A stretch of DNA of 64,000 bases from Sphingobacteriales bacterium (GTDB lineage: Bacteria; Bacteroidota; Bacteroidia; Sphingobacteriales; Sphingobacteriaceae): the NCBI GenBank assembly GCA_025353765.1, contig JANXOD010000008.1, positions 310,001 through 374,000 of the forward strand, in the 5' to 3' direction. The notes beneath the pieces are model-generated. The model was not told the origin of the DNA, did not search any database, and worked only from the letters and a program-made list of their open reading frames with translations. Position numbers and translations under genes: made by a program. Shown here piece by piece: positions 1 through 64,000 of the stretch. Each line of letters opens with the position of its first letter. The first letter of the stretch is position 1.

Positions 1-1774
1 ATGACAAAGGCCTGTCCTTTAAATAAGGTAAAATATAGTCGGCAATATTTCGATAATAATTCAATAGATCTCCTTTAGAAATACTTTCTTTTTTCCAGTA
101 AAGCTTGTTCAGATTAGTAAGTTTAACTTTTTTATTGCCAAAATTTTCTACTATTTCATTAGACATATTACTTTTTCCCAATTGTTCATTTGATAAGAGG
201 TCTTTACAATTAGAAAGAAGAAGCTCTTTTTGTATTTCTTCCGGATTTTTATCTAACCGTATTCCTCTAAATACCGGATGCCTCAAATGACCATCCTGTG
301 TCCATTCGCTGTAAGTAACTTCACAAATCAGCTTTGGTTTTATCCAGGTCGCTGTTTTTTCATTTTTTACTTTTTCGGAAACAGGCTTTTGGTCGGTTTT
401 TAAATCTATTAGTTTATCATACAAATCCTTTAAGCTTTTTTCAGTAAAGCCCGAGCCGCAATTCCCGATGTATTTAAGCTTATTAGCATCATCGTAGATC
501 CCCAAAATTAAAGAACCAATATATTTCCTGCTTCCTGCTGGTTTTGTAAAACCACAAATAATAGCTTCCTGACTATTCTGCAATTTGAATTTTTGCCAAC
601 TATCAGATCGCTTTCCACTTTCATACGTACTGAACCCATTTTTTGCTATAATACCTTCCCATCCATTTCGCTTAGCCTGGCTAAATAAATCTGTGCCTTT
701 TTCCGCAACGTGATCGTTGTAAACTATAATTGGATTATTTAAATGTTTAATTATAGTTTTTAAAAGCTCTTTACGTTTAATAAGCTCTATTTGCCTGATA
801 TCATGTCCATTTAATGCCAATAAATCAAAAACATAATACTTAAGAATTGTCTTTTTGTTATTCGGATCATAATTCTGAATGTCCTGAAAAGAACTCTTGC
901 CTTTAGTATCTTCAATGACTAATTCCCCGTCAATAACAGCATCAGTACCAATCGCTTCTAATGCTTTTTGGATTTCTTTATACTTATCGCTATAATCAAT
1001 CCCATTACGCGAAATAAGTTTTACATTTTTTCCTGTATAAGCTATTATTCTGTATCCATCCAGCTTTTTTTCATAAATCCAATCCCGATCATCAAAAATA
1101 TGAACATGTAATTTTGCCAGCATTGGCTTATATGGTATTTCTTCCGTTTTTTTTATGGGAGCTTTTGAAAGGGTAGAGGTGAAGGAAACTTTATTTTTAG
1201 GATCTGGCAATTTCTTTTTATACTCAACCCCTTGCTTTTTTACCTGTTCAGGGACTAAGTCTTCGCTGTTAAATTTCCCGTTAACCGCAAACTCATCTTT
1301 ATGCTTGATAAGCAGCCATGCATTTTGATCAGAATTTTTAATTTTTATTAATGCAAACTCACCTTTAAGAATTTTACCATGAAGTTTAAATTTAAGATTA
1401 CCGCTATAAAGCTGCTGCTTAAGTTCATTTTCATCATTTTTTCCTTTAATAGGTTCATAAGTTCCTTCGTCAAAAATAGTTACTACACCTGCTCCATAAT
1501 TTCCTTCCGGGATAATGCCTTCAAAAGTTCGATAGTCATAGGGATGATCTTCAACCATCATAGCCAGTCTTTTATCTTTAGGATTTAAAGAAGGTCCTTT
1601 TGGAATAGCCCAGCTTTTTAATACTCCATCCATCTCTAAACGGAAATCATAATGCAGGTGAGATGCATGATGCCGTTGAACTACAAATTTTAATTTTCCA
1701 CTGTTTTTTTTGCCAGCCTTAGGCTCTGTAGTTTTTGTAAAATCACGCTTTTTAATATATTTTTCTAAGCTCAT
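1..1774 (-). CDS. ligD: ATP-dependent DNA ligase LigD (PE-Lig-Pol order), partial
   Basis: Multifunctional end-joining ligase; it trims, fills and seals double-strand breaks together with Ku. The reading frame opens at ATG 1774 and has no stop before the left window edge, so about 590 residues are visible. An N-terminal 3'-phosphoesterase domain (about residues 30-150) carries the HASHLHYDFRLE motif. The ligase domain follows, with the nucleotidyl lysine in KLDG (K236) and later EGIIAK and the OB-fold part. After about residue 545 the sequence LNKLYWKKESISKGDLLNYY marks the start of the primase-polymerase domain, which continues outside the window. ku lies 49 bases upstream on the same strand, so the two are probably co-transcribed. 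The family and domain order are clear; only the C terminus is unseen. Confidence 0.96.
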   Translation of the reverse strand, partial: MSLEKYIKKRDFTKTTEPKAGKKNSGKLKFVVQRHHASHLHYDFRLEMDGVLKSWAIPKGPSLNPKDKRLAMMVEDHPYDYRTFEGIIPEGNYGAGVVTIFDEGTYEPIKGKNDENELKQQLYSGNLKFKLHGKILKGEFALIKIKNSDQNAWLLIKHKDEFAVNGKFNSEDLVPEQVKKQGVEYKKKLPDPKNKVSFTSTLSKAPIKKTEEIPYKPMLAKLHVHIFDDRDWIYEKKLDGYRIIAYTGKNVKLISRNGIDYSDKYKEIQKALEAIGTDAVIDGELVIEDTKGKSSFQDIQNYDPNNKKTILKYYVFDLLALNGHDIRQIELIKRKELLKTIIKHLNNPIIVYNDHVAEKGTDLFSQAKRNGWEGIIAKNGFSTYESGKRSDSWQKFKLQNSQEAIICGFTKPAGSRKYIGSLILGIYDDANKLKYIGNCGSGFTEKSLKDLYDKLIDLKTDQKPVSEKVKNEKTATWIKPKLICEVTYSEWTQDGHLRHPVFRGIRLDKNPEEIQKELLLSNCKDLLSNEQLGKSNMSNEIVENFGNKKVKLTNLNKLYWKKESISKGDLLNYYRNIADYILPYLKDRPLS

Positions 1775-1823
1775 AATTCTATCTAATTTCCAATCCTGCT
1801 AAGATTTAAGAAAACGAGTATGG

Positions 1824-2597
1824 TTAGGCTTCTTTACGTGTTGCGTTTAAGCTTTGCATTAGTTGTTCGTACAGATCTTCGCTGGGAGCTTTTTGAGGTT
1901 TCATTTTTTTAATAACAGGACGTTTACCTTGTGCTTTTGCCTTAATAATCTTCAATAATTCATGGGTATATTCATCTTTAAACTGATCAATTTTAAAAGC
2001 AGATGTATATTGCTGAATAAGTGCCAATCCAACATCCAATTCTTTTTTAGTGATGGTTACATCATCTGGTGTAAGTATTTCATTTAAAGGCCTTATTTCT
2101 TCAGAAAACCTAATTTTAGTAATAACAATTACACTATTAACCGAATGGATAACGCATAAATTTTCTGTATTGCGTAATACAAAACGGCCAATGCCGGCTT
2201 TTTTTGATTTTGCTAAAGCCAGGTGTAATAGGGCATAGGCTTTTCTTCCCTGAAGTTCAGGTTCTGAATAATAGGAAGTTTCATAGTATATTGGATTGAT
2301 ATCTTTCATGTTTACGAAATTTTCAATCTCAATCATCTTTGTTTTCTTTGGACTTGCATCTTCAAAATCCTGATCTTCAAGTATTATGTATTCATCTTTT
2401 AAATAATAACCTTTAACTATTTTTTCATAGGGTACTTCTTTATGAGTTTTTTCATTAATCCGTTGAAACTTGATTTTTGAATGATCCCTAGCATCTAGCA
2501 TATCCAGATCCAGGTGGCTATTTTGTACTGCAGAATATAATTTAACAGGAATATTTACAAGGCCAAAACCGATAGAACCTTTCCATATTGATCTCAT
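1824..2597 (-). CDS. ku: Non-homologous end-joining protein Ku
   Basis: Bacterial Ku homodimer subunit that threads onto broken DNA ends and recruits LigD. The 257-residue protein starts MRSIWKGSIGFGLVNIPVKLY, the hallmark N terminus of the family, and has the usual bacterial length with a lysine-rich tail (about residues 215-257) expected to help DNA binding and LigD contact. It is followed at once by ligD on the same strand. The ATG start at 2597 fits alignment to the family start. The pair provides template-independent break repair, which is useful in stationary phase or after desiccation (general knowledge). Confidence 0.97.
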   Translation of the reverse strand: MRSIWKGSIGFGLVNIPVKLYSAVQNSHLDLDMLDARDHSKIKFQRINEKTHKEVPYEKIVKGYYLKDEYIILEDQDFEDASPKKTKMIEIENFVNMKDINPIYYETSYYSEPELQGRKAYALLHLALAKSKKAGIGRFVLRNTENLCVIHSVNSVIVITKIRFSEEIRPLNEILTPDDVTITKKELDVGLALIQQYTSAFKIDQFKDEYTHELLKIIKAKAQGKRPVIKKMKPQKAPSEDLYEQLMQSLNATRKEA

Positions 2598-2683
2598 GGT
2601 AGTATTATAATTTAAAGTTCATTATGAGTAGGTGGAAATAGCTCAAAATTATGATGAGTCTATATTTACAACAAACACTATTA

Positions 2684-3046
2684 TTAATAAACCCTTGCAT
2701 TTTTAATAGCTCCTTCTAAATCATCTATATTAAAAGGCTTTGACAGATAAGAATCTGCTCCCGCTTTTTGGGCTAAATTTTTAATATTGGTATTTGCTGA
2801 AAAATAGACTACAGGGATTTTTTTATAATCAGGATGATTTTTTAGAATTTGTGTAGCTATAATTCCACCTGTATCTGGTATCCAGTTATCCATCAATATT
2901 ACGTCTGGCATAATATCTCTTACTGTCTCAATAATATTGATACAATTAGTTTTAGTAAATACTTTCATACCAAATTCTTCCAAAATGTATTTACATATTG
3001 ATAATATATCACTATCATCATCACAGATTAAGATTCGCTTTTGCAT
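2684..3046 (-). CDS. Single-domain response regulator (CheY-like receiver)
   Basis: A 120-residue stand-alone receiver domain with no output domain. The acidic pocket DDD is at residues 9-11, the phospho-acceptor aspartate is D53 in LMDNW, the switch serine is S83 in YFSAN and the conserved lysine K103 is in LSKPF. All key residues for phosphorylation are present. It probably relays phosphate in a phosphorelay or acts on a partner protein; no histidine kinase is near, so the partner is unknown. It lies 87 bases upstream of ku on the same strand, and its start is only 86 bases from the left attachment site of the phage element, whose insertion separated it from whatever lay to the right. Confidence 0.9.
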   Translation of the reverse strand: MQKRILICDDDSDILSICKYILEEFGMKVFTKTNCINIIETVRDIMPDVILMDNWIPDTGGIIATQILKNHPDYKKIPVVYFSANTNIKNLAQKAGADSYLSKPFNIDDLEGAIKNARVY

Positions 3047-3131
3047 TATGTCATTATAAAAACCGTTAGAGTCAAAAGTTAATACAATTTCTGTTCCAAC
3101 GTAACTCTGAGAGAAGAGGTTTTAATTTATT

Positions 3132-3159
3132 ATTTAACATAATATTAATTATAGGACAA
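3132..3159. other. Left dif-like attachment site (attL)
   Basis: Reads as an 11-6-11 XerC/XerD-type site: ATTTAACATAA (3132-3142), centre TATTAA (3143-3148), TTATAGGACAA (3149-3159). On the minus strand the first arm reads TTATGTTAAAT, identical to the XerD arm of the E. coli dif site (known sequence). The centre and the right arm recur at 10509-10525 with two differences. The first element gene starts 10 bases further on. Confidence 0.75.
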
Positions 3160-3169
3160 AACTACTATT

Positions 3170-3511
3170 ATGTATCGTTCATTATATTCTCACTATTTTG
3201 ATAAAACCAAACAGCCTAAAACTTTATATCATAAACTTAAACGGTTACTAAAAAAGACGGGCGCGGCTTTTGAGACTTCTAATAAGAGTGTAATTGCTGT
3301 TCGTTCTGGCGTTTTTAAGGGTTTTATTTTTTCTTCTTATAATAGGTATTGTTACATCTATATAGATACTCGTATCGGTTTTAGCTGGTCTTTTTTTGCC
3401 AATGGCTCTATTGAGGTTCTTCTTTATAATCTCTATAAGAATCGTCTATTGTCTCTTGCTGATTACTCTGATTTACTTCAATATATGCCGTATGAAAAGA
3501 AACGTAATTAA
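3170..3511 (+). CDS. Phage-element protein of unknown function, 113 aa
   Basis: First gene of the element, starting at ATG 3170, just after the attachment site. The product is basic at its N terminus (about residues 12-35, many Lys and Arg) and rich in aromatic residues in the middle (about residues 55-80), with no clear signal peptide or membrane span. T-rich codon use matches the rest of the element. It is followed one base later by the next gene, so the two are surely co-transcribed. I do not recognise the family. The basic N terminus could suit nucleic-acid binding, but that is a guess. Confidence 0.65.
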   Translation: MYRSLYSHYFDKTKQPKTLYHKLKRLLKKTGAAFETSNKSVIAVRSGVFKGFIFSSYNRYCYIYIDTRIGFSWSFFANGSIEVLLYNLYKNRLLSLADYSDLLQYMPYEKKRN

Positions 3512-3512
3512 T

Positions 3513-3827
3513 ATGGCTTTCAATGCTTTATGCAATCAGCGTCAAAATGGAAATTTTGGTTTTGAGGCTGAGTACTCGCAGTATACCCATATGCAAGCTA
3601 ACGCTGTTATCGCTATTGAAAAGCATTACAAGCCCCTTGCTGTATTTGAACACCGTTTAAGTGTTCTTGATCTAATATTGATTGTACAGCTTCCAGATAG
3701 AGCTTTGTATAAATTTATTATTGCTCAAAATGGTACTTGGACAAAATGGTGCGTAACTCCTGAATTGGTTGTTGTTCCTAAACCTCAAAAAATAACTGTT
3801 AAATCAACTCAATTAAATCTTTTTTAA
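3513..3827 (+). CDS. Phage-element protein of unknown function, 104 aa
   Basis: The frame is open from 3396, but that part overlaps the previous gene; ATG 3513 (MAFNALCNQRQNG) follows that gene's stop by one base and is preferred. The product is soluble-looking, with alternating hydrophobic stretches around residues 40-70 (LSVLDLILIVQL) and a polar C terminus. Family not recognised. It sits in a chain of six small genes (3170-4442) upstream of rep that ends in a stem-loop terminator, which suggests an early or regulatory module, but this is only context. Confidence 0.6.
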   Translation: MAFNALCNQRQNGNFGFEAEYSQYTHMQANAVIAIEKHYKPLAVFEHRLSVLDLILIVQLPDRALYKFIIAQNGTWTKWCVTPELVVVPKPQKITVKSTQLNLF

Positions 3828-3828
3828 T

Positions 3829-4050
3829 ATGTATCGTGTTAGTCCTTACCCTTGTATGTCTTGTGATATTTCGTGTTCTCCTTCTGATTATTGGCCTTTA
3901 GTCGGTTGTATTTGTCACGGTCGTAATCAGCCTATTTCTCAGATGTTCGCCAATATCGGTTATGCTATGAATAGCTTCTTTTTTTCTGACAATCCCGTTT
4001 TGGTTGATTTAATTATCGATTACGACCTTTCTATTTTAAAATTGAAATGA
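3829..4050 (+). CDS. Cysteine-rich small protein of the phage element, 73 aa
   Basis: Begins one base after the preceding stop. Residues 9-30 carry five cysteines and a histidine in the pattern CMSC, C, CICH, which could form a small zinc-binding site. The C-terminal half is neutral with a short hydrophobic stretch. Its stop overlaps the ATG of the next gene (ATGA at 4047-4050), a typical translational-coupling arrangement. The function is unknown; a zinc-ribbon regulator or replication accessory factor are both possible. Confidence 0.6.
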   Translation: MYRVSPYPCMSCDISCSPSDYWPLVGCICHGRNQPISQMFANIGYAMNSFFFSDNPVLVDLIIDYDLSILKLK

Positions 4051-4193
4051 AAAGACCTATTCTTTATCAGATGTTTTCAGTTCCTGTTCAACATCCATTA
4101 ACTGGCGGTTATATACCTGTATATCAGAGTATTATACCTGTTCTTAAATGTATTTATGTTCGATTTCCTAATCATAAAACGAATAAGAAATGA
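4047..4193 (+). CDS. Small protein of the phage element, 48 aa
   Basis: Starts in an ATGA overlap with the previous gene and ends in another ATGA overlap with the next, which strongly supports translation despite its size. It begins MKRPILYQMFSVPVQHPLTG and has a basic tail (NHKTNKK). There is no membrane span or recognisable domain. Function unknown. Confidence 0.55.
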   Translation: MKRPILYQMFSVPVQHPLTGGYIPVYQSIIPVLKCIYVRFPNHKTNKK

Positions 4194-4270
4194 AAATGAT
4201 CTTTTTTTCTCTGTGCCTCTTAGAGGTTTTGTTTTTGTTATTCGCTATTTATTTACTCTTTAAACACTGA
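4190..4270 (+). CDS. Single-span membrane peptide, 26 aa
   Basis: MKMIFFSLCLLEVLFLLFAI followed by YLLFKH: almost the whole peptide is one hydrophobic helix with a lysine at each end. It overlaps the preceding stop (ATGA, 4190-4193). It could be a membrane component of the virion or a small membrane regulator. Very short, but the coupled start makes it credible. Confidence 0.5.
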   Translation: MKMIFFSLCLLEVLFLLFAIYLLFKH

Positions 4271-4274
4271 GAGC

Positions 4275-4442
4275 ATGAAAAAAACTAAAATTTATGAGGT
4301 ATATGAGGTTGTTTCTGATTCTCTTGCTCCTCGTTTTTTGCGCTATATGTTTGGCTTTTCTACTAAAGCGGATGCCCTTTTGTTTATTCATTCTCCTGAA
4401 AATCTTGACAAAAAATTAACCTATATCAAGGTTTATGAATGA
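4275..4442 (+). CDS. Small protein of the phage element, 55 aa
   Basis: Starts at ATG 4275, four bases after the previous stop, and ends at 4442 just before a strong stem-loop. The sequence begins MKKTKIYEVYEVVSDSLAPR; charged and aromatic, no membrane span. Family not recognised. It is the last gene of the first small-gene module of the element. Confidence 0.5.
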   Translation: MKKTKIYEVYEVVSDSLAPRFLRYMFGFSTKADALLFIHSPENLDKKLTYIKVYE

Positions 4443-4458
4443 TTTTAAGTCTATAAAA

Positions 4459-4482
4459 GAGGGCGTGAAAACGCCCTTCTTA
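4459..4482 (+). terminator. Stem-loop terminator after the first phage-element module
   Basis: GGGCGT (4461-4466), GAAA tetraloop, ACGCCC (4471-4476), flanked by an extra A-T pair and followed by TTCTTAT. A GNRA loop on a GC-rich stem is very stable. The T-run is weak, so it may also serve as a secondary-structure signal on the single-stranded form. Confidence 0.55.
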
Positions 4483-4564
4483 TGGATTTATCTAATGTCT
4501 AACAATTCAAACTCTTTAACAAGCCCGCTCCTAAATTCGCTGCATATGCAAGTAAACCAAGTAT

Positions 4565-4618
4565 TTGAGTATAAAAAAACCCGTAACCTTCTCACAAGTT
4601 ACGGGGTATTGTACTCAA
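4565..4618 (+). other. Extended stem-loop upstream of rep, candidate double-strand origin or rep control element
   Basis: Two nested arm pairs: TTGAGTA (4565-4571) with TACTCAA (4612-4618), and CCCGTAAC (4580-4587) with GTTACGGG (4598-4605). It ends 24 bases before the preferred rep start. HUH Rep proteins nick in or beside such hairpins near their own gene (known for the class). Which base is nicked cannot be told from the sequence. Confidence 0.45.
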
Positions 4619-4642
4619 TTCGTATCACCCACCGTCAAACAA

Positions 4643-5707
4643 ATGATACTCAAACAAAATTGCTTCGTGATAAGCGAAACGGAGTTACAACATTTAGAAG
4701 AAGATACTTACATAAGTCCTGCCAAATCCTTTACCGGTTCGTCTCTATCGCGTAGACAAAATAAAGGTACTGATTTTACTTATAAAGCAAGTAAAGAAAG
4801 GGAACAATTTTCAAATTCTTCCAATTTGACGCCATTCTGTCAGCAATGGAAATCAGCGATTGAGCTGAACCGTTTCTTTGACAAAAGGGATAAAAAAGAG
4901 AATGTAGATCATTCGTTATCTGCTCATTCAAAAACTAAAATCCGTAATAAGATTATAGCTTGGTCAAATTGTATACCAAAGGGTCAAAAAATCAAGTTTA
5001 CGTTCACTACGCTGACACTTACCTCGTCTCAAATTGGTACCGATAAGGACTTTACTAAAATGCAAAACACGCTTTTTACCTATCTGCGTAAGTATTATGG
5101 TTTTAAGCGGTATATGTATGTTTTGGAAAAACAGGCTAATGGAAATATACATTCCCATATTCTGTCTAGTCAGTTCATGCCTCCTATTATTAATAAAATA
5201 TGGTGCAAAATATTGTCTGAGAACGGTTATACATTTAATTTCATTGATTGGAAAACTGGAATTTCTGAAATTCTTACTCCGTTGGAGTGTTTGAGTCGTT
5301 ATGCCTCTTCTGGTAAGTACGATGGCAAATATGGCGCTTATAGTTCAGTTCGTGATAGAAAGGTACATTATCCTAAAAAAAATTGTAATGTCCCCTCCCC
5401 TGTTGACTTTTCGGTGGTTCATGATTTAAAATCTGTTTCCAAATATGTAACCAAGTACATCACTAAAAATACTACGGTGATGCAAACGAATATTTGGAAT
5501 TGTTCTACTTGGGTATCTCGTCTCTGGACAGGTGCAAATATTTGCGCTAAGACGCATTATCTTGCGTTACAACGCTTTACGGTTGGTAAATACGAAAAAA
5601 TCCTTGACAATGGCTATAAGATGAGTGTATACTTGTTGCGTTATTACACACAATTACAAAAAAGTATCTTCTCACAAATAAATAAATACGAACTCAATGC
5701 TACTTAA
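4643..5707 (+). CDS. HUH-family rolling-circle replication initiation protein
   Basis: Rep endonuclease that nicks one strand at the origin and starts rolling-circle synthesis. Counting from ATG 4643 (354 aa), motif 1 is KFTFTTLTLT (about 118-127), the metal-binding HUH motif is NIHSHIL (H170, H172), and the tyrosine motif is KYVTKYITK with Y268 and Y272 spaced like the catalytic tyrosines of this superfamily. The frame is open further upstream to TTG 4565, but that segment coincides with the stem-loop, so the ATG is preferred. The C terminus overlaps the next gene by 11 bases. It is clearly a viral-type Rep; the subgroup (FLiP, microvirus or obscurivirus type) cannot be fixed by eye. Confidence 0.88.
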   Translation: MILKQNCFVISETELQHLEEDTYISPAKSFTGSSLSRRQNKGTDFTYKASKEREQFSNSSNLTPFCQQWKSAIELNRFFDKRDKKENVDHSLSAHSKTKIRNKIIAWSNCIPKGQKIKFTFTTLTLTSSQIGTDKDFTKMQNTLFTYLRKYYGFKRYMYVLEKQANGNIHSHILSSQFMPPIINKIWCKILSENGYTFNFIDWKTGISEILTPLECLSRYASSGKYDGKYGAYSSVRDRKVHYPKKNCNVPSPVDFSVVHDLKSVSKYVTKYITKNTTVMQTNIWNCSTWVSRLWTGANICAKTHYLALQRFTVGKYEKILDNGYKMSVYLLRYYTQLQKSIFSQINKYELNAT

Positions 5708-6458
5708 ATCTGGTGTTACTGGTGTAACAAGTTTTTCTGATCTTCAATGCCAAAAGGGAATTTCTAGTTTACTTATTGTCAAGTCTGGCGCTGCTGGTAT
5801 TGTCAATGAAACTATCAATGTTGCTTTACAGGATGGTTCTGGAAACCAACGCAAAGTTATGACCTTGGTTAAAGTTAGGGATGTTGCCATTTTATCCCAA
5901 TTTGGAAATGGTTATTTATCACAAACTAATCTGGGTGGTGGTGTTATCAAATGTGCTTACATTGTTGAACTTTCTGAAGGTCTTGCCCTTGACCTTAAAG
6001 ATGAAACCTATCTTTCTATTGATATGAATGGTTTGGTTTCTGGTTCTACGTATGATATTTACGGTATCGAATTCCCTTTTTCTGCAAAATCTTACTTAGC
6101 CTATAATACTACTGTTTTAAGTGGTGGTGAAAGTCAACAAAAACAGTATTCTGTTGCTTCCAATGCTTTCGAGATTGGAATACGCAACAATGATTCTTTG
6201 GCTAAGGTTCGTTTCTTTTATGAAAATGGAAGCGAAGTTTCTTATTTACCAGAGGAATTGGCTGCTATTACCCGTGAGCATAATGATATTACACAGGCTG
6301 CCGATAATTTAATTGAAGGTGATTCAATCAATCAAGTTATTTTATCTGGTGCTCAAGAGATGTTTTATTGGAAGCTTGACGGTGTTGTTAAGTTTGAAAT
6401 CACTACCGTTGGCGGTACTGATGTTGTTTTCTTCTTGGTAACTGTAGAGCACTATTGA
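5697..6458 (+). CDS. Candidate major capsid protein of the phage element, 253 aa
   Basis: Largest non-Rep product of the element. The sequence has no signal peptide and no membrane span. It is dominated by short alternating hydrophobic stretches joined by Gly, Ser, Asn and Thr, the pattern of a beta-sandwich protein, with one short acidic helical segment (about 185-205, YLPEELAAITREHND). The size suits a double jelly-roll capsid protein, and a capsid gene directly after rep suits a small phage. Its start overlaps the end of rep, and a terminator follows it. The capsid role is inferred from size, composition and position, not from a recognised motif. A spike or other structural protein is the alternative. 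Confidence 0.55.
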   Translation: MLLKSGVTGVTSFSDLQCQKGISSLLIVKSGAAGIVNETINVALQDGSGNQRKVMTLVKVRDVAILSQFGNGYLSQTNLGGGVIKCAYIVELSEGLALDLKDETYLSIDMNGLVSGSTYDIYGIEFPFSAKSYLAYNTTVLSGGESQQKQYSVASNAFEIGIRNNDSLAKVRFFYENGSEVSYLPEELAAITREHNDITQAADNLIEGDSINQVILSGAQEMFYWKLDGVVKFEITTVGGTDVVFFLVTVEHY

Positions 6459-6475
6459 TTAAATCTTCTCACATT

Positions 6476-6500
6476 CCCCGCCTAAAAACGGGGTTTATTT
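6476..6500 (+). terminator. Stem-loop terminator after the capsid candidate
   Basis: CCCCG (6476-6480) and CGGGG (6489-6493) around an A-rich loop, followed by TTTATTT. It lies between the 253-aa capsid candidate and the membrane-protein gene at 6509. A leaky terminator here would make the upstream product more abundant, as expected for a capsid protein. Confidence 0.65.
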
Positions 6501-6508
6501 AAAATACA

Positions 6509-6859
6509 ATGTTTAAAAAACTCTTTGCAAAAAAACCAGGCGGAACCTTCTTCGGAAACTTGTTGCGTGTTGGTGCTCAAAAATTGTCAGGTGGTGTTAT
6601 GGGTCAAGGTGCGAATATGGTACCTCTTGCTGCTGATGCTCCTGTTGCTCCTCCTACTGTTACGGAAAAAATCATGTCTTCTATGGCCGGTTTGGCTTCT
6701 GAAACTCCGCAAGGAAATAGTATTATAAGCTCCGCAATGATGACTAAGATTAAAGCAAATTTTGCTTGGATTGTTCTTGGTTTGGCTGCTGCAGCTTTTG
6801 GTATTTACTCTTTGGTAAATAAAAATAAATCTAAAAAATTCACTAAAAAACGTTATTAA
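6509..6859 (+). CDS. Phage-element membrane protein with C-terminal span, 116 aa
   Basis: Basic N terminus (MFKKLFAKKPG), a Gly/Ala/Pro-rich middle (about 20-65), one membrane span near residues 85-105 (FAWIVLGLAAAAFGIYSLV) and a very basic tail (NKNKSKKFTKKRY). The plan fits a virion-membrane protein whose basic tail faces the packaged DNA. It is followed by a second, even smaller membrane peptide. No family is recognised; a structural role in an internal lipid membrane is inferred. Confidence 0.65.
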   Translation: MFKKLFAKKPGGTFFGNLLRVGAQKLSGGVMGQGANMVPLAADAPVAPPTVTEKIMSSMAGLASETPQGNSIISSAMMTKIKANFAWIVLGLAAAAFGIYSLVNKNKSKKFTKKRY

Positions 6860-6861
6860 AC

Positions 6862-6966
6862 ATGGAATTCCTAAAAAAGAATTGGGTATTTATTGCTATA
6901 GGTGCGGTATTGCTTCTTACCCCGATCGGTGGTAAATTGTTGGACAAGGTTAAATCTTTATTCTAA
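6862..6966 (+). CDS. Single-span membrane peptide, 34 aa
   Basis: MEFLKKNWVFIAIGAVLLLT, then PIGGKLLDKVKSLF: one hydrophobic helix (about residues 8-21) with Lys on both sides. The ATG is two bases after the previous stop and its TAA shares a base with the next ATG (TAATG, 6964-6968). This tight coupling supports it as a real gene. Probably a minor virion-membrane protein. Confidence 0.6.
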   Translation: MEFLKKNWVFIAIGAVLLLTPIGGKLLDKVKSLF

Positions 6967-7352
6967 TGGCTAGACCTAGAAATGGTGGCTCTCAAACTGG
7001 ATATTCTGCTGACCAGTATGGCCCGCAACAACGAGTTGCTAAGAAACATTCTGGTGCAAAGCATGGAAGTGATAAAAACGGTCAGGTTTATACTTCTGGC
7101 TGGAATTATTCAAAGCGGCATGGATTGGTTACATTTTTATGTGTGCCATATAAAAAGTCTAAACGTGTGACTTCTGCACGTGGTATAGAATGGATTAACG
7201 TAATGGTTAAGATCAAAAAAACTATGTCTGCTAATCAGATCGTTTCTGGAATGATGGATTTTCATTCTGGCCGTGTAATCATTAAGGATTTGGGCTTGGT
7301 TATCAATCCTAAGGCTCCGAACGGTGGTTATTGCGGAACATATAACAAATAA
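6966..7352 (+). CDS. Basic phage-element protein, 128 aa
   Basis: Begins MARPRNGGSQTGYSADQYGP; strongly basic through residues 1-75 (many Lys, Arg and His), then a more structured C-terminal half with alternating hydrophobics (KDLGLVINPKAPNGG). There is no membrane span. Coupled to the preceding gene by a one-base overlap and followed by a terminator. A DNA-binding or packaging role is suggested only by charge and position. Confidence 0.6.
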   Translation: MARPRNGGSQTGYSADQYGPQQRVAKKHSGAKHGSDKNGQVYTSGWNYSKRHGLVTFLCVPYKKSKRVTSARGIEWINVMVKIKKTMSANQIVSGMMDFHSGRVIIKDLGLVINPKAPNGGYCGTYNK

Positions 7353-7373
7353 ATAGTTGTTTTTTCATGTTAG

Positions 7374-7424
7374 AAAAGCCACGTAAACCCGTGATATAAC
7401 CTTTACGGATGTGGCTTTTTTATA
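7374..7424 (+). terminator. Rho-independent terminator within the phage element
   Basis: Left arm AAAAGCCACGTAAA (7374-7387) pairs with TTTAC (7402-7406) and GTGGCTTTT (7411-7419) across a small bulge, followed by a T-run. It splits the structural block (6509-7352) from the lysis block. Confidence 0.75.
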
Positions 7425-7436
7425 AACCTTATTATC

Positions 7437-7574
7437 ATGTTTAAAATATTTAGTAACGTTAAAAGGATAGTTCATGTTACCCAGTATGTTAATTTGATTG
7501 CAGATACTATCAAGTGGTTTCACGATACAGGTGTTGAACGTGGTTTGATTGAACCAGATAAACCTAAGTCGTAA
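7437..7574 (+). CDS. Small phage-element protein, 45 aa
   Basis: Starts MFKIFSNVKRIVHVTQYVNL and ends GLIEPDKPKS. The N-terminal half could form an amphipathic helix. It starts just after the terminator and ends two bases before the next gene. Function unknown; its place directly before the membrane protein and muramidase suggests the lysis or entry block. Confidence 0.5.
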   Translation: MFKIFSNVKRIVHVTQYVNLIADTIKWFHDTGVERGLIEPDKPKS

Positions 7575-7576
7575 TT

Positions 7577-7804
7577 ATGATAGATCATTTAAGAACGTTT
7601 TTGGTTTCTGTTTTTGCTACTAATGTGGTAATTAGTCAAGTTGCTGCCAGTCCTGTTGTTTCAGATGCTTCGCATATCGGTGTTTCTGTTTCTACGCAAA
7701 ACCTTTTGATTAGTTCTTTAACTACAATCATTGTTCAGCTTGGTTTAAAATATTTGGATAGTCGTTCTAAAAGAAAAAGATTAAAAAATGGACTTAACGC
7801 GTAA
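7577..7804 (+). CDS. Membrane protein, holin-like candidate, 75 aa
   Basis: Two hydrophobic stretches, about residues 6-24 and 42-60 (LLISSLTTIIVQLGLKYL), and a short strongly basic tail (SRSKRKRLKNG). Size, two spans, charged C terminus and a 17-base overlap with the muramidase gene all fit a class II holin or a small membrane protein that delivers the lytic enzyme. No motif proves this. It could equally be a virion-membrane protein. Confidence 0.55.
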   Translation: MIDHLRTFLVSVFATNVVISQVAASPVVSDASHIGVSVSTQNLLISSLTTIIVQLGLKYLDSRSKRKRLKNGLNA

Positions 7805-8279
7805 AAATTTTATATTGAGTATTGCTGCTGACGCAATCCATGCCTGTTCTGGAACAAATTTGTTTCCTTCTGTACTGATTGCTCAGGCTTGTTTAGAGGG
7901 AAACAATGGCGTTTCGGTTTTAGCTAAGGATTATAATAATCATTTTGGCATTAAGGCTTCTGCTGCATGGACTGGTAATACGATCATGATGAAAACTTAC
8001 GAGTATATCAACGGAATTAAAAAATCCGTTATGGCTCCCTTCCGTGCTTATTCTACTTTGTATGATGGTTTTAAGGATCGATGTCAGTTTTTAATTGAAA
8101 ATCCCCGTTATTCTGTTGCGGGTGTTTTTGCTGCTTCAACTCCAGAGGCGCAAATAAGGGCAATTAAGAAAAGCGGTTACGCGACTGATCCTAATTATGA
8201 GAATTTGCTTCTTGGTATTTTAAAAACATATAATTTAAAACAGTACGACACCCAGGCGGTGTTAGAAAAAAAAAAATAG
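7788..8279 (+). CDS. GH73-type glucosaminidase (peptidoglycan hydrolase)
   Basis: Cuts peptidoglycan for virus entry or release. The 163-aa protein covers a whole GH73/FlgJ-type domain: PSVLIAQACLEGNNG (about 28-41) contains the presumed catalytic glutamate, followed by NNHFGIKA (about 50-57), YEYINGIKKSVMAPFRAYST and the end of the fold. It lacks a signal peptide. The zero-frame protein ends EKKK-stop inside a run of eleven A residues (8266-8276). The -1 frame beyond it encodes a hydrophobic segment with no start codon of its own, so slippage on the A run would add a membrane anchor. The enzyme class is well supported. Confidence 0.87.
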   Translation: MDLTRKNFILSIAADAIHACSGTNLFPSVLIAQACLEGNNGVSVLAKDYNNHFGIKASAAWTGNTIMMKTYEYINGIKKSVMAPFRAYSTLYDGFKDRCQFLIENPRYSVAGVFAASTPEAQIRAIKKSGYATDPNYENLLLGILKTYNLKQYDTQAVLEKKK

Positions 8280-8347
8280 CGATATTATTATTATTCGCAT
8301 GTGGTCTTGGTTTTCTGATAAGTATATTCAATAATGGCAACAAATAA
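8266..8347 (+). other. A11 slippery run and -1 frame membrane-anchor extension of the muramidase
   Basis: Eleven A residues (8266-8276) precede the zero-frame TAG (8277-8279). In the -1 frame the sequence reads on as IALLLLFACGLGFLISIFNN then GNK and stops at 8345-8347, overlapping the next gene start at 8334. That frame holds no ATG, GTG or TTG after its upstream stop at 8231-8233. Either ribosomal or transcriptional slippage produces an anchored form, or one A is an assembly error and the real gene is 186 residues long. Confidence 0.6.
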
Positions 8348-8867
8348 TAAGTCTTTTAATTTCGAAACTTTCCCTTGGATACCTGTATCCGTTTTTGCGG
8401 TTGTTGCACTTATTGTTTTAAAGAGGATACCCGATTTTTTAAGGGGTTCGGATTATCAGGCTCAAATTTCTGATCCTGTAGCGAAGATTTCTGCAAAGTA
8501 TACTTCTAATAATTCTGTTACTGCTGACGGTCATTTTGTCTCTGGCGCAAAAGTAGTTACAGTCTATACGATCTCACAGGCTCGTTCGGATGCTGAAAGC
8601 TTGGCAAGTTTATTAAAAAAGACAAAAGGTGCTGCTACTGGTTGGTTTGATTTTAACTTTTATTTTGCTTTCTCTCCGCTTCCTGCTAATTTAAAAAAGA
8701 TACTTGACCCGGGTTTTCCTGTTGCCTATCGCCGTTATGTAGTAGAAGTTTACAGAGATGTTTTTACAGATAAAAGGTCTTTATCTAGTGATGTTCGTTC
8801 TGCTTTAACTGGCTTTGCCGGTTCTTCTGAATGGGATAATAATTTAACGAAATACTTTATAATTTAA
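8334..8867 (+). CDS. Phage-element protein with N-terminal membrane anchor, 177 aa
   Basis: One hydrophobic span at about residues 14-34 (WIPVSVFAVVALIVL) followed by a 140-residue soluble domain with mixed alpha/beta character and several aromatic clusters (GWFDFNFYFAFSP). The short N terminus has no clear cleavage site, so it is a membrane-anchored protein rather than an exported one. The start overlaps the extension frame of the muramidase. A virion-membrane or DNA-delivery protein is a reasonable guess; no family recognised. Confidence 0.62.
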   Translation: MATNNKSFNFETFPWIPVSVFAVVALIVLKRIPDFLRGSDYQAQISDPVAKISAKYTSNNSVTADGHFVSGAKVVTVYTISQARSDAESLASLLKKTKGAATGWFDFNFYFAFSPLPANLKKILDPGFPVAYRRYVVEVYRDVFTDKRSLSSDVRSALTGFAGSSEWDNNLTKYFII

Positions 8868-8877
8868 TTAATATATT

Positions 8878-9420
8878 ATGGGTCTCATTATTAATGATGG
8901 TTTGCTGTCAAATCCAGCTAATGTCTTTCTTACTCCTGTTATCGCTGTCTCGTCGATGGTTTCTATCGGTGATACGTCGATTTCTTTTACTCATAATTTC
9001 TGGGGGGATCTCAATACTTCACTTGCCGCTATTAGTCTGCTTTATCGGGATACCGTCACAGGTGATATTTTGGGTTCGTCTCTCGTTTCTCCTTCCTTGT
9101 TTAAGGATATTGTTTGTACATCAGCTCCTAATCCTTCTGCTTTGGGCGTTTCTATGAAATATAATTATGATTTGTTGCAATTAAAGGGTTTTGGCGCTAA
9201 TGGTTATATTGGCGTTGATCCGAGGTTTATTTCGCCATCTAACAACTGTGTTATCCAGGGTCTCCCTGCTTTCTCTCAGGATTATGATGTTCTTGTTCGC
9301 TTTCTCTCTGTTGGTAATTATGCTAATCTATTTACTGCTACCCTTGAACAAGATACTGCTTTGTCTGTTGTTTCTGGTGTTTCTGTTCAACCTTTAACTA
9401 ATTATTATCAAAAATCTTAA
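8878..9420 (+). CDS. Beta-rich phage-element protein, 180 aa (possible second structural protein)
   Basis: No signal or membrane segment. The sequence is rich in Val, Ser, Thr, Gly and Asn, with regular alternation of hydrophobic residues and few helices, so a beta-sandwich is likely. In T-rich codon use and composition it resembles the 253-aa capsid candidate. It may be a minor capsid, penton or spike protein. Its place at the end of the structural block supports this. The role is inferred; no motif recognised. Confidence 0.58.
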   Translation: MGLIINDGLLSNPANVFLTPVIAVSSMVSIGDTSISFTHNFWGDLNTSLAAISLLYRDTVTGDILGSSLVSPSLFKDIVCTSAPNPSALGVSMKYNYDLLQLKGFGANGYIGVDPRFISPSNNCVIQGLPAFSQDYDVLVRFLSVGNYANLFTATLEQDTALSVVSGVSVQPLTNYYQKS

Positions 9421-9422
9421 CT

Positions 9423-9773
9423 ATGGAAGAACAAAAAAGTTATGCAAGGTTAAAGCATTTATATTATGAAATAGATAATACTAGTGTCTCTGATGATTTG
9501 CTTATCGATATTCAAAAAGATCATTTGATTGTTGATTTGATTATGCCCGAGATTGCTCAATCTGTTCAGGATACTATTACTGTTTTAAATTTAAAGCCGT
9601 ATGAACTAGCCGTTAGTAAGTTTACACAGTCTCCTTATTTATTTGATGTCATGCAAATTAATTCACCTGGCAATCGTACGATTAAGGGTATGCAGACTCT
9701 TATTTCTAATACGAATAATACAAATGGAAAATGCCCAATTATTATAGTTTATTTAGAATTTCAACAAAGTTAA
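9423..9773 (+). CDS. Phage-element protein of unknown function, 116 aa
   Basis: Starts two bases after the previous stop. Soluble and acidic at the N terminus, with an alternating hydrophobic C-terminal end (CPIIIVYLEFQ). It may pair with the preceding beta-rich protein as part of a virion vertex, but that rests only on adjacency. Family not recognised. Confidence 0.58.
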   Translation: MEEQKSYARLKHLYYEIDNTSVSDDLLIDIQKDHLIVDLIMPEIAQSVQDTITVLNLKPYELAVSKFTQSPYLFDVMQINSPGNRTIKGMQTLISNTNNTNGKCPIIIVYLEFQQS

Positions 9774-9774
9774 T

Positions 9775-9957
9775 ATGATCGATATAAAAAGAATTTTTGA
9801 AGACGGTACAACTGATACCACTACGCATAAAAGTGTAAAAGCTTTCGAGTCCTCTAAGCATGCAAAAGTAGGTGGTTTAAAGGCTTATCAAATAATTGAT
9901 ACCATAACTAAGGCTATTATTTCTATGGTCTTGTTAGTCAAAACCGTAAAAGGTTAG
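9775..9957 (+). CDS. Small phage-element protein, 60 aa
   Basis: Starts one base after the previous stop. Begins MIDIKRIFEDGTTDTTTHKS; the C-terminal third (about 40-57) is hydrophobic (DTITKAIISMVLLVKTV) and could insert in a membrane. Last gene of the T-rich block, followed by a non-coding region with strong secondary structure. Confidence 0.55.
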   Translation: MIDIKRIFEDGTTDTTTHKSVKAFESSKHAKVGGLKAYQIIDTITKAIISMVLLVKTVKG

Positions 9958-10000
9958 GATTTCGTACTCATTTTTGTTAAGCCACCAACTGCGGAAGTGA

Positions 10001-10057
10001 ATAAGCATGTCAAGGGCGACCCCCTTCGGGTCGTTTATATACCCTTTACGTGCTTAT
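10001..10057 (+). other. Nested hairpin in a non-coding region, candidate replication or packaging signal
   Basis: Three perfect arm pairs lie in order: ATAAGCA (10001-10007) with TGCTTAT (10051-10057), AAGGG (10012-10016) with CCCTT (10042-10046), CGACCC (10017-10022) with GGGTCG (10028-10033). The region 9958-10235 has no convincing gene. In ssDNA replicons such a structure commonly acts as the complementary-strand origin or packaging signal (known for the class). Termination of the long upstream transcript is another possible role. Confidence 0.55.
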
Positions 10058-10235
10058 GAGCGTAGCAATCTTCGCTGTTACAAACATGAATACATGCGCT
10101 GCGTGCAACTTCTGTCCCCTTTTTTGACCTCTTCTGGCTTTTTTAAAAATATTTGTAACATTTTTGTTGTTATTCGAAATAATGTTTTTATATTTATTTC
10201 AATTCTCACAAATTAATTGATTAACACCGTCAAGT

Positions 10236-10454
10236 ATGTCAAAACTAAAAGCTACAACCTTTAACAGGTTGTCTATTCAGGAACAAGCCCGTTTCTGTTT
10301 GAAAATCGAAAACTTTACAGCCCTTCCTGATCTCGTCGAAAAGTTGAGCGAGCTAAACCCGATTATCTCGCATGATAAATCCAATCGGTTTACGCTTCAC
10401 TCCGATCGTGATGTATTTTCAATCGGCAAAATCCGCCGATCTGTCGTTAATTAA
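10236..10454 (+). CDS. Small protein near the right end of the phage element, 72 aa
   Basis: Begins MSKLKATTFNRLSIQEQARF; basic, helical-looking, no membrane span. Its codon use is less T-rich than the rest of the element. It stands apart after the structured non-coding region and ends 43 bases before the right attachment site. Such end-located genes in integrated elements are often regulators or superinfection-exclusion functions, but nothing in the sequence shows which. It may also be a host or moron gene. Confidence 0.5.
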   Translation: MSKLKATTFNRLSIQEQARFCLKIENFTALPDLVEKLSELNPIISHDKSNRFTLHSDRDVFSIGKIRRSVVN

Positions 10455-10497
10455 AAATTAAATTCACCTTAATTAAAAGGAAAGTGTTGTCACTTTA

Positions 10498-10525
10498 ATA
10501 ACACATACTATTAATTATAAGACAG
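10498..10525. other. Right dif-like attachment site (attR)
   Basis: Arms ATAACACATAC (10498-10508) and TTATAAGACAG (10515-10525) around TATTAA (10509-10514). The centre and right arm match the left site; the left arm is diverged. This is the pattern expected if each junction is a hybrid of a chromosomal dif-like site and a phage site. Confidence 0.7.
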
Positions 10526-10762
10526 TTAGAATATTACATAATTATGCTTAATCATTAGAGAAAGCTAACAAGGATAACTTTAAGTAGCGAAACATACGTC
10601 ATTAAATAAAAGCGATGCAATATTTTACCATCATTTTTGATGCAACAATATAATTACATTATGTAGCAGCATTTATATAAATTCCGATGTTTCACACTTA
10701 ATCATTCTAAATGCTGGACATTCTATAAAAAAATCAGTACTTTAATACCAGTACTTTAATAT

Positions 10763-11362
10763 TTACCTACCTTTATTAATTGCATTCTTTCGATTTTTAA
10801 TCATATTATTTATTGCTGTAGCAGAATCGAGATGGGTTCTTAAAACAGGCAATATTTTAAATGCGAATATACTCACGGTGGTATCTTGCGATTTTGAGGC
10901 TTTTTCAAACAGATTAATATCATTTTTATGATCATCAACCATCATATTCATATATTTTTCATCAAAATCTGCTCCTCTAATTTTGCTTAAATCACCTACC
11001 TTTTTTTGATCATCTTCACCAAGAGCGGTTGGCAAAGTGATTCCCTTGGATACAGCTAATGTTTTCAAATCCTGATTAATCTTATCATGATCTTTAATCA
11101 TCATTGTTCCAAAATTTTTAACACGTGAATTTTGAGCGTTCTGTTGATCTATCTGGCCTAGCTTTACCTCTGTCATCCCTCCACTTGCGGCTTTAACCAT
11201 AAATTCAGAGACTTCTTTATTAATATCTTCCTTCTTTTCATTAACATTTTCGGCATTTTTTACGTTGTCATTTCTTCTGGAATTATTGCAGGCCACATAT
11301 AAAGAGCTGCCTAACAAGACGGCCATCAGTAACGAATAATTTTTAATTTTTAACTTTTTCAT
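10763..11362 (-). CDS. DUF4142 lipoprotein
   Basis: The N terminus has a lipoprotein signal ending at the lipobox Cys (SLYVAC, C25). A charged linker (about 28-50) is followed by a ferritin-like four-helix domain of the DUF4142 family, with EFMVKAASGGMTEVKLG (about 53-69), MMIKDHDKIN and the later DHKNDINLFEKASK. The family is common, often duplicated, in Bacteroidota and proteobacteria; its function is not established. The 237 bases between it and the phage site hold no gene that I can support, only a near-tandem repeat of CAGTACTTTAATAC at 10734-10760. Confidence 0.85.
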   Translation of the reverse strand: MKKLKIKNYSLLMAVLLGSSLYVACNNSRRNDNVKNAENVNEKKEDINKEVSEFMVKAASGGMTEVKLGQIDQQNAQNSRVKNFGTMMIKDHDKINQDLKTLAVSKGITLPTALGEDDQKKVGDLSKIRGADFDEKYMNMMVDDHKNDINLFEKASKSQDTTVSIFAFKILPVLRTHLDSATAINNMIKNRKNAINKGR

Positions 11363-11467
11363 GATATTTAATATTGGTGTTTAAGCAATAAACAAAACCC
11401 AGTAAATTAAGTTTTCAATTATTTTAGTGTCAAATTCAGGCTTACCATTACAATTAAAAATATTTTT

Positions 11468-11496
11468 TTTGTTTTGATGTATTTTATCTACCTTGC
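11468..11496 (+). promoter_or_regulatory. Candidate Bacteroidota promoter for the cold-shock gene
   Basis: TTTG (11468-11471), 17 bases, then TACCTTGC (11489-11496), close to the phylum's TTTG / TAnnTTTG consensus. It lies 25 bases upstream of the cold-shock start. Confidence 0.4.
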
Positions 11497-11521
11497 ACTA
11501 ATTATTATTAATATCAATACA

Positions 11522-11722
11522 ATGCAAAAAGAAGGTACAGTAAAGTTTTTTAATGAAACTAAAGGATTCGGGTTTATCGTACCCGCAGAATCAGGTGAAG
11601 AAGACATCTTTGTTCACTCATCAGGTCTAATTGATCAAGTTCGTGAAAACGACAAAGTTCAGTACGAAGTAGAGCGTGGCAAAAAAGGCCTTAACGCTGT
11701 TAATGTGAAAGTTGTTTACTAA
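11522..11722 (+). CDS. cspA: Cold-shock domain protein
   Basis: Small RNA/ssDNA-binding chaperone. The 66-residue product has both RNA-binding motifs, KGFGFI (residues 14-19) and DIFVHSS (28-34), on the five-stranded OB fold. The frame is open upstream to 11474, but the ATG at 11522 gives the standard family N terminus (MQKEGTVKFFNETKG). Monocistronic, with a candidate promoter 25 bases upstream and a strong terminator 17 bases after the stop. Confidence 0.95.
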   Translation: MQKEGTVKFFNETKGFGFIVPAESGEEDIFVHSSGLIDQVRENDKVQYEVERGKKGLNAVNVKVVY

Positions 11723-11739
11723 ATCAACATATATCATTG

Positions 11740-11775
11740 AACAAAAAAGCATGTCGAGAGATATGCTTTTTTGTT
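11740..11775. terminator. Bidirectional terminator between cspA and the WG-repeat gene
   Basis: Perfect arms AACAAAAAAGCAT (11740-11752) and ATGCTTTTTTGTT (11763-11775). T-runs on both strands would stop the two convergent transcripts. Confidence 0.85.
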
Positions 11776-11798
11776 TTATAAGATATTTTAAAATTTAA

Positions 11799-12887
11799 TT
11801 ATCGGATGTATTCATCTATCCCAGGTTCTCCATTCTTATTTATAAAAAAGCCTCTTTTCCAAATTGCCTTGCCTTCAGTATTAATGTATTCATATATCTG
11901 CTCATTAGAAACTTCATAAGAAACAAGAGCAAGTCCATGATAAAATGGTTCTGCAGTACTAAATGACCTGTTAAATTTACTATTTCCTGATTTATCTATA
12001 AAACGAAAGGATAAAGAGTTATAATCTGTTTCACTTTTAGGTTCTGTTATTATTGCAAAACCTTCAGAAAAGGAAGAAGCCTTTTGATATTGAGGTTTAA
12101 TAACCCAATCTCCTTTTTTATCGATATAACCATATAGATTATTACTATCAGCTACACATGCCACTCCATCCGAATAAGGATAAGCCATATTAAATTGATT
12201 TGGTATGATCTTAACACCTTCTTTATTTATAAATAGATAATTATACTGTTCATTTCTTACCAAAGCCATTTCCTTGTTAAAATCATAGGCTTCTGTATAA
12301 ATAAAAGGAATAACAGTATCCCCTTCAATATTAATAAATCCATATTTTACTTTGCCTGATTTATCTATATATCCAACTCTTCCCAATCCTTCTTTAAAAT
12401 TATTTGTGAAATCATATATAGGTGGTATTTTTAAGTTACCTGAACTATCTACATATCCTTGTTTATATCTTAGAGACTTATTTTTCCCCTTATATTCTTT
12501 TAAAAAGACAGCATATCCTTCTGAGAAACTACGTGGTTCTTCTCCTATAATTTCACCTTTGGTATTAATAACGTGTTTTTTTATATGCTCTTGCCAATTT
12601 TTTATATCGTTAGAATTAGGAGGACGTAATTGATGAGGATAACCGAAATCAGAAACAAAGGCAAAATCTACAATAGCTGTTCCATTTTTGAAATTACTGG
12701 CATAATGAAATTGAGGCTCAATAATCATTTTGCCCTCTTTATTTATATATCCATATTTAAAATTTTGTGCACGCCCTAATTTATATACCAGGCCAGGTAC
12801 AGGAAAAAGAGTATCCTTTTGCTCATTTATTATTTGAGTATAAGCAAATAAGGGAAAGAATATACATAGTAAAAAATACTTTTTCAT
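11799..12887 (-). CDS. Exported WG-repeat protein
   Basis: Signal peptide at residues 1-17 (MKKYFLLCIFFPLFAYTQ), then at least seven WG-type repeats of the form YGYINKEGKMIIEPQF, spaced about 40-50 residues. Each repeat adds beta strands, and the family is secreted or surface-exposed in Bacteroidota. No enzymatic motif. The gene starts one base after the stop of the DUF2130 gene, so both are in one transcript. What links them is unknown; the biological role of WG repeats is not established. Confidence 0.85.
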   Translation of the reverse strand: MKKYFLLCIFFPLFAYTQIINEQKDTLFPVPGLVYKLGRAQNFKYGYINKEGKMIIEPQFHYASNFKNGTAIVDFAFVSDFGYPHQLRPPNSNDIKNWQEHIKKHVINTKGEIIGEEPRSFSEGYAVFLKEYKGKNKSLRYKQGYVDSSGNLKIPPIYDFTNNFKEGLGRVGYIDKSGKVKYGFINIEGDTVIPFIYTEAYDFNKEMALVRNEQYNYLFINKEGVKIIPNQFNMAYPYSDGVACVADSNNLYGYIDKKGDWVIKPQYQKASSFSEGFAIITEPKSETDYNSLSFRFIDKSGNSKFNRSFSTAEPFYHGLALVSYEVSNEQIYEYINTEGKAIWKRGFFINKNGEPGIDEYIR

Positions 12888-12888
12888 T

Positions 12889-14142
12889 CTACTCTAACAA
12901 TAAAGCATCGTCCTCATCATCAGTTAAACGTAGTTGTATAGTATCTGCACCAGCAATGCCATCAATTGAACCACGAATATGTGATGCATTTAACAATACT
13001 TTGTCTAATTGTTTTTCTCGTGATTTCCACAGTCGTTCCATCGCATCCCGTTCTTTTTGGATAGAGAGTTTCATATTCATATACCCTTCCCTTATAGCCT
13101 TCCATTGTTCAGAAAATTCTGTTCCTGTTAAATAATCATAAAGCATATGCATTTTATCTCCTTTGTTTCCCTGGAATTTAGTAGCACTGGAAAGTTTAAT
13201 AATTCCGTCACGTAATACATAAGCGACCGCTTTAACTTCTTCAAAAGAGCATATCCATACGCCATCTTTTTCGCCGAAGCAATCCATTCCTTTAGGATAG
13301 CATTGAGTAACAATTACAGCCACATCAATACCAACACTGCGCATATCTTTCTTTAATTTATCTATCCAATCTGCCGAAAATTCTTTGGTGCGCTTGCTTT
13401 CATAAATAATTTTACCACATTCCTGTCCAAAGCTATTTCGTATAATTTGTATACAATCTGCACCTCGCACACCTTTACCAACCTCATCAATAACGTCAAA
13501 AGGAAAAGTATTTTTAAGTAATTCTTCCAGAATAAGTTCCTGCACCTCCCCTTGCAGTTGCATCGATCCCTGTTCTGCCTTACGTTTCATTTCTTCGGCC
13601 AGCTTACGTTGATCTTCCAGTTGCTTTTCAAGTTCTTTCACACGTAAGTTAAATTCAGTGTCTTTAAGCGCATTTTTTTCTGCTTCATGCTTGCGGATGT
13701 TCTCTGTAATACGTGTCCTCTCCTCTTGTATTCTTTTCTGCAAATCTATTTCTAATTCTTCTTCTTTTGTTTTTAATTCCTGTTCTTTCTTTAGAAATTC
13801 AAGTTCTTTTTGGCGGGCAAGCTTTAATTTTTCTTCACTTTCTTTATTTGAGCTTTCAAGTATTTGGAGCTTATTTTCAAAGTCTGTAGCAATACTTTTA
13901 CGCAAACTTTCTTCCATCTGCTTTTGCATCAGGCTCTTCTCCTTAACTAATTGCTCTTCAAATTGTAAAGTTTGTTGCTTTTCTTTATTAATAAATTCCT
14001 GCTCTTTTTTTTGAAATTCATCCTCTTTCTTTTTAGTAAAATCTACCATTTGCTTACGCAGGGTGCTCTTATATTCTTCAGCCATCACTTCCTCTATAGG
14101 AAATGCATGGCCACAATTAGGGCACTTTACTTCTGTTGACAT
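12889..14142 (-). CDS. DUF2130 coiled-coil protein with nuclease-like domain
   Basis: The N terminus carries a CPNC zinc-knuckle half-site (residues 7-10), then a long coiled coil (about 20-195). A C-terminal DUF2130 domain contains a D-x-E-x-K set (GADC with D229, YESK with E248 and K250) that fits a PD-(D/E)XK nuclease core. The rest contains KMHMLYDYLTG (about 329-339) and a helical tail. By build it resembles RmuC, a coiled-coil plus nuclease-like protein. Enzymatic activity is not shown for the family as far as I know. Co-transcribed with the WG-repeat gene. Confidence 0.85.
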   Translation of the reverse strand: MSTEVKCPNCGHAFPIEEVMAEEYKSTLRKQMVDFTKKKEDEFQKKEQEFINKEKQQTLQFEEQLVKEKSLMQKQMEESLRKSIATDFENKLQILESSNKESEEKLKLARQKELEFLKKEQELKTKEEELEIDLQKRIQEERTRITENIRKHEAEKNALKDTEFNLRVKELEKQLEDQRKLAEEMKRKAEQGSMQLQGEVQELILEELLKNTFPFDVIDEVGKGVRGADCIQIIRNSFGQECGKIIYESKRTKEFSADWIDKLKKDMRSVGIDVAVIVTQCYPKGMDCFGEKDGVWICSFEEVKAVAYVLRDGIIKLSSATKFQGNKGDKMHMLYDYLTGTEFSEQWKAIREGYMNMKLSIQKERDAMERLWKSREKQLDKVLLNASHIRGSIDGIAGADTIQLRLTDDEDDALLLE

Positions 14143-14200
14143 GGGATATGTTTTTTTATGAATTTAGGATAAATAATTTGATTTTGGCTGCCTAGCTATA

Positions 14201-15088
14201 TTAATATACAAAATCATCGGATAATGGCAATTCACATTTAATCATTCGATCTTTACCCCCTAAATCTTGTCTCAGTTCTATATTTTTAAACTTTTTTTTA
14301 TCCAAAAGTTCAACAGTTTGCAAACCAAAATTTTCATTAATTTCAAAAAATAATATCCCGGCAGGTTTTAAATGATCCAATGCATAATCGGCAATGGCAT
14401 TATAAAAAAATAATGGATCATTATTTGAAACAAACAAAGCTGTATGAGGTTCGTATGCTAACACATTTTGATGCATTTGTTCTTTTTCGCTATAGGTTAC
14501 ATAAGGGGGATTGCTGATAATTATGTTAAAGGTTAAAGGTTGAAAGTTGGAAGTTGGATTTAAAATATCATCTTTAACAAAGACAACATCAGTTTGATTG
14601 ATTAAAGCATTAGTTTTAGCTGTCGCCAAGGCTTCAGTAGAAATATCAATTGCATATACTTCTGCTTTTTGCACATGCTTTTTTAAAGAAACAGAAATAC
14701 AGCCACTTCCTGTTCCAATATCTAAAATCCGTAAAGACCCCTCTCCCACCTTATTATCCTTAATTTCTTTTAAAACCCAATCTACTAATTCTTCGGTTTC
14801 TGGCCTGGGGATAAGTACTGATGGATTAACTTTAAATACTAAGCCATAAAATTCGGTTTCTCCCAAAATATATTGCAAAGGTTTGCCACTTGTCAGTTCT
14901 TTAATAATATGTAAAATGGAAGTCTCATTTATTAACGGTAATACTTCATTTTTGGAGTTGAGATATTGTGTTCTGTTAACTTTACAAACATGACTTATTG
15001 ATAACCAGGCGATGCTTTTTGCCTCATCAAATCCATAAACAGCTACTAATTTTTCAATAATTTCTTTTTCTGCTTCAGCAATTGTCAT
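14201..15088 (-). CDS. prmC: Release factor N5-glutamine methyltransferase
   Basis: Methylates the GGQ glutamine of peptide-chain release factors with S-adenosylmethionine. The 295-residue protein has the helical N-terminal release-factor-binding domain (1-90), the SAM motif DIGTGSG (123-129) and the catalytic NPPY (193-196). Length is normal. It is divergent from ribD, 97 bases away, so the two share an upstream region. Confidence 0.95.
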   Translation of the reverse strand: MTIAEAEKEIIEKLVAVYGFDEAKSIAWLSISHVCKVNRTQYLNSKNEVLPLINETSILHIIKELTSGKPLQYILGETEFYGLVFKVNPSVLIPRPETEELVDWVLKEIKDNKVGEGSLRILDIGTGSGCISVSLKKHVQKAEVYAIDISTEALATAKTNALINQTDVVFVKDDILNPTSNFQPLTFNIIISNPPYVTYSEKEQMHQNVLAYEPHTALFVSNNDPLFFYNAIADYALDHLKPAGILFFEINENFGLQTVELLDKKKFKNIELRQDLGGKDRMIKCELPLSDDFVY

Positions 15089-15185
15089 AAAAGCAAAGTA
15101 AAGAAAATGGCTTGAAATATATCGATTAGCTATAAATTATATATCTCACAGTTATAATTGTAATAATCATCCCTATTTTTGCCGG

Positions 15186-16244
15186 ATGCCCTCACATGAA
15201 TTATATATGCAACGATGCATTGAGTTGGCCCGTTTGGGTGCAGGATTGGTCAGTCCTAATCCCATGGTTGGAGCAGTAATTGTTTGTAATAATCAGATTA
15301 TTGGAGAAGGTTATCATCAGTTTTATGGCGAGGTACATGCAGAGGTAAATGCGATTAATAAGGTTCTTGAGAATTATGTGAATGCAGAAGAATTGCTAAA
15401 AAAATCTACAATATATGTAAACCTGGAACCTTGTGCACATTTTGGTAAAACGCCTCCCTGCTCCGATCTCATCATTCGTTATCATATTCCAAAAGTTGTA
15501 GTTGGCTGTAGTGATCCTTTTGAAAAGGTAGATGGCAAAGGAATTGAAAAATTGCGCCACGCAGGTATTGAGGTGATTGAAGATGTTCTTAATGATGAAT
15601 GTTTAAAGTTTAATAAACGTTTTTTTACATGGGTTCATAAACAGCGTCCGTATATCATATTAAAATGGGCACAAACTACTGATGGATTTTTCTCTACCAA
15701 TAATGGATCACAACGCTGGATTACTTCAAATGCATCAAAACAATTAGTACATAAATGGCGAAGTGAAGAAGACGCAGTTCTAATAGGTAAAAATACTGCT
15801 TTGCATGATAATCCGCAATTAAACGTGCGTGAATGGGAAGGCAGAAATCCGATACGGATCGTAGTGGATAGGAATTTAGCACTTCCTTCCTATTTAAACT
15901 TGTTTGACCAAAGTCAGGATACGATTGTTTTCAATTCGATAAAAACGGAGTTAAACGGGAAGATCAAATATCTCGAAGTAGAAGATTTAAACAATTTATT
16001 ACCACAATTTATTGCCTATCAATTGTATTTAATGGATGTTCAATCACTAATGATCGAAGGCGGAGCGCAAATACTGGATCTTTTCATAAAAGCAGGTTTG
16101 TGGGATGAAGCACGAATTTTTACAAGTGCAGAAAGTTGGAATGAAGGAAAACCTTCTCCCAAAATATCTGGTAAACTGGATGAAAAACTAGCTATAGACA
16201 CTGATACTCTGGAAATTTGGTATAATAGTCAAATTAAAAAATGA
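15186..16244 (+). CDS. ribD: Bifunctional riboflavin biosynthesis deaminase/reductase
   Basis: Carries out the second and third steps of riboflavin synthesis: deamination of the pyrimidine, then ribosyl reduction. The deaminase part (1-145) has the zinc motif HAE (51-53) with PCAHFGKTPPC (C83, C92). The reductase part (about 150-352) carries the typical KWAQTTDG and GKNTALHDNPQL segments. The 352-aa length is typical. No other rib genes are nearby. Confidence 0.96.
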   Translation: MPSHELYMQRCIELARLGAGLVSPNPMVGAVIVCNNQIIGEGYHQFYGEVHAEVNAINKVLENYVNAEELLKKSTIYVNLEPCAHFGKTPPCSDLIIRYHIPKVVVGCSDPFEKVDGKGIEKLRHAGIEVIEDVLNDECLKFNKRFFTWVHKQRPYIILKWAQTTDGFFSTNNGSQRWITSNASKQLVHKWRSEEDAVLIGKNTALHDNPQLNVREWEGRNPIRIVVDRNLALPSYLNLFDQSQDTIVFNSIKTELNGKIKYLEVEDLNNLLPQFIAYQLYLMDVQSLMIEGGAQILDLFIKAGLWDEARIFTSAESWNEGKPSPKISGKLDEKLAIDTDTLEIWYNSQIKK

Positions 16245-16428
16245 AATTATGAAAACCTACCAATCCAGGCTCTTATTAGCTATTATATATTAAATAACTG
16301 TAGAAAATAATAAATCAATAATAGTTTATCCGTGTTTGACAAGCATTGGTCATTACAGCAATCAAACCAATCTCTTTATCCACACACCTCTATTTTCTAA
16401 CAAGTTCCCTTAGTATCAAAAAAAATCT

Positions 16429-16436
16429 TACTTTTG
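16429..16436 (+). promoter_or_regulatory. Candidate -7 promoter element for pyrG
   Basis: TACTTTTG matches the TAnnTTTG element of Bacteroidota sigma-70 promoters, 93 bases upstream of pyrG in a 284-base region without any gene. A clear -33 TTTG is not seen. Confidence 0.4.
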
Positions 16437-16528
16437 AATCCCGTACAAAATGATGTTTTTTATGTTTTAAAATGGGTTTTAAAACCATTAAAATCGTAAA
16501 AGAATATTAACAAAATCCTTCACATATC

Positions 16529-18139
16529 ATGACCAAATACATCTTTGTTACGGGCGGCGTTACTTCGTCGTTAGGAAAAGGTATTATTTCCGCATCCCTC
16601 GCTAAATTGCTTCAATCTCGGGGTTATCGCGTTACCATACAAAAGTTCGATCCGTATATCAATATTGATCCTGGAACGCTAAATCCTTATGAACATGGCG
16701 AATGTTATGTAACAGAAGATGGCGCAGAAACAGATCTAGATTTGGGTCATTATGAGCGCTTCCTAAATGTTCCAACATCACAAGCCAATAATATTACTAC
16801 CGGTCGAATTTATCAAAATGTAATTAATAAAGAACGTGAAGGTGCATATTTGGGTAAAACAGTCCAGGTTGTGCCGCATATTACCGATGAGATAAAGCGT
16901 AACATGTGCATTTTGGGCGAAAAGAATGAATTTGATATTGTCATTACCGAATTAGGCGGCACCGTGGGTGATATTGAATCATTACCATTTATTGAAGCAG
17001 TACGTCAATTGCGTTGGGAACTTGGTTCTGGCAATACATTGGTAATACATTTAACTCTGGTTCCTTTTTTGGCCGCAGCCGGAGAATTAAAAACCAAACC
17101 CACTCAACACTCTGTAAAAATGCTTTTAGAATACGGCATTCAGCCCGATATTCTAGTTTGTCGTACAGAGCATCATATCTCACAAGAAATCCGCAAAAAA
17201 ATAGCTTTGTTCTGTAATGTAAATATCAATGCTGTGGTGGAATCTATAGATGCTTCTACCATTTATGACGTTCCATTGCTGATGCTAAAAGAACAACTGG
17301 ATAAAACGGTACTGAGCAAACTAAAGCTTCCGCAAAAAAATGAACCTGATTTGGAAAGCTGGAAAGACTTTCTCGGACGACTTAAAAATCCTACCGCAGA
17401 AGTGCAGATTGGCCTTGTTGGTAAATATGTAGAATTACCAGATGCATATAAATCAATTACCGAATCGTTTATTCATGCAGGGGCTAAGAACGAGTGTAAA
17501 GTACGTGTAAAATGCATTCATTCTGAAAGTATTACGGCAGAGAATGTAGCTGAAAAATTTAAAGGATTAGATGGTGTACTGGTTGCTCCCGGATTTGGGA
17601 GCCGTGGCATTGAAGGAAAAATTGAAGCGATACAATATGTGCGTGAACATGATATTCCATTTTTTGGAATTTGTTTAGGAATGCAATGTGCCGTTGTAGA
17701 ATTTGGTCGTAATGTGTTGGGACTTAAAGACGCACAAAGTACAGAAATGGATGAAAATGCCAAAAATCCGGTGATCTCCATGATGGAAGAACAGAAAAAA
17801 ATTAAGAATAAGGGCGGGACAATGCGCTTAGGCGCTTATGCATGTGATTTGAGAAAAGGAAGTAAAGCTGCTGCTATATATGGTAAATCTCATATTACCG
17901 AGCGTCATCGCCATCGTTATGAGTTCAATAACAAGTATTTAGAGCAATATGAAAATGCCGGAATGATTGCATCAGGCATTAATCCGGATAACAACCTGGT
18001 AGAGATCATTGAACTAAAAAATCACCCGTTTTTTGTAGCCGGACAATTTCATCCGGAATTAAAGTCAACAGTTGATAATCCTCACCCACTTTTTGTTAAC
18101 TTTGTCGCCGCTTGTTTAAGCCATGCAAAAAGAAAATAG
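16529..18139 (+). CDS. pyrG: CTP synthase
   Basis: Makes CTP from UTP, ATP and glutamine. The synthetase domain begins [17 protein letters not shown] (3-19). The glutamine amidotransferase domain (about 292-536) has the nucleophile Cys382 in GICLGMQ and the FHPE motif near the end. Full length (536 aa). yidC follows 31 bases downstream, so pyrG, yidC and smc may form one operon. Confidence 0.98.
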
Positions 18140-18170
18140 CAGCAACAAGTAACAGAAGATTTAAAACACA

Positions 18171-20027
18171 ATGGATAAAAATACATTTACAGGCCTCTTT
18201 TTGATTTTAATCATATTAGTAGGTTCTACTTTCTTAATGAAACCCTCTGAGCAGGAAATAAAAAGAGAAAAACAAGTTCAAGACTCAATTGCCCGGGTTA
18301 AAAATCATCAACTAGGAAAATCATTAGCAATTGATACTACTAAAAGTACATCTGCACCAATTGTAGATTCTGCGGTATTAGCCGGGCCTTTCGGCGCAGC
18401 ACATGCAGGAATAACCGAGCCAATAGTTTTAGAAAATAATCTTTTAAAAGTAAAAATTAGCCCTAAAGGCGGCCGAATAATTTCAGTTGAACTGAAGAAC
18501 TTTAAAACGTATGATCAAAAACCATTGATCATGTTTGAAGGAGAAGCTAATAAGTTCGGACTGATATTTAAGGTTGATGGTAAAAACATCAATACTAATG
18601 ATCTCTATTTTACCGGTGATCCGGATATTAAATTATCAGGGTCAGCTCAGGAGATCGCATTAAGGTTAAACTATGATAAAGACCGCTATATTTCTTACTA
18701 CTATAACTTACCTGAAAACAGCTACAAACTTCATTTTTCCATCGCCACTCATGGTATGAAAGATGTGGTTGATCCTGCCCCGCAAGCTTTGGTTTTAAAT
18801 TGGGAAACCGTTTTAAAACAAAAAGAGAAGGATATTAAAAGTGAGCAACGTTATTCTACAGCTTATTACAAGCATGCAGATAATGCTGTAGACCATTTAA
18901 GTGTAAGTAAAGATGATAAGAAAGAGCTTACTGATGGGAAAATACAATGGTTCTCTTTTAAACAACACTTTTTCTCTAATGTATTAATTGCAGAAAAGGG
19001 ATTTCAGAAAGGAAATTTAGCCGTAACAACAAGTCTGGATAGTGGTATTGTTAAAGGTTTTGCAGCTAATATGCAGCTACCTTTCGAGAGAGAAGATATG
19101 ACTGCCTTTCCGATGGAGTTTTACTTCGGTCCAAATAAATTCAGCACATTAAAAGCCCAGGGTTACGATATTGAAAAACAAATAGACCTGGGTTACTGGC
19201 CGCTTAAATACATCAATCGTTATGCAGTTATTCCAATTTTCAATTGGTTTTCCACATTTAACTGGAATTATGGTTTAATTATCCTGGCCTTAACTATCCT
19301 GTTAAAAGTAGTTTTGTTCCCGCTTACCTATAAATCATACCTTTCAATGGCTAAAATGCGTGTGCTGAAGCCGGAGATGGATGAGATTAAAGGAAAAGTT
19401 GGCGATGATAACCCTACCCTTTTGCAACAGGAATATTTAAAACTTTACAAAAAAGCCGGAGTAAATCCATTAGGCGGTTGTTTGCCCATGATCCTGCAAT
19501 TGCCAATCATCATGGCATTTTTCTTTTTCTTCCCCAATTTATTTGAGTTGCGGCAGCAAAGTTTTCTATGGATGAGTGATCTGTCAACCTATGATGCATT
19601 TTTTAAATTTGGATTTGCCTTACCTTTCTTAGGAAACCATATCAGTTTAATGTGTATTCTGATGACTATTTCTACATTGATCTATACTTATTTTAACAAC
19701 CAGGTTTCCGGGGCAACCGGCCAGATGAAATACATTGGATACATCACTCCTATTATTTTCTTTGGAGTGTTAAACAGTTATCCGGCGGGATTAAACTACT
19801 ATTATTTCCTTGCTAATATGCTTACTTTCGCACAGCAATATTTGATTCGTCTGTTTGTAAATGATGAAAAAATCCATACAAAAATCCAGGAGAATAAGAA
19901 AAAACCGGTAGCTGAAGGCAAGAAGAAATCGGGTTTTCAAAAACGCATGGATGACTATATGAGAAATCAACAAACATCTAAAGCCAAAGAAATAGCTCCT
20001 GTTAAACCTCTGGGGAAAAAGAAATAG
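18171..20027 (+). CDS. yidC: Membrane protein insertase YidC
   Basis: Inserts and folds inner-membrane proteins, alone or with SecYEG. The 618-residue protein has an N-terminal span (5-24), a large periplasmic beta domain (about 75-355) and the conserved C-terminal five-span core with NPLGGCLPMILQLPI. A lysine-rich cytoplasmic tail (about 570-618) may bind ribosomes. The layout is that of Gram-negative YidC. Position between pyrG and smc suggests co-transcription. Confidence 0.97.
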   Translation: MDKNTFTGLFLILIILVGSTFLMKPSEQEIKREKQVQDSIARVKNHQLGKSLAIDTTKSTSAPIVDSAVLAGPFGAAHAGITEPIVLENNLLKVKISPKGGRIISVELKNFKTYDQKPLIMFEGEANKFGLIFKVDGKNINTNDLYFTGDPDIKLSGSAQEIALRLNYDKDRYISYYYNLPENSYKLHFSIATHGMKDVVDPAPQALVLNWETVLKQKEKDIKSEQRYSTAYYKHADNAVDHLSVSKDDKKELTDGKIQWFSFKQHFFSNVLIAEKGFQKGNLAVTTSLDSGIVKGFAANMQLPFEREDMTAFPMEFYFGPNKFSTLKAQGYDIEKQIDLGYWPLKYINRYAVIPIFNWFSTFNWNYGLIILALTILLKVVLFPLTYKSYLSMAKMRVLKPEMDEIKGKVGDDNPTLLQQEYLKLYKKAGVNPLGGCLPMILQLPIIMAFFFFFPNLFELRQQSFLWMSDLSTYDAFFKFGFALPFLGNHISLMCILMTISTLIYTYFNNQVSGATGQMKYIGYITPIIFFGVLNSYPAGLNYYYFLANMLTFAQQYLIRLFVNDEKIHTKIQENKKKPVAEGKKKSGFQKRMDDYMRNQQTSKAKEIAPVKPLGKKK

Positions 20028-20083
20028 AAATCTTAATCTGATTTGTTGATAGTATTCTAAAAGGATATCTGAATACATAAAAA

Positions 20084-23000
20084 ATGCAGCTTACCCAACT
20101 GGAAATAAAAGGTTTTAAAAGTTTTGGTGATAAGATTACCATTAATTTTAATGAGGGGATAACTGCTATTGTTGGACCTAATGGTTGTGGTAAATCGAAT
20201 GTAGTTGATGCTATCCGCTGGGTTTTGGGTGAACAAAGCACACGGATGCTCCGGTCGGAGAAAATGGAAAACATCATTTTCAACGGTACCAAAACACGCA
20301 AACCTTCTAATTTGGCAGAGGTTTCTCTCACATTCGACAATACAAAAAACATACTTCCTACCGAGTTTTCTCACGTTACGCTTACGCGGAAACTATATCG
20401 TAGCGGAGAAAGTGAATATCGATTAAATGATGTTCAATGCCGTTTAAAAGATATTACAGATCTATTTTTAGATACGGGAGTTGGTTCAGACTCCTACTCT
20501 ATCATCGAACTAAAAATGGTTGATGAAATCATCGCCAATAAAGAAAATTCTCGTAGAGCTTTATTTGAAGAAGCCTCGGGCATATCCAAATATAAGCTTC
20601 GCAAAAAACAAACTTTTACTAAACTAAAAGATACCAAAGCGGACTTAAGCCGTGTGGAAGATCTATTGTTTGAGATTGATAAAAATCTGAAGACATTAGA
20701 AAATCAGGCAAAAAAAGCAGAACGATACTACCGTCTCAAAGAACAATATAAAACGTTAAGCATTGCGCTGGCATCTTTTCGCATCATAGGTTTTCGTAAT
20801 TCTTTAAACAAACTGGAAGAACAGGAACAGCAGCAATCTGTAGATAAAACAGGAATAGCCACTCAAATTGATCTGCTTGAAGCTGATCTGCAACAGCAAA
20901 AACTTGATAATCTTACTAAGGAAAAAAATCTTTCTGCACAACAAAAAGCGGCAAATGAATTTATAGCAAAAATACGGGCTTATGAAAGCGACAAAAAATT
21001 AAAGAATGAACAACTGCGTTTTCAGGAAGATAAAAAGAGCCGCTTAAGCGAAGAATTGGAAAAAGATAAAAACCAGTTAAACCATGTGTTTTATAATCAA
21101 AAACGCTTGAATGAAGAGCATTGGGAGGAAAGCAAAACCCTTGAAACTGTAAAATCAGCAGTGGAATTTCAGCAGAAAGAACTGGAAGATCTGCGTATAA
21201 AACAACAACATTCAAAAACCGAACTGGATTCTTTTAATCGTGAAACTAACGAATTACAAAACCAGCTTTATAAGCTTGAAAAGGATATTGCCATCCTAAA
21301 CATTCAGAAAGATGCTCTTTACCAGGAAAGCAATCGTAATGTGGCAGATGCACAATCCAAAGAAACAGAATTAAATGAATTTAATATTGTTATTATAGAT
21401 CTGCAAAATAGGTTAGAAACAAAACAAAAGGAATTTGATCTTTCTAAAAAATCAGAAGAAGAACTTCAAACCGAAATTATCCGGACAGAGGAATCAATTA
21501 CTCAACAAAAAGATCAATTTAATGCAGAGAACCGAAAACTGGATTCCAAACAGAATGAATATAACCTAACCAAATCATTGGTTGATAATTTAGAGGGTTT
21601 CCCGGAATCTATCCGTTTCTTAAAGAAGAATGCAGGCTGGACAAAGCAGGCTCCCCTATTTTCGGATGTTTTGTTTTGTAAAGAAGATTATCGCATTGCA
21701 ATAGAAAACTATCTGGAACCTGTTATGAACCATTATGTGGTAGAAACACAGCATGAGGCTATACAGGCAATCCGTTTATTAAGCGATTCATCAAAAGGAC
21801 GAGCTAATTTCTTTGTATTGGATGCCATAAAGCCTGCTAATTCTTCTAAAGAAGAACCTGTTAAATCTTTTGCATGGATAAGAGCCTTAGATATTATTGA
21901 TGTAGATGCGAAATATCGTCCGCTTTGCGAATTATTATTGCGCAATGTATATCTGCTCCAATCTGGCGAGGAAGAAGAAATGGAAAAACCTTTGCCTGAT
22001 GAATCTCTGGTCATATTAAGCCGGACAGGACGATTTTCAAAAAGCAGAACTGGCATGTCTGGCGGATCTGTTGGATTATTTGAAGGAAAACGTATTGGCC
22101 GGGCTAAGAATTTGGAAAATCTGGCTAAGGAAATTAAAATCTTAGAAACAAGTATTTCAAAGCTTAAAAACTCTGTTGAGCAGGAAGTCCAGAAGATAAC
22201 TGCGTTAAAATCATCTTCTAAAAAACAGGATATACAACAGGAACAACAGGATGTAAATCGTTTAAATAATGAGCTAATCTCCGTTAAAACCAAGCAGGAA
22301 CAATATGTTGCTTTTATTGAGAACAGCCAAAACCGTAAACAGGATATTGAGCAAAAGATTGCAAGCATCAGCAATGAACTATTGCTTGCTGAACCTAAAT
22401 TGGAGGAATTTAAAACTCAAAAGCAAGTAAAGAGTGAAGAACTTTTAAAGTATCAGCAGAATTATAATGATTTAGCAGATATGGTAAATTCTAAATCTAC
22501 TATATATAACCAGGAAAATATCCGTTTTCATCAGCAGCAAAATAAACTGGCTGGTATTGAGAAAGATCTGGAATATCGCGAAAGTCAGCAGAAAAATCTG
22601 GAGAATAGAATTACAGTTAACACTTCTGAGTTAGAAATTGTTCATTCTGCTGTAAAGGAGACGTTACAACATGCAGATCATTCTGATGAAGAACTGATTA
22701 AGATGTATGCTCAAAAAGAGGAGCTCGAAAAAGGTGTCCAGGAAGTGGAGCAGGATTATTATGCTTCCCGCGGATTAATCACTGAAAAAGAAAATAACAT
22801 CTCCATTTTTCGAAGAAATAAAGAGCAATCTGATTTAATTTCGAATGAACTGAAAGATCAAAAAAATAACCTTAAGTTAGAGCTTAATGCCTTAAAAGAA
22901 CGACTTTCTGTGGAATTTTCTGTGGATATTACGGATCTGGTGGATGAAGAAAAGACCGTTGGAAATAACTCGGGAACCGAAATTGATCTGCGAGGAAAAG

Positions 23001-23635
23001 CAGAACGCCTGAAGCAACAGTTGGATGATTTTGGGGCAATTAATCCCATGGCTATGGAAGCTTACCGGGAAATGAACGAGCGGTATTCTTTTATTCAGGC
23101 TCAGAAGAAAGATCTGGTAGATGCCAAAGCTTCATTATTGCAAACTATTAAAGAAATTGATGATACTGCCCGTGAAAAATTCCTGGGCGCATTCACCAAA
23201 GTTCGGGAGCATTTTATACATGTATTTCGCTCTTTATTTAATGAAGAAGACAGTTGTGATTTAGTATTAACTGATCCAACTCATCCACTAGAGTCTGATA
23301 TTGAAATTTTAGCTAGGCCAAAAGGTAAGCGTCCTCTTTCTATTAATCAACTATCCGGTGGTGAAAAAACATTGACTGCAACTGCTCTATTATTCTCCCT
23401 TTATCTCCTAAAACCTGCTCCATTTTGCATTTTCGATGAAGTTGATGCTCCACTGGATGATACCAATATTGATAAGTTCAATAACATCATTCGTAAGTTT
23501 TCAGATAAATCACAGTTCATTGTAGTATCTCACAATAAACGAACTATTGCCAGTACCGATATCATTTATGGTGTAACCATGGCAGAACAGGGAGTTTCAA
23601 AGGTTGTAGCTGTTGATCTACGGGAAGTGGCTTAG
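20084..23635 (+). CDS. smc: Chromosome partition protein Smc
   Basis: Chromosome-condensing ATPase of 1183 residues. Walker A is GPNGCGKS (31-38), followed by a long coiled coil, a hinge (about 515-650, containing NYLEPVMNHYVVET), a second coiled coil, and the C-terminal head with the LSGGEKT signature and the Walker B FCIFDEVDAPLD. Partner genes scpA and scpB are not in the window. The 56-base gap to yidC is consistent with an operon. Confidence 0.98.
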   Translation: MQLTQLEIKGFKSFGDKITINFNEGITAIVGPNGCGKSNVVDAIRWVLGEQSTRMLRSEKMENIIFNGTKTRKPSNLAEVSLTFDNTKNILPTEFSHVTLTRKLYRSGESEYRLNDVQCRLKDITDLFLDTGVGSDSYSIIELKMVDEIIANKENSRRALFEEASGISKYKLRKKQTFTKLKDTKADLSRVEDLLFEIDKNLKTLENQAKKAERYYRLKEQYKTLSIALASFRIIGFRNSLNKLEEQEQQQSVDKTGIATQIDLLEADLQQQKLDNLTKEKNLSAQQKAANEFIAKIRAYESDKKLKNEQLRFQEDKKSRLSEELEKDKNQLNHVFYNQKRLNEEHWEESKTLETVKSAVEFQQKELEDLRIKQQHSKTELDSFNRETNELQNQLYKLEKDIAILNIQKDALYQESNRNVADAQSKETELNEFNIVIIDLQNRLETKQKEFDLSKKSEEELQTEIIRTEESITQQKDQFNAENRKLDSKQNEYNLTKSLVDNLEGFPESIRFLKKNAGWTKQAPLFSDVLFCKEDYRIAIENYLEPVMNHYVVETQHEAIQAIRLLSDSSKGRANFFVLDAIKPANSSKEEPVKSFAWIRALDIIDVDAKYRPLCELLLRNVYLLQSGEEEEMEKPLPDESLVILSRTGRFSKSRTGMSGGSVGLFEGKRIGRAKNLENLAKEIKILETSISKLKNSVEQEVQKITALKSSSKKQDIQQEQQDVNRLNNELISVKTKQEQYVAFIENSQNRKQDIEQKIASISNELLLAEPKLEEFKTQKQVKSEELLKYQQNYNDLADMVNSKSTIYNQENIRFHQQQNKLAGIEKDLEYRESQQKNLENRITVNTSELEIVHSAVKETLQHADHSDEELIKMYAQKEELEKGVQEVEQDYYASRGLITEKENNISIFRRNKEQSDLISNELKDQKNNLKLELNALKERLSVEFSVDITDLVDEEKTVGNNSGTEIDLRGKAERLKQQLDDFGAINPMAMEAYREMNERYSFIQAQKKDLVDAKASLLQTIKEIDDTAREKFLGAFTKVREHFIHVFRSLFNEEDSCDLVLTDPTHPLESDIEILARPKGKRPLSINQLSGGEKTLTATALLFSLYLLKPAPFCIFDEVDAPLDDTNIDKFNNIIRKFSDKSQFIVVSHNKRTIASTDIIYGVTMAEQGVSKVVAVDLREVA

Positions 23636-23777
23636 TTTAGTTCACAAACCAAGTAAAATTCATTAAGTAATTCAACGTAAACCTGAAACAATGAGTGGGT
23701 TCTATTCGTTATCTGCGCATAGTTTTCATCTATCGACATTGTTACATAGAATTAACAAAACTGTATTTAATTACGGT

Positions 23778-23785
23778 TACTTTTG
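23778..23785 (+). promoter_or_regulatory. Candidate -7 promoter element
   Basis: TACTTTTG fits TAnnTTTG and lies 86 bases before the lipoprotein start at 23871. It also argues that the ATG at 23793, eight bases past it, is not the true start. Confidence 0.4.
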
Positions 23786-23870
23786 TTAAGTAATGCGATT
23801 ATTACTTATAGCTGTTTTATATAAACCGCATTTAATAATCCTCACCATCTATGATCTTAGTTATAAAATT

Positions 23871-24980
23871 ATGAAAACTAAATATCTTATATTATCTCTT
23901 TTTTTATTACTATTTCTCTACTCCTGTCATAAAAATAAGTCGTTATTAATCCTTCAACAACCAGTAAAGGCTGGAGATTTAACTACTCTAGTATTAAATG
24001 AGGCAGATTTTAAAAGCCTTGTACCGCTAGGTAGTCTCAATCCTTCCTCCCATGTTTACCCTACGGATCATATGTACCTTTATCTAACAGATCCTAAAAT
24101 TGAAGCCCCCCTTTATGCACCCGGCAATCTGACCATCATTAGTTTAGCCCGAAATAAACATGCCATTGGTACACAATTTGAAAATGAGGATTACTCTATA
24201 AAGTTGGGGGCTTATGAAAGTTATATAGAATTTGGACATGTATCCCGTTTAACAGATGTTATGTTAGCCGGAGTAGATTTTTCAAAAGGCCAATGCCAGG
24301 AATATAGCTTGGGTGGAACAGAAATGGAAGAAAAATGTACCATAGAAACTAATATAAAAGTGAAAGCCGGGGATATTATTGGATATTGTGGCAAAGTATT
24401 GGGGCAAAGTGCATTAGATTTTGGTCTGTATATAAATAATAAACCAGTTTGTCCCTTAGATTATTTTAGCGAACCTACAAGAACCGAATTGGTAAATCGC
24501 ATCAGTAATTATGATGGGACTATAAAACCTACCATTACACCTGTCTGTGGAAGTGCCAATCAGAATTTAGATAATACTGCACAGGGAGTTTGGTTAAGGG
24601 TAGATAAACAGGCCTATCCAAATGCAGAACATGCACCAAAATACCCGGAATCTGCGAATATAGCACTTGTGCATGATAATATTGATGGCCGGGCTGTTTT
24701 TTCAATCGGTTTAACCGTTCCAGGGGTATCGCCTAATACTTATTATTTTAAGCCCAAAGCCACGGGCCTTCTTAATCGTGATTTTGCGGATGTAAAAGTA
24801 GATGGTAATATATATTGTTATGATTACGAGTATAAAAATGGCGGTGGTTTCCCTGTATCCTTTATTCTTCAGTTAATAGATGCTAAAACTCTGAAATTAG
24901 AAAATCGAAATTTTACTTCCGCAAATTCACCTATGCCTTATGCATTTACTAATAATGTGATACTATTTAAAAAGGAATAG
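23871..24980 (+). CDS. Lipoprotein with a degenerate M23-like domain
   Basis: An open frame begins at ATG 23793, but the signal peptide is at 23871: MKTKYLILSLFLLLFLYSC with lipobox Cys19. The middle of the protein (about 65-215) looks like an LytM/M23 barrel: APGNLTIIS, VKAGDIIGYCGKVLG, LDFGLYINNKPVCPLDYF. In active M23 enzymes the last block starts HLHFE; here it is ALDFGL, so the zinc-binding histidines appear missing. The C-terminal part (about 240-369) is unrecognised and beta-rich. A binding or structural role in the envelope is more likely than peptidase activity. Confidence 0.7.
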   Translation: MKTKYLILSLFLLLFLYSCHKNKSLLILQQPVKAGDLTTLVLNEADFKSLVPLGSLNPSSHVYPTDHMYLYLTDPKIEAPLYAPGNLTIISLARNKHAIGTQFENEDYSIKLGAYESYIEFGHVSRLTDVMLAGVDFSKGQCQEYSLGGTEMEEKCTIETNIKVKAGDIIGYCGKVLGQSALDFGLYINNKPVCPLDYFSEPTRTELVNRISNYDGTIKPTITPVCGSANQNLDNTAQGVWLRVDKQAYPNAEHAPKYPESANIALVHDNIDGRAVFSIGLTVPGVSPNTYYFKPKATGLLNRDFADVKVDGNIYCYDYEYKNGGGFPVSFILQLIDAKTLKLENRNFTSANSPMPYAFTNNVILFKKE

Positions 24981-24989
24981 GTTTTTGAT

Positions 24990-25256
24990 TTAATATTCAA
25001 TATCAATTAAGCTCTTAAGTGGGATCATAATACCACTTTTTAACTGTAATGAGAGTTCTGTTAAAGCCCATACCGTAGTTTCTACACGTTTGGTGCCTTC
25101 TTGTGTTTGAAATATGATATTAACTTTCCCCTTAAACCCGTTTCCCAGGCGCAAAGCATTTTCTAATTTTTTGTACAGTTCAACGGTATGATCTTCCGGA
25201 GCTTTAACTATCCTATATTTTAGGATATCTTCCTTTGCAATTTGTTCGCCAAGCAT
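24990..25256 (-). CDS. Conserved-looking small protein, 88 aa
   Basis: A compact soluble protein: helical N terminus (AKEDILKYRIVKAPEDHTVELYKKLENALR) then four or so beta strands (GKVNIIFQT, KRVETTVWALTEL, LQLKSGIMIPLKSLIDIEY). The last part looks like a small barrel. No known motif recognised. It lies convergent to the M23-like lipoprotein gene with nine bases between, and divergent from asnS. Confidence 0.75.
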   Translation of the reverse strand: MLGEQIAKEDILKYRIVKAPEDHTVELYKKLENALRLGNGFKGKVNIIFQTQEGTKRVETTVWALTELSLQLKSGIMIPLKSLIDIEY

Positions 25257-25415
25257 ATTTAAAAATGAAATAAGGTTTATAATGACAAATTATACGGTAT
25301 AAGTTTAATTAAGTTATAGACTATATCCATAAAAAAATAAAGGAAAAAGAACATCATGAAACATTCTATTCCAAATAACAGAACGATTTGTATTTTTGCA
25401 GCTTATTAATAAAAT

Positions 25416-26864
25416 ATGGCTAAGCGCACACGGATTAAAGATTTATTAAACACAACGGAATATAACAAGCAGGTAACAGTTATGGGATGGGTTAGAACCT
25501 TCCGTAATAATCAGTTTATTGCTATAAATGATGGTTCTTCCATAAACAATATACAAGCCGTTGTTGATTTTAATAATACCGATGAAACTTTGCTGAAACG
25601 CCTTACAACCGGAGCTTCTGTTGCTGTTACCGGAAATTTAATAGAGTCATTAGGTAAAGGTCAAAAGGTTGAAATTAAAGTAAGCAGTTTAGAGATTATA
25701 GGCGATAGCGATGCAGAGAAATTCCCTTTACAACCTAAAAAACACAGCTTAGAATTTTTACGTGAGATAGCTCATTTGCGCTTCCGTACCAATACATTTA
25801 ATGCCGTTTTTAAGGTTCGGCATGCATTGGCATTTGCGGTTCACCAGTTTTTTAATGATAAAGGATTTGTATATATACACACTCCTATCATTACTGCTTC
25901 GGATGCTGAAGGTGCAGGCGAAATGTTCCGTGTTTCTACGTTTGATCCGGATCATGTTCCTCGTAATGAAGATGGAACTGTAAATTATAAAGAAGATTTT
26001 TTTGGGAAAGCCACCAATCTAACCGTTTCTGGTCAGTTAGAAGGAGAATTGGCAGCGATGGCTTTTGGAGATGTCTATACTTTTGGCCCCACTTTCCGGG
26101 CAGAAAACTCAAATACCACTCGTCATTTAGCAGAGTTTTGGATGATAGAACCGGAAATGGCTTTTTATGAGTTGAATGATAACATGGATCTGGCAGAAGA
26201 ATTACTGAAATATGTGATCCGCTATGCTTTAGATCATTGTGCTGATGAATTGAATTTCTTAAAAGAACGTTTATTAGAAGAGGAAAAAAATAAACCTCAA
26301 ACAGAACGCTCTGGATTGGATCTGCTTTCAAAATTAAATTTCTGTTTAGATCATGATTTTGAGCGTCTTACTTATACCGAAGCAATCAGCATTCTGAAGA
26401 GTTCTAAACCTAACCAAAAGAAACAATTCAAATATTTAATTGACGAATGGGGAGCTGATCTGCAATCAGAACATGAACGTTATTTAGTTGAAAAGCATTT
26501 TAAGAAACCGGTTATTCTAACCAATTATCCTGCGGATATTAAATCCTTCTATATGCGTTCAAATGAATTAGATGAACAAGGCCGGAAAACAGTTCGGGCT
26601 ATGGATATTTTATTCCCGGGCATTGGCGAAATTGTAGGTGGATCTCAACGGGAAGAACGTTTAGACATATTAGAACAACGCATGGATGAAATGCATATCC
26701 CAAAAGAAGAAATGTCATGGTATTTAGATACACGTCGTTTTGGTTCTGCACCTCATGCAGGTTTTGGTTTAGGTTTTGAGCGTTTGGTATTGTTTGTTAC
26801 CGGGATGACCAATATAAGAGATGTAATTCCTTTCCCCCGAACTCCTAAAAATGCAGAGTTTTAA
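25416..26864 (+). CDS. asnS: Asparaginyl-tRNA synthetase
   Basis: Class IIb aminoacyl-tRNA synthetase charging tRNA-Asn. The N-terminal OB-fold anticodon-binding domain spans 1-110. The catalytic core carries motif 2 ([20 protein letters not shown]) and motif 3 ([10 protein letters not shown] near the C terminus), and [14 protein letters not shown] marks the AsnRS type. Length 482 aa is slightly above the usual 465. Followed by a stem-loop terminator. Confidence 0.97.
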
Positions 26865-26919
26865 TTCGAACTCTTAAAGGCCTGTTAAAGATGAAAATTT
26901 AACGGTAAATAAAGCCTTG

Positions 26920-26941
26920 TGCGGTGTTCTCACCGCATTTA
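26920..26941 (+). terminator. Stem-loop terminator after asnS
   Basis: TGCGGTG (26920-26926), loop TTCT, CACCGCA (26931-26937), then TTTA. It lies 56 bases after the asnS stop. Confidence 0.65.
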
Positions 26942-27041
26942 TGCATTCATATTAAAATCTAATACTCAACCATTAGTTTTAATTATATACTTTAAAACAT
27001 AGTTTCTGTTATCATTGTTATAGTAGCATATCAATTATGCT

Positions 27042-27500
27042 ATGGAAACACAAAATAAAACTGCCGAAATTTTAAATGACCTGATTCAAATAAATAATGA
27101 TCGAATTGAAGGTTATAATAAGGCTATTAAAGAACTTGAAGATAAAGATGCAGATTTAAAAACTTTGTTTGCAAATATGATTGGCGAAAGCCATCAATAT
27201 AAATTAGCACTTGCTCAAGAAGTAGAAGTTTTTAAAAAGGATGTGGACACGGATAGTACCACTAATTTGGGGAAAATTTACCGTACCTGGATGGATATAA
27301 AAGCTTTATTTACAGGTCATGATCGTAAAACAGTATTGAGTAATTGTGAATTTGGAGAAGATGCTGCTCAAAAGGCATATAAAGAAGCTTTAGAGGAAAA
27401 AAACCTTCCAGAATTTATTAAAGAAATAATTCTTAAACAGAAAGATCAGCTTAAGTTGTCCCATAATAAGATTAAGCAACTACGTGACATGCAGAAATAA
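27042..27500 (+). CDS. PA2169/DUF2383-family four-helix protein
   Basis: A 152-residue all-helical, soluble protein with the family layout: NDLIQINNDRIEGYNKAIKE near the N terminus, a middle segment GKIYRTWMDIKALFTG, and a C-terminal helix with LKLSHNKIKQLRD. The family is ferritin-like, abundant in Bacteroidota, and often stress-associated; its function is not established. Single gene with a strong terminator downstream. Confidence 0.82.
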   Translation: METQNKTAEILNDLIQINNDRIEGYNKAIKELEDKDADLKTLFANMIGESHQYKLALAQEVEVFKKDVDTDSTTNLGKIYRTWMDIKALFTGHDRKTVLSNCEFGEDAAQKAYKEALEEKNLPEFIKEIILKQKDQLKLSHNKIKQLRDMQK

Positions 27501-27525
27501 TCTTCGTAAGCCATTTTAAAACAAC

Positions 27526-27557
27526 AACTCCTTGCGTATGATCATACACAAGGAGTT
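27526..27557. terminator. Strong stem-loop terminator
   Basis: Almost perfect palindrome: AACTCCTTG (27526-27534), then GTATGATCATAC, then CAAGGAGTT (27549-27557). It lies between two convergent genes; T-runs are short. Confidence 0.6.
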
Positions 27558-27603
27558 TACTGCCACCACTAAACTAAGTTTAAAATTAGAGTATAACCTT
27601 TAA

Positions 27604-28056
27604 TTAATTTTTGGGCTGCACTCTTCCTGTTTTTCTATCATTGGCTCTACCAATAGCATAACCTGCACCTGCACCTGCTACACCACCTATTATTGCGCCT
27701 CTTGCATCTTTTTTATCTATTAGAATACCTGCACCTGCACCTACTACTCCACCAATTACGGCACCTTTAGCTGCAGAACTCCATCCCTTCTTTTTTGTTG
27801 TTGTATTTACAGAAGCTGAATTTTGCACACTTGTACCAGAGTGATGAACTACCTGAGTTGTATTGGCTGTTACCTTAGCTTCTGCCGCACGTTTATCTAT
27901 TTCTTTATTTACCGCTTCTGATCTTTTAAAACTATCTAGTCTTAAACTATCTTTATAATTTTTAGAATTTAGAGCTGCCTGTGCATTTGTATTTGCCTTA
28001 CCGTTGCATGCTGCAATAATTGAAGCAATTGCAATTAATGTTAATAATTTTTTCAT
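27604..28056 (-). CDS. Glycine-zipper lipoprotein
   Basis: The frame extends to 28080, but ATG 28056 gives a clean lipoprotein signal (MKKLLTLIAIASIIAAC, C17). A polar linker (about 20-95) is followed by two glycine-zipper segments: GAVIGGVVGAGAGILI and GAIIGGVAGAGAGYAIG. Such zippers pack in or on membranes; the family resembles YMGG/RcnB-type outer-membrane lipoproteins. The function is unknown, possibly envelope stability or stress. Confidence 0.8.
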   Translation of the reverse strand: MKKLLTLIAIASIIAACNGKANTNAQAALNSKNYKDSLRLDSFKRSEAVNKEIDKRAAEAKVTANTTQVVHHSGTSVQNSASVNTTTKKKGWSSAAKGAVIGGVVGAGAGILIDKKDARGAIIGGVAGAGAGYAIGRANDRKTGRVQPKN

Positions 28057-28214
28057 TGAGTTAAGTTTAGATATTACCACTAAGAATTAGTGCAACATTA
28101 TATGCCTTAAAGAAATAATTGTGCCAAGATATTTAATAAACTAAAAAAGTGTGACATACTTTGAATGCAACACGAGGATTTGTAGTATTAAGCTATGTTA
28201 TAGTGTTTAAATTT

Positions 28215-29090
28215 ATGTTTAGATTTAGTGATTACAGAAGACATAAATCTTATAGTACCAACCTTAATAACATACAATCATTGAGATATTTCATACATAT
28301 AGCTTATCACGGTGGCCAATACAGGGGCTGGCAAAAACATCCGGATGGTTTAAATGTACAGGAAGTATTAGAAACAGGTATCAGTAAAATACTAAAAATA
28401 CCAACCATTATTGTAGGATGTGGAAGAACTGATGCACAGGTACATGCAAGTCAGTTCTTTTTTCACATGGATGTAGAAAAGAAATGGGAATTCGATTTAT
28501 TATTTCGCCTGAACAAAATCCTTCCTCCGGATATTGCCATTTTTGATATTATCCCTATGGAGGGCCTGCCTCATGCCAGGTTTGACGCCATCCAACGTAC
28601 ATATGACTATTTTATTCACACCTATAAAGATCCATTTTTAAACGGATTGAGTTCTTTATACCTGGAAAAAGATCTCAATCTTCTTAAAATGAAAGAAGCC
28701 GTTGCCTTGCTTCCTAAGTATAACGACTATAAAGCATTTTGTAAAATGCCCGATAAGTATGAACATACTATCTGCAACGTAACATCTGCTATACTATATG
28801 CCAATCAAAAGGATGATAAGCTAAGATTTCAAATATCTTCTAATCGTTTTTTAGGGAATATGATTAGAATAATAGTAGGAAGATTACTTAAAATAGGTAC
28901 CGGTAAATTAAGCGTTGATGAATTTGAAAATTATCTCGTAACCCAACAAATACCCAAGATCAGTATACCTGCACACCCACAAGGGCTTTATCTATCTAAG
29001 GTTACTTATCCTTATTTAGATATTCTGCCCAAAACGGAGTTTTCTACTATTCCTCAAAATGCAGTTAATCATAATTGGCAATTAGTTTAA
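28215..29090 (+). CDS. truA: tRNA pseudouridine synthase A
   Basis: Converts uridines 38-40 in the anticodon arm of tRNAs to pseudouridine. The catalytic aspartate lies in GRTDAQVHA (D73 from this start), and the family segments IAYHGGQYRGWQ and NRFLGNMIRIIVGRL are present. The open frame starts at TTG 28161, but the ATG at 28215 is preferred; even it leaves about 22 residues before the conserved fold. Isolated gene. Confidence 0.93.
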   Translation: MFRFSDYRRHKSYSTNLNNIQSLRYFIHIAYHGGQYRGWQKHPDGLNVQEVLETGISKILKIPTIIVGCGRTDAQVHASQFFFHMDVEKKWEFDLLFRLNKILPPDIAIFDIIPMEGLPHARFDAIQRTYDYFIHTYKDPFLNGLSSLYLEKDLNLLKMKEAVALLPKYNDYKAFCKMPDKYEHTICNVTSAILYANQKDDKLRFQISSNRFLGNMIRIIVGRLLKIGTGKLSVDEFENYLVTQQIPKISIPAHPQGLYLSKVTYPYLDILPKTEFSTIPQNAVNHNWQLV

Positions 29091-29111
29091 TAGATACTTG
29101 AAATGTTTTAT

Positions 29112-30173
29112 TTAGAGATGCTCTTTCCAAATTATTTTTCCATTCTCTCCATTAATAGCAAAAGCAAAGCCGCCTATATTAAAAATAAGTTGATGCAGAT
29201 AAGCAATTGATACATCTAATGTTGCCTGGTTTTTAAACCAGTAATGCTTTGAATCTAAATCTGTTTGACGAATTTCCCAGACCTTTTTTAAGTCCGTAGA
29301 CATACATGTTAAAATAAATGTCGTTTTATCAGTATTGGTATAATGTAAAACCACGAAACGATTAAGATCTTTAAATATGTGAAACATCTCCCCTTCCAAA
29401 AATTCTAAAGAATCATTTAGCACTTTTCCATTCCTGTCTGCCAAAACAAATATTTTATCTGAGCTTTTTTTGGCTACTAAGCTAATATAAGCAGAGTCTT
29501 GGGCTGTATCATATGTTTCCTTATAATCAACAGCAATAGCAGGTAACTGACTCGTAATTTTACCATCATAAGGTGTAATGTAATAGACTTTGCCGTTTTT
29601 GGCTGTTATCCGAATATAGCTATCCTTTTGGTCATATTGAAATGCATCAATACCCGACTGAAGCTCTGAATAAAGTATAGGTAGTGTTTTCTTACTGAAA
29701 TGTTTGATCGTTTCACCATTTTCAATATTTAAAAGGTATGAATTTGAATTACCCCCATAAAACAATAACCCACCTTTTTGTTCAAAATACTCTACCTCTT
29801 TGCCAAGTACTTTCTTGTAAATTTTTTCGCCCGTTAATACATTCAACGTATGTAACCGATGATATTCTATTCCAAAATCTCCGTCACCCCCACCGGCCAT
29901 ACGAGAATCTAAAAAACATACATACTTATCATTTGCAAGTATTTTATTAAACCCAGTAGCATAGCCATAGCCAAAATACACTGGATTAATAAACCCTCCA
30001 AATAAAAAAGACAGGGCAAACAACGTATACATTAAACCCGAAAAAACAAGATTCAGAAATTTAGTTTTAAAGAATTTCTTTTGCGCCAGGTTTGTAGTTA
30101 CAATAAGTATAGCAAATAAAGTAATTAAGAGCAGCCATACGGAGGAAAAAAGGAAATCTAAAATAACTTGCAT
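29112..30173 (-). CDS. Membrane-anchored beta-propeller-like protein, paralogue of the right-edge gene
   Basis: Two N-terminal membrane spans (about 7-27 and 38-60), then about 290 residues with recurring blocks of 40-50 residues that resemble PQQ-like blades (for example LNVLTGEKIYKKVLG, INGENGKIIWKEHL). The ATG at 30173 is preferred over TTG 30191. The C-terminal 100 residues resemble the partial gene at 63586-64000: TFILTCMSTDLKKVWE aligns with AFILRCLSLDGKLLWE. No enzymatic motif. A sensor or binding scaffold is possible. Confidence 0.7.
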   Translation of the reverse strand: MQVILDFLFSSVWLLLITLFAILIVTTNLAQKKFFKTKFLNLVFSGLMYTLFALSFLFGGFINPVYFGYGYATGFNKILANDKYVCFLDSRMAGGGDGDFGIEYHRLHTLNVLTGEKIYKKVLGKEVEYFEQKGGLLFYGGNSNSYLLNIENGETIKHFSKKTLPILYSELQSGIDAFQYDQKDSYIRITAKNGKVYYITPYDGKITSQLPAIAVDYKETYDTAQDSAYISLVAKKSSDKIFVLADRNGKVLNDSLEFLEGEMFHIFKDLNRFVVLHYTNTDKTTFILTCMSTDLKKVWEIRQTDLDSKHYWFKNQATLDVSIAYLHQLIFNIGGFAFAINGENGKIIWKEHL

Positions 30174-30310
30174 AAATCTATTTTTCAGCAAGTTAAAAAA
30201 ATAGATCTATCCTCTTATATTATTGTTTATTGCAGTTTACGTATTATTTAGGAAAGCATTTAAAACTAATAACAATAATAAAATGGGATATATTATAATT
30301 CACACAAGCA

Positions 30311-30748
30311 TTATTCATAATCACTCCTCTCCGGAAAACCTTCTGGATCTCCCTCTTTTTTCAATTGCTCAAGTGATAGATTGGTAGTACCACTTAGGCA
30401 TTCTTCGATTTCATCATCATCATTCTGTATGGTTAATGGCTCTTGTGTTTTGGGCTGTAAGTTTTCTGCCTCGTTTTTACTCGTATCACAAATCCAAGTG
30501 GTTGATGATTTTTGCGTTTGGTGATAGGAATCTTTTATTTCATCTTTATTTGAATCATCTAAATGTAATTCATACGATGGGCTTGCTGCATTAGAAGCTT
30601 CCAGTACACGTTCGATTTCCCATTCATTATCTGATGCTGCATCGCTGATCTTAGCCTTAACCAACTTAATGCACTTCTTTTTATTATCCCCATCTGCTTT
30701 TAACTGCTCATTTTTACCGTCAAAAACGTTACTATTTTCTGTTATCAT
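30311..30748 (-). CDS. Acidic low-complexity protein, 145 aa
   Basis: Very polar, rich in Asp, Glu, Asn and Ser, with no hydrophobic core segment, signal or motif, so probably disordered. Starts MITENSNVFDGKNEQLKADG. Codon use looks normal and the frame is clean, which supports a real gene, but the low complexity reduces confidence. Neighbours give no hint. Confidence 0.5.
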   Translation of the reverse strand: MITENSNVFDGKNEQLKADGDNKKKCIKLVKAKISDAASDNEWEIERVLEASNAASPSYELHLDDSNKDEIKDSYHQTQKSSTTWICDTSKNEAENLQPKTQEPLTIQNDDDEIEECLSGTTNLSLEQLKKEGDPEGFPERSDYE

Positions 30749-30890
30749 GATCTTAAGTATAGTCTATATAAATAGACCTTTGAAAGCAGCAGATTGTTTT
30801 CAGTAAGATTCAGCTTAAAACAAGCAGAAGTTTTTAAAGCAGAAAAAAGTATCTCTGCAAATGTCCCCCTACCTGAGCGGATTTGAAGAT

Positions 30891-31148
30891 TTAAAATCTA
30901 AGAAAAGCCAAACAAACAAAATAACAGATAATTAATAAAAATTGTAGACAAAAGTTAGCTTGGAGTACATTATCCCCGACAATCATGGATGAATAGGCAA
31001 TAATTAAAAAAGAGAACAATACTATTAGAAAATAATTTTGAAATCTATTATATAGGGTATTCTTTTGATTTTGTCTCAAGGAGACTCCGTTGGAATAAGT
31101 CTTATGATGCTTAATTGTAAAGTATACTATAATGGTATTTAATGGCAT
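30891..31148 (-). CDS. Small membrane protein, 85 aa
   Basis: Two hydrophobic helices (about residues 38-58 and 66-83) after a polar N-terminal half. Its ATG lies inside the end of the upstream small gene (10-base overlap), suggesting coupling. No family recognised. Confidence 0.5.
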   Translation of the reverse strand: MPLNTIIVYFTIKHHKTYSNGVSLRQNQKNTLYNRFQNYFLIVLFSFLIIAYSSMIVGDNVLQANFCLQFLLIICYFVCLAFLRF

Positions 31149-31291
31149 GTAAATATAAATCCTGAGGCATAAAAAACAAACATAAATAATAAAATGAGTG
31201 AGGATACAAAGGATCCTGCCTTATTTCTGGCTGTTAAATAACCAAAAGGGCCTGCAAAAGAAATCGCAACTATCTTTATAAAACTTTTCAT
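31139..31291 (-). CDS. Small membrane protein, 50 aa
   Basis: Begins MKSFIKIVAISFAGPFGYLT; two short hydrophobic segments (about 3-20 and 29-48) around ARNKAGSF. The layout is faintly like the PMP3/YqaE family of two-span stress peptides, but the family motif is not complete, so this is only a suggestion. It overlaps the next gene by 10 bases. Confidence 0.45.
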   Translation of the reverse strand: MKSFIKIVAISFAGPFGYLTARNKAGSFVSSLILLFMFVFYASGFIFTCH

Positions 31292-31332
31292 ATATAAAAA
31301 ATTTATAAAACGTAACCAATAATTGCCCTTCC

Positions 31333-31584
31333 CTATTTTCCGCTCTGAGATGGATTACCCTTTGCCACATATGAAACACGAACAAGAGCAATTAGTATAG
31401 ACAGTATAAAGGCATTTATAATAAAACCGATAAGCTTAAAATAGGAATAGTTGAATAAAGCTAAAATATATAAAAAAGGCTTTTCACTCTCATTAGGCAA
31501 ATTAGCTCTATAAATATTACTTCCTATATCATAGCAATTAGCGATAAGGATGAATAAAAACAAATAGAACAAAAATTTTATCAT
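31333..31584 (-). CDS. Small two-span membrane protein, 83 aa
   Basis: Hydrophobic helices at about 3-17 and 50-70, separated by a polar loop (NIYRANLPNESEKPF), ending in a short basic/polar tail. First gene of a run of three tiny membrane-protein genes on the minus strand. No family recognised. Confidence 0.55.
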   Translation of the reverse strand: MIKFLFYLFLFILIANCYDIGSNIYRANLPNESEKPFLYILALFNYSYFKLIGFIINAFILSILIALVRVSYVAKGNPSQSGK

Positions 31585-31726
31585 GACTAGTTTTTATTAG
31601 TCATTTAACCAAAAAATGGATGTTTTGTTTGTTGTTCAGATTTAATTTATGGGTATAACTTGTTGATTTGAATATAGAAGTACCTCTTCCTACCAGGGAA
31701 AAGATTTTGTTCATGTACATGACCCC

Positions 31727-31936
31727 TTTATGTATTCATAAAAGGAGTTTATATCTCAATAAAATCAGTTTATATGTTTAGAAAAACAGTTTATATATCT
31801 ATAAAACTATTTTATGTATTTATAATACCAATTTATAGACCCATAAAATCAGTTTATGTATTTATAAAATCAATTTATATATCCATAAAATCAGTTTGTG
31901 TGTTTACAAAAACAGTTTATGTATCTATAAAATGCC
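31727..31936. repeat. 21-bp tandem repeat array, ten degenerate units
   Basis: Ten consecutive 21-base units with the approximate consensus TTTATGTATTTATAAAATCAG. Odd and even units differ (GTATTT against ATATCC in the middle), so a 42-base higher-order period is visible. Each unit holds the short inverted pair TTTAT/ATAAA. The array sits in a 633-base region (31585-32217) with no supported gene; one plus-strand frame stays open across it but has no proper gene start. Confidence 0.85.
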
Positions 31937-32166
31937 TCCATGTATTACGTTAACCTGTAGAAAATACTAAAAAGCACTTTCTCCGTTAATAAAAAATGGG
32001 ATTAGCGTGCTTAAAAAATTCTAACTTGATATTTCCTCATATTTTAAAATAGCATAATGTAATCTTCCGGGGTAGTTTAGCACCTGATTTCAGAAAGAAA
32101 TTAAATAAATAATAATTTTTATATGTATATTTTATTCTTATTATGAAATATTTAAAATAAATGTAA

Positions 32167-32174
32167 TATATTTG
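32167..32174 (+). promoter_or_regulatory. Candidate -7 promoter element for the FN3 gene
   Basis: TATATTTG matches TAnnTTTG and lies 44 bases before the ATG at 32218. No convincing -33 element is seen in the AT-rich sequence. Confidence 0.4.
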
Positions 32175-32217
32175 TTACAAATAAAAATAAATTTATTTTA
32201 TCAAACCCGTATTAAAC

Positions 32218-32829
32218 ATGCCTATAATTATTATCAATTTTCAAAATCATTCCGATCAATCTTTTTTAGTTGAGGCCGGACAAATCAAATTTAGCATGAT
32301 TAATAATGCTAATTTTCCCAGTCCGGTTCCCACGATGAAGGAAGTACAAGATGACACAGATGAGTTTAGTAATGCCCTGGATAACATGGGAAACGGAGCT
32401 AATACGACACTTGTAAAAAATGAAAAGCGTAAAAAACTGGAAAGCACCTTAAAACGCCTGGGACTTTATGTAGAAACTGTTGCCGATGGCAATGAAATTA
32501 TCGCCGAAAGTTCTGGCTTTAAATTAAGAAACAAACCGAGCCCAGTGGGCATATTACCTAAGCCTGCTAATTTTAAAGTACTGCCTGCTCTTGGTAAAGG
32601 AAGTGTTAAATTAAGTATTGATAAAATTTATGGTGCCAAAACATACCAGTTTGAATATAAACCGAGCAGCGATGCCACTAATAATACCTGGGCAATTGCA
32701 GCAGATTCGCAATCATCACTTATTCTTAATAATCTCTTAAGTGGACAAGAATATACTTTTAGAGTGGTAGGCGTCGGCTCCAACCCTACCCGAATATATT
32801 CGGACGAAGTAAGCAGCTTTATTTTATAA
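32218..32829 (+). CDS. Fibronectin type III domain protein, 203 aa
   Basis: No signal peptide. An N-terminal helical region (about 1-95, with a charged stretch KNEKRKKLESTLKRLG) leads into one FN3 domain (about 118-203): PANFKVLPALGKGSVKLSIDKIYGAKTYQFEYKP and the closing LLSGQEYTFRVVGVG. Cytoplasmic FN3 proteins of this size occur in Bacteroidota; their role is unknown. Isolated gene with its own candidate promoter and terminator. Confidence 0.75.
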   Translation: MPIIIINFQNHSDQSFLVEAGQIKFSMINNANFPSPVPTMKEVQDDTDEFSNALDNMGNGANTTLVKNEKRKKLESTLKRLGLYVETVADGNEIIAESSGFKLRNKPSPVGILPKPANFKVLPALGKGSVKLSIDKIYGAKTYQFEYKPSSDATNNTWAIAADSQSSLILNNLLSGQEYTFRVVGVGSNPTRIYSDEVSSFIL

Positions 32830-32848
32830 GATTACCTGTTGTTAATTT

Positions 32849-32884
32849 AAAGCCCCAACTTGTTTTAATAGGTTGGGCTTTTGT
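32849..32884 (+). terminator. Rho-independent terminator after the FN3 gene
   Basis: AAAGCCCCAAC (32849-32859) pairs with GTTGGGCTTT (32872-32881) with one bulged C, followed by T residues. Confidence 0.75.
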
Positions 32885-32996
32885 ATATAAAAAAATTTAT
32901 AAAAGGGGAAAATATACAAAATAATTTCCTCACCTGACGCAAGTATAATGTTAGTTTAAATGGGTTTTACACTTGTTCCTTTTATCTATCAACCAA

Positions 32997-33581
32997 TTAA
33001 TTTCTTTCCATCAATTTCCAAACCTCTATTACATCTTCTCCGAATAATTTAGATGGACAGGAAAATGTAAATCTTATTTCATCAAATGTATCATTTAATG
33101 CATCCTCTATTGGTTCTATTGTCTGATAAGAAGTTAATATACCTGTTTCTTCTATTATTGCCTGTGTTTTATTTTTAGAGTAATAGCCACCCGAAGATAG
33201 AATATATTTTATTTTCGGATTTTCAAATAATTTATGATAAAACAAGTAGTTTTCCTCAGCAGGAGCAGTCATTTCTATTGAAAATAAACTAACTATAGAA
33301 GTTAAATTATATTTATTTATAGTGTTATTTATTAGATTTAAATCCTTTCTATAATCACCAACAATATTAGGCGCTGCTGCTGCTAAGTCAATGCCAATAT
33401 ACTGTTTAGGAGAAGTGTATATTAAAAATTCTGTCTGCCTCCCACATCCTAAATCAAGTACATCATCAAATTTAAATTGATGGCAAACCATACCAAAAAT
33501 ACAATCATGCCTTTGTCTGACACCATCTTCTGTTATGTATGCCTTATACTTTTCATAAAATTCATTGTTATATTGATCCAT
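32997..33581 (-). CDS. Class I SAM-dependent methyltransferase-like protein
   Basis: The SAM-binding motif DLGCGRQTEF is at about residues 39-48, followed by the acidic motif II YIGIDLA. The protein is short (194 aa) with no motif that gives the substrate. An N-terminal helix precedes the fold. Neighbouring genes offer no pathway hint. Confidence 0.75.
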   Translation of the reverse strand: MDQYNNEFYEKYKAYITEDGVRQRHDCIFGMVCHQFKFDDVLDLGCGRQTEFLIYTSPKQYIGIDLAAAAPNIVGDYRKDLNLINNTINKYNLTSIVSLFSIEMTAPAEENYLFYHKLFENPKIKYILSSGGYYSKNKTQAIIEETGILTSYQTIEPIEDALNDTFDEIRFTFSCPSKLFGEDVIEVWKLMERN

Positions 33582-33757
33582 GATTTACTTGATTCTCTTT
33601 ACCTGACTTTAAATATTAATAACCTTTTACCACATTGCAGGTTTCATTTAATTCTAATCTTTTCCTAACTTTTGTTTTAATTTAGAAAAGACGATTTCTT
33701 CTATTTTATACAGAGTGGCTTTATAAATGTTTGCCCATAAACATTAATTTACCAGAT

Positions 33758-34210
33758 ATGATTAAGCTAATAAGAACCGATTCAGACAATAAAGATTTTA
33801 TTGAACTCGTAAAATACCTCGACATTTATTTAGCTGAAAAAGACGGGCCTGAACATGCATTTTATGCCCAATTCAATAAAACGAAGCAGCTTAAACACGT
33901 AATTATTGTATATGAAGATGATAAAGCCATCGGTTGTGGTGCAATGAAAGAATTTGCTTTAAACACTATGGAAGTTAAACGAATGTATACATCACCGGAA
34001 AGCAGAGGGAAAGGAATTGCTACCAAAATTTTAACTGAATTAGAATTGTGGGCAGTTGAATTATCTTACAAAAAGTTTGTATTAGAAACCGGAAAAAAAC
34101 AAGCTGAAGCAATAGAGCTTTATAAAAAAAATGGATATAAACGTATTCTAAACTATGGGCAATATCTCGATATTGAAAATAGTGTGTGTTTCGAAAAGGA
34201 ATTAAAATGA
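33758..34210 (+). CDS. GNAT-family N-acetyltransferase
   Basis: Acetyl-CoA-dependent acetyltransferase. The acetyl-CoA-binding motif is RMYTSPESRGKGIATKIL (about 77-94), and the C-terminal segment ETGKKQAEAIELYKKNGYKRI is typical. The frame opens at TTG 33731; ATG 33758 gives the better family N terminus. Its stop overlaps the next ATG (ATGA at 34207-34210), so it is coupled to the HhH gene. Confidence 0.88.
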   Translation: MIKLIRTDSDNKDFIELVKYLDIYLAEKDGPEHAFYAQFNKTKQLKHVIIVYEDDKAIGCGAMKEFALNTMEVKRMYTSPESRGKGIATKILTELELWAVELSYKKFVLETGKKQAEAIELYKKNGYKRILNYGQYLDIENSVCFEKELK

Positions 34211-34494
34211 TAGCAGAAATCAGTAAAAAACAGGCTATTAAAGAGCTTTCTATTATTCCGGGAGTTGGTAAATCAATTGCTTCCGATCTTTGGAATATTA
34301 GCATTAAATCCATCGCTGATTTAAAAGGAAAAGATCCTCAAAACCTTTATGACCTTTCAAACACATTTGCAAAAACAATTCAGGACAGATGCCTTTTATA
34401 TGTTTTTAAGTGTGCTGTATATTATGTAAACACCCCCAAAGAAGAACATGAAACAGAAAAATTAAAATGGTGGAATTGGAAAGATAAAAAATGA
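34207..34494 (+). CDS. Helix-hairpin-helix protein, Cdd1/pathogenicity-locus family
   Basis: 95 residues. IPGVGKSIASDLWNISIKSI forms a helix-hairpin-helix, and CLLYVFKCAVYYVN with the terminal KWWNWKD match the Cdd1-like family. The start at 34207 is within the ATGA overlap with the GNAT gene; a GTG at 34186 is possible but less likely. The function is not established. Confidence 0.8.
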   Translation: MIAEISKKQAIKELSIIPGVGKSIASDLWNISIKSIADLKGKDPQNLYDLSNTFAKTIQDRCLLYVFKCAVYYVNTPKEEHETEKLKWWNWKDKK

Positions 34495-34503
34495 AATGTC
34501 ATC

Positions 34504-34803
34504 ATGGGTTACGAATATAAAATACTCGCAAAATTTACGGAAAAGCAAGCGAAAGATATTCTTACTCTTTTGGAAAAGAATGATCTTTTCGACAAAAAAT
34601 ACTATTTAAATAATCAAGAATTTAGAGATTTTAGACGCTCTGAAAATAAAGCAGAAATGCCTGATTTATTCCTAATTTTTGAACTGGATGGAATTTACAT
34701 TTGCCAAAATAGTTCTTCCTATATATGGCAGGGTCTTGAGGGATTGAAAAAATATATAGAAACAGAGAAAATTGATTACGAAATACTTGACCATTCAGAA
34801 TAA
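34504..34803 (+). CDS. Small protein of unknown function, 99 aa
   Basis: Soluble, acidic. Helical N terminus (FTEKQAKDILTLLEKNDLF) and a beta-like middle (DLFLIFELDGIYICQN), with a Trp (IWQGLEGLKKYI). It follows the HhH gene by nine bases and probably belongs to the same transcript. Family not recognised. Confidence 0.65.
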   Translation: MGYEYKILAKFTEKQAKDILTLLEKNDLFDKKYYLNNQEFRDFRRSENKAEMPDLFLIFELDGIYICQNSSSYIWQGLEGLKKYIETEKIDYEILDHSE

Positions 34804-34828
34804 GCAACTCTTGTATTCCAGAAAGAAT

Positions 34829-35167
34829 TCATTTACCTGTTAGCTGCATATAAACTAAAACTACAGCAGCTACAGTCATCAAAATTAATGTAGTAAAGCC
34901 GAGAATATTAGAAGTTTTTTCATTTGTATATTCGCCCATTATTTTTTGTTATTGGAGATAGAAGAATGATCCCAATTAAAACTGGTGCGGTAAACCATAA
35001 AGAATAGCGGAATAGATTAAGGCTTTAATGGGCGAAATGCCAATATAATTTAATGATAATCCTAAAATGAGTGAAGCGGCTATAACTACATAAAATGCTT
35101 TTGCTTCATGAAATTCAAGCCATCCTTCCCAACTAAATGTTAAGAAATTTGCATGCGTGATACACAT
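34829..35167 (-). pseudogene. Decayed C-terminal fragment of an Nramp-type metal transporter
   Basis: Reading the minus strand, one frame gives AKAFYVVIAASLILGLSLNY then IGISPIKALIYSAILYG. A second frame continues TAPVLIGIILLSPITKNN. A third (from the ATG at 34939) gives KTSNILGFTTLILMTVAAVV. Joined, these match the last three helices of bacterial Nramp (MntH-like) transporters in order. At least two frameshifts separate them and the first two thirds of the gene are absent. This is a clear relic; no intact paralogue lies in the window. Confidence 0.75.
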
Positions 35168-35208
35168 GCTTAGCGAGTATTTAATTATCTAATTAAGATT
35201 AAAAGAAA

Positions 35209-35216
35209 TATATTTG
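35209..35216 (+). promoter_or_regulatory. Candidate -7 promoter element
   Basis: TATATTTG fits TAnnTTTG, 38 bases before the TTG start at 35254. Confidence 0.4.
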
Positions 35217-35253
35217 ATACAAAATAATTCAAACTAATCTTAATTAAAAACAA

Positions 35254-35805
35254 TTGAATCAGAAAGTATTTGATAGAAAAGCTGCACAACAATTCACTGT
35301 GGATAGCAGAAACAACAGTAAGACTGACCAGGAAATTTACAATGAACTTTCCCTGCAATATTCTAATAAAAAGGCAATTGCATTACTCATTACCGGAACA
35401 GTTACTCCCGAAAACAAGATTAAATATCAATCATACAATAATATTTTACTAGGCCTTCTAGGAATATCATTTGTGAACAAACTTCTCTATATTTTTATGT
35501 ATTCCATGCAAACCGGTCAAACTTGGGCGCTATTATTAATTTTTATTTTTCCACTGATAAATATTGCTTTCTTCTTTGGAATTAAAAGGTTTGAACCATC
35601 CATGTATAGATCACTTGGCATAATAGCAATTGTAGGTCTTTTAAACTCGTTTAAATCAAGTACAAATATAATTGAAGTTCTAATAAACCTTGCTTTATGT
35701 TGCTCAATAGCTGGGCTTGCCTTTTATCTTGACAAGAATATGCTTCCAAATTTTAGCCCCCAAAAGCTAAAGAAAGATATGAATGGAGAATATATACTAG
35801 TTTAA
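35254..35805 (+). CDS. Four-span membrane protein, 183 aa
   Basis: The soluble N-terminal segment (1-60) has QFTVDSRNNSKTDQEIYNEL. Four hydrophobic helices follow (about 63-82, 90-110, 121-133, 138-158) and a basic tail. The start is TTG 35254; no ATG gives the full N-terminal segment. Family not recognised, function unknown. A candidate promoter sits just upstream, so it starts its own transcript. Confidence 0.62.
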   Translation: MNQKVFDRKAAQQFTVDSRNNSKTDQEIYNELSLQYSNKKAIALLITGTVTPENKIKYQSYNNILLGLLGISFVNKLLYIFMYSMQTGQTWALLLIFIFPLINIAFFFGIKRFEPSMYRSLGIIAIVGLLNSFKSSTNIIEVLINLALCCSIAGLAFYLDKNMLPNFSPQKLKKDMNGEYILV

Positions 35806-35829
35806 ATTGACAAATATTAAAAAATAATT

Positions 35830-36684
35830 ATGGCCAATCAATTTCATCCTTGTTTATGGTTTGACGGACAAGCCAAAGCAGCCGCAGACTTCTATTGTTC
35901 CATTTTTAAAAATTCAAAAATAACAGCTGACACACCAATGGTTGTCACATTTGAATTAAATGGAAATAAATTTATGGGACTAAATGGAGGTGCGATGTTT
36001 AAAATTAATCCATCTATTTCATTGTTTGTAACATGCGAATCCATAAATGCAACAAATGAGTTATGGGAAAAACTAATTGTTGGGGGTAAAGCATTAATGT
36101 CAATAGATAAATATCCCTGGAGCGAAAGATATGGCTGGCTTCAAGATCAGTTTGGATTAACCTGGCAAATATCTATTGTAAACAATAAAGAAGACAAACA
36201 AAAAATAAAGCCTTCTATGTTGTTTACCAGCAATCATTTTGGTAAAGCGGAAGAAGCTATTCATTTTTACAGTTCTGTTTTCGATAATTCTTCGACAGAA
36301 GTGCTGATGCATTATCCAGCAGATGACAATAATGCAGGCAAAGTAATGTATTCGGAATTCAAATTGAATTATCAGGAGGTTATTGCAATGGATGGACCTG
36401 GAGTTCATGATTATACATTTAATGAAGCTGTCTCTTTTGTTGTGGATTGCGAAACACAAAAAGAAATTGACTACTACTGGAGCAAGCTAACTGAGGGTGG
36501 ACAAGAAAGCATGTGTGGATGGCTTAAAGATAAATTTGGTGTTTCCTGGCAAATTGTTCCTAAAATTCTTGGCAAATTAATGACAGATCCGGATAAAGCT
36601 CCAAGAGTAATGCAGGCTTTCTTGAAAATGAAAAAATTTGATATTGAAACATTACTTAATGCATTAAGTAAGAAGCATAACTGA
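35830..36684 (+). CDS. Tandem VOC/PhnB-like protein (3-demethylubiquinone-9 methyltransferase-like)
   Basis: Two vicinal-oxygen-chelate domains in tandem (about 5-118 and 124-265), each with the PhnB-type hallmarks: HPCLWFDGQAKAAADFYCSIF in the first, NHFGKAEEAIHFYSSVF in the second, and a closing GWLQDQFGLTWQI / GWLKDKFGVSWQIV. The family name in databases is misleading; enzyme activity has not been shown. Single gene. Confidence 0.88.
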   Translation: MANQFHPCLWFDGQAKAAADFYCSIFKNSKITADTPMVVTFELNGNKFMGLNGGAMFKINPSISLFVTCESINATNELWEKLIVGGKALMSIDKYPWSERYGWLQDQFGLTWQISIVNNKEDKQKIKPSMLFTSNHFGKAEEAIHFYSSVFDNSSTEVLMHYPADDNNAGKVMYSEFKLNYQEVIAMDGPGVHDYTFNEAVSFVVDCETQKEIDYYWSKLTEGGQESMCGWLKDKFGVSWQIVPKILGKLMTDPDKAPRVMQAFLKMKKFDIETLLNALSKKHN

Positions 36685-36822
36685 CATATGCGTTACACAA
36701 GCCTAAATAAAATAATTTATATTTATTATTAATTATATTTACAGTAGCGGGAAATATGCTGCTAATTACTCCTCACCAGCTTATAGGTGTCGATATGTTA
36801 TCATCTTAAAGTAACTCTACTA

Positions 36823-37782
36823 ATGACAAAAACAATTATTTTAACACAGAAAATTAATTTACAAAAAATACTCTCAATTGCCTTGACTTGCTCGCTTGGC
36901 TGGGTATTTACTTATTTGGCAACAAATATTTTCAGAGCATATGCTTATGGTTTATTCATATGGCTTCCTTTTGTTTTAGGTGCGATTTCTACCTTAATTT
37001 ATGCATACAAAAACCCAACAAGTAGAAAAGCACTTCGTAACAATGCCTATTTAACGCTATTAATTTTTTGTATTGGTCTTTTGTTATTTGCCTGGGAAGG
37101 GATTATTTGTTTAATAATGGCTGCGCCTATTGGTTTTATATTCACTTATTTAGGCTTTTTAGTTGGATACGGCTTATCTAAAAGCAAGGTTAACTACAGC
37201 ACACCAACTGCAATAATTTTATTAATGCTTTCTGTTCCTTCGTTAATGTCTTTTGAAGGCAGTATAAATACTAGTGACGATTTACGATCTGTTACAACAT
37301 CAATAAAAATTAATGCTTCATTAGAAACCGTGTGGGAAAATGTTATTGCATTCCCACAACTTAAAGAACCAACTGAATTTATTTTTAAAACAGGTATTGC
37401 TTACCCAATCAATGCAACCATTAGTGGACATGGAGTTGGTGCAGTTAGACATTGCAATTTTTCAACAGGAAGTTTTATAGAACCGATTACCATTTGGGAT
37501 GAGCCAAAACTTCTGAGGTTTTCAGTAGATGAGCAACCTGAAACAATGAAAGAGCTGAGTTTTTACGATATTCATCCAAACCATCTCCATGGTTATTGGA
37601 TTTCTAAGCGAGGGCAATTTAAATTAATTGCATTGCCTAACGGGCATACCTTGCTTGAAGGGACAACCTGGTATGTAAATAAAATAAAACCTGATTTTTA
37701 TTGGACAACCTGGAGTGACTATATTGTTCATGAAATACACAACAGAGTTTTAGAACATATAAAAGAACAGGCAGAACATTGA
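36823..37782 (+). CDS. Membrane protein with C-terminal SRPBCC-like domain
   Basis: Four N-terminal helices (about 15-155 overall) followed by a soluble domain (about 170-319) of the SRPBCC/polyketide-cyclase type, with TSIKINASLETVWENVIAFP and the closing LLEGTTWYVNKIKPDFYWTTW. The ATG at 36823 is preferred over GTG 36787. It probably binds a lipid or hydrophobic ligand at the membrane, inferred from the fold. Isolated gene. Confidence 0.75.
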   Translation: MTKTIILTQKINLQKILSIALTCSLGWVFTYLATNIFRAYAYGLFIWLPFVLGAISTLIYAYKNPTSRKALRNNAYLTLLIFCIGLLLFAWEGIICLIMAAPIGFIFTYLGFLVGYGLSKSKVNYSTPTAIILLMLSVPSLMSFEGSINTSDDLRSVTTSIKINASLETVWENVIAFPQLKEPTEFIFKTGIAYPINATISGHGVGAVRHCNFSTGSFIEPITIWDEPKLLRFSVDEQPETMKELSFYDIHPNHLHGYWISKRGQFKLIALPNGHTLLEGTTWYVNKIKPDFYWTTWSDYIVHEIHNRVLEHIKEQAEH

Positions 37783-37890
37783 GAATAAGATAAATACCGA
37801 TTGCTTTTCAATAAGTGCAAGCTCATATAGGCAAGGGTTTCATATTTCCATAAAGAAGTAACCATGGAAATTTTAGATTAATAAAAGGGT

Positions 37891-38280
37891 ATGATGGAAA
37901 CAAATAAAATTGATAACGTTGATAGTTATATTGCCCGTTTCTCAAAAGACACTCAGGAAATGTTAGAGCAGCTTCGGTTAACAATCAAAAAAGTTGCACC
38001 AGAAGCAGAAGAGGTGATAAGTTACCAAATGCCTGCATTTAAACTCCAGGGAATATTGGTATATTTTGCAGGATACAAAAATCATATTGGGCTTCACCCA
38101 AGAGCATCAGGAATTGAAGCATTTAAGAAAGAACTATCTATTTATAAAGGCGCAAAAGGTTCTGTTCAATTCCCACTTAAAAAACCTTTGCCATTAGACC
38201 TGATAAGCAGCATTGTGAAGTTCAGGGTAAAAGAAAATTTGGAAAAAGCGAAAGCAAAAAAGTTTAAGAGTTCTATATAA
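37891..38280 (+). CDS. DUF1801 (YdhG-like) protein
   Basis: 129 residues of the DUF1801 fold: DSYIARFSKDTQEMLEQLR, APEAEEVISYQMPAFK, LVYFAGYKNHIGLHP, and the FPLKKPLP block. The family is related to bacterial frataxin-like/iron-chaperone and YdhG proteins; the function is not settled. A second ATG at 37894 is equally possible. No operon partner. Confidence 0.9.
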   Translation: MMETNKIDNVDSYIARFSKDTQEMLEQLRLTIKKVAPEAEEVISYQMPAFKLQGILVYFAGYKNHIGLHPRASGIEAFKKELSIYKGAKGSVQFPLKKPLPLDLISSIVKFRVKENLEKAKAKKFKSSI

Positions 38281-38379
38281 ATGCAATAATTAATTTCAAT
38301 TAACCTTATTCCAAAAAAAAATACATTTTAGCTAATGTGTTATAAGCTATCCTCAAAGAAGGGATCTGTCGCAATATAA

Positions 38380-38991
38380 ATGAGAAATATAATTTTTATA
38401 TTACTTCTATCAGAAGTATTTTTTTTAGGTTTTAAATATCCTGAAAATAAGTCCGTTTTTAATTTAATATCAAATGATTCTACAGTAGAAAAACTTGCCA
38501 ATCAGGTAAATAAAGTAAAGAAATTGATCAGTACTAATTCTAAATACAATAAAGAAATTGCTTTTTTTATTGACATGAAAATTCTATCCGGGAAAAACAG
38601 ATTCTTTATTTATGACTTGAAAAACAATAAAATAGTGGATCAGGGTTTGGTTGCTCATGGTTCAGGTTCAGAAACTGAAATTGAAGGAAAACTGAAATTT
38701 AGCAATGTGAATAATTCGCTCTGCACTTCACTAGGAAAATATTATATAGGACATTATTATGAAGGTAGGTTTGGTAAAGCATATAAGTTATATGGGTTAG
38801 ATAAAACAAATAATAATGCTTTTGACAGGAATCTTGTTCTTCATAAATATTATGCAGTGCCTTATGAAGAACAAGATAAATCCATTTGTAATAGTTTGGG
38901 TTGTCCTATGGTGAATGAAAAATATTTTAAAAGAATAGAAGAGACAATTGACTATTCAAAAAGTAACATCATTTTAGATATTTATTATTAA
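38380..38991 (+). CDS. YkuD_2-type L,D-transpeptidase-like protein
   Basis: The N-terminal signal-like segment (MRNIIFILLLSEVFFLGF) implies export. The domain (about 60-195) belongs to the YkuD_2 family, with the catalytic-cysteine segment SLGCPMV (about 167-173) and a histidine in LVLHKYYAVP (about 145-154). Such proteins probably crosslink or modify peptidoglycan; the activity of this subfamily is not well tested. Confidence 0.87.
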   Translation: MRNIIFILLLSEVFFLGFKYPENKSVFNLISNDSTVEKLANQVNKVKKLISTNSKYNKEIAFFIDMKILSGKNRFFIYDLKNNKIVDQGLVAHGSGSETEIEGKLKFSNVNNSLCTSLGKYYIGHYYEGRFGKAYKLYGLDKTNNNAFDRNLVLHKYYAVPYEEQDKSICNSLGCPMVNEKYFKRIEETIDYSKSNIILDIYY

Positions 38992-38995
38992 ATGC

Positions 38996-39433
38996 TTATT
39001 TTAAAGAGGGTTCTAAATATTCTTTTAAGGCAATATGAATAATATGATTCCAACCTTCTATAAAATTAGTTATTGCAAAATCAGGGTTTTCTTTCGGAAA
39101 TGTTTCTATTCCTGTATGCGTTAGTTTTAATAATGTTTTATTTCCTTGGTTAAACAGTTCAAATGTTACAAATGAATTGCCTCCATAACCATCATAGCGC
39201 CAGCTATAGGTAAGTTTTTTTTCAGGAACTACTTCTGTTATTTCGCATAAATGCAAGAATTGTTTATAAGGTTCTTCTCCTGCAAGAAACTGAAACTTAA
39301 AACCTGCTTCTGCTTTAAATTCTGCAAGGTCAAAGTACCATATCTTCATTTCATTTTTGTCGGTAATTGCTTTCCAAGTTTTTGAAATTGGGGCATTAAA
39401 TAGTTGTTCTACAATAATGGTGTTATTTTCCAT
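38996..39433 (-). CDS. AHSA1-like SRPBCC domain protein
   Basis: 145-aa START-like fold: VEQLFNAPISKTWKAITDKNEMKIWY at the N terminus and the closing EGWNHIIHIALKEYL match the AHA1/AHSA1 group. Single-domain members are ligand-binding proteins of uncertain role in Bacteroidota. Convergent with the YkuD_2 gene, only four bases between their stops. Confidence 0.87.
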   Translation of the reverse strand: MENNTIIVEQLFNAPISKTWKAITDKNEMKIWYFDLAEFKAEAGFKFQFLAGEEPYKQFLHLCEITEVVPEKKLTYSWRYDGYGGNSFVTFELFNQGNKTLLKLTHTGIETFPKENPDFAITNFIEGWNHIIHIALKEYLEPSLK

Positions 39434-39560
39434 TTTCTATTTATTTTTTAAATAACATTTTCTAAAAACCAATATATCAAAAAATTTAGTAACTAATCTA
39501 AACAATGGTAAGACAGGGATTAGAATAAAAACCGTACCTTGATAAAACATACAATTACCT

Positions 39561-41981
39561 ATGCCACGTTGGACGAAAATCAGTTTAAAAATTACAGGGA
39601 TATTACTGGGACTTATTCTTACATTATGGATGGGTGTAGCAGCTTATATTCAGTTTCATAAAAAGGAACTACTGCAATCTATTACCGCCCAGCTTAATGA
39701 AAATTTAAATGGTACACTAACCATAAAAAGTATGGAGCCAGCTTTAATACGTGGTTTCCCGGGAATATCTGTATCGCTTAAAGATGTATTGTTACGTGAT
39801 AGTTTATGGGATAAACACCATCACGATTTATTGCAGGCTAAAGATGTATCTGTAGCAGTAGATGTATTTTCTATTATTACAGGTTCTCCAACAATTAAAA
39901 ATCTAAGCATAAATGATGGAAAAATCTATCTTTTTACAGATAGTAATGGCTATAGCAATACCAATATTTTTAAGAAGACTGTTTCACAAGGGAAAGAAAG
40001 TGGCAGCCGGAAAAAAATCAATCGCATTTACCTAAATAATGTGAGAGTAATCATCGAAAATAAATCGAGGTTTAAATTGTTTGATTTTACCGTTAATCAT
40101 TTTCTTGGCAAAATCAAGTATAACAGTACAGGCTGGTCGGCCATTGTTAATATTCGTACTTTAGTAAATAGCTTGGCTTTTAATACCCAAAAAGGTAGTT
40201 TTTTAAAGAATAAAAATTTCAATACAAGTTTAAAACTGACTTTTGATAATCCAAAAAAATTGCTTAGTGTTCCTTTACAAAATGTTAAAATAGACAATGA
40301 TAAACTACAATTGGGTGGAAATTTTTCGTTTGCCAAAAACTCATCTGATTTTAATCTGGATGTAAATGTACCCGATATTACGTTAAACAATATATCATCT
40401 TTATTACCCCAAAATATAGAATCTATACTTCAAGAATATAAACTAGAAAAATCATTTGCGGCTCAGGCTAATATCAAAGGGCAGTTAAAAGGCAGTGGAG
40501 ATCCTTTGATAAGAGTATATATGCAAGTAAAAGATAATACTCTAACTGGCAGAGGTGAAACTATTGAAAATTGCTATTTTAATGCCTCTTTTAACAACGA
40601 GGTTATGGCAGGACAACCCCGAACAGATCCTAACTCGGCTGTTAGTTTTTATCAAATGAAAGGTACTTGGTATGATATTCCTTTTAAAGCCGATTCAATA
40701 AAAATAACAAATCTTCAACTCCCAATTTTAGCAGGTAAGTTTATTGCCGATTTTCCACTTGTTAAACTAAATCCAATTACAGGTAGTGAGACCTTTTTAT
40801 TTAATACCGGAACAGCACGTTTGAATTTAATTTACCAAGCTCCCTTCAATCCGGAAGATAAAAGCCGACACTTTATTAATGGAACAATCCAAGTAAAAAA
40901 TGCGGCAGTAACTTACCAACCAAGAAATTTATCTTTTAAAAATGTAAAAGTAAAATTAGATTTTCGAGGACAAGATCTTTTTCTGGAAGATATGCAGGTT
41001 CAAAGTGGAAATAGTTTATTGCAAATGGAAGGTTCGTTAAAAAACTTTTCAAATCTGTATTATACTGATCCTCAAAAAATGCTTTTAGACTGGAATATTA
41101 AAAGTCATCAATTAAACTTAGGTGAATTTTTATCATTTCTTGGGAAGAGAAAAAGCAGTATAAATACGGCAAGTTCAAGTAAGCAACTAAATAAAACTTC
41201 CCGGCAACTAGATCGTATGCTTGATCAGGCTAGTGTACATATTAAATTAAATGTAGATCGTTTGATTTATAGAAGATTTGTAGCCAAAAATGCAATTGCT
41301 GATATCGCCTTAAAACAACCCGGGATCAGCATAAATAATGTCAGTTTAAATCATGCGGGTGGAAGCCTGAAATTAAACGGTACTATCGATCAGTCTGGAA
41401 GTTTAAATCAGGTTAATGTAAACACTACTATTTCAAATGCTAATATTCAGCAACTATTTTATGCTTTTAATAATTTTGGGCAGAATACCTTAACCTCCCA
41501 AAATTTAAGCGGATCTTTTAATGCGGTTACCCATGTTTCCGGAGCAATAACAAAGAATGGAGAGCTTGTTTCAAGATCCCTGCATGGAACAGTAGGTTTT
41601 AATTTAAGAGATGGAGCTTTAATAAATTTTGAACCGATGCGCAAAATTGGTGCTTTTGCATTTCCCAATCGTAACTTCTCAAACATTACATTTAAAAATC
41701 TGAAGAATACATTGAATATTCAGGGCAATTATATAACTATTCCTACTATGCAAATTGAATCCAGCGTTTTAAATATTTTTCTGGGAGGTGTATATGGATT
41801 TTCTTCAGGTACAAACATTGCCATGCAAATTCCATTAAGAAATCCAAAAAATGATGAACCGATTTTGGATAAACAAGAAAAAGAAAAGCGGGCCAAAAAG
41901 GGTATTATAATAAATTTACGGGCAGTAGATGATGGTACCGGCAAAGTGAAGTTCAAGCTTGGCAAAGGAAAGCAGAACTAA
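39561..41981 (+). CDS. AsmA-like protein, 806 aa
   Basis: N-terminal membrane span (about 7-28), then a very long beta-rich region as in AsmA/TamB-type proteins: an early ESMEPALIRGFPGISVSLKDVLLRD-type segment and a C-terminal AsmA_2-like region (about 600-780) ending with a conserved GGVYGFSSGTNIAMQIPLRNP. Members shape phospholipid transport or outer-membrane assembly across the periplasm (family knowledge). Monocistronic. Confidence 0.88.
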   Translation: MPRWTKISLKITGILLGLILTLWMGVAAYIQFHKKELLQSITAQLNENLNGTLTIKSMEPALIRGFPGISVSLKDVLLRDSLWDKHHHDLLQAKDVSVAVDVFSIITGSPTIKNLSINDGKIYLFTDSNGYSNTNIFKKTVSQGKESGSRKKINRIYLNNVRVIIENKSRFKLFDFTVNHFLGKIKYNSTGWSAIVNIRTLVNSLAFNTQKGSFLKNKNFNTSLKLTFDNPKKLLSVPLQNVKIDNDKLQLGGNFSFAKNSSDFNLDVNVPDITLNNISSLLPQNIESILQEYKLEKSFAAQANIKGQLKGSGDPLIRVYMQVKDNTLTGRGETIENCYFNASFNNEVMAGQPRTDPNSAVSFYQMKGTWYDIPFKADSIKITNLQLPILAGKFIADFPLVKLNPITGSETFLFNTGTARLNLIYQAPFNPEDKSRHFINGTIQVKNAAVTYQPRNLSFKNVKVKLDFRGQDLFLEDMQVQSGNSLLQMEGSLKNFSNLYYTDPQKMLLDWNIKSHQLNLGEFLSFLGKRKSSINTASSSKQLNKTSRQLDRMLDQASVHIKLNVDRLIYRRFVAKNAIADIALKQPGISINNVSLNHAGGSLKLNGTIDQSGSLNQVNVNTTISNANIQQLFYAFNNFGQNTLTSQNLSGSFNAVTHVSGAITKNGELVSRSLHGTVGFNLRDGALINFEPMRKIGAFAFPNRNFSNITFKNLKNTLNIQGNYITIPTMQIESSVLNIFLGGVYGFSSGTNIAMQIPLRNPKNDEPILDKQEKEKRAKKGIIINLRAVDDGTGKVKFKLGKGKQN

Positions 41982-42333
41982 ATATTTCTTTTGACTCATT
42001 ATTAAAAAGCACTTTCAATATATTTTAACTACTCTTTTTATTAATGAATTTAAATACTTTACAAAAGTATTCCACATTATAGAATTATATAATATCATTT
42101 TCTCTTATACATATAGCCTATCAAATTCCTGCATACCCAATATTTAAGGTAACCAATAATTACTTTAACTGGTACTTCTGATTTATTGTTAATAAAAATT
42201 TAATGAATAAAATTAATTGTGTAACAATAGTGTTACCAATACACTTATCTTTAATATTTCTAATGTAGAACCAAAAATAAATTTTATTAAAATTGATCAA
42301 CCTCTTATTTACTAACCATTTAAACCCCCTTTT
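41982..42333. other. 352-base intergenic region before the amylase gene
   Basis: AT-rich, no gene supported. The only feature that stands out is an inverted repeat GTAAC-N6-GTTAC at 42221-42236, about 98 bases upstream of the amylase start, which could be a regulator site. No clear TAnnTTTG element is visible. Confidence 0.4.
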
Positions 42334-43743
42334 ATGAAAAAACTAATTTACTTTTTAGCCAAAGCATTTTTTTGTTTAATCTTAGTATTCACTTTTTCTC
42401 AGTGTAAAAAAGAGAAGGCTAGTACAACAGAAAACCCTTCTGAAATTTCTGCTTATCAAAAAGGTAAGCCCTTTACTACCAGTGCAGCAACCGGAGCTGG
42501 CGGTGGAATTTTAATGCAGGCTTTTTATTGGGATGTACCTGCAGGCGGAACTTGGTATAATACAGTAAAAGCAAAAGTACCTGCCTGGAATAGCGTTGGA
42601 ATTACTGCTATGTGGCTACCCCCTGTAAGTAAAGCAGATAATGGTGGTTTAAGCATGGGCTACGATCCCTTTGACTATTTTGATTTTGGCGACTTCAATC
42701 AACATGGTTCTACCGAAACCAGGTTTGGTTCTAAAACAGAATTAACCGCTTTAATTACTGCAGCCCATGCCAATACTATCCAAGTATATGCAGATATGGT
42801 ACTTAATCATAACAGCGGAGGAGCTTCAGAAGCAAACCCCTATACAGGCGGTAATACCTGGACTAAATTTACACCGGCTTCAGGTAAATTTTTAAGAAGT
42901 TATAGTGATTTTCATCCCAATAATATACACTCTTCCGATGCTGGTGTATTTGGAGGCATGCCAGATCTTTGCCATGATCAGGCTAATGTTTCCATTTGGT
43001 TATGGAATAGTGCATCAGCTGTATCAAAATATTATAAAAATACGATGAAGTTTGACGGCTTCCGGTTTGATTATGTGAAGGGTTTTGCTCCATGGGTTGT
43101 CAGTGGGTTTATGAACAGTGTTCCCGGTTCTTTTGCCGTTGGAGAATTATGGGATAGCAATGTAGATGTCTTAAATAATTGGGTAGTTGCAACTGGTAAT
43201 ACCTCTTCTGCTTTCGATTTTGCCTGCTATTATAAAATGCAGGATGCTTTTAACGGTAATGATCTTAATAATTTAAGTGCAGATATGTTACTTAAAAGAA
43301 ATCCAACTAAAGCAGTTACATTTGTTACCAATCATGATACTGATGTGATAACAGGCGGCCGCAAATTACTTGCTTATGCCTATATTATGACTGCTGAAGG
43401 GTATCCTAGTGTATTCTATCGTGATTATGAAGAATGGTTAGATAAAGCTAAAATGAATAATCTTTTCTGGATACACAGAACTTTAGCTGTAGGAAACACG
43501 ACTTATTTATATACTGATAATGATGAGTATATCGCCAAAAGAAATGGTACGCCAGGCTTAATTGTGTATATCAATAACTCAGACTTTTGGCAAGAACGAT
43601 GGATTCAAACCAATTGGGCTAATACTGCTATTAAAGATTATACAGGAAACTCTGGCTGGATCCCCACTACACAAGGAGATTCATGGGTAAAAATTCAGGC
43701 TCCGCCACATGGTTATACCGTTTGGTCTAAAACTGGATATTAG
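42334..43743 (+). CDS. GH13 alpha-amylase lipoprotein
   Basis: Cuts alpha-1,4-glucans at the cell surface or in the periplasm. The signal has lipobox Cys24 (FTFSQC). The catalytic (beta/alpha)8 barrel has region I DMVLNH (154-159), nucleophile D246 in GFRFDYVK, acid/base E271 in GELWD, and D335 in NHDTD. The order and spacing fit GH13 enzymes of the maltotetraohydrolase/GH13_5 type, but the subfamily is uncertain. A C-terminal beta domain (about 390-469) follows. No SusC/SusD pair is nearby, so it is not part of a classical starch locus. Confidence 0.92.
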   Translation: MKKLIYFLAKAFFCLILVFTFSQCKKEKASTTENPSEISAYQKGKPFTTSAATGAGGGILMQAFYWDVPAGGTWYNTVKAKVPAWNSVGITAMWLPPVSKADNGGLSMGYDPFDYFDFGDFNQHGSTETRFGSKTELTALITAAHANTIQVYADMVLNHNSGGASEANPYTGGNTWTKFTPASGKFLRSYSDFHPNNIHSSDAGVFGGMPDLCHDQANVSIWLWNSASAVSKYYKNTMKFDGFRFDYVKGFAPWVVSGFMNSVPGSFAVGELWDSNVDVLNNWVVATGNTSSAFDFACYYKMQDAFNGNDLNNLSADMLLKRNPTKAVTFVTNHDTDVITGGRKLLAYAYIMTAEGYPSVFYRDYEEWLDKAKMNNLFWIHRTLAVGNTTYLYTDNDEYIAKRNGTPGLIVYINNSDFWQERWIQTNWANTAIKDYTGNSGWIPTTQGDSWVKIQAPPHGYTVWSKTGY

Positions 43744-43902
43744 TATTAGCCTGATTTGCAGGAACAGATTTGGGCGTTGGGGTGGGCTTCGTTACAATCT
43801 TTTTGCAAAAAGGCAAAAAGGATTTTCACTACAATCCCTAACTCAAAAACTTATTTACTCCAACATTTGTGATGGGTGTAAATCATAAACTGATGAATAA
43901 AG

Positions 43903-43930
43903 AAGCCTTTATAAGGCTTTTTTATTTTTA
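43903..43930 (+). terminator. Rho-independent terminator after the amylase gene
   Basis: AAGCC (43903-43907), 7-base loop, GGCTT (43915-43919), then a T-rich run. It lies about 160 bases after the amylase stop and 20 bases before the next gene. Confidence 0.7.
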
Positions 43931-43949
43931 ACGCAAAAATATATTCAGT

Positions 43950-44942
43950 ATGAGAATATCCTCATTGATCTTTTGCTCATTATTTTTTTTACAGGTTAGC
44001 TGTAATAATCATGAAGAATCTAAATATGATGGCAAGGAAATACATTATAAATTAACAACTGTAAAATCTCCATTTTTAGAAGCGAAAGCAGAACTTGTAG
44101 GAATTGTTAAAAGCCAGGAATTAATAGCAGAAGTACAGTTTTTCAATCCGGGAACAGAAGATATTTTTATTAACGATGTAAGCATGTCTACTTCAGACGG
44201 ATTGCGTTCTTTACCACTAAACGAAATTGCAGCTCCGGTTTTAGTAGCTCCGAGCAAGTCTGCTAATTTAGCATTACGGTTTAATCCATATAATGATGTA
44301 AGCCACTATAGTAACAAGGATAAAAAGGGATCATTTAAATCCAGCTATAATCTTATTATTAATTATACCAAAGCGGAAAGAGAAAATTTAATAGGTTTAG
44401 TTTTACCTACAACACTTTCTGAGAGTGAATATAAAATATACGAACAACAATATAAAAAAGGCCTGATAAGGTTTTCATTTGATCAAAATAGTGGGTTTTC
44501 TCAAAAGCAAAGAGAATATTTGCAAAACTTCCCATTTATCTCTAAACCTGCTTTTATTGATATAAGTGAACAGCAAATCTCTATTTCCGGATTGAGTTTG
44601 CAATTAAAATGTATACAAAATAAAGATAGTGTGTATACAGAACTCTTAGTCATCAATCATGCTAACTTTCCTCTAATCATTAATAAAGATTCATTAGATC
44701 TTTCTTATAAGGGAGATTTAACAAATGCAAGTCCCCAGGAAATTTTATTGAACAAGGTATCAGGCCCCAGAAGCGAAAATACTATTATAGAGAAAGGAGA
44801 CAGAGTAGTAATTAATTTTAGTAAATATTTAAAATATGCAGATAGAGAAAAGCTGTATCTGTCCTTAAAAAATGTATTTATTCTTCCCAATGATAAACCT
44901 TTATTTTGTGATGGTGTTTTATTAAAGGTTTCTTTACCATAA
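43950..44942 (+). CDS. Lipoprotein of unknown function, 330 aa
   Basis: Lipoprotein signal MRISSLIFCSLFFLQVSC (C18). The remainder looks like two beta-sandwich modules (about 45-150 and 205-325), each with FFNPGTEDIFINDVSM-like and VINHANFPLIINKDSLDL-like blocks, suggesting a duplicated domain. No enzymatic motif. The role is unknown; it lies between the amylase and tsaC genes with no sign of shared function. Confidence 0.7.
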   Translation: MRISSLIFCSLFFLQVSCNNHEESKYDGKEIHYKLTTVKSPFLEAKAELVGIVKSQELIAEVQFFNPGTEDIFINDVSMSTSDGLRSLPLNEIAAPVLVAPSKSANLALRFNPYNDVSHYSNKDKKGSFKSSYNLIINYTKAERENLIGLVLPTTLSESEYKIYEQQYKKGLIRFSFDQNSGFSQKQREYLQNFPFISKPAFIDISEQQISISGLSLQLKCIQNKDSVYTELLVINHANFPLIINKDSLDLSYKGDLTNASPQEILLNKVSGPRSENTIIEKGDRVVINFSKYLKYADREKLYLSLKNVFILPNDKPLFCDGVLLKVSLP

Positions 44943-45032
44943 GCTTCTAAATATTATATACTCTTCTTGCCTATCCATTAAGTATTTGATCTATATATAA
45001 AGTTCGTCGCCTAATCTATCTATATTTGATTT

Positions 45033-45653
45033 ATGCTCATTCGAATATATCCTGAAAATCCAAATGAAAAATCTATTCAACAGGTTGTGGATGTTCTTAT
45101 AAAAGGAGGATTAATCATCTACCCTACTGATACTGTTTATGGTTTGGGCTGTGATATTACCAATCCAAAAGCCATTGAAAGAATATGTAAGATACGAGGC
45201 ATTAAACTAGAGAAAGCCAACTTTTCGTTTATTTGTTATGACCTGAGTCATATTTCTGATTATATAAAACCAATTGATACCGAAACTTTCCGGATATTAA
45301 AAAAAGCCCTCCCTGGTCCTTTCACGTTTATATTTAACGCCAATAATAATGTGCCTAAATTGCTCAGCTCCAATAAAAAAACTGTAGGTATCCGTGTGCC
45401 TGATAATACTATCGCACGCGAAATAGTGCGGGTATTGGGTAATCCTATCATTTCTACATCTATACATGATGATGACGAGATCATCGAATATTCTACAGAC
45501 CCCGAGCTGATCCATGAGAAATATGAAGATCTGGTTGACCTGGTTATTGATGGCGGATACGGTGATAATGAAGCTTCTACAGTTGTTGATTGCACCACCG
45601 GAACTTTTGATATCCTCCGCCAGGGGAAAGGTAAATTGGAACTGTATCAATAA
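45033..45653 (+). CDS. tsaC: Threonylcarbamoyl-AMP synthase
   Basis: Makes threonylcarbamoyl-AMP for the t6A modification of tRNAs that read ANN codons. The 206-residue YrdC/Sua5 domain shows [14 protein letters not shown] (about 29-42), [16 protein letters not shown], and the C-terminal STVVDCTTG. Length suits the TsaC-type (no Sua5 C-terminal domain). Isolated gene. Confidence 0.93.
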
Positions 45654-45777
45654 TTACTTTTCTTAGAGAAAATATCTTTCAAAATGTTAGCAATTAAATT
45701 CTTTGTTAATATTTTCTTAATACTCCCAGCAGTTTTAATTTTTACATTTGCTCCCTCATATTTTTAATTAAACTGGA

Positions 45778-48700
45778 ATGAAGAAAAAATTACTTTCAAT
45801 TTTGCTTTTATTAGGATTCTCTGTAACTCTTAACGCTCAAATTGCTAATCATGTAGTGATTAGTGAAGTTTATGGCGCTGGTGGGAATAGCGGTGCTACT
45901 TACAAAAATGACTTTATTGAGTTATATAATCCCACCCCCAATGCGATTAGTTTAGTAGGCTGGTCTGTACAATATGCATCAGCTACAGGAACAGCAAGTT
46001 GGGCAGTAACCAATATTACCGGAACAATCCCGGCCAAAGGATTTTATTTAATTCAGGAGGCTACCGGAACCGGAGGCACCACTAATCTGCCTACACCAAA
46101 TGCTATCGGCATGATTGCCATGGCTGCAGCAAATGGAAAAGTTATTTTATGTAATGTTACAACAGCCCAATCAGGAGCCAATCCAACAAGTGCTAATATT
46201 ATTGATAAAGTAGGTTATGGCAGTGCTAATGGATTTGAAACAGCGCCTACGGGTACCAGTTTAACCTCCATAACTTCTGTAGAACGAAAAGCCAGTGCTA
46301 CTTCAGATCCAACAAGCATGTCTTCCGGAGGATCTGAAGTAGCAAATGGCAATGGCTATGATTCCGATGATAATTCATTAGATTTTATAGTAAGATCCCC
46401 AGAACCACAAAATTCTGCATCACCTACCGAAGGTGCTGTTAATCCAAATGCTCCTTCCATTGTTTTAAGTCCCAGTTCATTAAGTTTTGGAGCTCAAAAT
46501 ATCAATACGGTATCAATTGAGCAATCGTTTACCATTACCACGAGTAACTTAGATAATACAGATATTAATTTAGCAGTATCAGCCCCCTATTCTATCTCAA
46601 AGACTTCAAATGGAAGTTATTCAGGCAGTTTAAATTATACAGCTATTGAACTTGGTGGGGGTGCACCTACTGTATTTGTCAAATTTTCTCCAACTTCAAC
46701 AGGTACTTTTTCATCGTCTATCAGCATAACCGGCGGTGGTACCACAGGAACTACAACATTGGCACTTACCGGTGCCGGTACTGATCCTAACCAAACTGCT
46801 TATGATTTTAATGATTGTACGACATCCCTTTCAACAGGATTTACCGCTTATAGTGTAACTGGTGCCCAACAATGGACTTGTACTACTTTTGGCAGAAATT
46901 CCAGCAATGGCATTAACATGAATGGATTTGCCTCTGGAAATAACTTAAATGAGGATTGGCTAATTTCTCCTGCGTTTGATTTCACCTCTTTCACTTATCC
47001 TATATTAAGTTTTTACAGTCGCGGTGAATTTGGCGGCCCTTCTTTACAACTAAAGGTTTCTACAAATTATCCCGGCACCGGAGATCCAACAGCCTATACC
47101 TGGACAAGCTTAAATGGCTATTTCCCGGATTCCGGAGCCAGTATTTGGACCTTATCAGATAATATTGATTTATCCACGTTTAAACAAGCAGGAGTTTATG
47201 TAGCATTTATTTATAATTCTACTACAAGTGCTTCCCCGAGATGGACATTAGATGATTTTTCTGTCCTGAATTCTGCAACGCCAGCTATTCCCCTTTTATT
47301 TACTCAGGATGGTTTATTGCAATACAAATATGTAGCAGCAGGAAGTAACTCAGATAAAACCACCAATATTTCATTTGCCAACTTAACAAATGATGTGACT
47401 TTAACTTCAACTGATCCTGCATTTACATTATCAGAAGATGGAACTAATTTTTCATCGAGTTTACCACTTCTGGCAAGTAGTGTAAACAACAGCACTAAAA
47501 TGATTACGGTTCGATTTAATCCTACTCAAAATAATACCTCCTATAGTGCTTTAGTAAATATTACAAGTACCGGAGCGGTTGCTAAAAGTATTCAATTAAC
47601 GGGAGATACCTACAATGCAACTGCTACCTTGGATGTTGTAAACTGGAATATGGAATGGTTTGGAAGTACAGATGCTTCTGTTAAACCATCCGGAGTGAAT
47701 GTAACTAATTATAATAATACACAACAGGCAAATGCACAAACCATTTTGCAAGGTGCCGGTGCTGATATTTATGGTTTGGCAGAGGTAGTGGATGAAGCCA
47801 GGCTTGCACAAATTGTGGCAAATATGCCAGGGTATTCTTATGTGATATCAGATTATGGATCGTATGGTGATGATGCTCAGGATCCCGACTATGCTTTAGA
47901 TCAAAAGCTAGCTTATGTATATAAAACAGCTATGTTTAGTAATATAACCACACAAGGCTTAATGCGTTGTACCGAAGCAGTAAATTGTGCAGCCTGGAAA
48001 CCCTGGGCAAGTGGAAGATTCCCTTATCTGATGTCAGCAGATGTAACGGCCAATGGTTTTACTCAGAAAGTAAATTTTGTTATGATACATGCCAAAGCAA
48101 ATACAGGCGATGTTACAGCACAAATGGATGCTTACAACAGAAGAAAAACAGGAGCCGATTTGTTAAAGGGGGTACTAGATGCAGCACCTTATAATTTAGA
48201 AAACGTGATTGTTTTAGGAGATTATAACGATGTTCTAGATCAAACCATTGCTCCTGTAACACCTAATGTAAGCTCCTATAGCTCGTTTGTAAATGATAAT
48301 GTAAATTATTCATCCTTAACTTTGCCTTTAAGTCTTGCGGGATTACAGTCTACCGCAGGATTTAAAACGGTGATAGATAATGTGATCGTTTCAAATGAAT
48401 TGGCAAGTGACTACATTTCTAATTCTGCCAGTATTTTAACAGATTTAGCCGGTACCATTCCTAATTACAGTACAACTACTTCAGATCATTACCCGGTACA
48501 AACTCGTTATATATTTACATCTACTACACTTCCAATTCACCTTACCTCCTTCAGCGCTAAAGCGGATGGTAATAAAGTAGAATTAAAATGGACTACTGCC
48601 AGCGAAGAAAATAACGATCATTTTACGGTTGAACATTCTGCAGATGGTAAAAAATTTACTGAAGTTGGCCAGGTAAAAGGTCCAGGAAATAGCAGCAGTT

Positions 48701-49077
48701 CTATTAGTTATGTGAGTTATGACGATCGGCCTCTTAGTGGCGTAAATTATTACCGATTAAAACAAACTGATTTCAATGGTAACTATTCTTATTCGGATAT
48801 TAAAGCGGTAACTATGTTAAGTGGTATAAGTTCAAAACTAATTGTATTTCCAAATCCTCTTTCTGATAAGATTACATTGAGTCTCCAAACTAATAATAAA
48901 GCAATTCAGTTAAGTATAAGCAGTATAGATGGCCAGGTAATATTTAAAAGCTTAGGAACTCTAGATCTGTTAAACCAAAAACTGAATGCAGATTTAAGTA
49001 AATGGCCTGCCGGAATATATTTTTTGCAAATAAATGATGGCCAGCAAGTTTATAATGGGAAGTTTATTAAAGAATAA
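45778..49077 (+). CDS. Secreted multidomain nuclease with T9SS sorting domain
   Basis: 1099 residues. A signal peptide (1-21, ending TLNAQ) precedes a lamin-tail domain (about 25-150), an Ig-like choice-of-anchor D domain (about 225-340), and a cleaved-adhesin/choice-of-anchor J domain (about 345-505). The endonuclease/exonuclease/phosphatase domain (about 617-915) has NWNMEWFG (N621), LGDYNDV (about 814) and SDHYPV (about 902). An FN3-like module follows (about 920-1010). The C terminus is a T9SS type-A domain (VFPNPLSDKITL and YFLQINDGQ...NGKFIKE). It is a likely extracellular DNase or phosphatase exported by the type IX system. The catalytic motifs look intact. Confidence 0.9.
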   Translation: MKKKLLSILLLLGFSVTLNAQIANHVVISEVYGAGGNSGATYKNDFIELYNPTPNAISLVGWSVQYASATGTASWAVTNITGTIPAKGFYLIQEATGTGGTTNLPTPNAIGMIAMAAANGKVILCNVTTAQSGANPTSANIIDKVGYGSANGFETAPTGTSLTSITSVERKASATSDPTSMSSGGSEVANGNGYDSDDNSLDFIVRSPEPQNSASPTEGAVNPNAPSIVLSPSSLSFGAQNINTVSIEQSFTITTSNLDNTDINLAVSAPYSISKTSNGSYSGSLNYTAIELGGGAPTVFVKFSPTSTGTFSSSISITGGGTTGTTTLALTGAGTDPNQTAYDFNDCTTSLSTGFTAYSVTGAQQWTCTTFGRNSSNGINMNGFASGNNLNEDWLISPAFDFTSFTYPILSFYSRGEFGGPSLQLKVSTNYPGTGDPTAYTWTSLNGYFPDSGASIWTLSDNIDLSTFKQAGVYVAFIYNSTTSASPRWTLDDFSVLNSATPAIPLLFTQDGLLQYKYVAAGSNSDKTTNISFANLTNDVTLTSTDPAFTLSEDGTNFSSSLPLLASSVNNSTKMITVRFNPTQNNTSYSALVNITSTGAVAKSIQLTGDTYNATATLDVVNWNMEWFGSTDASVKPSGVNVTNYNNTQQANAQTILQGAGADIYGLAEVVDEARLAQIVANMPGYSYVISDYGSYGDDAQDPDYALDQKLAYVYKTAMFSNITTQGLMRCTEAVNCAAWKPWASGRFPYLMSADVTANGFTQKVNFVMIHAKANTGDVTAQMDAYNRRKTGADLLKGVLDAAPYNLENVIVLGDYNDVLDQTIAPVTPNVSSYSSFVNDNVNYSSLTLPLSLAGLQSTAGFKTVIDNVIVSNELASDYISNSASILTDLAGTIPNYSTTTSDHYPVQTRYIFTSTTLPIHLTSFSAKADGNKVELKWTTASEENNDHFTVEHSADGKKFTEVGQVKGPGNSSSSISYVSYDDRPLSGVNYYRLKQTDFNGNYSYSDIKAVTMLSGISSKLIVFPNPLSDKITLSLQTNNKAIQLSISSIDGQVIFKSLGTLDLLNQKLNADLSKWPAGIYFLQINDGQQVYNGKFIKE

Positions 49078-49113
49078 GCTTTTTCAGAGTTTAGTTTAAG
49101 ACAAATCATATAT

Positions 49114-49148
49114 AAAATCCCTATGATCGTTGAGATTGTAGGGATTTT
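49114..49148 (+). terminator. Rho-independent terminator after the T9SS nuclease
   Basis: AAAATCCCTA (49114-49123) pairs with TAGGGATTTT (49139-49148), followed by a T-rich run. Confidence 0.8.
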
Positions 49149-49326
49149 GATTTTTAATCTGACTTAGGAACGCTAATTATTCACCACGAGCTTTAAAAAG
49201 TAATTCTGGAGTTGGAAATGGCAAATCTAAAGCTAGAAACAGTAAATCTAGATTTAAGAATGACAATCCGAAAGCTAGAATTGGTTCCAGCGGTCTCCTA
49301 TATTGCCAAGAAATTAGTCGATAGTT

Positions 49327-49364
49327 AAAAAGCCCTGTAATCATACGATTGCAGGGCTTTTTTT
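49327..49364. terminator. Terminator downstream of tRNA-Ser (minus strand)
   Basis: AAAAGCCCTG (49328-49337) pairs with CAGGGCTTTT (49352-49361), with a T-run on both strands. It directly follows the tRNA in its transcription direction. Confidence 0.8.
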
Positions 49365-49369
49365 ATCAG

Positions 49370-49456
49370 CGGAGAGTGGGGGATTCGAACCCGCGGAACC
49401 TTTAACAGTTCAACAGTTTTCAAGACTGCCGCAATCGACCACTCTGCCAACTCTCC
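49370..49456 (-). tRNA. tRNA-Ser (anticodon TGA)
   Basis: 87 nt. On the minus strand the acceptor GGAGAGT pairs with ACTCTCC, discriminator G, D-arm GGCAGAGTGGTCGATTGC, anticodon loop CTTGAAA giving TGA, a long class II variable arm, and GGTTCGAATCC in the T arm. CCA is not encoded. The long variable arm and anticodon agree on serine. Confidence 0.97.
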
Positions 49457-49560
49457 GTCGCAAAAGTACAAACTCAAATCAATTATGCAAACTAAGAAGT
49501 TTATTTTTTTAGAGTCGTGTCTTAACTATCAGGAACAGAATGAGAAAGTTTGTAGTAAAA

Positions 49561-50547
49561 TTATTTTCTATCTAGTTTTTCTTCTACGTGTTCAGCTTTA
49601 AAGCTATTAAATTGGGGTTTAACAATCTTAATACTACGTTTAGAAAGGTCAATACTGGCGTTCAATTCAAATCCTACCAATATAATGAGTGAATTAAGAT
49701 AGAGCCAGATCATTACAACTATTAATGTACCAATGGAGCCATAAATTTTATTGTAGGTACTAAAATGGTTAATATAATAGGAAAATCCCCAAAAGGTAAA
49801 AATGGCCAAAATAGTTGCCAACCATGAACCGGCACTAAAAAAATGCCATTTTTTAGCATTTGCAGGCCCATAACGATATAAAAGAGATATGGTCACAAAG
49901 TATATAACAATAAGTATAAACCATCTTACCATGGCAATAACATAGAGCCAGAAGGAGTCTTTAAAACCTAATTCTGTTTTTAAGAAATCAAATACATATT
50001 GACCTATGGTAATAATTATTAAGCCGAATATTAAGGCGAAGGCAATAAGAATCGTTAAATTAAGAGCTACCAAACGCCGCTTAAACCAGGATCTGGTCTC
50101 GATAATTAAAGATGATTTGTTAAATGCCTGCATTAAATTATTAATACCATTAGTTGCAAATATTAAGGCAAATACAAAACCGAACGAAAGCAATTTGGAG
50201 TTTTGATTTTTAACAATATCCACCAACGTGTTTTCAACAGCCAGGTAGGCATTCTCTGGCAATACAAGTGCTATCAAAGACATTAACTGATCTTGGAAAT
50301 GTGCAATTGGGATATAAGGAATCAGTGTAAAAATAAATATGATGGCCGGAAAAATGGCAAGCATAAAATTATAAGCAAGTGATGATGCTTTGTTAATTAA
50401 TGAATCTTTAGCAATTTCCTGAAAAAAGAAAGAGGCAACAGTATAAACAGGTAATGGACTGAATCCAGGCAAAATCATCACCTTTGTCCACTCGATAAAC
50501 AAGTAGTAAGGTTTAAACTTCAGAAGAATTTTATGAACCCAATTCAT
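49561..50547 (-). CDS. YihY/BrkB-family membrane protein
   Basis: 328 residues with six hydrophobic helices and the family core: SSLAYNFMLAIFPAIIFIFTLIP (about 55-78) and YNKIYGSIGTLIVVMIWLYLNSLIILVGFELN. An extra N-terminal helix precedes it and a polar tail follows. The family was once called tRNA-processing RNase BN and is now taken as inner-membrane proteins of uncertain role. It starts nine bases after the thioesterase gene's stop, so they share a transcript. Confidence 0.9.
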   Translation of the reverse strand: MNWVHKILLKFKPYYLFIEWTKVMILPGFSPLPVYTVASFFFQEIAKDSLINKASSLAYNFMLAIFPAIIFIFTLIPYIPIAHFQDQLMSLIALVLPENAYLAVENTLVDIVKNQNSKLLSFGFVFALIFATNGINNLMQAFNKSSLIIETRSWFKRRLVALNLTILIAFALIFGLIIITIGQYVFDFLKTELGFKDSFWLYVIAMVRWFILIVIYFVTISLLYRYGPANAKKWHFFSAGSWLATILAIFTFWGFSYYINHFSTYNKIYGSIGTLIVVMIWLYLNSLIILVGFELNASIDLSKRSIKIVKPQFNSFKAEHVEEKLDRK

Positions 50548-50556
50548 TTTTTAAAA

Positions 50557-50964
50557 TTACTTAAAAAAAACCTGGAGTCTGTTTAGAAAATCTGATGATG
50601 GCAAACAGGGTTTATTCCGTTTAATATCAATAAATACCAAGGTTGTTTGCCCTTCGTTTATCAATTCTTGTTTTTCGTTATACAATTCATAACTAAAATG
50701 AATACGCACAGAAGGCATCTTAGCCATAATTACTTTAACCGTAATTTCTTCATCATATAAAGCAGGTTTAAGGTATTTGCAATGCAAGTCAAGCACGGGC
50801 ATCATAATACCCGATTCTTCCATAGATTTGTATGTCATGCCTAGGCTTCGCAGCATTTCAACTCTTCCTACTTCATAAAACTGGGCGTAATTTCCATAGT
50901 ACATATAGCCCATTTGATCTGTTTCGGCATACCTAACCCGAATTTTGGTAGAATGTACAAACAT
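50557..50964 (-). CDS. YbgC-type acyl-CoA thioesterase
   Basis: 135-residue hot-dog fold. The catalytic segment RYAETDQMGYMYYGNYAQFYEVGRVEML (split over about 10-36) contains the active-site Asp of the 4HBT/YbgC group. Its start overlaps the mltG stop by one base, so mltG, the thioesterase and YihY form one transcript. The natural acyl substrate cannot be deduced. Confidence 0.9.
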   Translation of the reverse strand: MFVHSTKIRVRYAETDQMGYMYYGNYAQFYEVGRVEMLRSLGMTYKSMEESGIMMPVLDLHCKYLKPALYDEEITVKVIMAKMPSVRIHFSYELYNEKQELINEGQTTLVFIDIKRNKPCLPSSDFLNRLQVFFK

Positions 50965-52019
50965 TATTTCCGGATATTTCGTTCGTTTAAAGCGGCTTGA
51001 AATTTATGAGCATTAATTAAATGCTGAGCTAAATTAGAGGCAAAGTTATGATACCCCGAAAAATCATCTTTAGCACACATATATACATAATCATGCTTGG
51101 TATAATTTAAAACGGCATCTATTGCATGGATACTGGGCATAGAGATTGGGCCCGGAGGTAAACCTGCATTTAAATAGGTATTATAAGGTGATTCTTTACG
51201 CAACTGCTTATTCAATACTCTGTGGATTGTAAAATCATTATTTGCAAAGATTACCGTGGGATCTGCTTCCAGGCGAATTCCTTTATTTAGGCGGTTCATG
51301 TATAAGCCGGCAATCATGGGCATTTCTTTATCATGTAAAGCTTCCCCATCAACTATGGATGCTAGAATACTTACCTGAATGGGAGTTAAACCAATTTGGC
51401 TTGCTTTTGATTTTCTCTCTTCTGTCCAGAATTTCTGGTACTCATCATACATTCTTAAAAAAAACTTTTGCGCAGATATATTCCAATATAGTTCATAAGA
51501 ATTGGGGATGAACATGGCATAAACTGTATTGGTATTGAAACCGTATTTTTCAATAAAAGACGTAGAATCTAATAAATTAATAATGGACAAAGAATCCGCC
51601 TCAATTTTTTTTGAGATCATACCGGCAAAAGTTTCTTTAAGGCGGACATTCTGATAAGATAGTTTAACCGGCTCCTGATTTCCGGCTTTTAACATATTAA
51701 TCAGTTTCCGATTGCTCATCCCTTTTTGCAGTTTGTATTTTCCGGGTTTCACTTTTGCAGGATAATCCATATTTTGGGCAGCCTGTAAAAATGATGTGGG
51801 ATTTTTCACTATACCCTCTTTTTTTACAGTATTCATTACATCCTTAAAGTTAGAACCTGTATGGATGTATAAATACTCCTCTTTATCCGTCACATTTCCC
51901 CCAAAATATTTTGAATAATAATTGTAAGCAGTAAATGCTAATAACAGTAATATAAATGCTGCAAAAGCGATCCCAACTTTAACTGCAAAACTTGTTTCCT
52001 TTGTTTTTTTGGCAATCAT
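50964..52019 (-). CDS. mltG: Endolytic murein transglycosylase MltG (YceG-like)
   Basis: Cuts nascent glycan strands to set their length. Single N-terminal span (about 13-35), then the YceG domain with EGIVKNPTSFLQA, PNSYELYWN and NRLNKGIRLEADPTVIFA. The active-site region that reads IVEKE in E. coli reads IVDGE here (D224, G225, E226), so either Asp224 replaces the catalytic Glu or Glu226 acts in its place. Length (351 aa) and the rest of the fold are normal. Confidence 0.9.
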   Translation of the reverse strand: MIAKKTKETSFAVKVGIAFAAFILLLLAFTAYNYYSKYFGGNVTDKEEYLYIHTGSNFKDVMNTVKKEGIVKNPTSFLQAAQNMDYPAKVKPGKYKLQKGMSNRKLINMLKAGNQEPVKLSYQNVRLKETFAGMISKKIEADSLSIINLLDSTSFIEKYGFNTNTVYAMFIPNSYELYWNISAQKFFLRMYDEYQKFWTEERKSKASQIGLTPIQVSILASIVDGEALHDKEMPMIAGLYMNRLNKGIRLEADPTVIFANNDFTIHRVLNKQLRKESPYNTYLNAGLPPGPISMPSIHAIDAVLNYTKHDYVYMCAKDDFSGYHNFASNLAQHLINAHKFQAALNERNIRK

Positions 52020-52026
52020 TTTATAA

Positions 52027-52350
52027 CTATTTTTTAAAAGATAGATGGTGGTCTTCGTCTAATTTTCTCCAAGCTGTTAATCCTCCCAGCAGGTTTTTTA
52101 CATTTTTATACCCCGAAGCTAATAATAGATCTTTCGCTGTTTTACTCCGTATCCCGTGCTGGCAGATCACAATAATCTCGTCCTCTTTATCATATTCAAG
52201 ATCATCAATAACATATGATAGTTTACCCAGAGGGATGTTATCTCCACCAATATTATAAGTATGGAATTCTAATTCCTGACGTACATCTATAATATGTACG
52301 GGTTTCGCATCTCTGCAAAGATCTTGAAGTTCTGTTGCAAATATGTCCAT
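52027..52350 (-). CDS. Rhodanese-domain protein
   Basis: A 107-aa single rhodanese domain with the active-site cysteine C63 in ICQHGIRSK. It probably carries sulfur as a persulfide. It is separated from mltG by seven bases and from the PASTA gene by three, so all lie in one transcript. No sulfur-metabolism partner is near. Confidence 0.9.
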   Translation of the reverse strand: MDIFATELQDLCRDAKPVHIIDVRQELEFHTYNIGGDNIPLGKLSYVIDDLEYDKEDEIIVICQHGIRSKTAKDLLLASGYKNVKNLLGGLTAWRKLDEDHHLSFKK

Positions 52351-52353
52351 TAT

Positions 52354-53121
52354 TTAGTTTCCGTTTGAAAGAGTCACATCAATATGTGTACCTATACTTA
52401 CTTTTTTAAGTGAATCACTTATGGCCGGAAATTGCTTTATAACTTTTGCACTAAGTGTATCGCTAAGAGTTCCTTCATAACTAACATGGCCTAAAGTTAA
52501 GGACGATCCAAGTAAAGATAAACGGGCTTCATTAAGATCTAAGCCTAATAAATTGGGAATATCTACTTCGCTTGCTCCCTGCCCATCACCTAAAACCAAA
52601 TTAATTCGGGAGCCTTTTGGTAGTTGCTGGCCTGTTACCATTGCCTGGCCTCCTAGGGTAGTTTTAAGTACAATATCCCGGGCTACATCAGAAACATAAG
52701 TAGTGTCTCCAACCTTAAGTCCATAATTATTTAAGATAGCTCTGGCTTCTAAAAAGGTTTTGCCATTAATATCCGGAAAGGCAATATGAGGTGCCAGCCT
52801 GGTTATAATGGTTAAATAAATAGTACGATTGTTTTTCACATTGGTATTAGGATCCGGATCTTGTTCCACCACTAATCCTGGTTCTTTATCCATGATATAA
52901 ACGGAATCAATTTGATACCTTAATCCTTGTGATTCTAATATTTGTATTGCTTTTTCAATGGAAAGCCCTTTTAATTTAGGAACTGGTAAACCTTCGCCAT
53001 GTCGTGTATATAGGTTTAAACTATAAAATACCAGCAATAAAAATGCAATGATAGAAATTATAGCGATGATTAAATTTTTACGGAAAGTACGTGTACGCAG
53101 GTATGTGAAAAATTTACTCAT
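52354..53121 (-). CDS. PASTA-domain membrane protein
   Basis: A short cytoplasmic N terminus, one span (about 15-34), then three PASTA domains (about 43-108, 110-180, 182-255), each with the proline/glycine pattern such as PKLKGLSIEKAIQILESQGL. There is no kinase domain. Such proteins bind peptidoglycan or divisome partners. First gene of the operon that includes rhodanese, mltG and others; divergent from ddl. Confidence 0.88.
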   Translation of the reverse strand: MSKFFTYLRTRTFRKNLIIAIISIIAFLLLVFYSLNLYTRHGEGLPVPKLKGLSIEKAIQILESQGLRYQIDSVYIMDKEPGLVVEQDPDPNTNVKNNRTIYLTIITRLAPHIAFPDINGKTFLEARAILNNYGLKVGDTTYVSDVARDIVLKTTLGGQAMVTGQQLPKGSRINLVLGDGQGASEVDIPNLLGLDLNEARLSLLGSSLTLGHVSYEGTLSDTLSAKVIKQFPAISDSLKKVSIGTHIDVTLSNGN

Positions 53122-53283
53122 TAAAATATGTATGGTGTTTATTTGTTATTTTAGATAACGCTCAAAATTATAGAAAAATACGTAAGCATTATATATGTCA
53201 AATTTAATTTAAATTAATGATTATGGAAGATAATAATTACCTGGCGATGAATTTCAAAGGTTTTTAAAATTATATTTGAAGCT

Positions 53284-54285
53284 ATGAGGAAAACAATTGC
53301 TTTAGTTACCGGAGGTTTTACAGGCGAATCGGTAATTTCATTAAAAAGTGCAGAAGTTATCGAGCAAAATTTAGATGCTGAAAAGTTTGAAGTTTATAAA
53401 ATAATCATCAACCACGATAGCTGGTTCTATACAGATCATGCAGACTTTAAGCATGAGGTTAATCGTAATAACTTCACATTAAATTTAGATGGAAAATTAA
53501 CACACTTTGATTGTGTATTCATTGGCCTTCATGGTTCGCCTGGCGAAGATGGCAAACTTCAGGGTTATTTTGATATGCTAAACATCCGTTATACCACCTG
53601 TGACGCTTTAACATCAGCTATAACGATGAACAAAGGTTACACAAAAGCAATTGTTGCAGATATAGAAAACTTACATATTGCCCGCTCCCAACAATTATTT
53701 TCAAATAATTTGGCAAACTCAAATCTTATAATCAATAATCTTCACCTTCCCTATTTTGTAAAACCTAATAATGGTGGCAGCAGTATTGGCATGACTAAAG
53801 TTAAATCTGCTGATGAACTACCGGAAGCATTAAACAAAGCCTTTAAGGAAGATACACAGGTTTTAGTCGAAGAATTTGTGAAAGGAAGAGAATTTACTAT
53901 TGGCGTTTATAAAGGTAAAAATGGGATTGTAGTTTTACCAGCTACTGAAATTGTAAGCTCCAAAGAGTTTTTTGATTATGAAGCTAAATATACTCCCGGA
54001 GTTTGTGAAGAAATAACGCCAGGCCGCATGACTGATGAAGAAAAGAACAGTGTAGGTGCTATTGTTACAAAAATTTATCAGAAACTCAATTGCCGTGGTG
54101 TGGTACGGATAGATTATTTTTTGGAAGAAGAAACCGGCAAATTCTATTTCATTGAAATTAACACTGTACCCGGGCAATCAGAAAATAGTATTATACCTCA
54201 GCAGGTACGATCTGTTGGCAGAACTATTAAAGATTTTTACACCGAATTAATTGAGGTCAGCTTAATTTCTGAAAAGTACCTATAA
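53284..54285 (+). CDS. ddl: D-alanine--D-alanine ligase
   Basis: Makes the D-Ala-D-Ala end of peptidoglycan precursors. The ATP-grasp fold of 333 residues shows the N-terminal GGFTGESVISLKSAE, the HGSPGEDG loop, PNNGGSSIGMTKV, and the C-terminal EINTVPGQSENSIIPQQ with metal-binding Glu/Asn. Divergent from the PASTA/mltG operon, it fits the peptidoglycan theme of this cluster. Confidence 0.96.
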   Translation: MRKTIALVTGGFTGESVISLKSAEVIEQNLDAEKFEVYKIIINHDSWFYTDHADFKHEVNRNNFTLNLDGKLTHFDCVFIGLHGSPGEDGKLQGYFDMLNIRYTTCDALTSAITMNKGYTKAIVADIENLHIARSQQLFSNNLANSNLIINNLHLPYFVKPNNGGSSIGMTKVKSADELPEALNKAFKEDTQVLVEEFVKGREFTIGVYKGKNGIVVLPATEIVSSKEFFDYEAKYTPGVCEEITPGRMTDEEKNSVGAIVTKIYQKLNCRGVVRIDYFLEEETGKFYFIEINTVPGQSENSIIPQQVRSVGRTIKDFYTELIEVSLISEKYL

Positions 54286-54331
54286 GCATAAGAATCAAAA
54301 TAATTTATTATATCTATAGAAATCAAAAACT

Positions 54332-55339
54332 ATGAACTATCAAATAAATTCAGTCCAATGCATTAAATTTTCAATCGTAATACTAATCGGCCTTAGTATT
54401 TCAATGCCATCATGCAAAAATAAAGACGCTTCCATTGATGTATATGTAGCCGGCCAGATAAAAATAAAGGATGCTTTTTTACCTGCCTACTGGAAAAATG
54501 GAAAACAGTTTATTTTAGCCCAAAGAGAAGGCAAGGTAACCGCAATAACAGTAAGTGGAAAAAATGTATATGCTGTTGGATATCTGGAATCAAAGCCTTA
54601 TCAAATTGTTTTATGGACAAACGGTATAATAAGGAATATAACGGATGGTCTAGAAAGTGACTATGCTTATAATATTGCTATATTAGGTAAAGATGTTTAT
54701 ATAGTAGGATATAAAAATAATAATAACAATGAGATAGCTGCGTATTGGAAAAATGGTATCGTTAAATACCTGGCCGATAGTTCTCATAACTCTAAAGCAT
54801 ACAGCATCGCTGTATCCGGAAATAATATTTATATCGCAGGATATAAAAATTCTGGTACTAAAGATATTGCTACCTATTGGAAAAATGGAACTGCTATAGC
54901 TCTAACAAATGGCGATCAAGATGCTTATGGATGTGGTATTGCATTATCTGGTGCAGATGTCTATATAGGCGGTTTGGAAAATAAAACCATTAAATATTGG
55001 AAAAATGATGATGAAGATGTAATTGGCAAAATAGGTAATTCTTCCTGCGATATTAATTGTATTGCCGCTAATGGGACTGATGTATATATGGCCGGTTTTG
55101 ATTATTCCGGAACACATAATATGGCTAAATATTGGAAGAATAAAGAAGCAGCTATTCCATTAAAAGATAATTTAAAAGGTATCGAAGCCTCTCAAATAGC
55201 AGTAGCTGGAGATAATGTATATGTAACCGGGGAAGATAATAGTGGAAGCTATCTGTGGAAAAATGGTATTCCTGTACCGCCATTTAATGCTACAAGAAAT
55301 ATATTTGCAACTGCACTTTACATTGTAATAAACAAGTAA
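54332..55339 (+). CDS. Lipoprotein with YWKNG repeats
   Basis: Signal with lipobox Cys28 (ISMPSC). About seven repeats of 40-45 residues follow, each with a core such as AYWKNG and a second strand set VSGNNIYIAGY. The repeat number and spacing suggest a seven-bladed propeller. No catalytic motif. Probably an outer-surface or periplasmic lipoprotein of unknown binding target. Confidence 0.75.
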   Translation: MNYQINSVQCIKFSIVILIGLSISMPSCKNKDASIDVYVAGQIKIKDAFLPAYWKNGKQFILAQREGKVTAITVSGKNVYAVGYLESKPYQIVLWTNGIIRNITDGLESDYAYNIAILGKDVYIVGYKNNNNNEIAAYWKNGIVKYLADSSHNSKAYSIAVSGNNIYIAGYKNSGTKDIATYWKNGTAIALTNGDQDAYGCGIALSGADVYIGGLENKTIKYWKNDDEDVIGKIGNSSCDINCIAANGTDVYMAGFDYSGTHNMAKYWKNKEAAIPLKDNLKGIEASQIAVAGDNVYVTGEDNSGSYLWKNGIPVPPFNATRNIFATALYIVINK

Positions 55340-55463
55340 CCTCTATTATTTTACATAGTATTTAGAATATACAGAAGTATAATCTGATTATATAGTCGGT
55401 AATTTTTAAAATGGGTCTTTTTTCATAGAAGCAAACACTGTAAGTTTGCGCCTTTACTATTAT

Positions 55464-56099
55464 ATGCCATCAGCAGAATCACTTCCTACAAAAAAAACAT
55501 GGCAAATTACATGGAAATTTCCCAGCTACAGAAATCGGGTCTTTATAGGTATAGCCACTCTTTCGATTATTCTATATATGTTGCCCTATTTTTTTCAAAG
55601 AATAGAAAACAGAACCGGAATATTATTAAATGATTGGTTATTAGATAGCATACCAGCATATAATGTTTCAGTTCCCATTTTTATCATCATTTGGTCTATG
55701 GTTTTGTTAATCTTTATCAGAATCATAAAAGATCCTGAAATTTTCATCACCTTTTTATGGGCTTATATACTCGTAAGCCTATCCAGGCTTATCACAATTA
55801 GCCTCATTCCCCTAAATCCTCCTATCGGATTAATTCCATTGGCAGATCCTTTAAGCAACAGTTTTTATGGTGCGAAGTTTATTACAAAAGATCTATTCTA
55901 CTCGGGACATACGGCTACTCAATTTTTAATGTTTCTATGCTTAAAACAGAAAAGCGATAAAATAATGGCTCTGGTTGCCACAATATGTATTGGTATTTTA
56001 CTATTAATACAACATGTACATTATACTATTGATGTTATAAGTGCTCCAATATTCACCTATTTATTATGGCTAGTATCAAAAAAAATTAGTAATTTTTGA
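55464..56099 (+). CDS. PAP2-like / sphingomyelin-synthase-like membrane protein
   Basis: About six membrane helices. The active-site elements are FYSGHTA (H about 150) and HVHYTIDVISA (about 184-194), the C-terminal PAP2 pair found in sphingomyelin-synthase-like and lipid phosphatase proteins. The ATG at 55464 is preferred over TTG 55446. Substrate unknown; a lipid phosphotransfer or dephosphorylation step is likely. Some Bacteroidota make sphingolipids, so the resemblance may matter. Confidence 0.75.
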   Translation: MPSAESLPTKKTWQITWKFPSYRNRVFIGIATLSIILYMLPYFFQRIENRTGILLNDWLLDSIPAYNVSVPIFIIIWSMVLLIFIRIIKDPEIFITFLWAYILVSLSRLITISLIPLNPPIGLIPLADPLSNSFYGAKFITKDLFYSGHTATQFLMFLCLKQKSDKIMALVATICIGILLLIQHVHYTIDVISAPIFTYLLWLVSKKISNF

Positions 56100-56224
56100 A
56101 TCTTATACTAATTACATACACATTAAACACATCAACTATTACAAATAGATTTGCAACCAAAATGTCATAATTATATTTTATTAAATCTGTCTATTATTAT
56201 ATACTCAAAAAGTTCAAAATTTAG

Positions 56225-56321
56225 TACTTTTGGGAGTTAACTAAAAGTTTACGCAAAGTCAAACAAATATTAATCTTAAAGGTTTAGTACTATTAACATA
56301 ACGAGATAAATTATTTCTCGT
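56225..56321 (+). promoter_or_regulatory. Candidate promoter and leader hairpin for the PhyH gene
   Basis: TACTTTTG (56225-56232) fits TAnnTTTG. About 70 bases later ACGAGA (56301-56306) pairs with TCTCGT (56316-56321) in the leader, an inverted repeat that could bind a regulator. Confidence 0.4.
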
Positions 56322-56346
56322 CATTTAAGATTAATTTATTATAAAT

Positions 56347-57162
56347 ATGAAAAAACTAGATTGTCCAGATTTTACCTTAAGTGATAAGCTAACCACAGAG
56401 CAAGCATCATTTTTTAAAAAAAATGGTATAATCATATTTAGGAATTTTATTGAGAGCAGTACCGTTAAGTCTTTTATTGATGAAATTACCAGTATTGAAA
56501 AAAAATGGCTTGATGAGCAACGCGATAAGGTAAATGGTATTCCTTTAAAGTTTGGTAAAGATGAGCAGGGTAACAAAATCATCCAGCGTTTATGTTTCCT
56601 TTCTTTACATAGTCCATTATTACATGAGTTTTTAAAAGATCCAAAATTAAAGGTTTTATTAGATTTACTTCATCCTTATGATGGCCGGATTGGAGAAAAT
56701 GAGAAAGACGGATTAGTATTGAATAACTATTTAAGAACACCAAGTAGTACCTTTTCTCAAATGGGATGGCATACAGATAGTCCAAGAGACCTTTTTCTTG
56801 GACAGCGTATTATGCCAATGCTAAATGTAGGAATACACTTAGATAATTGCCCTTTTGAAAATGGCGGCTTACGTGTTATGCCGGGCACGCATAAACAAAG
56901 TATTCTTCGGTTATTATTCAGTAAGAAATACTTTATAGATAATAATCCTGATCATAGAGAAGCTGGTTTTGATATTAATGCAGGAGATCTTACAGTACAT
57001 GATGGACGCATTTGGCATCGGGTACAACAATGTCCTCACTTTGGTGAAGCCAGCAGACGCAGAGTGATGTATATACCCATCATTACAGGTAAATATTTTC
57101 CTAAAAATGAGCAGAGTAAAACTCCTTTTTATCATCGGTTTACTCATAAAGTTCATATTTAA
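56347..57162 (+). CDS. Phytanoyl-CoA dioxygenase family protein
   Basis: Fe(II)/2-oxoglutarate-dependent oxygenase fold. Iron ligands are H142 and D144 (GWHTDSP) and H224 (IWHRV), and the 2-oxoglutarate-binding arginine lies in SRRRVMY (about 236-239). 271 residues. The SDR gene follows 12 bases later, so the two probably act in one transcript. The hydroxylated substrate is not deducible. Confidence 0.88.
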   Translation: MKKLDCPDFTLSDKLTTEQASFFKKNGIIIFRNFIESSTVKSFIDEITSIEKKWLDEQRDKVNGIPLKFGKDEQGNKIIQRLCFLSLHSPLLHEFLKDPKLKVLLDLLHPYDGRIGENEKDGLVLNNYLRTPSSTFSQMGWHTDSPRDLFLGQRIMPMLNVGIHLDNCPFENGGLRVMPGTHKQSILRLLFSKKYFIDNNPDHREAGFDINAGDLTVHDGRIWHRVQQCPHFGEASRRRVMYIPIITGKYFPKNEQSKTPFYHRFTHKVHI

Positions 57163-57174
57163 CAAAATTTACAC

Positions 57175-57948
57175 ATGCCCTACGCATTAATTACCGGAGC
57201 CAGTAAAGGAATTGGTAAAGCAATAGCAGAAGAACTTGCAAAGCGTAATTATGATTTGTTACTCATAGCACGATCCGGAGATTTATTACAAAAAACATCA
57301 GAAGAAATAGCGGTAAAATTCAAGGTTAAAGTAAACTTCCTATCCCTCGACCTTTCTGAAAATACAAGTGCAAATACTGTATTTGAATGGTGCACTCAAA
57401 ATAACTATCAGATTAATATATTGGTAAATAATGCTGGATATGGCCTTAGTGGATCTTTTGAGAATTACTCAATAGCTGATAATATGAATATGATGCAGTT
57501 GAATATGCTTACATTAGTTCAATTATGTCAATTATTTTTACCGCAGCTAAAACAGCAACCTAAATCTTATATTCTTAATATTGCCAGTTCAGCAGCATAC
57601 CAGGCTGTACCGGGATTAAGTTTATATGCTGCTACTAAGGTTTTTGTACTAAATTTTACTCGCGGGTTAAAGCAAGAACTTCGCACTAGTTCGGTTTCGA
57701 TAACCTGCGTTTGTCCGGGTGCTACAGATACCGATTTTTCTACAAGAGCACAAGTTCCTTTAAAAGGCTTAAAAGCTGCAGAAAAAGTAAATATGACCAC
57801 CGACAGTGTAGCAAAAATTGCAATAAAAGGCATGTTTAATAGCAAAGCTGAAGTAGTTGCTGGTTTTATAAATAAAATTGCTGTGCTTGGAGCATGGTTA
57901 CTTCCCAAAACTCTTTTGGAGCGTGTAGCCATGAAGATTTACCAATAG
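57175..57948 (+). CDS. Short-chain dehydrogenase/reductase
   Basis: NAD(P)-binding Rossmann enzyme, 257 aa. The cofactor motif is TGASKGIG (7-14) and the catalytic YxxxK is Y151/K155 in LYAATK. A C-terminal extension typical of the membrane-associated SDR subgroup (AVLGAWLLPKTLLERV) is present. Likely partner of the PhyH protein: oxidation after hydroxylation is plausible but inferred only from adjacency. Confidence 0.92.
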   Translation: MPYALITGASKGIGKAIAEELAKRNYDLLLIARSGDLLQKTSEEIAVKFKVKVNFLSLDLSENTSANTVFEWCTQNNYQINILVNNAGYGLSGSFENYSIADNMNMMQLNMLTLVQLCQLFLPQLKQQPKSYILNIASSAAYQAVPGLSLYAATKVFVLNFTRGLKQELRTSSVSITCVCPGATDTDFSTRAQVPLKGLKAAEKVNMTTDSVAKIAIKGMFNSKAEVVAGFINKIAVLGAWLLPKTLLERVAMKIYQ

Positions 57949-57956
57949 TTAAGCTT

Positions 57957-58559
57957 CTAAATCAGCTCATCAACCGTCTTAAGAATTTTCTTCTCACCAT
58001 CTTCATTGGCAATATAGGTTGCAGCCTCTTTCATATCACTCGCAATATAAGTGGGTTTTCTTATATCATTTAGTAGCCATTCTGTTTCATTTCCATTATC
58101 CTTATTAATTAATATAGTTTTGCATCCGGCTTTATTTCCTGTTTCTATATCATTTAAACCATCTCCGACCATCCATGAATTAGAAAGATTTATATTGAAG
58201 TTTTTCGCCGCCCTATACAATAATCCGGGTTTGGGTTTCCGGCACTCACACTCCATTGAATATTTTTCTACAATTCCTTCAGGATGATGCGGACAGTATA
58301 AAAAACCATCAATATATACTCCCTGATACTTCAACAAATCCTCTATTCGTTTTACTGCTTTTTTTAATCCATGACTTTTGAAATGACCAAAAGCTATTCC
58401 ACTTTGATTAGTGATAATCATCAAAAAATATCCTAGCTCCTGAAATATTTTCAAACCTTCAACAACTCCTTCATTAAGAGTTATTAATTTTGGATCTACA
58501 TTATTGGGAATATTTCGAATTAATACCCCATCCTTCTCAATAAAAATGGCCTTATTCAT
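57957..58559 (-). CDS. HAD-IIIA phosphatase-like protein (GmhB-like) with altered nucleophile
   Basis: GmhB-like layout: zinc-binding cluster YCPHHPEG...CECRKPKPG (about 92-118) and motif III/IV MVGDGLNDIETG. Motif I is IEKDG, with Glu8 where the nucleophilic Asp is expected (normally L/V-D-x-D-G). This would block the usual aspartyl-phosphate reaction, so the protein may bind or regulate, or use another chemistry. Similar IEKDG motifs may be a family-wide variant in this phylum. Convergent with the SDR gene. Confidence 0.82.
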   Translation of the reverse strand: MNKAIFIEKDGVLIRNIPNNVDPKLITLNEGVVEGLKIFQELGYFLMIITNQSGIAFGHFKSHGLKKAVKRIEDLLKYQGVYIDGFLYCPHHPEGIVEKYSMECECRKPKPGLLYRAAKNFNINLSNSWMVGDGLNDIETGNKAGCKTILINKDNGNETEWLLNDIRKPTYIASDMKEAATYIANEDGEKKILKTVDELI

Positions 58560-58824
58560 TAGCTTACCTTTCTTTTAGAGTTGAATCCTTCTATAGGCTT
58601 TCTAAATAAAAACCATCCTATATTTACTTGTACTTTTTTCATTATTCATAATTAGGTAATTACTTAACAATGAAATATGAAAAGAGTTTTAGAAAAAATA
58701 TTTTTTTAGGATCGTTAGAAATACTTCTGCTTTTTAGAGTATTAATTTAACTAAGCAGATGTTTTAAACTTGTGGTATTGAATGCCACACATGGAAGTAA
58801 ATGACGATAAAGGATTGCAATGAT

Positions 58825-59703
58825 TTACATTGAGTTTTTCTCTATTAATAACTGAATGATACCATCAACCAAGCCAACACGTGGTACAAATATTTTTTTT
58901 ATGTCTGCCCATTTCATTACAGTTAGGTATATTTCACTTGCAGGGATAATAACGTCTGCCCTATCCTGATTAAGCCCCAGAACGTTTATTCTATCTTTAA
59001 GTGAAAAAGAATTAAGATGCGCATGTAAAGCTCTTAATTTAGTAAAGGTTAAAGGCATTCCTTCTTTTTCATCAGCCATGCGATAAAGTTTGTTGATATT
59101 TCCACCTGTACCAATGCCTATAAGATTTTTATAAACGCGGGATCTTTCTTTTACCCATTCTTTCATTTCTATCCAGGTTTCATCTTTATCCTGGTTATCA
59201 AGTATGCGAATGGCCCCAATATTAAATGATCTGGATGATATCATCTCACCATTACAAAACACAGAAAGCTCTGTACTTCCGCCACCAACATCGATATATA
59301 AATAGTTTTTTTTACGTTCCAGATGTTGCTCTATATGGCTTGAATATATAATATTTGCTTCCCGCTGGCCCTGTACAATCTCAAGGTCAATATTTGCACT
59401 TTTCTTTATTTGTTTAACCAGTTCATTCCCATTTTTAGCTTCCCGCATGGCCGATGTAGCACAGGCCATATAATCTTCTACTTTATAAACATCCATTAGA
59501 TGCCTAAAGGCAATCATGGTTTTTATAAGCTCCTCTGATTTTTTTTCTGAAATTTTCTTATCCAGGAATGCATCGTCTCCCAGTCTTAATGGTACACGTA
59601 TAAGCGTATTTTTCTTAAATGAGATCTCCGTATTATTTTCAATACTATCAGCTATAAGCAATCTTACAGCGTTCGATCCAATATCAATAGCAGCGTATCT
59701 CAA
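58825..59703 (-). CDS. ppx: Ppx/GppA exopolyphosphatase
   Basis: Degrades polyphosphate or pppGpp. The N-terminal AIDIGSNAVRLLIAD (about 4-18) and DVGGGSTELSVF (about 139-150) are the phosphate-binding loops of the actin-like fold. At 292 aa it is the short form with only the Ppx/GppA domain. The start is TTG 59703, directly after ppk, since no in-frame ATG fits; the 4-base gap shows co-transcription. Confidence 0.92.
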   Translation of the reverse strand: MRYAAIDIGSNAVRLLIADSIENNTEISFKKNTLIRVPLRLGDDAFLDKKISEKKSEELIKTMIAFRHLMDVYKVEDYMACATSAMREAKNGNELVKQIKKSANIDLEIVQGQREANIIYSSHIEQHLERKKNYLYIDVGGGSTELSVFCNGEMISSRSFNIGAIRILDNQDKDETWIEMKEWVKERSRVYKNLIGIGTGGNINKLYRMADEKEGMPLTFTKLRALHAHLNSFSLKDRINVLGLNQDRADVIIPASEIYLTVMKWADIKKIFVPRVGLVDGIIQLLIEKNSM

Positions 59704-59707
59704 TATG

Positions 59708-61762
59708 TTATGTTTTATATTTCAGGTATTTATAAATATCTTCTTGTGATCTGTAATGTGCTTTACCTCTGGATTTTAAATAGCGATTATTGTTTAACTG
59801 GTTAATTTCCCTGGCCTTTGTATTATCTTTTAGTTGGATGTCAATAATATCTCTTATTTCACGTTTTATTTGCATATCCAAAATTGGGAAGCCAACCTCG
59901 ACCCGATGATCCAAATTGCGGGTCATTAAATCGGCAGACGTTAAATACATTAATTCATTTTCATTATTACCAAAAATCCAAACCCGGGCATGTTCCAAAT
60001 ATCTGTCTATTATACTAATAACTTCTATATTTTCGCTGTAACCCGGTATTCCCGGAACCAGACAACACATACCCCGAATAATCATCCGGATAAGAACCCC
60101 TGCATTACTTGCCTCATAGAGCTTTGAGATGACACCTTCATCACTTAAACTATTCATTTTTAAGATGATATAGGCATCTTTACCTGATTTAATATTTTTA
60201 ATTTCCTGATCAATAAGATCGTATATTTTTTGTCTGCTTTCTAATGGCGATGCTATAATATTTTTATATCCGCGATAAAAAATCTTTTTTTGCAATCCTT
60301 CGAATAGCTTTACAAGTTCATGAGTAATAACCGGATTTGCCGTAAATAAACTATGATCACAATAAAGCTTAGCCGTTTTTTCATTAAAATTACCTGTGGC
60401 CAGATTTGCGTAATAAATATTCTTCCCTTTTTCTGTACGTGTAACAAGACATATCTTTGAATGTACTTTATAATCAAGTATACCGTAGTTTACCAATACA
60501 CCCTCTTCTTCTAATCTGTTAGTCCAATAAATATTTGCCTGTTCATCAAAACGTGCCTTTAATTCGAGCAAGCAGTTTACTTTTTTACCATTTTTAGCAG
60601 CATTAATTAACGCATTAATTACACTTGAATTTTCTGCCAAACGGTAAAGCGTAATACTAATTTCTTTAACTTTTGGATCTATAGCCGCTTCCCGTAAAAA
60701 ATGGATGATATAATCAAAAGATTGATAAGGCAAATTAATTAAGTAATCCTTTTTAGCTATTTGGACAAAAATACTTGTACCAGTGCTTAAATCACGTATA
60801 GGTAAAGGTGGGTTTTTGGGATATTCTAAATGTTGCCCGCCTACGTTTGGAAACTTAATAAAATCTTTAAAATTATGATAACGGTTTCCCGGGATAAGCC
60901 CGTCTGCTGTTAAATCTAATTGTGCAACCAGATAAGTGAGCATATCTAAAGGCATATTACTATCATACAATAACCTCATAGGTTTACCTTTTCGACGTTT
61001 TTGCAAACTTTTTGTTAATGCATCAATAAATTTTTCACTAACGTTTCTATCGAGATCTAATTCTGCATCGCGAGTTAATTGTATGGAATAAGCCTCAATT
61101 TTATCATAATCAAAAATGAAAAAAATATCATCTAAACAATATCTGATTATATCATCCAGAAGAATAATATATTTCAGATTATTAGTTTCAGGAAGAACTA
61201 AAAAGCGATTCCGACCATCTGTTGGAATCTCAATGAGTGCATACCTAACCTTTTCTTTATTTTTATATTTGGTGAGCTTAACTAGAAAGTATATAGATCT
61301 GTCTTTTAATTCCGGGAAAACTTCATCTCTATTAAGCATTACGGGAACTAGGGTTGATAATATCTTATCTCTAAAATGATCTTTTACAAACTGACCCCTA
61401 GATACATTTAATTGCTGTTCATTAATAATAAATATCTTTTCCTGGGCTAATTCTTTTATAATCTCATCTTCATATAAATGGTTAAATTTACGTTCCTGCC
61501 TTACCACAATATTCCTGATTTGATTCAGCGTTTTTTTAGGATTATAACCAAATATTTCTTTTGCTTTTGTGTTTAGATTAGATAAGCGGTTTAAGGTAGC
61601 TACACGTACCCTGTAAAATTCATCCAGATTTGATGAAAATATAGCCAGAAAATGTATTCGCTCAACTAAGGGAACTGTTTTATCGGCAGCTTCCTGCAAT
61701 ACCCGGTCATTAAAAGAAAGCCAACTGATCTCACGATTAATAAGCGGAATATTTTTAGGCAT
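59708..61762 (-). CDS. ppk1: Polyphosphate kinase 1
   Basis: Makes polyphosphate from ATP. 684 residues with the four PPK1 domains: NREISWLSFNDRVLQEA at the N terminus, the catalytic histidine in KVHSKICLV, the YYANLATGNFNEKTA block, and LTSADLMTRNLDHRVEVGFP near the C terminus. Full length. Together with ppx it controls cell polyphosphate. Confidence 0.97.
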   Translation of the reverse strand: MPKNIPLINREISWLSFNDRVLQEAADKTVPLVERIHFLAIFSSNLDEFYRVRVATLNRLSNLNTKAKEIFGYNPKKTLNQIRNIVVRQERKFNHLYEDEIIKELAQEKIFIINEQQLNVSRGQFVKDHFRDKILSTLVPVMLNRDEVFPELKDRSIYFLVKLTKYKNKEKVRYALIEIPTDGRNRFLVLPETNNLKYIILLDDIIRYCLDDIFFIFDYDKIEAYSIQLTRDAELDLDRNVSEKFIDALTKSLQKRRKGKPMRLLYDSNMPLDMLTYLVAQLDLTADGLIPGNRYHNFKDFIKFPNVGGQHLEYPKNPPLPIRDLSTGTSIFVQIAKKDYLINLPYQSFDYIIHFLREAAIDPKVKEISITLYRLAENSSVINALINAAKNGKKVNCLLELKARFDEQANIYWTNRLEEEGVLVNYGILDYKVHSKICLVTRTEKGKNIYYANLATGNFNEKTAKLYCDHSLFTANPVITHELVKLFEGLQKKIFYRGYKNIIASPLESRQKIYDLIDQEIKNIKSGKDAYIILKMNSLSDEGVISKLYEASNAGVLIRMIIRGMCCLVPGIPGYSENIEVISIIDRYLEHARVWIFGNNENELMYLTSADLMTRNLDHRVEVGFPILDMQIKREIRDIIDIQLKDNTKAREINQLNNNRYLKSRGKAHYRSQEDIYKYLKYKT

Positions 61763-61859
61763 CTGGATTAAAATAAAACAGTCCCAACTTGAAAAGTCAG
61801 GACTGCAAAAATCTATATTATTTTGTTAATTTAATATGAAATCAATTAGAATTTCATAA

Positions 61860-62432
61860 TTAATTTTCTTCAGTTTTTATATTATTTGAAATTGCAGGAC
61901 TTTCTGCTTTAACAGGTGTTGTTTTTACAATAGGCTTAGCTGCAGGTTTTGCAGATGTTTTAGGAGTAATTCTTTTAGGTGGAGCAGAGGTGACCGGCTT
62001 AGATGTAGCTGGTGATTTAGATGTACTAGCTGGTTTTTTAACGACTGGTTTAGGCGCTGGGTTCGCTTTTACAGTTACTGCTTTAGTAGCTTTTGCAACT
62101 ACTTTTTTCGCTTTAGCAACAGCTTTAGGAGCTATTTTTTGAGGAGCTGTAACTGCTTTTTTAACAACTTTAGTAACTTTACCTTTTTTAGAATTACTTT
62201 CAATTTTATCTTCTACTGCACCTTTAACTTCTTGAAACTTATCAGCAAGCTTTTTAGCTAATCCTTTACTTGCTTTTTTAATGTCTTTAGATAGCTTTCC
62301 GGCATCGTGCCCTAAGCCTTTAATAACTTCCATAAACTTCTCAGAAATACTCGTCTCTAATTGTTTTTTCACAGCACGTTTAATTTGTTTTTTTGCTGGT
62401 TTCTTAGTTGTTTTAGCTTTATTTGCTTTCAT
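61860..62432 (-). CDS. Histone H1-like Lys/Ala/Pro-rich protein
   Basis: 190 residues. An N-terminal basic stretch (KANKAKTTKKPAKKQIKRAV), a predicted helical segment (about 30-85), and a long low-complexity tail of Lys, Ala and Pro (about 85-180) like bacterial H1 homologues. Probably binds nucleoid DNA. The 97 bases between it and ppk1 hold no gene. Confidence 0.75.
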   Translation of the reverse strand: MKANKAKTTKKPAKKQIKRAVKKQLETSISEKFMEVIKGLGHDAGKLSKDIKKASKGLAKKLADKFQEVKGAVEDKIESNSKKGKVTKVVKKAVTAPQKIAPKAVAKAKKVVAKATKAVTVKANPAPKPVVKKPASTSKSPATSKPVTSAPPKRITPKTSAKPAAKPIVKTTPVKAESPAISNNIKTEEN

Positions 62433-62524
62433 AATTTAAGGTTTGCTTAACTTTACCATTAATGAGTATTTAGTTAATAACTAAATGTATCAATAAAATT
62501 TAATTTACCAATAGAATAATAATT

Positions 62525-63016
62525 ATGCCAACATTTGATATTGTAAGTAAAATTGATAGTCAGACACTTGACAATGCAATTAATACCGCTAAGAAAGAAA
62601 TTCTAAATCGCTATGATTTTAATGATTCTAAAAGCACAGTTGAGCTGGATAAAAAAACCAATGAAATAACTATTGTTACCGAAAATGACATGCGTTTAAA
62701 GGCGATACAAGATGCTATTATTTCCAGAATGGTTAAACATAATCTTGATCCAGGAAGCATGGATTTAGGAAAAGAAGAATACGCATCCGGCAATATGCTT
62801 CGTAAAGAGATAAAGATTAAAGAAGGAATTGATAAAGAAGCCGCTAAGAAGATTGTTAAAAAAATAAAAGATAGTGGCTTAAAAGTACAGGCATCTATTA
62901 TGGATGATCAGGTGCGTGTACAGGCAAAAAAAATAGATGATTTGCAGGCTGTTATTTCCTTGTGCCGTTCAGAAGATTTCGGGCAACCTCTGCAGTATAT
63001 TAATATGCGTAATTAG
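62525..63016 (+). CDS. yajQ: YajQ-family nucleotide-binding protein
   Basis: 163 aa with the two-ferredoxin-fold layout: MPTFDIVSKIDSQTLDNAIN at the start, AKKEILNRYDF, and the closing CRSEDFGQPLQYINMRN. Members bind c-di-GMP and act with transcription factors in some bacteria; other members bind RNA or ATP. Single gene, possibly co-transcribed with the next. Confidence 0.93.
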   Translation: MPTFDIVSKIDSQTLDNAINTAKKEILNRYDFNDSKSTVELDKKTNEITIVTENDMRLKAIQDAIISRMVKHNLDPGSMDLGKEEYASGNMLRKEIKIKEGIDKEAAKKIVKKIKDSGLKVQASIMDDQVRVQAKKIDDLQAVISLCRSEDFGQPLQYINMRN

Positions 63017-63041
63017 TATTCCCAATTATTCTTATTGGGGA

Positions 63042-63557
63042 ATGAAAACAGATTGGCTCAAAATTGCAATTAAAGCAGGTTCAATAGATCCCAAAACAAA
63101 TATTGAAATCGGGGGTAAGGATGTAGCGCAGAAGGCATTAGAAGAAGCATTGGGTAATGATTGGATCAGAGAAACGGTTAAGCATGCTTTAGCTTTTAAA
63201 AAAGGATCCGAACTGGCTATGAATTGTTTAAGGCTTCTCTGTTCTGAAAAAGCAACTATTTACGCTTATCAAATTTACCAATCAGAACAAGGCCAAAAAG
63301 CTATAGATGCAGTTTGGTTAATTCAACATATTTCTAATTCTGTTTCATTAAAATGGATAGAAGAATTCTTAAATGATGAAAATGTATCTGTATGCGGAAT
63401 TGGAGTTCTCGACCAATTGCTTTATAACGAGAAAATTAGTTATGACGAGTTTGTGGAAAACCTACTTCATAAAGCTGAATGCCATGCTATTGAGAATGTA
63501 AGGGAACAGGCAGAATTTATGAGACGATACTTGAAGAAAGGATCTGATTTTTTATAG
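63042..63557 (+). CDS. HEAT-like helical protein, 171 aa
   Basis: Helical throughout; begins MKTDWLKIAIKAGSIDPKTN, with blocks such as DWIRETVKHALAFKKGSE and NCLRLLCSEKATIYAYQIY that resemble short HEAT-type repeats. The frame is open from 62937 but that part overlaps yajQ, so ATG 63042 is used. Function unknown. Follows yajQ by 25 bases. Confidence 0.65.
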   Translation: MKTDWLKIAIKAGSIDPKTNIEIGGKDVAQKALEEALGNDWIRETVKHALAFKKGSELAMNCLRLLCSEKATIYAYQIYQSEQGQKAIDAVWLIQHISNSVSLKWIEEFLNDENVSVCGIGVLDQLLYNEKISYDEFVENLLHKAECHAIENVREQAEFMRRYLKKGSDFL

Positions 63558-63585
63558 CCTATTTAAATAACCAATTTAACGAAAA

Positions 63586-64000
63586 TTACATTTTCATTAA
63601 CCAATTTACGTGCCCATTTGAAACATCCATGGAGAGTATAAATCCATAAAAAGCCAAAATTGCTTTGTCTTTATAAAAGAATGCTTTTGCAAATTTAGGT
63701 TCGGGATTTAAAAAATTACCAATCTTTAAGTTGTGTTGTTTGGCCTCCCATAAAAGTTTTCCATCTAAAGAAAGGCATCTCAAAATGAAGGCTTTCTTAT
63801 CCAATGTTTCATAACTCATGATAATACTCTTTCCTGATGGTTCATCAAACAGTATTGATTCAGGAGCCAGAAAAGTAAGATCTTTATTAATTACATGCCC
63901 GGTTTGATCAATCATATTTTGTTTTATAGCTCCATTAAAAGTAACTCCGTTCTTCTTGTCTTTTTTCGAAATATCATAGCCTAAATTTTCTGCAATTCTT
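63586..64000 (-). CDS. Partial gene, paralogue of the propeller-like membrane protein at 29 kb
   Basis: Open to the right window edge with no start inside (reads on through ENLGYDISKKDKKNGVTF). The visible 138 residues have propeller-like blocks, for example AFILRCLSLDGKLLWEAK and ILSMDVSNGHVNWLMKM, and match the C terminus of the protein at 29112-30173. Only the C-terminal part is present. Convergent with the HEAT-like gene. Confidence 0.7.
   Translation of the reverse strand, partial: RIAENLGYDISKKDKKNGVTFNGAIKQNMIDQTGHVINKDLTFLAPESILFDEPSGKSIIMSYETLDKKAFILRCLSLDGKLLWEAKQHNLKIGNFLNPEPKFAKAFFYKDKAILAFYGFILSMDVSNGHVNWLMKM

Follow-up and report, generated by a model that had tools for sequence, protein, structure and literature searches.

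Few single-stranded DNA (ssDNA) phages with double jelly-roll (DJR) capsids are known, and they are used in reasoning on the origin of the Bamfordvirae. The closest described systems to the locus studied here are phiCjT23 of Flavobacterium and its relatives: the part of Kejzar et al. (2022; PMC9719478) available to us reports 57 putative phiCjT23-like prophages of Flavobacterium, integrated at dif and 6021-8407 bp long. The same part gives the phiCjT23 vertex as a single protein, P13, and that of FLiP (Finnlakeviridae) as a separate penton and spike. A further group, the Obscuriviridae of Cellulophaga (phi12:2, phi12a:1, Omtje; phi18:4 is close to phi12a:1), was isolated as free phages, and PM2 (Corticoviridae) is grouped with dsDNA phages that have a packaging ATPase (PMC5894146, in the portion available).

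Here we analyze a window of 64,000 nucleotides (the whole stretch of DNA presented above) from a member of the Sphingobacteriaceae, in which an open reading frame (ORF) at 5697-6458 had been proposed, in a preliminary description, as a candidate DJR capsid protein. From sequence homology and structural models, we conclude that this ORF almost certainly encodes a DJR major capsid protein (MCP). Judged from these sequences and models, with a probability of roughly 0.95, it is the MCP of a phiCjT23-kind prophage, a temperate ssDNA phage with an icosahedral shell that probably contains lipid. In such a phage, three MCP copies would form a pseudo-hexagonal capsomer that tiles the shell, and the shell (pseudo T=21 in phiCjT23) would enclose a membrane vesicle with the circular ssDNA, the lipid membrane being presumed by analogy with the relatives. 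Products of neighboring genes would connect the shell with this membrane and occupy its vertices, and the genome would be replicated as a rolling circle from Rep. Because no integrase or other recombinase is recognized among the ten element ORFs scanned with Pfam and PHROGs, integration would presumably use the host XerC and XerD recombinases.

The capsid gene and the element that carries it

The capsid gene starts with an ATG at 5697 and its stop codon ends at 6458, giving 253 aa, exactly the extent first noted (all features of the element described here lie on the + strand). Its first 11 bases are at the same time the end of the rep frame (4565-5707). Its length exceeds the chance expectation: the longest ORF in 50 first-order Markov sequences of element length was 172 aa, and the mean of the longest was 99.7 aa. 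Aligned with the homologue from Pedobacter jeongneungensis over 252 codons, the gene has 109, 83 and 148 mismatches at the first, second and third codon positions, and among the 114 residues that are identical, leaving Met and Trp aside, 63 are encoded by a different codon; the ORF evolves as a protein. It had also been credited with a terminator of its own. A terminator-like hairpin is indeed present 3' of the gene at 6476-6493 (-8.6 kcal/mol), but it is weak (z -2.15) and its advantage is modest, as 8 of 200 shuffles fold equally well or better.

The gene is part of an element of about 7.4 kb (7,366 bases start to start) between an intact dif at 3132-3158 and a dif-like site at 10498-10524. 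In it, rep, the MCP gene and the genes of minor virion proteins follow one another in this order, and gene order is shared with two Pedobacter elements (L012, L014) and one Mucilaginibacter element (L013). The first ORF (3170-3511) encodes a conserved early protein with phmmer matches at similar position in these three elements (E 2e-6 to 2e-3), and the second (3396-3827), which is probably translated from an ATG inside the frame, matches only the element of Pedobacter nototheniae (phmmer E 3e-5). The rolling-circle Rep (4565-5707), likely starting at ATG 4643, matches Pfam PF23343 (REP_ORF2-G2P; 47.8 bits against a cut-off of 27.8) and PHROG 3419, rolling circle DNA replication initiation. 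Behind the capsid gene, a minor virion protein (6509-6859) matches PHROG 20088 (virion structural protein) and carries an N-terminal KKPGGTFFGNLLR motif (KKPGGTFFGN-type) and a C-terminal hydrophobic segment; it may serve as the membrane anchor of the shell. Its phmmer matches are in FLiP (3992-4363, annotated structural; E 4e-9), Omtje and phi18:4 (2394-2816, structural by MS/MS per its record). Both Pedobacter elements also have a short ORF upstream of rep with a second KKPGGT-type N-terminus (L012 8564-8755, L014 8570-8764), matching the window protein at phmmer E 2e-5 and 4e-4. The next gene (6966-7352) encodes a conserved virion-region protein homologous to phiCjT23 gp7 (phmmer E 4e-11) and linked, via a Pedobacter homologue, to phi18:4 pg6, which is structural by MS/MS; against the PDB it gives no row at E up to 5. 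A strong hairpin with a U-run follows at 7371-7422 (-23.9 kcal/mol and z -7.84 for 7360-7430 as folded) and is likely a transcription terminator.

Beyond this hairpin lie a small conserved ORF of 45 aa (7437-7574; matches in the two Pedobacter elements and in Mucilaginibacter), a small hydrophobic ORF without a PHROG or Pfam family match (7577-7804), which by position and composition may be holin-like, and a lytic enzyme of the glucosaminidase family (7788-8279; PF01832, 105.1 bits against a cut-off of 30.2; PHROG endolysins). By phmmer, the glucosaminidase has homologues in both Pedobacter elements and none was found in the Mucilaginibacter element, whose lytic-enzyme slot (L013 12919-13500) presumably holds a lysozyme-like protein instead, judged by eye. 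The protein at 8334-8867, with an N-terminal hydrophobic segment, is a weak, indirect counterpart of phiCjT23 gp12: both match the same ORF of prophage G833 (10826-11356), at phmmer E 7e-4 for the window protein and E 2e-13 for gp12, and a direct match between the two is absent. Past the vertex candidates discussed below, a small conserved ORF (9775-9957) and the last conserved ORF of the element (10236-10454) have matches in both Pedobacter elements. Between them, a long hairpin (10001-10057; z -5.01 for 9960-10060 as folded) may be a replication origin or packaging signal, and no counterpart is apparent in the compared regions of relatives. The four hairpins at 4450-4486, 4565-4618, 7371-7422 and 10001-10057 are more stable than shuffled sequence, with z between -4.3 and -7.8 for the folded stretches. 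Neither of the two Rfam matches that the window has at gathering thresholds falls within the element; a Flavo-1 RNA is matched at 43776-43847 (-) with 44.1 bits against a gathering score of 42.

Could the element be a decayed or domesticated remnant, in which the capsid gene is intact and particle formation is lost? The lack of a recognizable spike and the uncertain start codon of Rep leave this explanation some room. We nevertheless consider it unlikely, since the ORFs with homologues are open, the two Pedobacter elements keep most of them in this order and the Mucilaginibacter element fewer, third-position change in the MCP gene exceeds second-position change, and both att copies are still present.

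Sequence relatives and predicted fold of the capsid protein

Searched by tblastn against 50,697 phage records, the capsid protein matches 12, namely phiCjT23 and 11 Cellulophaga records, and the genes under these matches are annotated as major capsid or structural protein. Across 94% of the query, 25.7% of residues are identical to those of the phiCjT23 MCP (E 5e-11); for the MCPs of the Obscuriviridae the identity is 25-29%. Against the PDB, phmmer returns phiCjT23 P5 (7zzz) at E 2.4e-15 and one other, weak row (E 0.072). Among the PHROGs the protein matches 20547, annotated virion structural protein (E 1.2e-14), and Pfam, scanned as far as E 1, yields no family. Profile-profile comparison of four MCPs of the family with five prophage MCPs of g29, a genus that we take to be Flavobacterium because it holds MCPs nearly identical to that of phiCjT23, gives a probability of 97.6 and E 3.3e-12 over 228 columns. 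The protein had been described as lacking recognizable sequence similarity; this is wrong for phiCjT23 and correct only for FLiP gp8, against which hhalign gives a probability of 0.6.

Relatives at 43-47% identity are found in Pedobacter and Mucilaginibacter, in the host's own family. A search with the MCP sequence itself finds matches in 4 of 399 genomes of that family, the window's own included. The MCP profile matches the same 4 among 400 genomes of the host's order, 6 of 395 phylum-wide, where one match is weak and covers part of the protein, and 16 of 199 within g29, the genus of G741; before this search L004, L008-L011 and L022 (weak, E 5.7e-5) were left out. A 27-row MCP tree, from which L005, L006, L007, L017, L018, FLiP and identical sequences were left out after the profile search, groups the window with the Pedobacter and Mucilaginibacter proteins (support 100/100); where it falls inside this group is less certain (93/75), and rooting was by midpoint only. 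Scans of IMG/VR with the window MCP, the phiCjT23 MCP and queries A2 and A4 returned no relative of the respective query, and query A1 returned two contigs; at the scan sensitivity used, the window clade was not seen there as a free virus.

How far does the likeness to phiCjT23 extend? The element has an MCP homologous to P5, a replication initiation gene closely followed by the MCP gene, the gp7 homologue and the indirect gp12 link, dif at both ends with the same CATAC phage arm and no integrase of its own among the ten ORFs scanned, and its length lies within the published range. It differs in the low identity of the MCP (about 26%), in its Rep, which is of PF23343 rather than of the ORF3 type (Rep_trans), in the undetected spike P13 and in its host, a member of the family of Pedobacter and Mucilaginibacter rather than Flavobacterium; a glucosaminidase is recognized in the element and none is annotated in the phiCjT23 record (a comparison of annotation only). 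Because the published criterion, in the part of PMC9719478 available to us, asks for a replication initiation protein, the different Rep family bars identity of the Rep and not of the capsid lineage. The Obscuriviridae share with the window element a homologous MCP, the KKPGGTFFGN-type protein and an annotated glucosaminidase, and phi18:4 and Omtje have a dif-like site at 5 mismatches; their Rep is of Rep_trans type. By phmmer, two window proteins match Omtje and phi18:4, and the remaining window ORFs have no match there at E 0.01.

Membership in the FLiP family (Finnlakeviridae) instead of the phiCjT23 group might be argued from the match of the 6509-6859 protein to the FLiP structural protein and from FLiP-like putative prophages published for three Sphingobacteriia genomes (PMC13269007, in the part available). 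We hold it very improbable: the FLiP MCP is larger (311 against 253 aa) and without sequence similarity to the window MCP, the FLiP Rep belongs to Phage_CRI (PF05144) and is annotated far from the MCP, and a search of FLiP allowing 2 mismatches finds no dif-like core. FLiP is rejected as the nearest relative in sequence, given its absence from the 12 tblastn records and the hhalign result above. In sum of position and kind, the window element is a phiCjT23-kind prophage in the host group of the FLiP-like prophages reported in that part of PMC13269007.

The AlphaFold2 model of the MCP, made from an alignment of six sequences, is of low confidence (mean pLDDT 61.6, pTM 0.51). It has 16 strands of at least three residues and one helix of at least four, in agreement with the beta-rich composition first ascribed to the protein, and two consecutive jelly-roll domains are predicted in the one chain. 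Foldseek places just two structures below 1e-3, phiCjT23 P5 (7zzz; 1.6e-14) and PM2 P2 (1.3e-6), with the third row at E 2.1e-3 and probability 0.23; the superposition on 7zzz is poor (TM 0.47, 10.2 Å). When VIA-align is run on Foldseek's list, ranks 1-10 are DJR capsids exclusively, covering residues 1 or 5 to 253: 7zzz (Z 11.0, 204 residues, 8.2 Å), the FLiP MCP 5oac (Z 10.4, 206 residues, 9.4 Å) and, also within these ranks, PRD1/PR772 (Z 8.7-9.2), PBCV-1 (8.0) and STIV (7.9). Beta-sandwiches of non-capsid kind begin at rank 11 and PM2 P2 stands at rank 21 (Z 7.3), where values of Z below 8 (STIV, PM2 P2) may reflect a common arrangement only. Half of the model fits better, residues 1-128 superposing on the PBCV-1 capsid 5tip at 3.0 Å over 113 residues; this and the large rmsd values suggest that the two domains of the model are loosely placed relative to each other. 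The comparison with FLiP gp8 and PM2 P2 that had been suggested as a check thus came out in favor of the DJR proposal, which is supported both by the Foldseek and VIA-align matches and by homology to a solved DJR protein; since the model is of low confidence, the homology carries most weight. Alternatively, the ORF might encode a minor capsid or spike protein with one jelly roll or some other beta-sandwich fold, and not the major shell protein. One could cite for this the low model confidence and the matches of one model half to non-capsid beta-sandwiches lower in the VIA-align list, but it is scarcely credible against the top ten rows and the near full-length homology to phiCjT23 P5, a 'major capsid protein' in both PDB and GenBank.

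The junctions at dif

The intact dif at the left junction is the sole match in the window at up to 3 mismatches (0 expected), and the right junction is recognized as a 22-nt direct repeat (91%). There the center and right arm are intact and the left (XerD-type) arm is degenerate, where we assume that resemblance to E. coli dif tells the XerC arm from the XerD arm. The core of this junction is CATACTATTAATTATA, and the same core, with W in the center, occurs in phiCjT23 and phi18:4. In the window's own genome, a shortened dif form at up to 3 mismatches has one match, as has the backwards control. Among 20 genomes of the host genus, the motif TTAACATAATATTAATTATANGACA is found once each in 16 at up to 2 mismatches, and the backwards-pattern control gives one match each in 2.

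Flank genes of the element lie beside dif at 12 of 15 other loci of the host genus. The right-flank gene (85-97% identical), which we take to encode a cold-shock protein, is found at 10 of the 15, and the left-flank genes, presumably for a response regulator and a Ku-like protein, at 2; neither flank is found at 3, two of which are short, at contig ends. Both flanks joined at an empty dif were found at none of the 15 loci, and the gene adjoining the right junction, in our view DUF4142-like, is near dif at none of them. Because its flank genes lie beside dif in relatives, the element sits in the dif neighborhood of the host genus. The GC-skew maximum of the contig is 45-52 kb away, on a broad plateau.

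The core CATACTATWAATTATA is exact in the phage-side copy of the window, in the free phiCjT23 genome, in phi18:4 and in 5 of the 8 g29 prophages examined (G985, G863, G970, G833, G959), and also at the single site found in G524. It occurs with one mismatch in G937 and G741 and with two in G818; a one-mismatch core is weak evidence, because the intact dif itself differs by one. In the phage-side copy the center and the XerC arm agree with dif and the XerD arm is degenerate, so that integration may follow the route of TLCphi of Vibrio, whose center and XerC arm likewise match dif next to a degenerate XerD arm (PMC4246890, in the part available). In the two Pedobacter elements (L012 15394, L014 15737), the Mucilaginibacter element (L013 15881) and prophage G737 (L075 11449), it is the XerD arm that survives in the second copy, and the XerC arm is lost. 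This is the reverse of the loss in the window element and phiCjT23, so two modes of integration may exist within one phage group.

Replication proteins, candidate vertex genes and possible exchange of modules

The Reps scanned in the window's clade (window, L012 and L013) all belong to PF23343, above its cut-off. On Rep_trans (cut-off 29.6 bits), phiCjT23 (24.2) and Omtje (29.2) both score below the cut-off and prophage G970 (36.6) above it. Prophage G937 (L070 5655-7001) has a phiCjT23-type MCP with a Rep_1 (PF01446) protein, at 48.8 versus 33.2 bits. The Reps of G959 and G737 match no Pfam family at 0.01, and the window Rep has no phmmer match to the phiCjT23 Rep (gp3) at E 0.01. Since Reps of different Pfam families stand beside homologous MCPs, the MCP lineage is, on these profile matches, paired with no fewer than three families of Rep (PF23343, Rep_trans and Rep_1), which may themselves share a remote common ancestry. 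A Rep search in 20 genomes of the host genus gives 4 with matches, the window's own and three with stretches of 38-45 residues; these short matches (L009, L010, L011; E 2.8e-6 to 4.6e-5) possibly mark other Rep-bearing elements. We noticed no description of capsid/Rep exchange in the available parts of PMC9719478, PMC5894146 and PMC13269007.

By phmmer, no homologue of the phiCjT23 spike P13, a protein with a small beta-barrel penton domain, is found in the window element. The ORF in the phiCjT23 spike-gene slot (8878-9420) is, by position, a candidate spike; by phmmer and alignment it shows no similarity to the ORFs that occupy this slot in the three relatives, and it has no PHROG or Pfam match. 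Its search against the PDB returned one row, an unrelated phycoerythrin at E 0.84. The following ORF (9423-9773) encodes a clade-conserved protein of 116 aa with homologues in all three relatives and is a candidate penton base. Its model (pLDDT 84.8) matches nothing significantly in the PDB (best Foldseek E 0.18, best VIA-align Z 4.5); the phiCjT23 penton domain is not among the matches listed for this model, which excludes nothing. A separate penton with an exchangeable spike in the window clade is plausible but unproven.

We tentatively suggest that these elements represent temperate, lipid-containing ssDNA phages of the Sphingobacteriaceae that make up a family-level group of their own, in which a phiCjT23-type DJR capsid is combined with a rolling-circle Rep of another family, and a conserved small penton (9423-9773) with a freely exchanged spike (8878-9420) replaces the one-piece vertex; we regard this as possible, with the odds somewhat against it. 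If true, the DJR shell would be a portable module among ssDNA replicons.

In the parts of the literature searched, we noticed no earlier report of phiCjT23-like elements in the Sphingobacteriaceae. The capsid itself is unsurprising, and the recombination of capsid and Rep is the most interesting part; for specialists, the points of interest are the Rep exchange and the host range. A Pedobacter or Mucilaginibacter lysogen could serve as a second experimental system. By placing the phiCjT23 capsid lineage in a second bacterial family and beside another family of Rep, this clade makes it possible to test whether capsid and replication modules descend independently.
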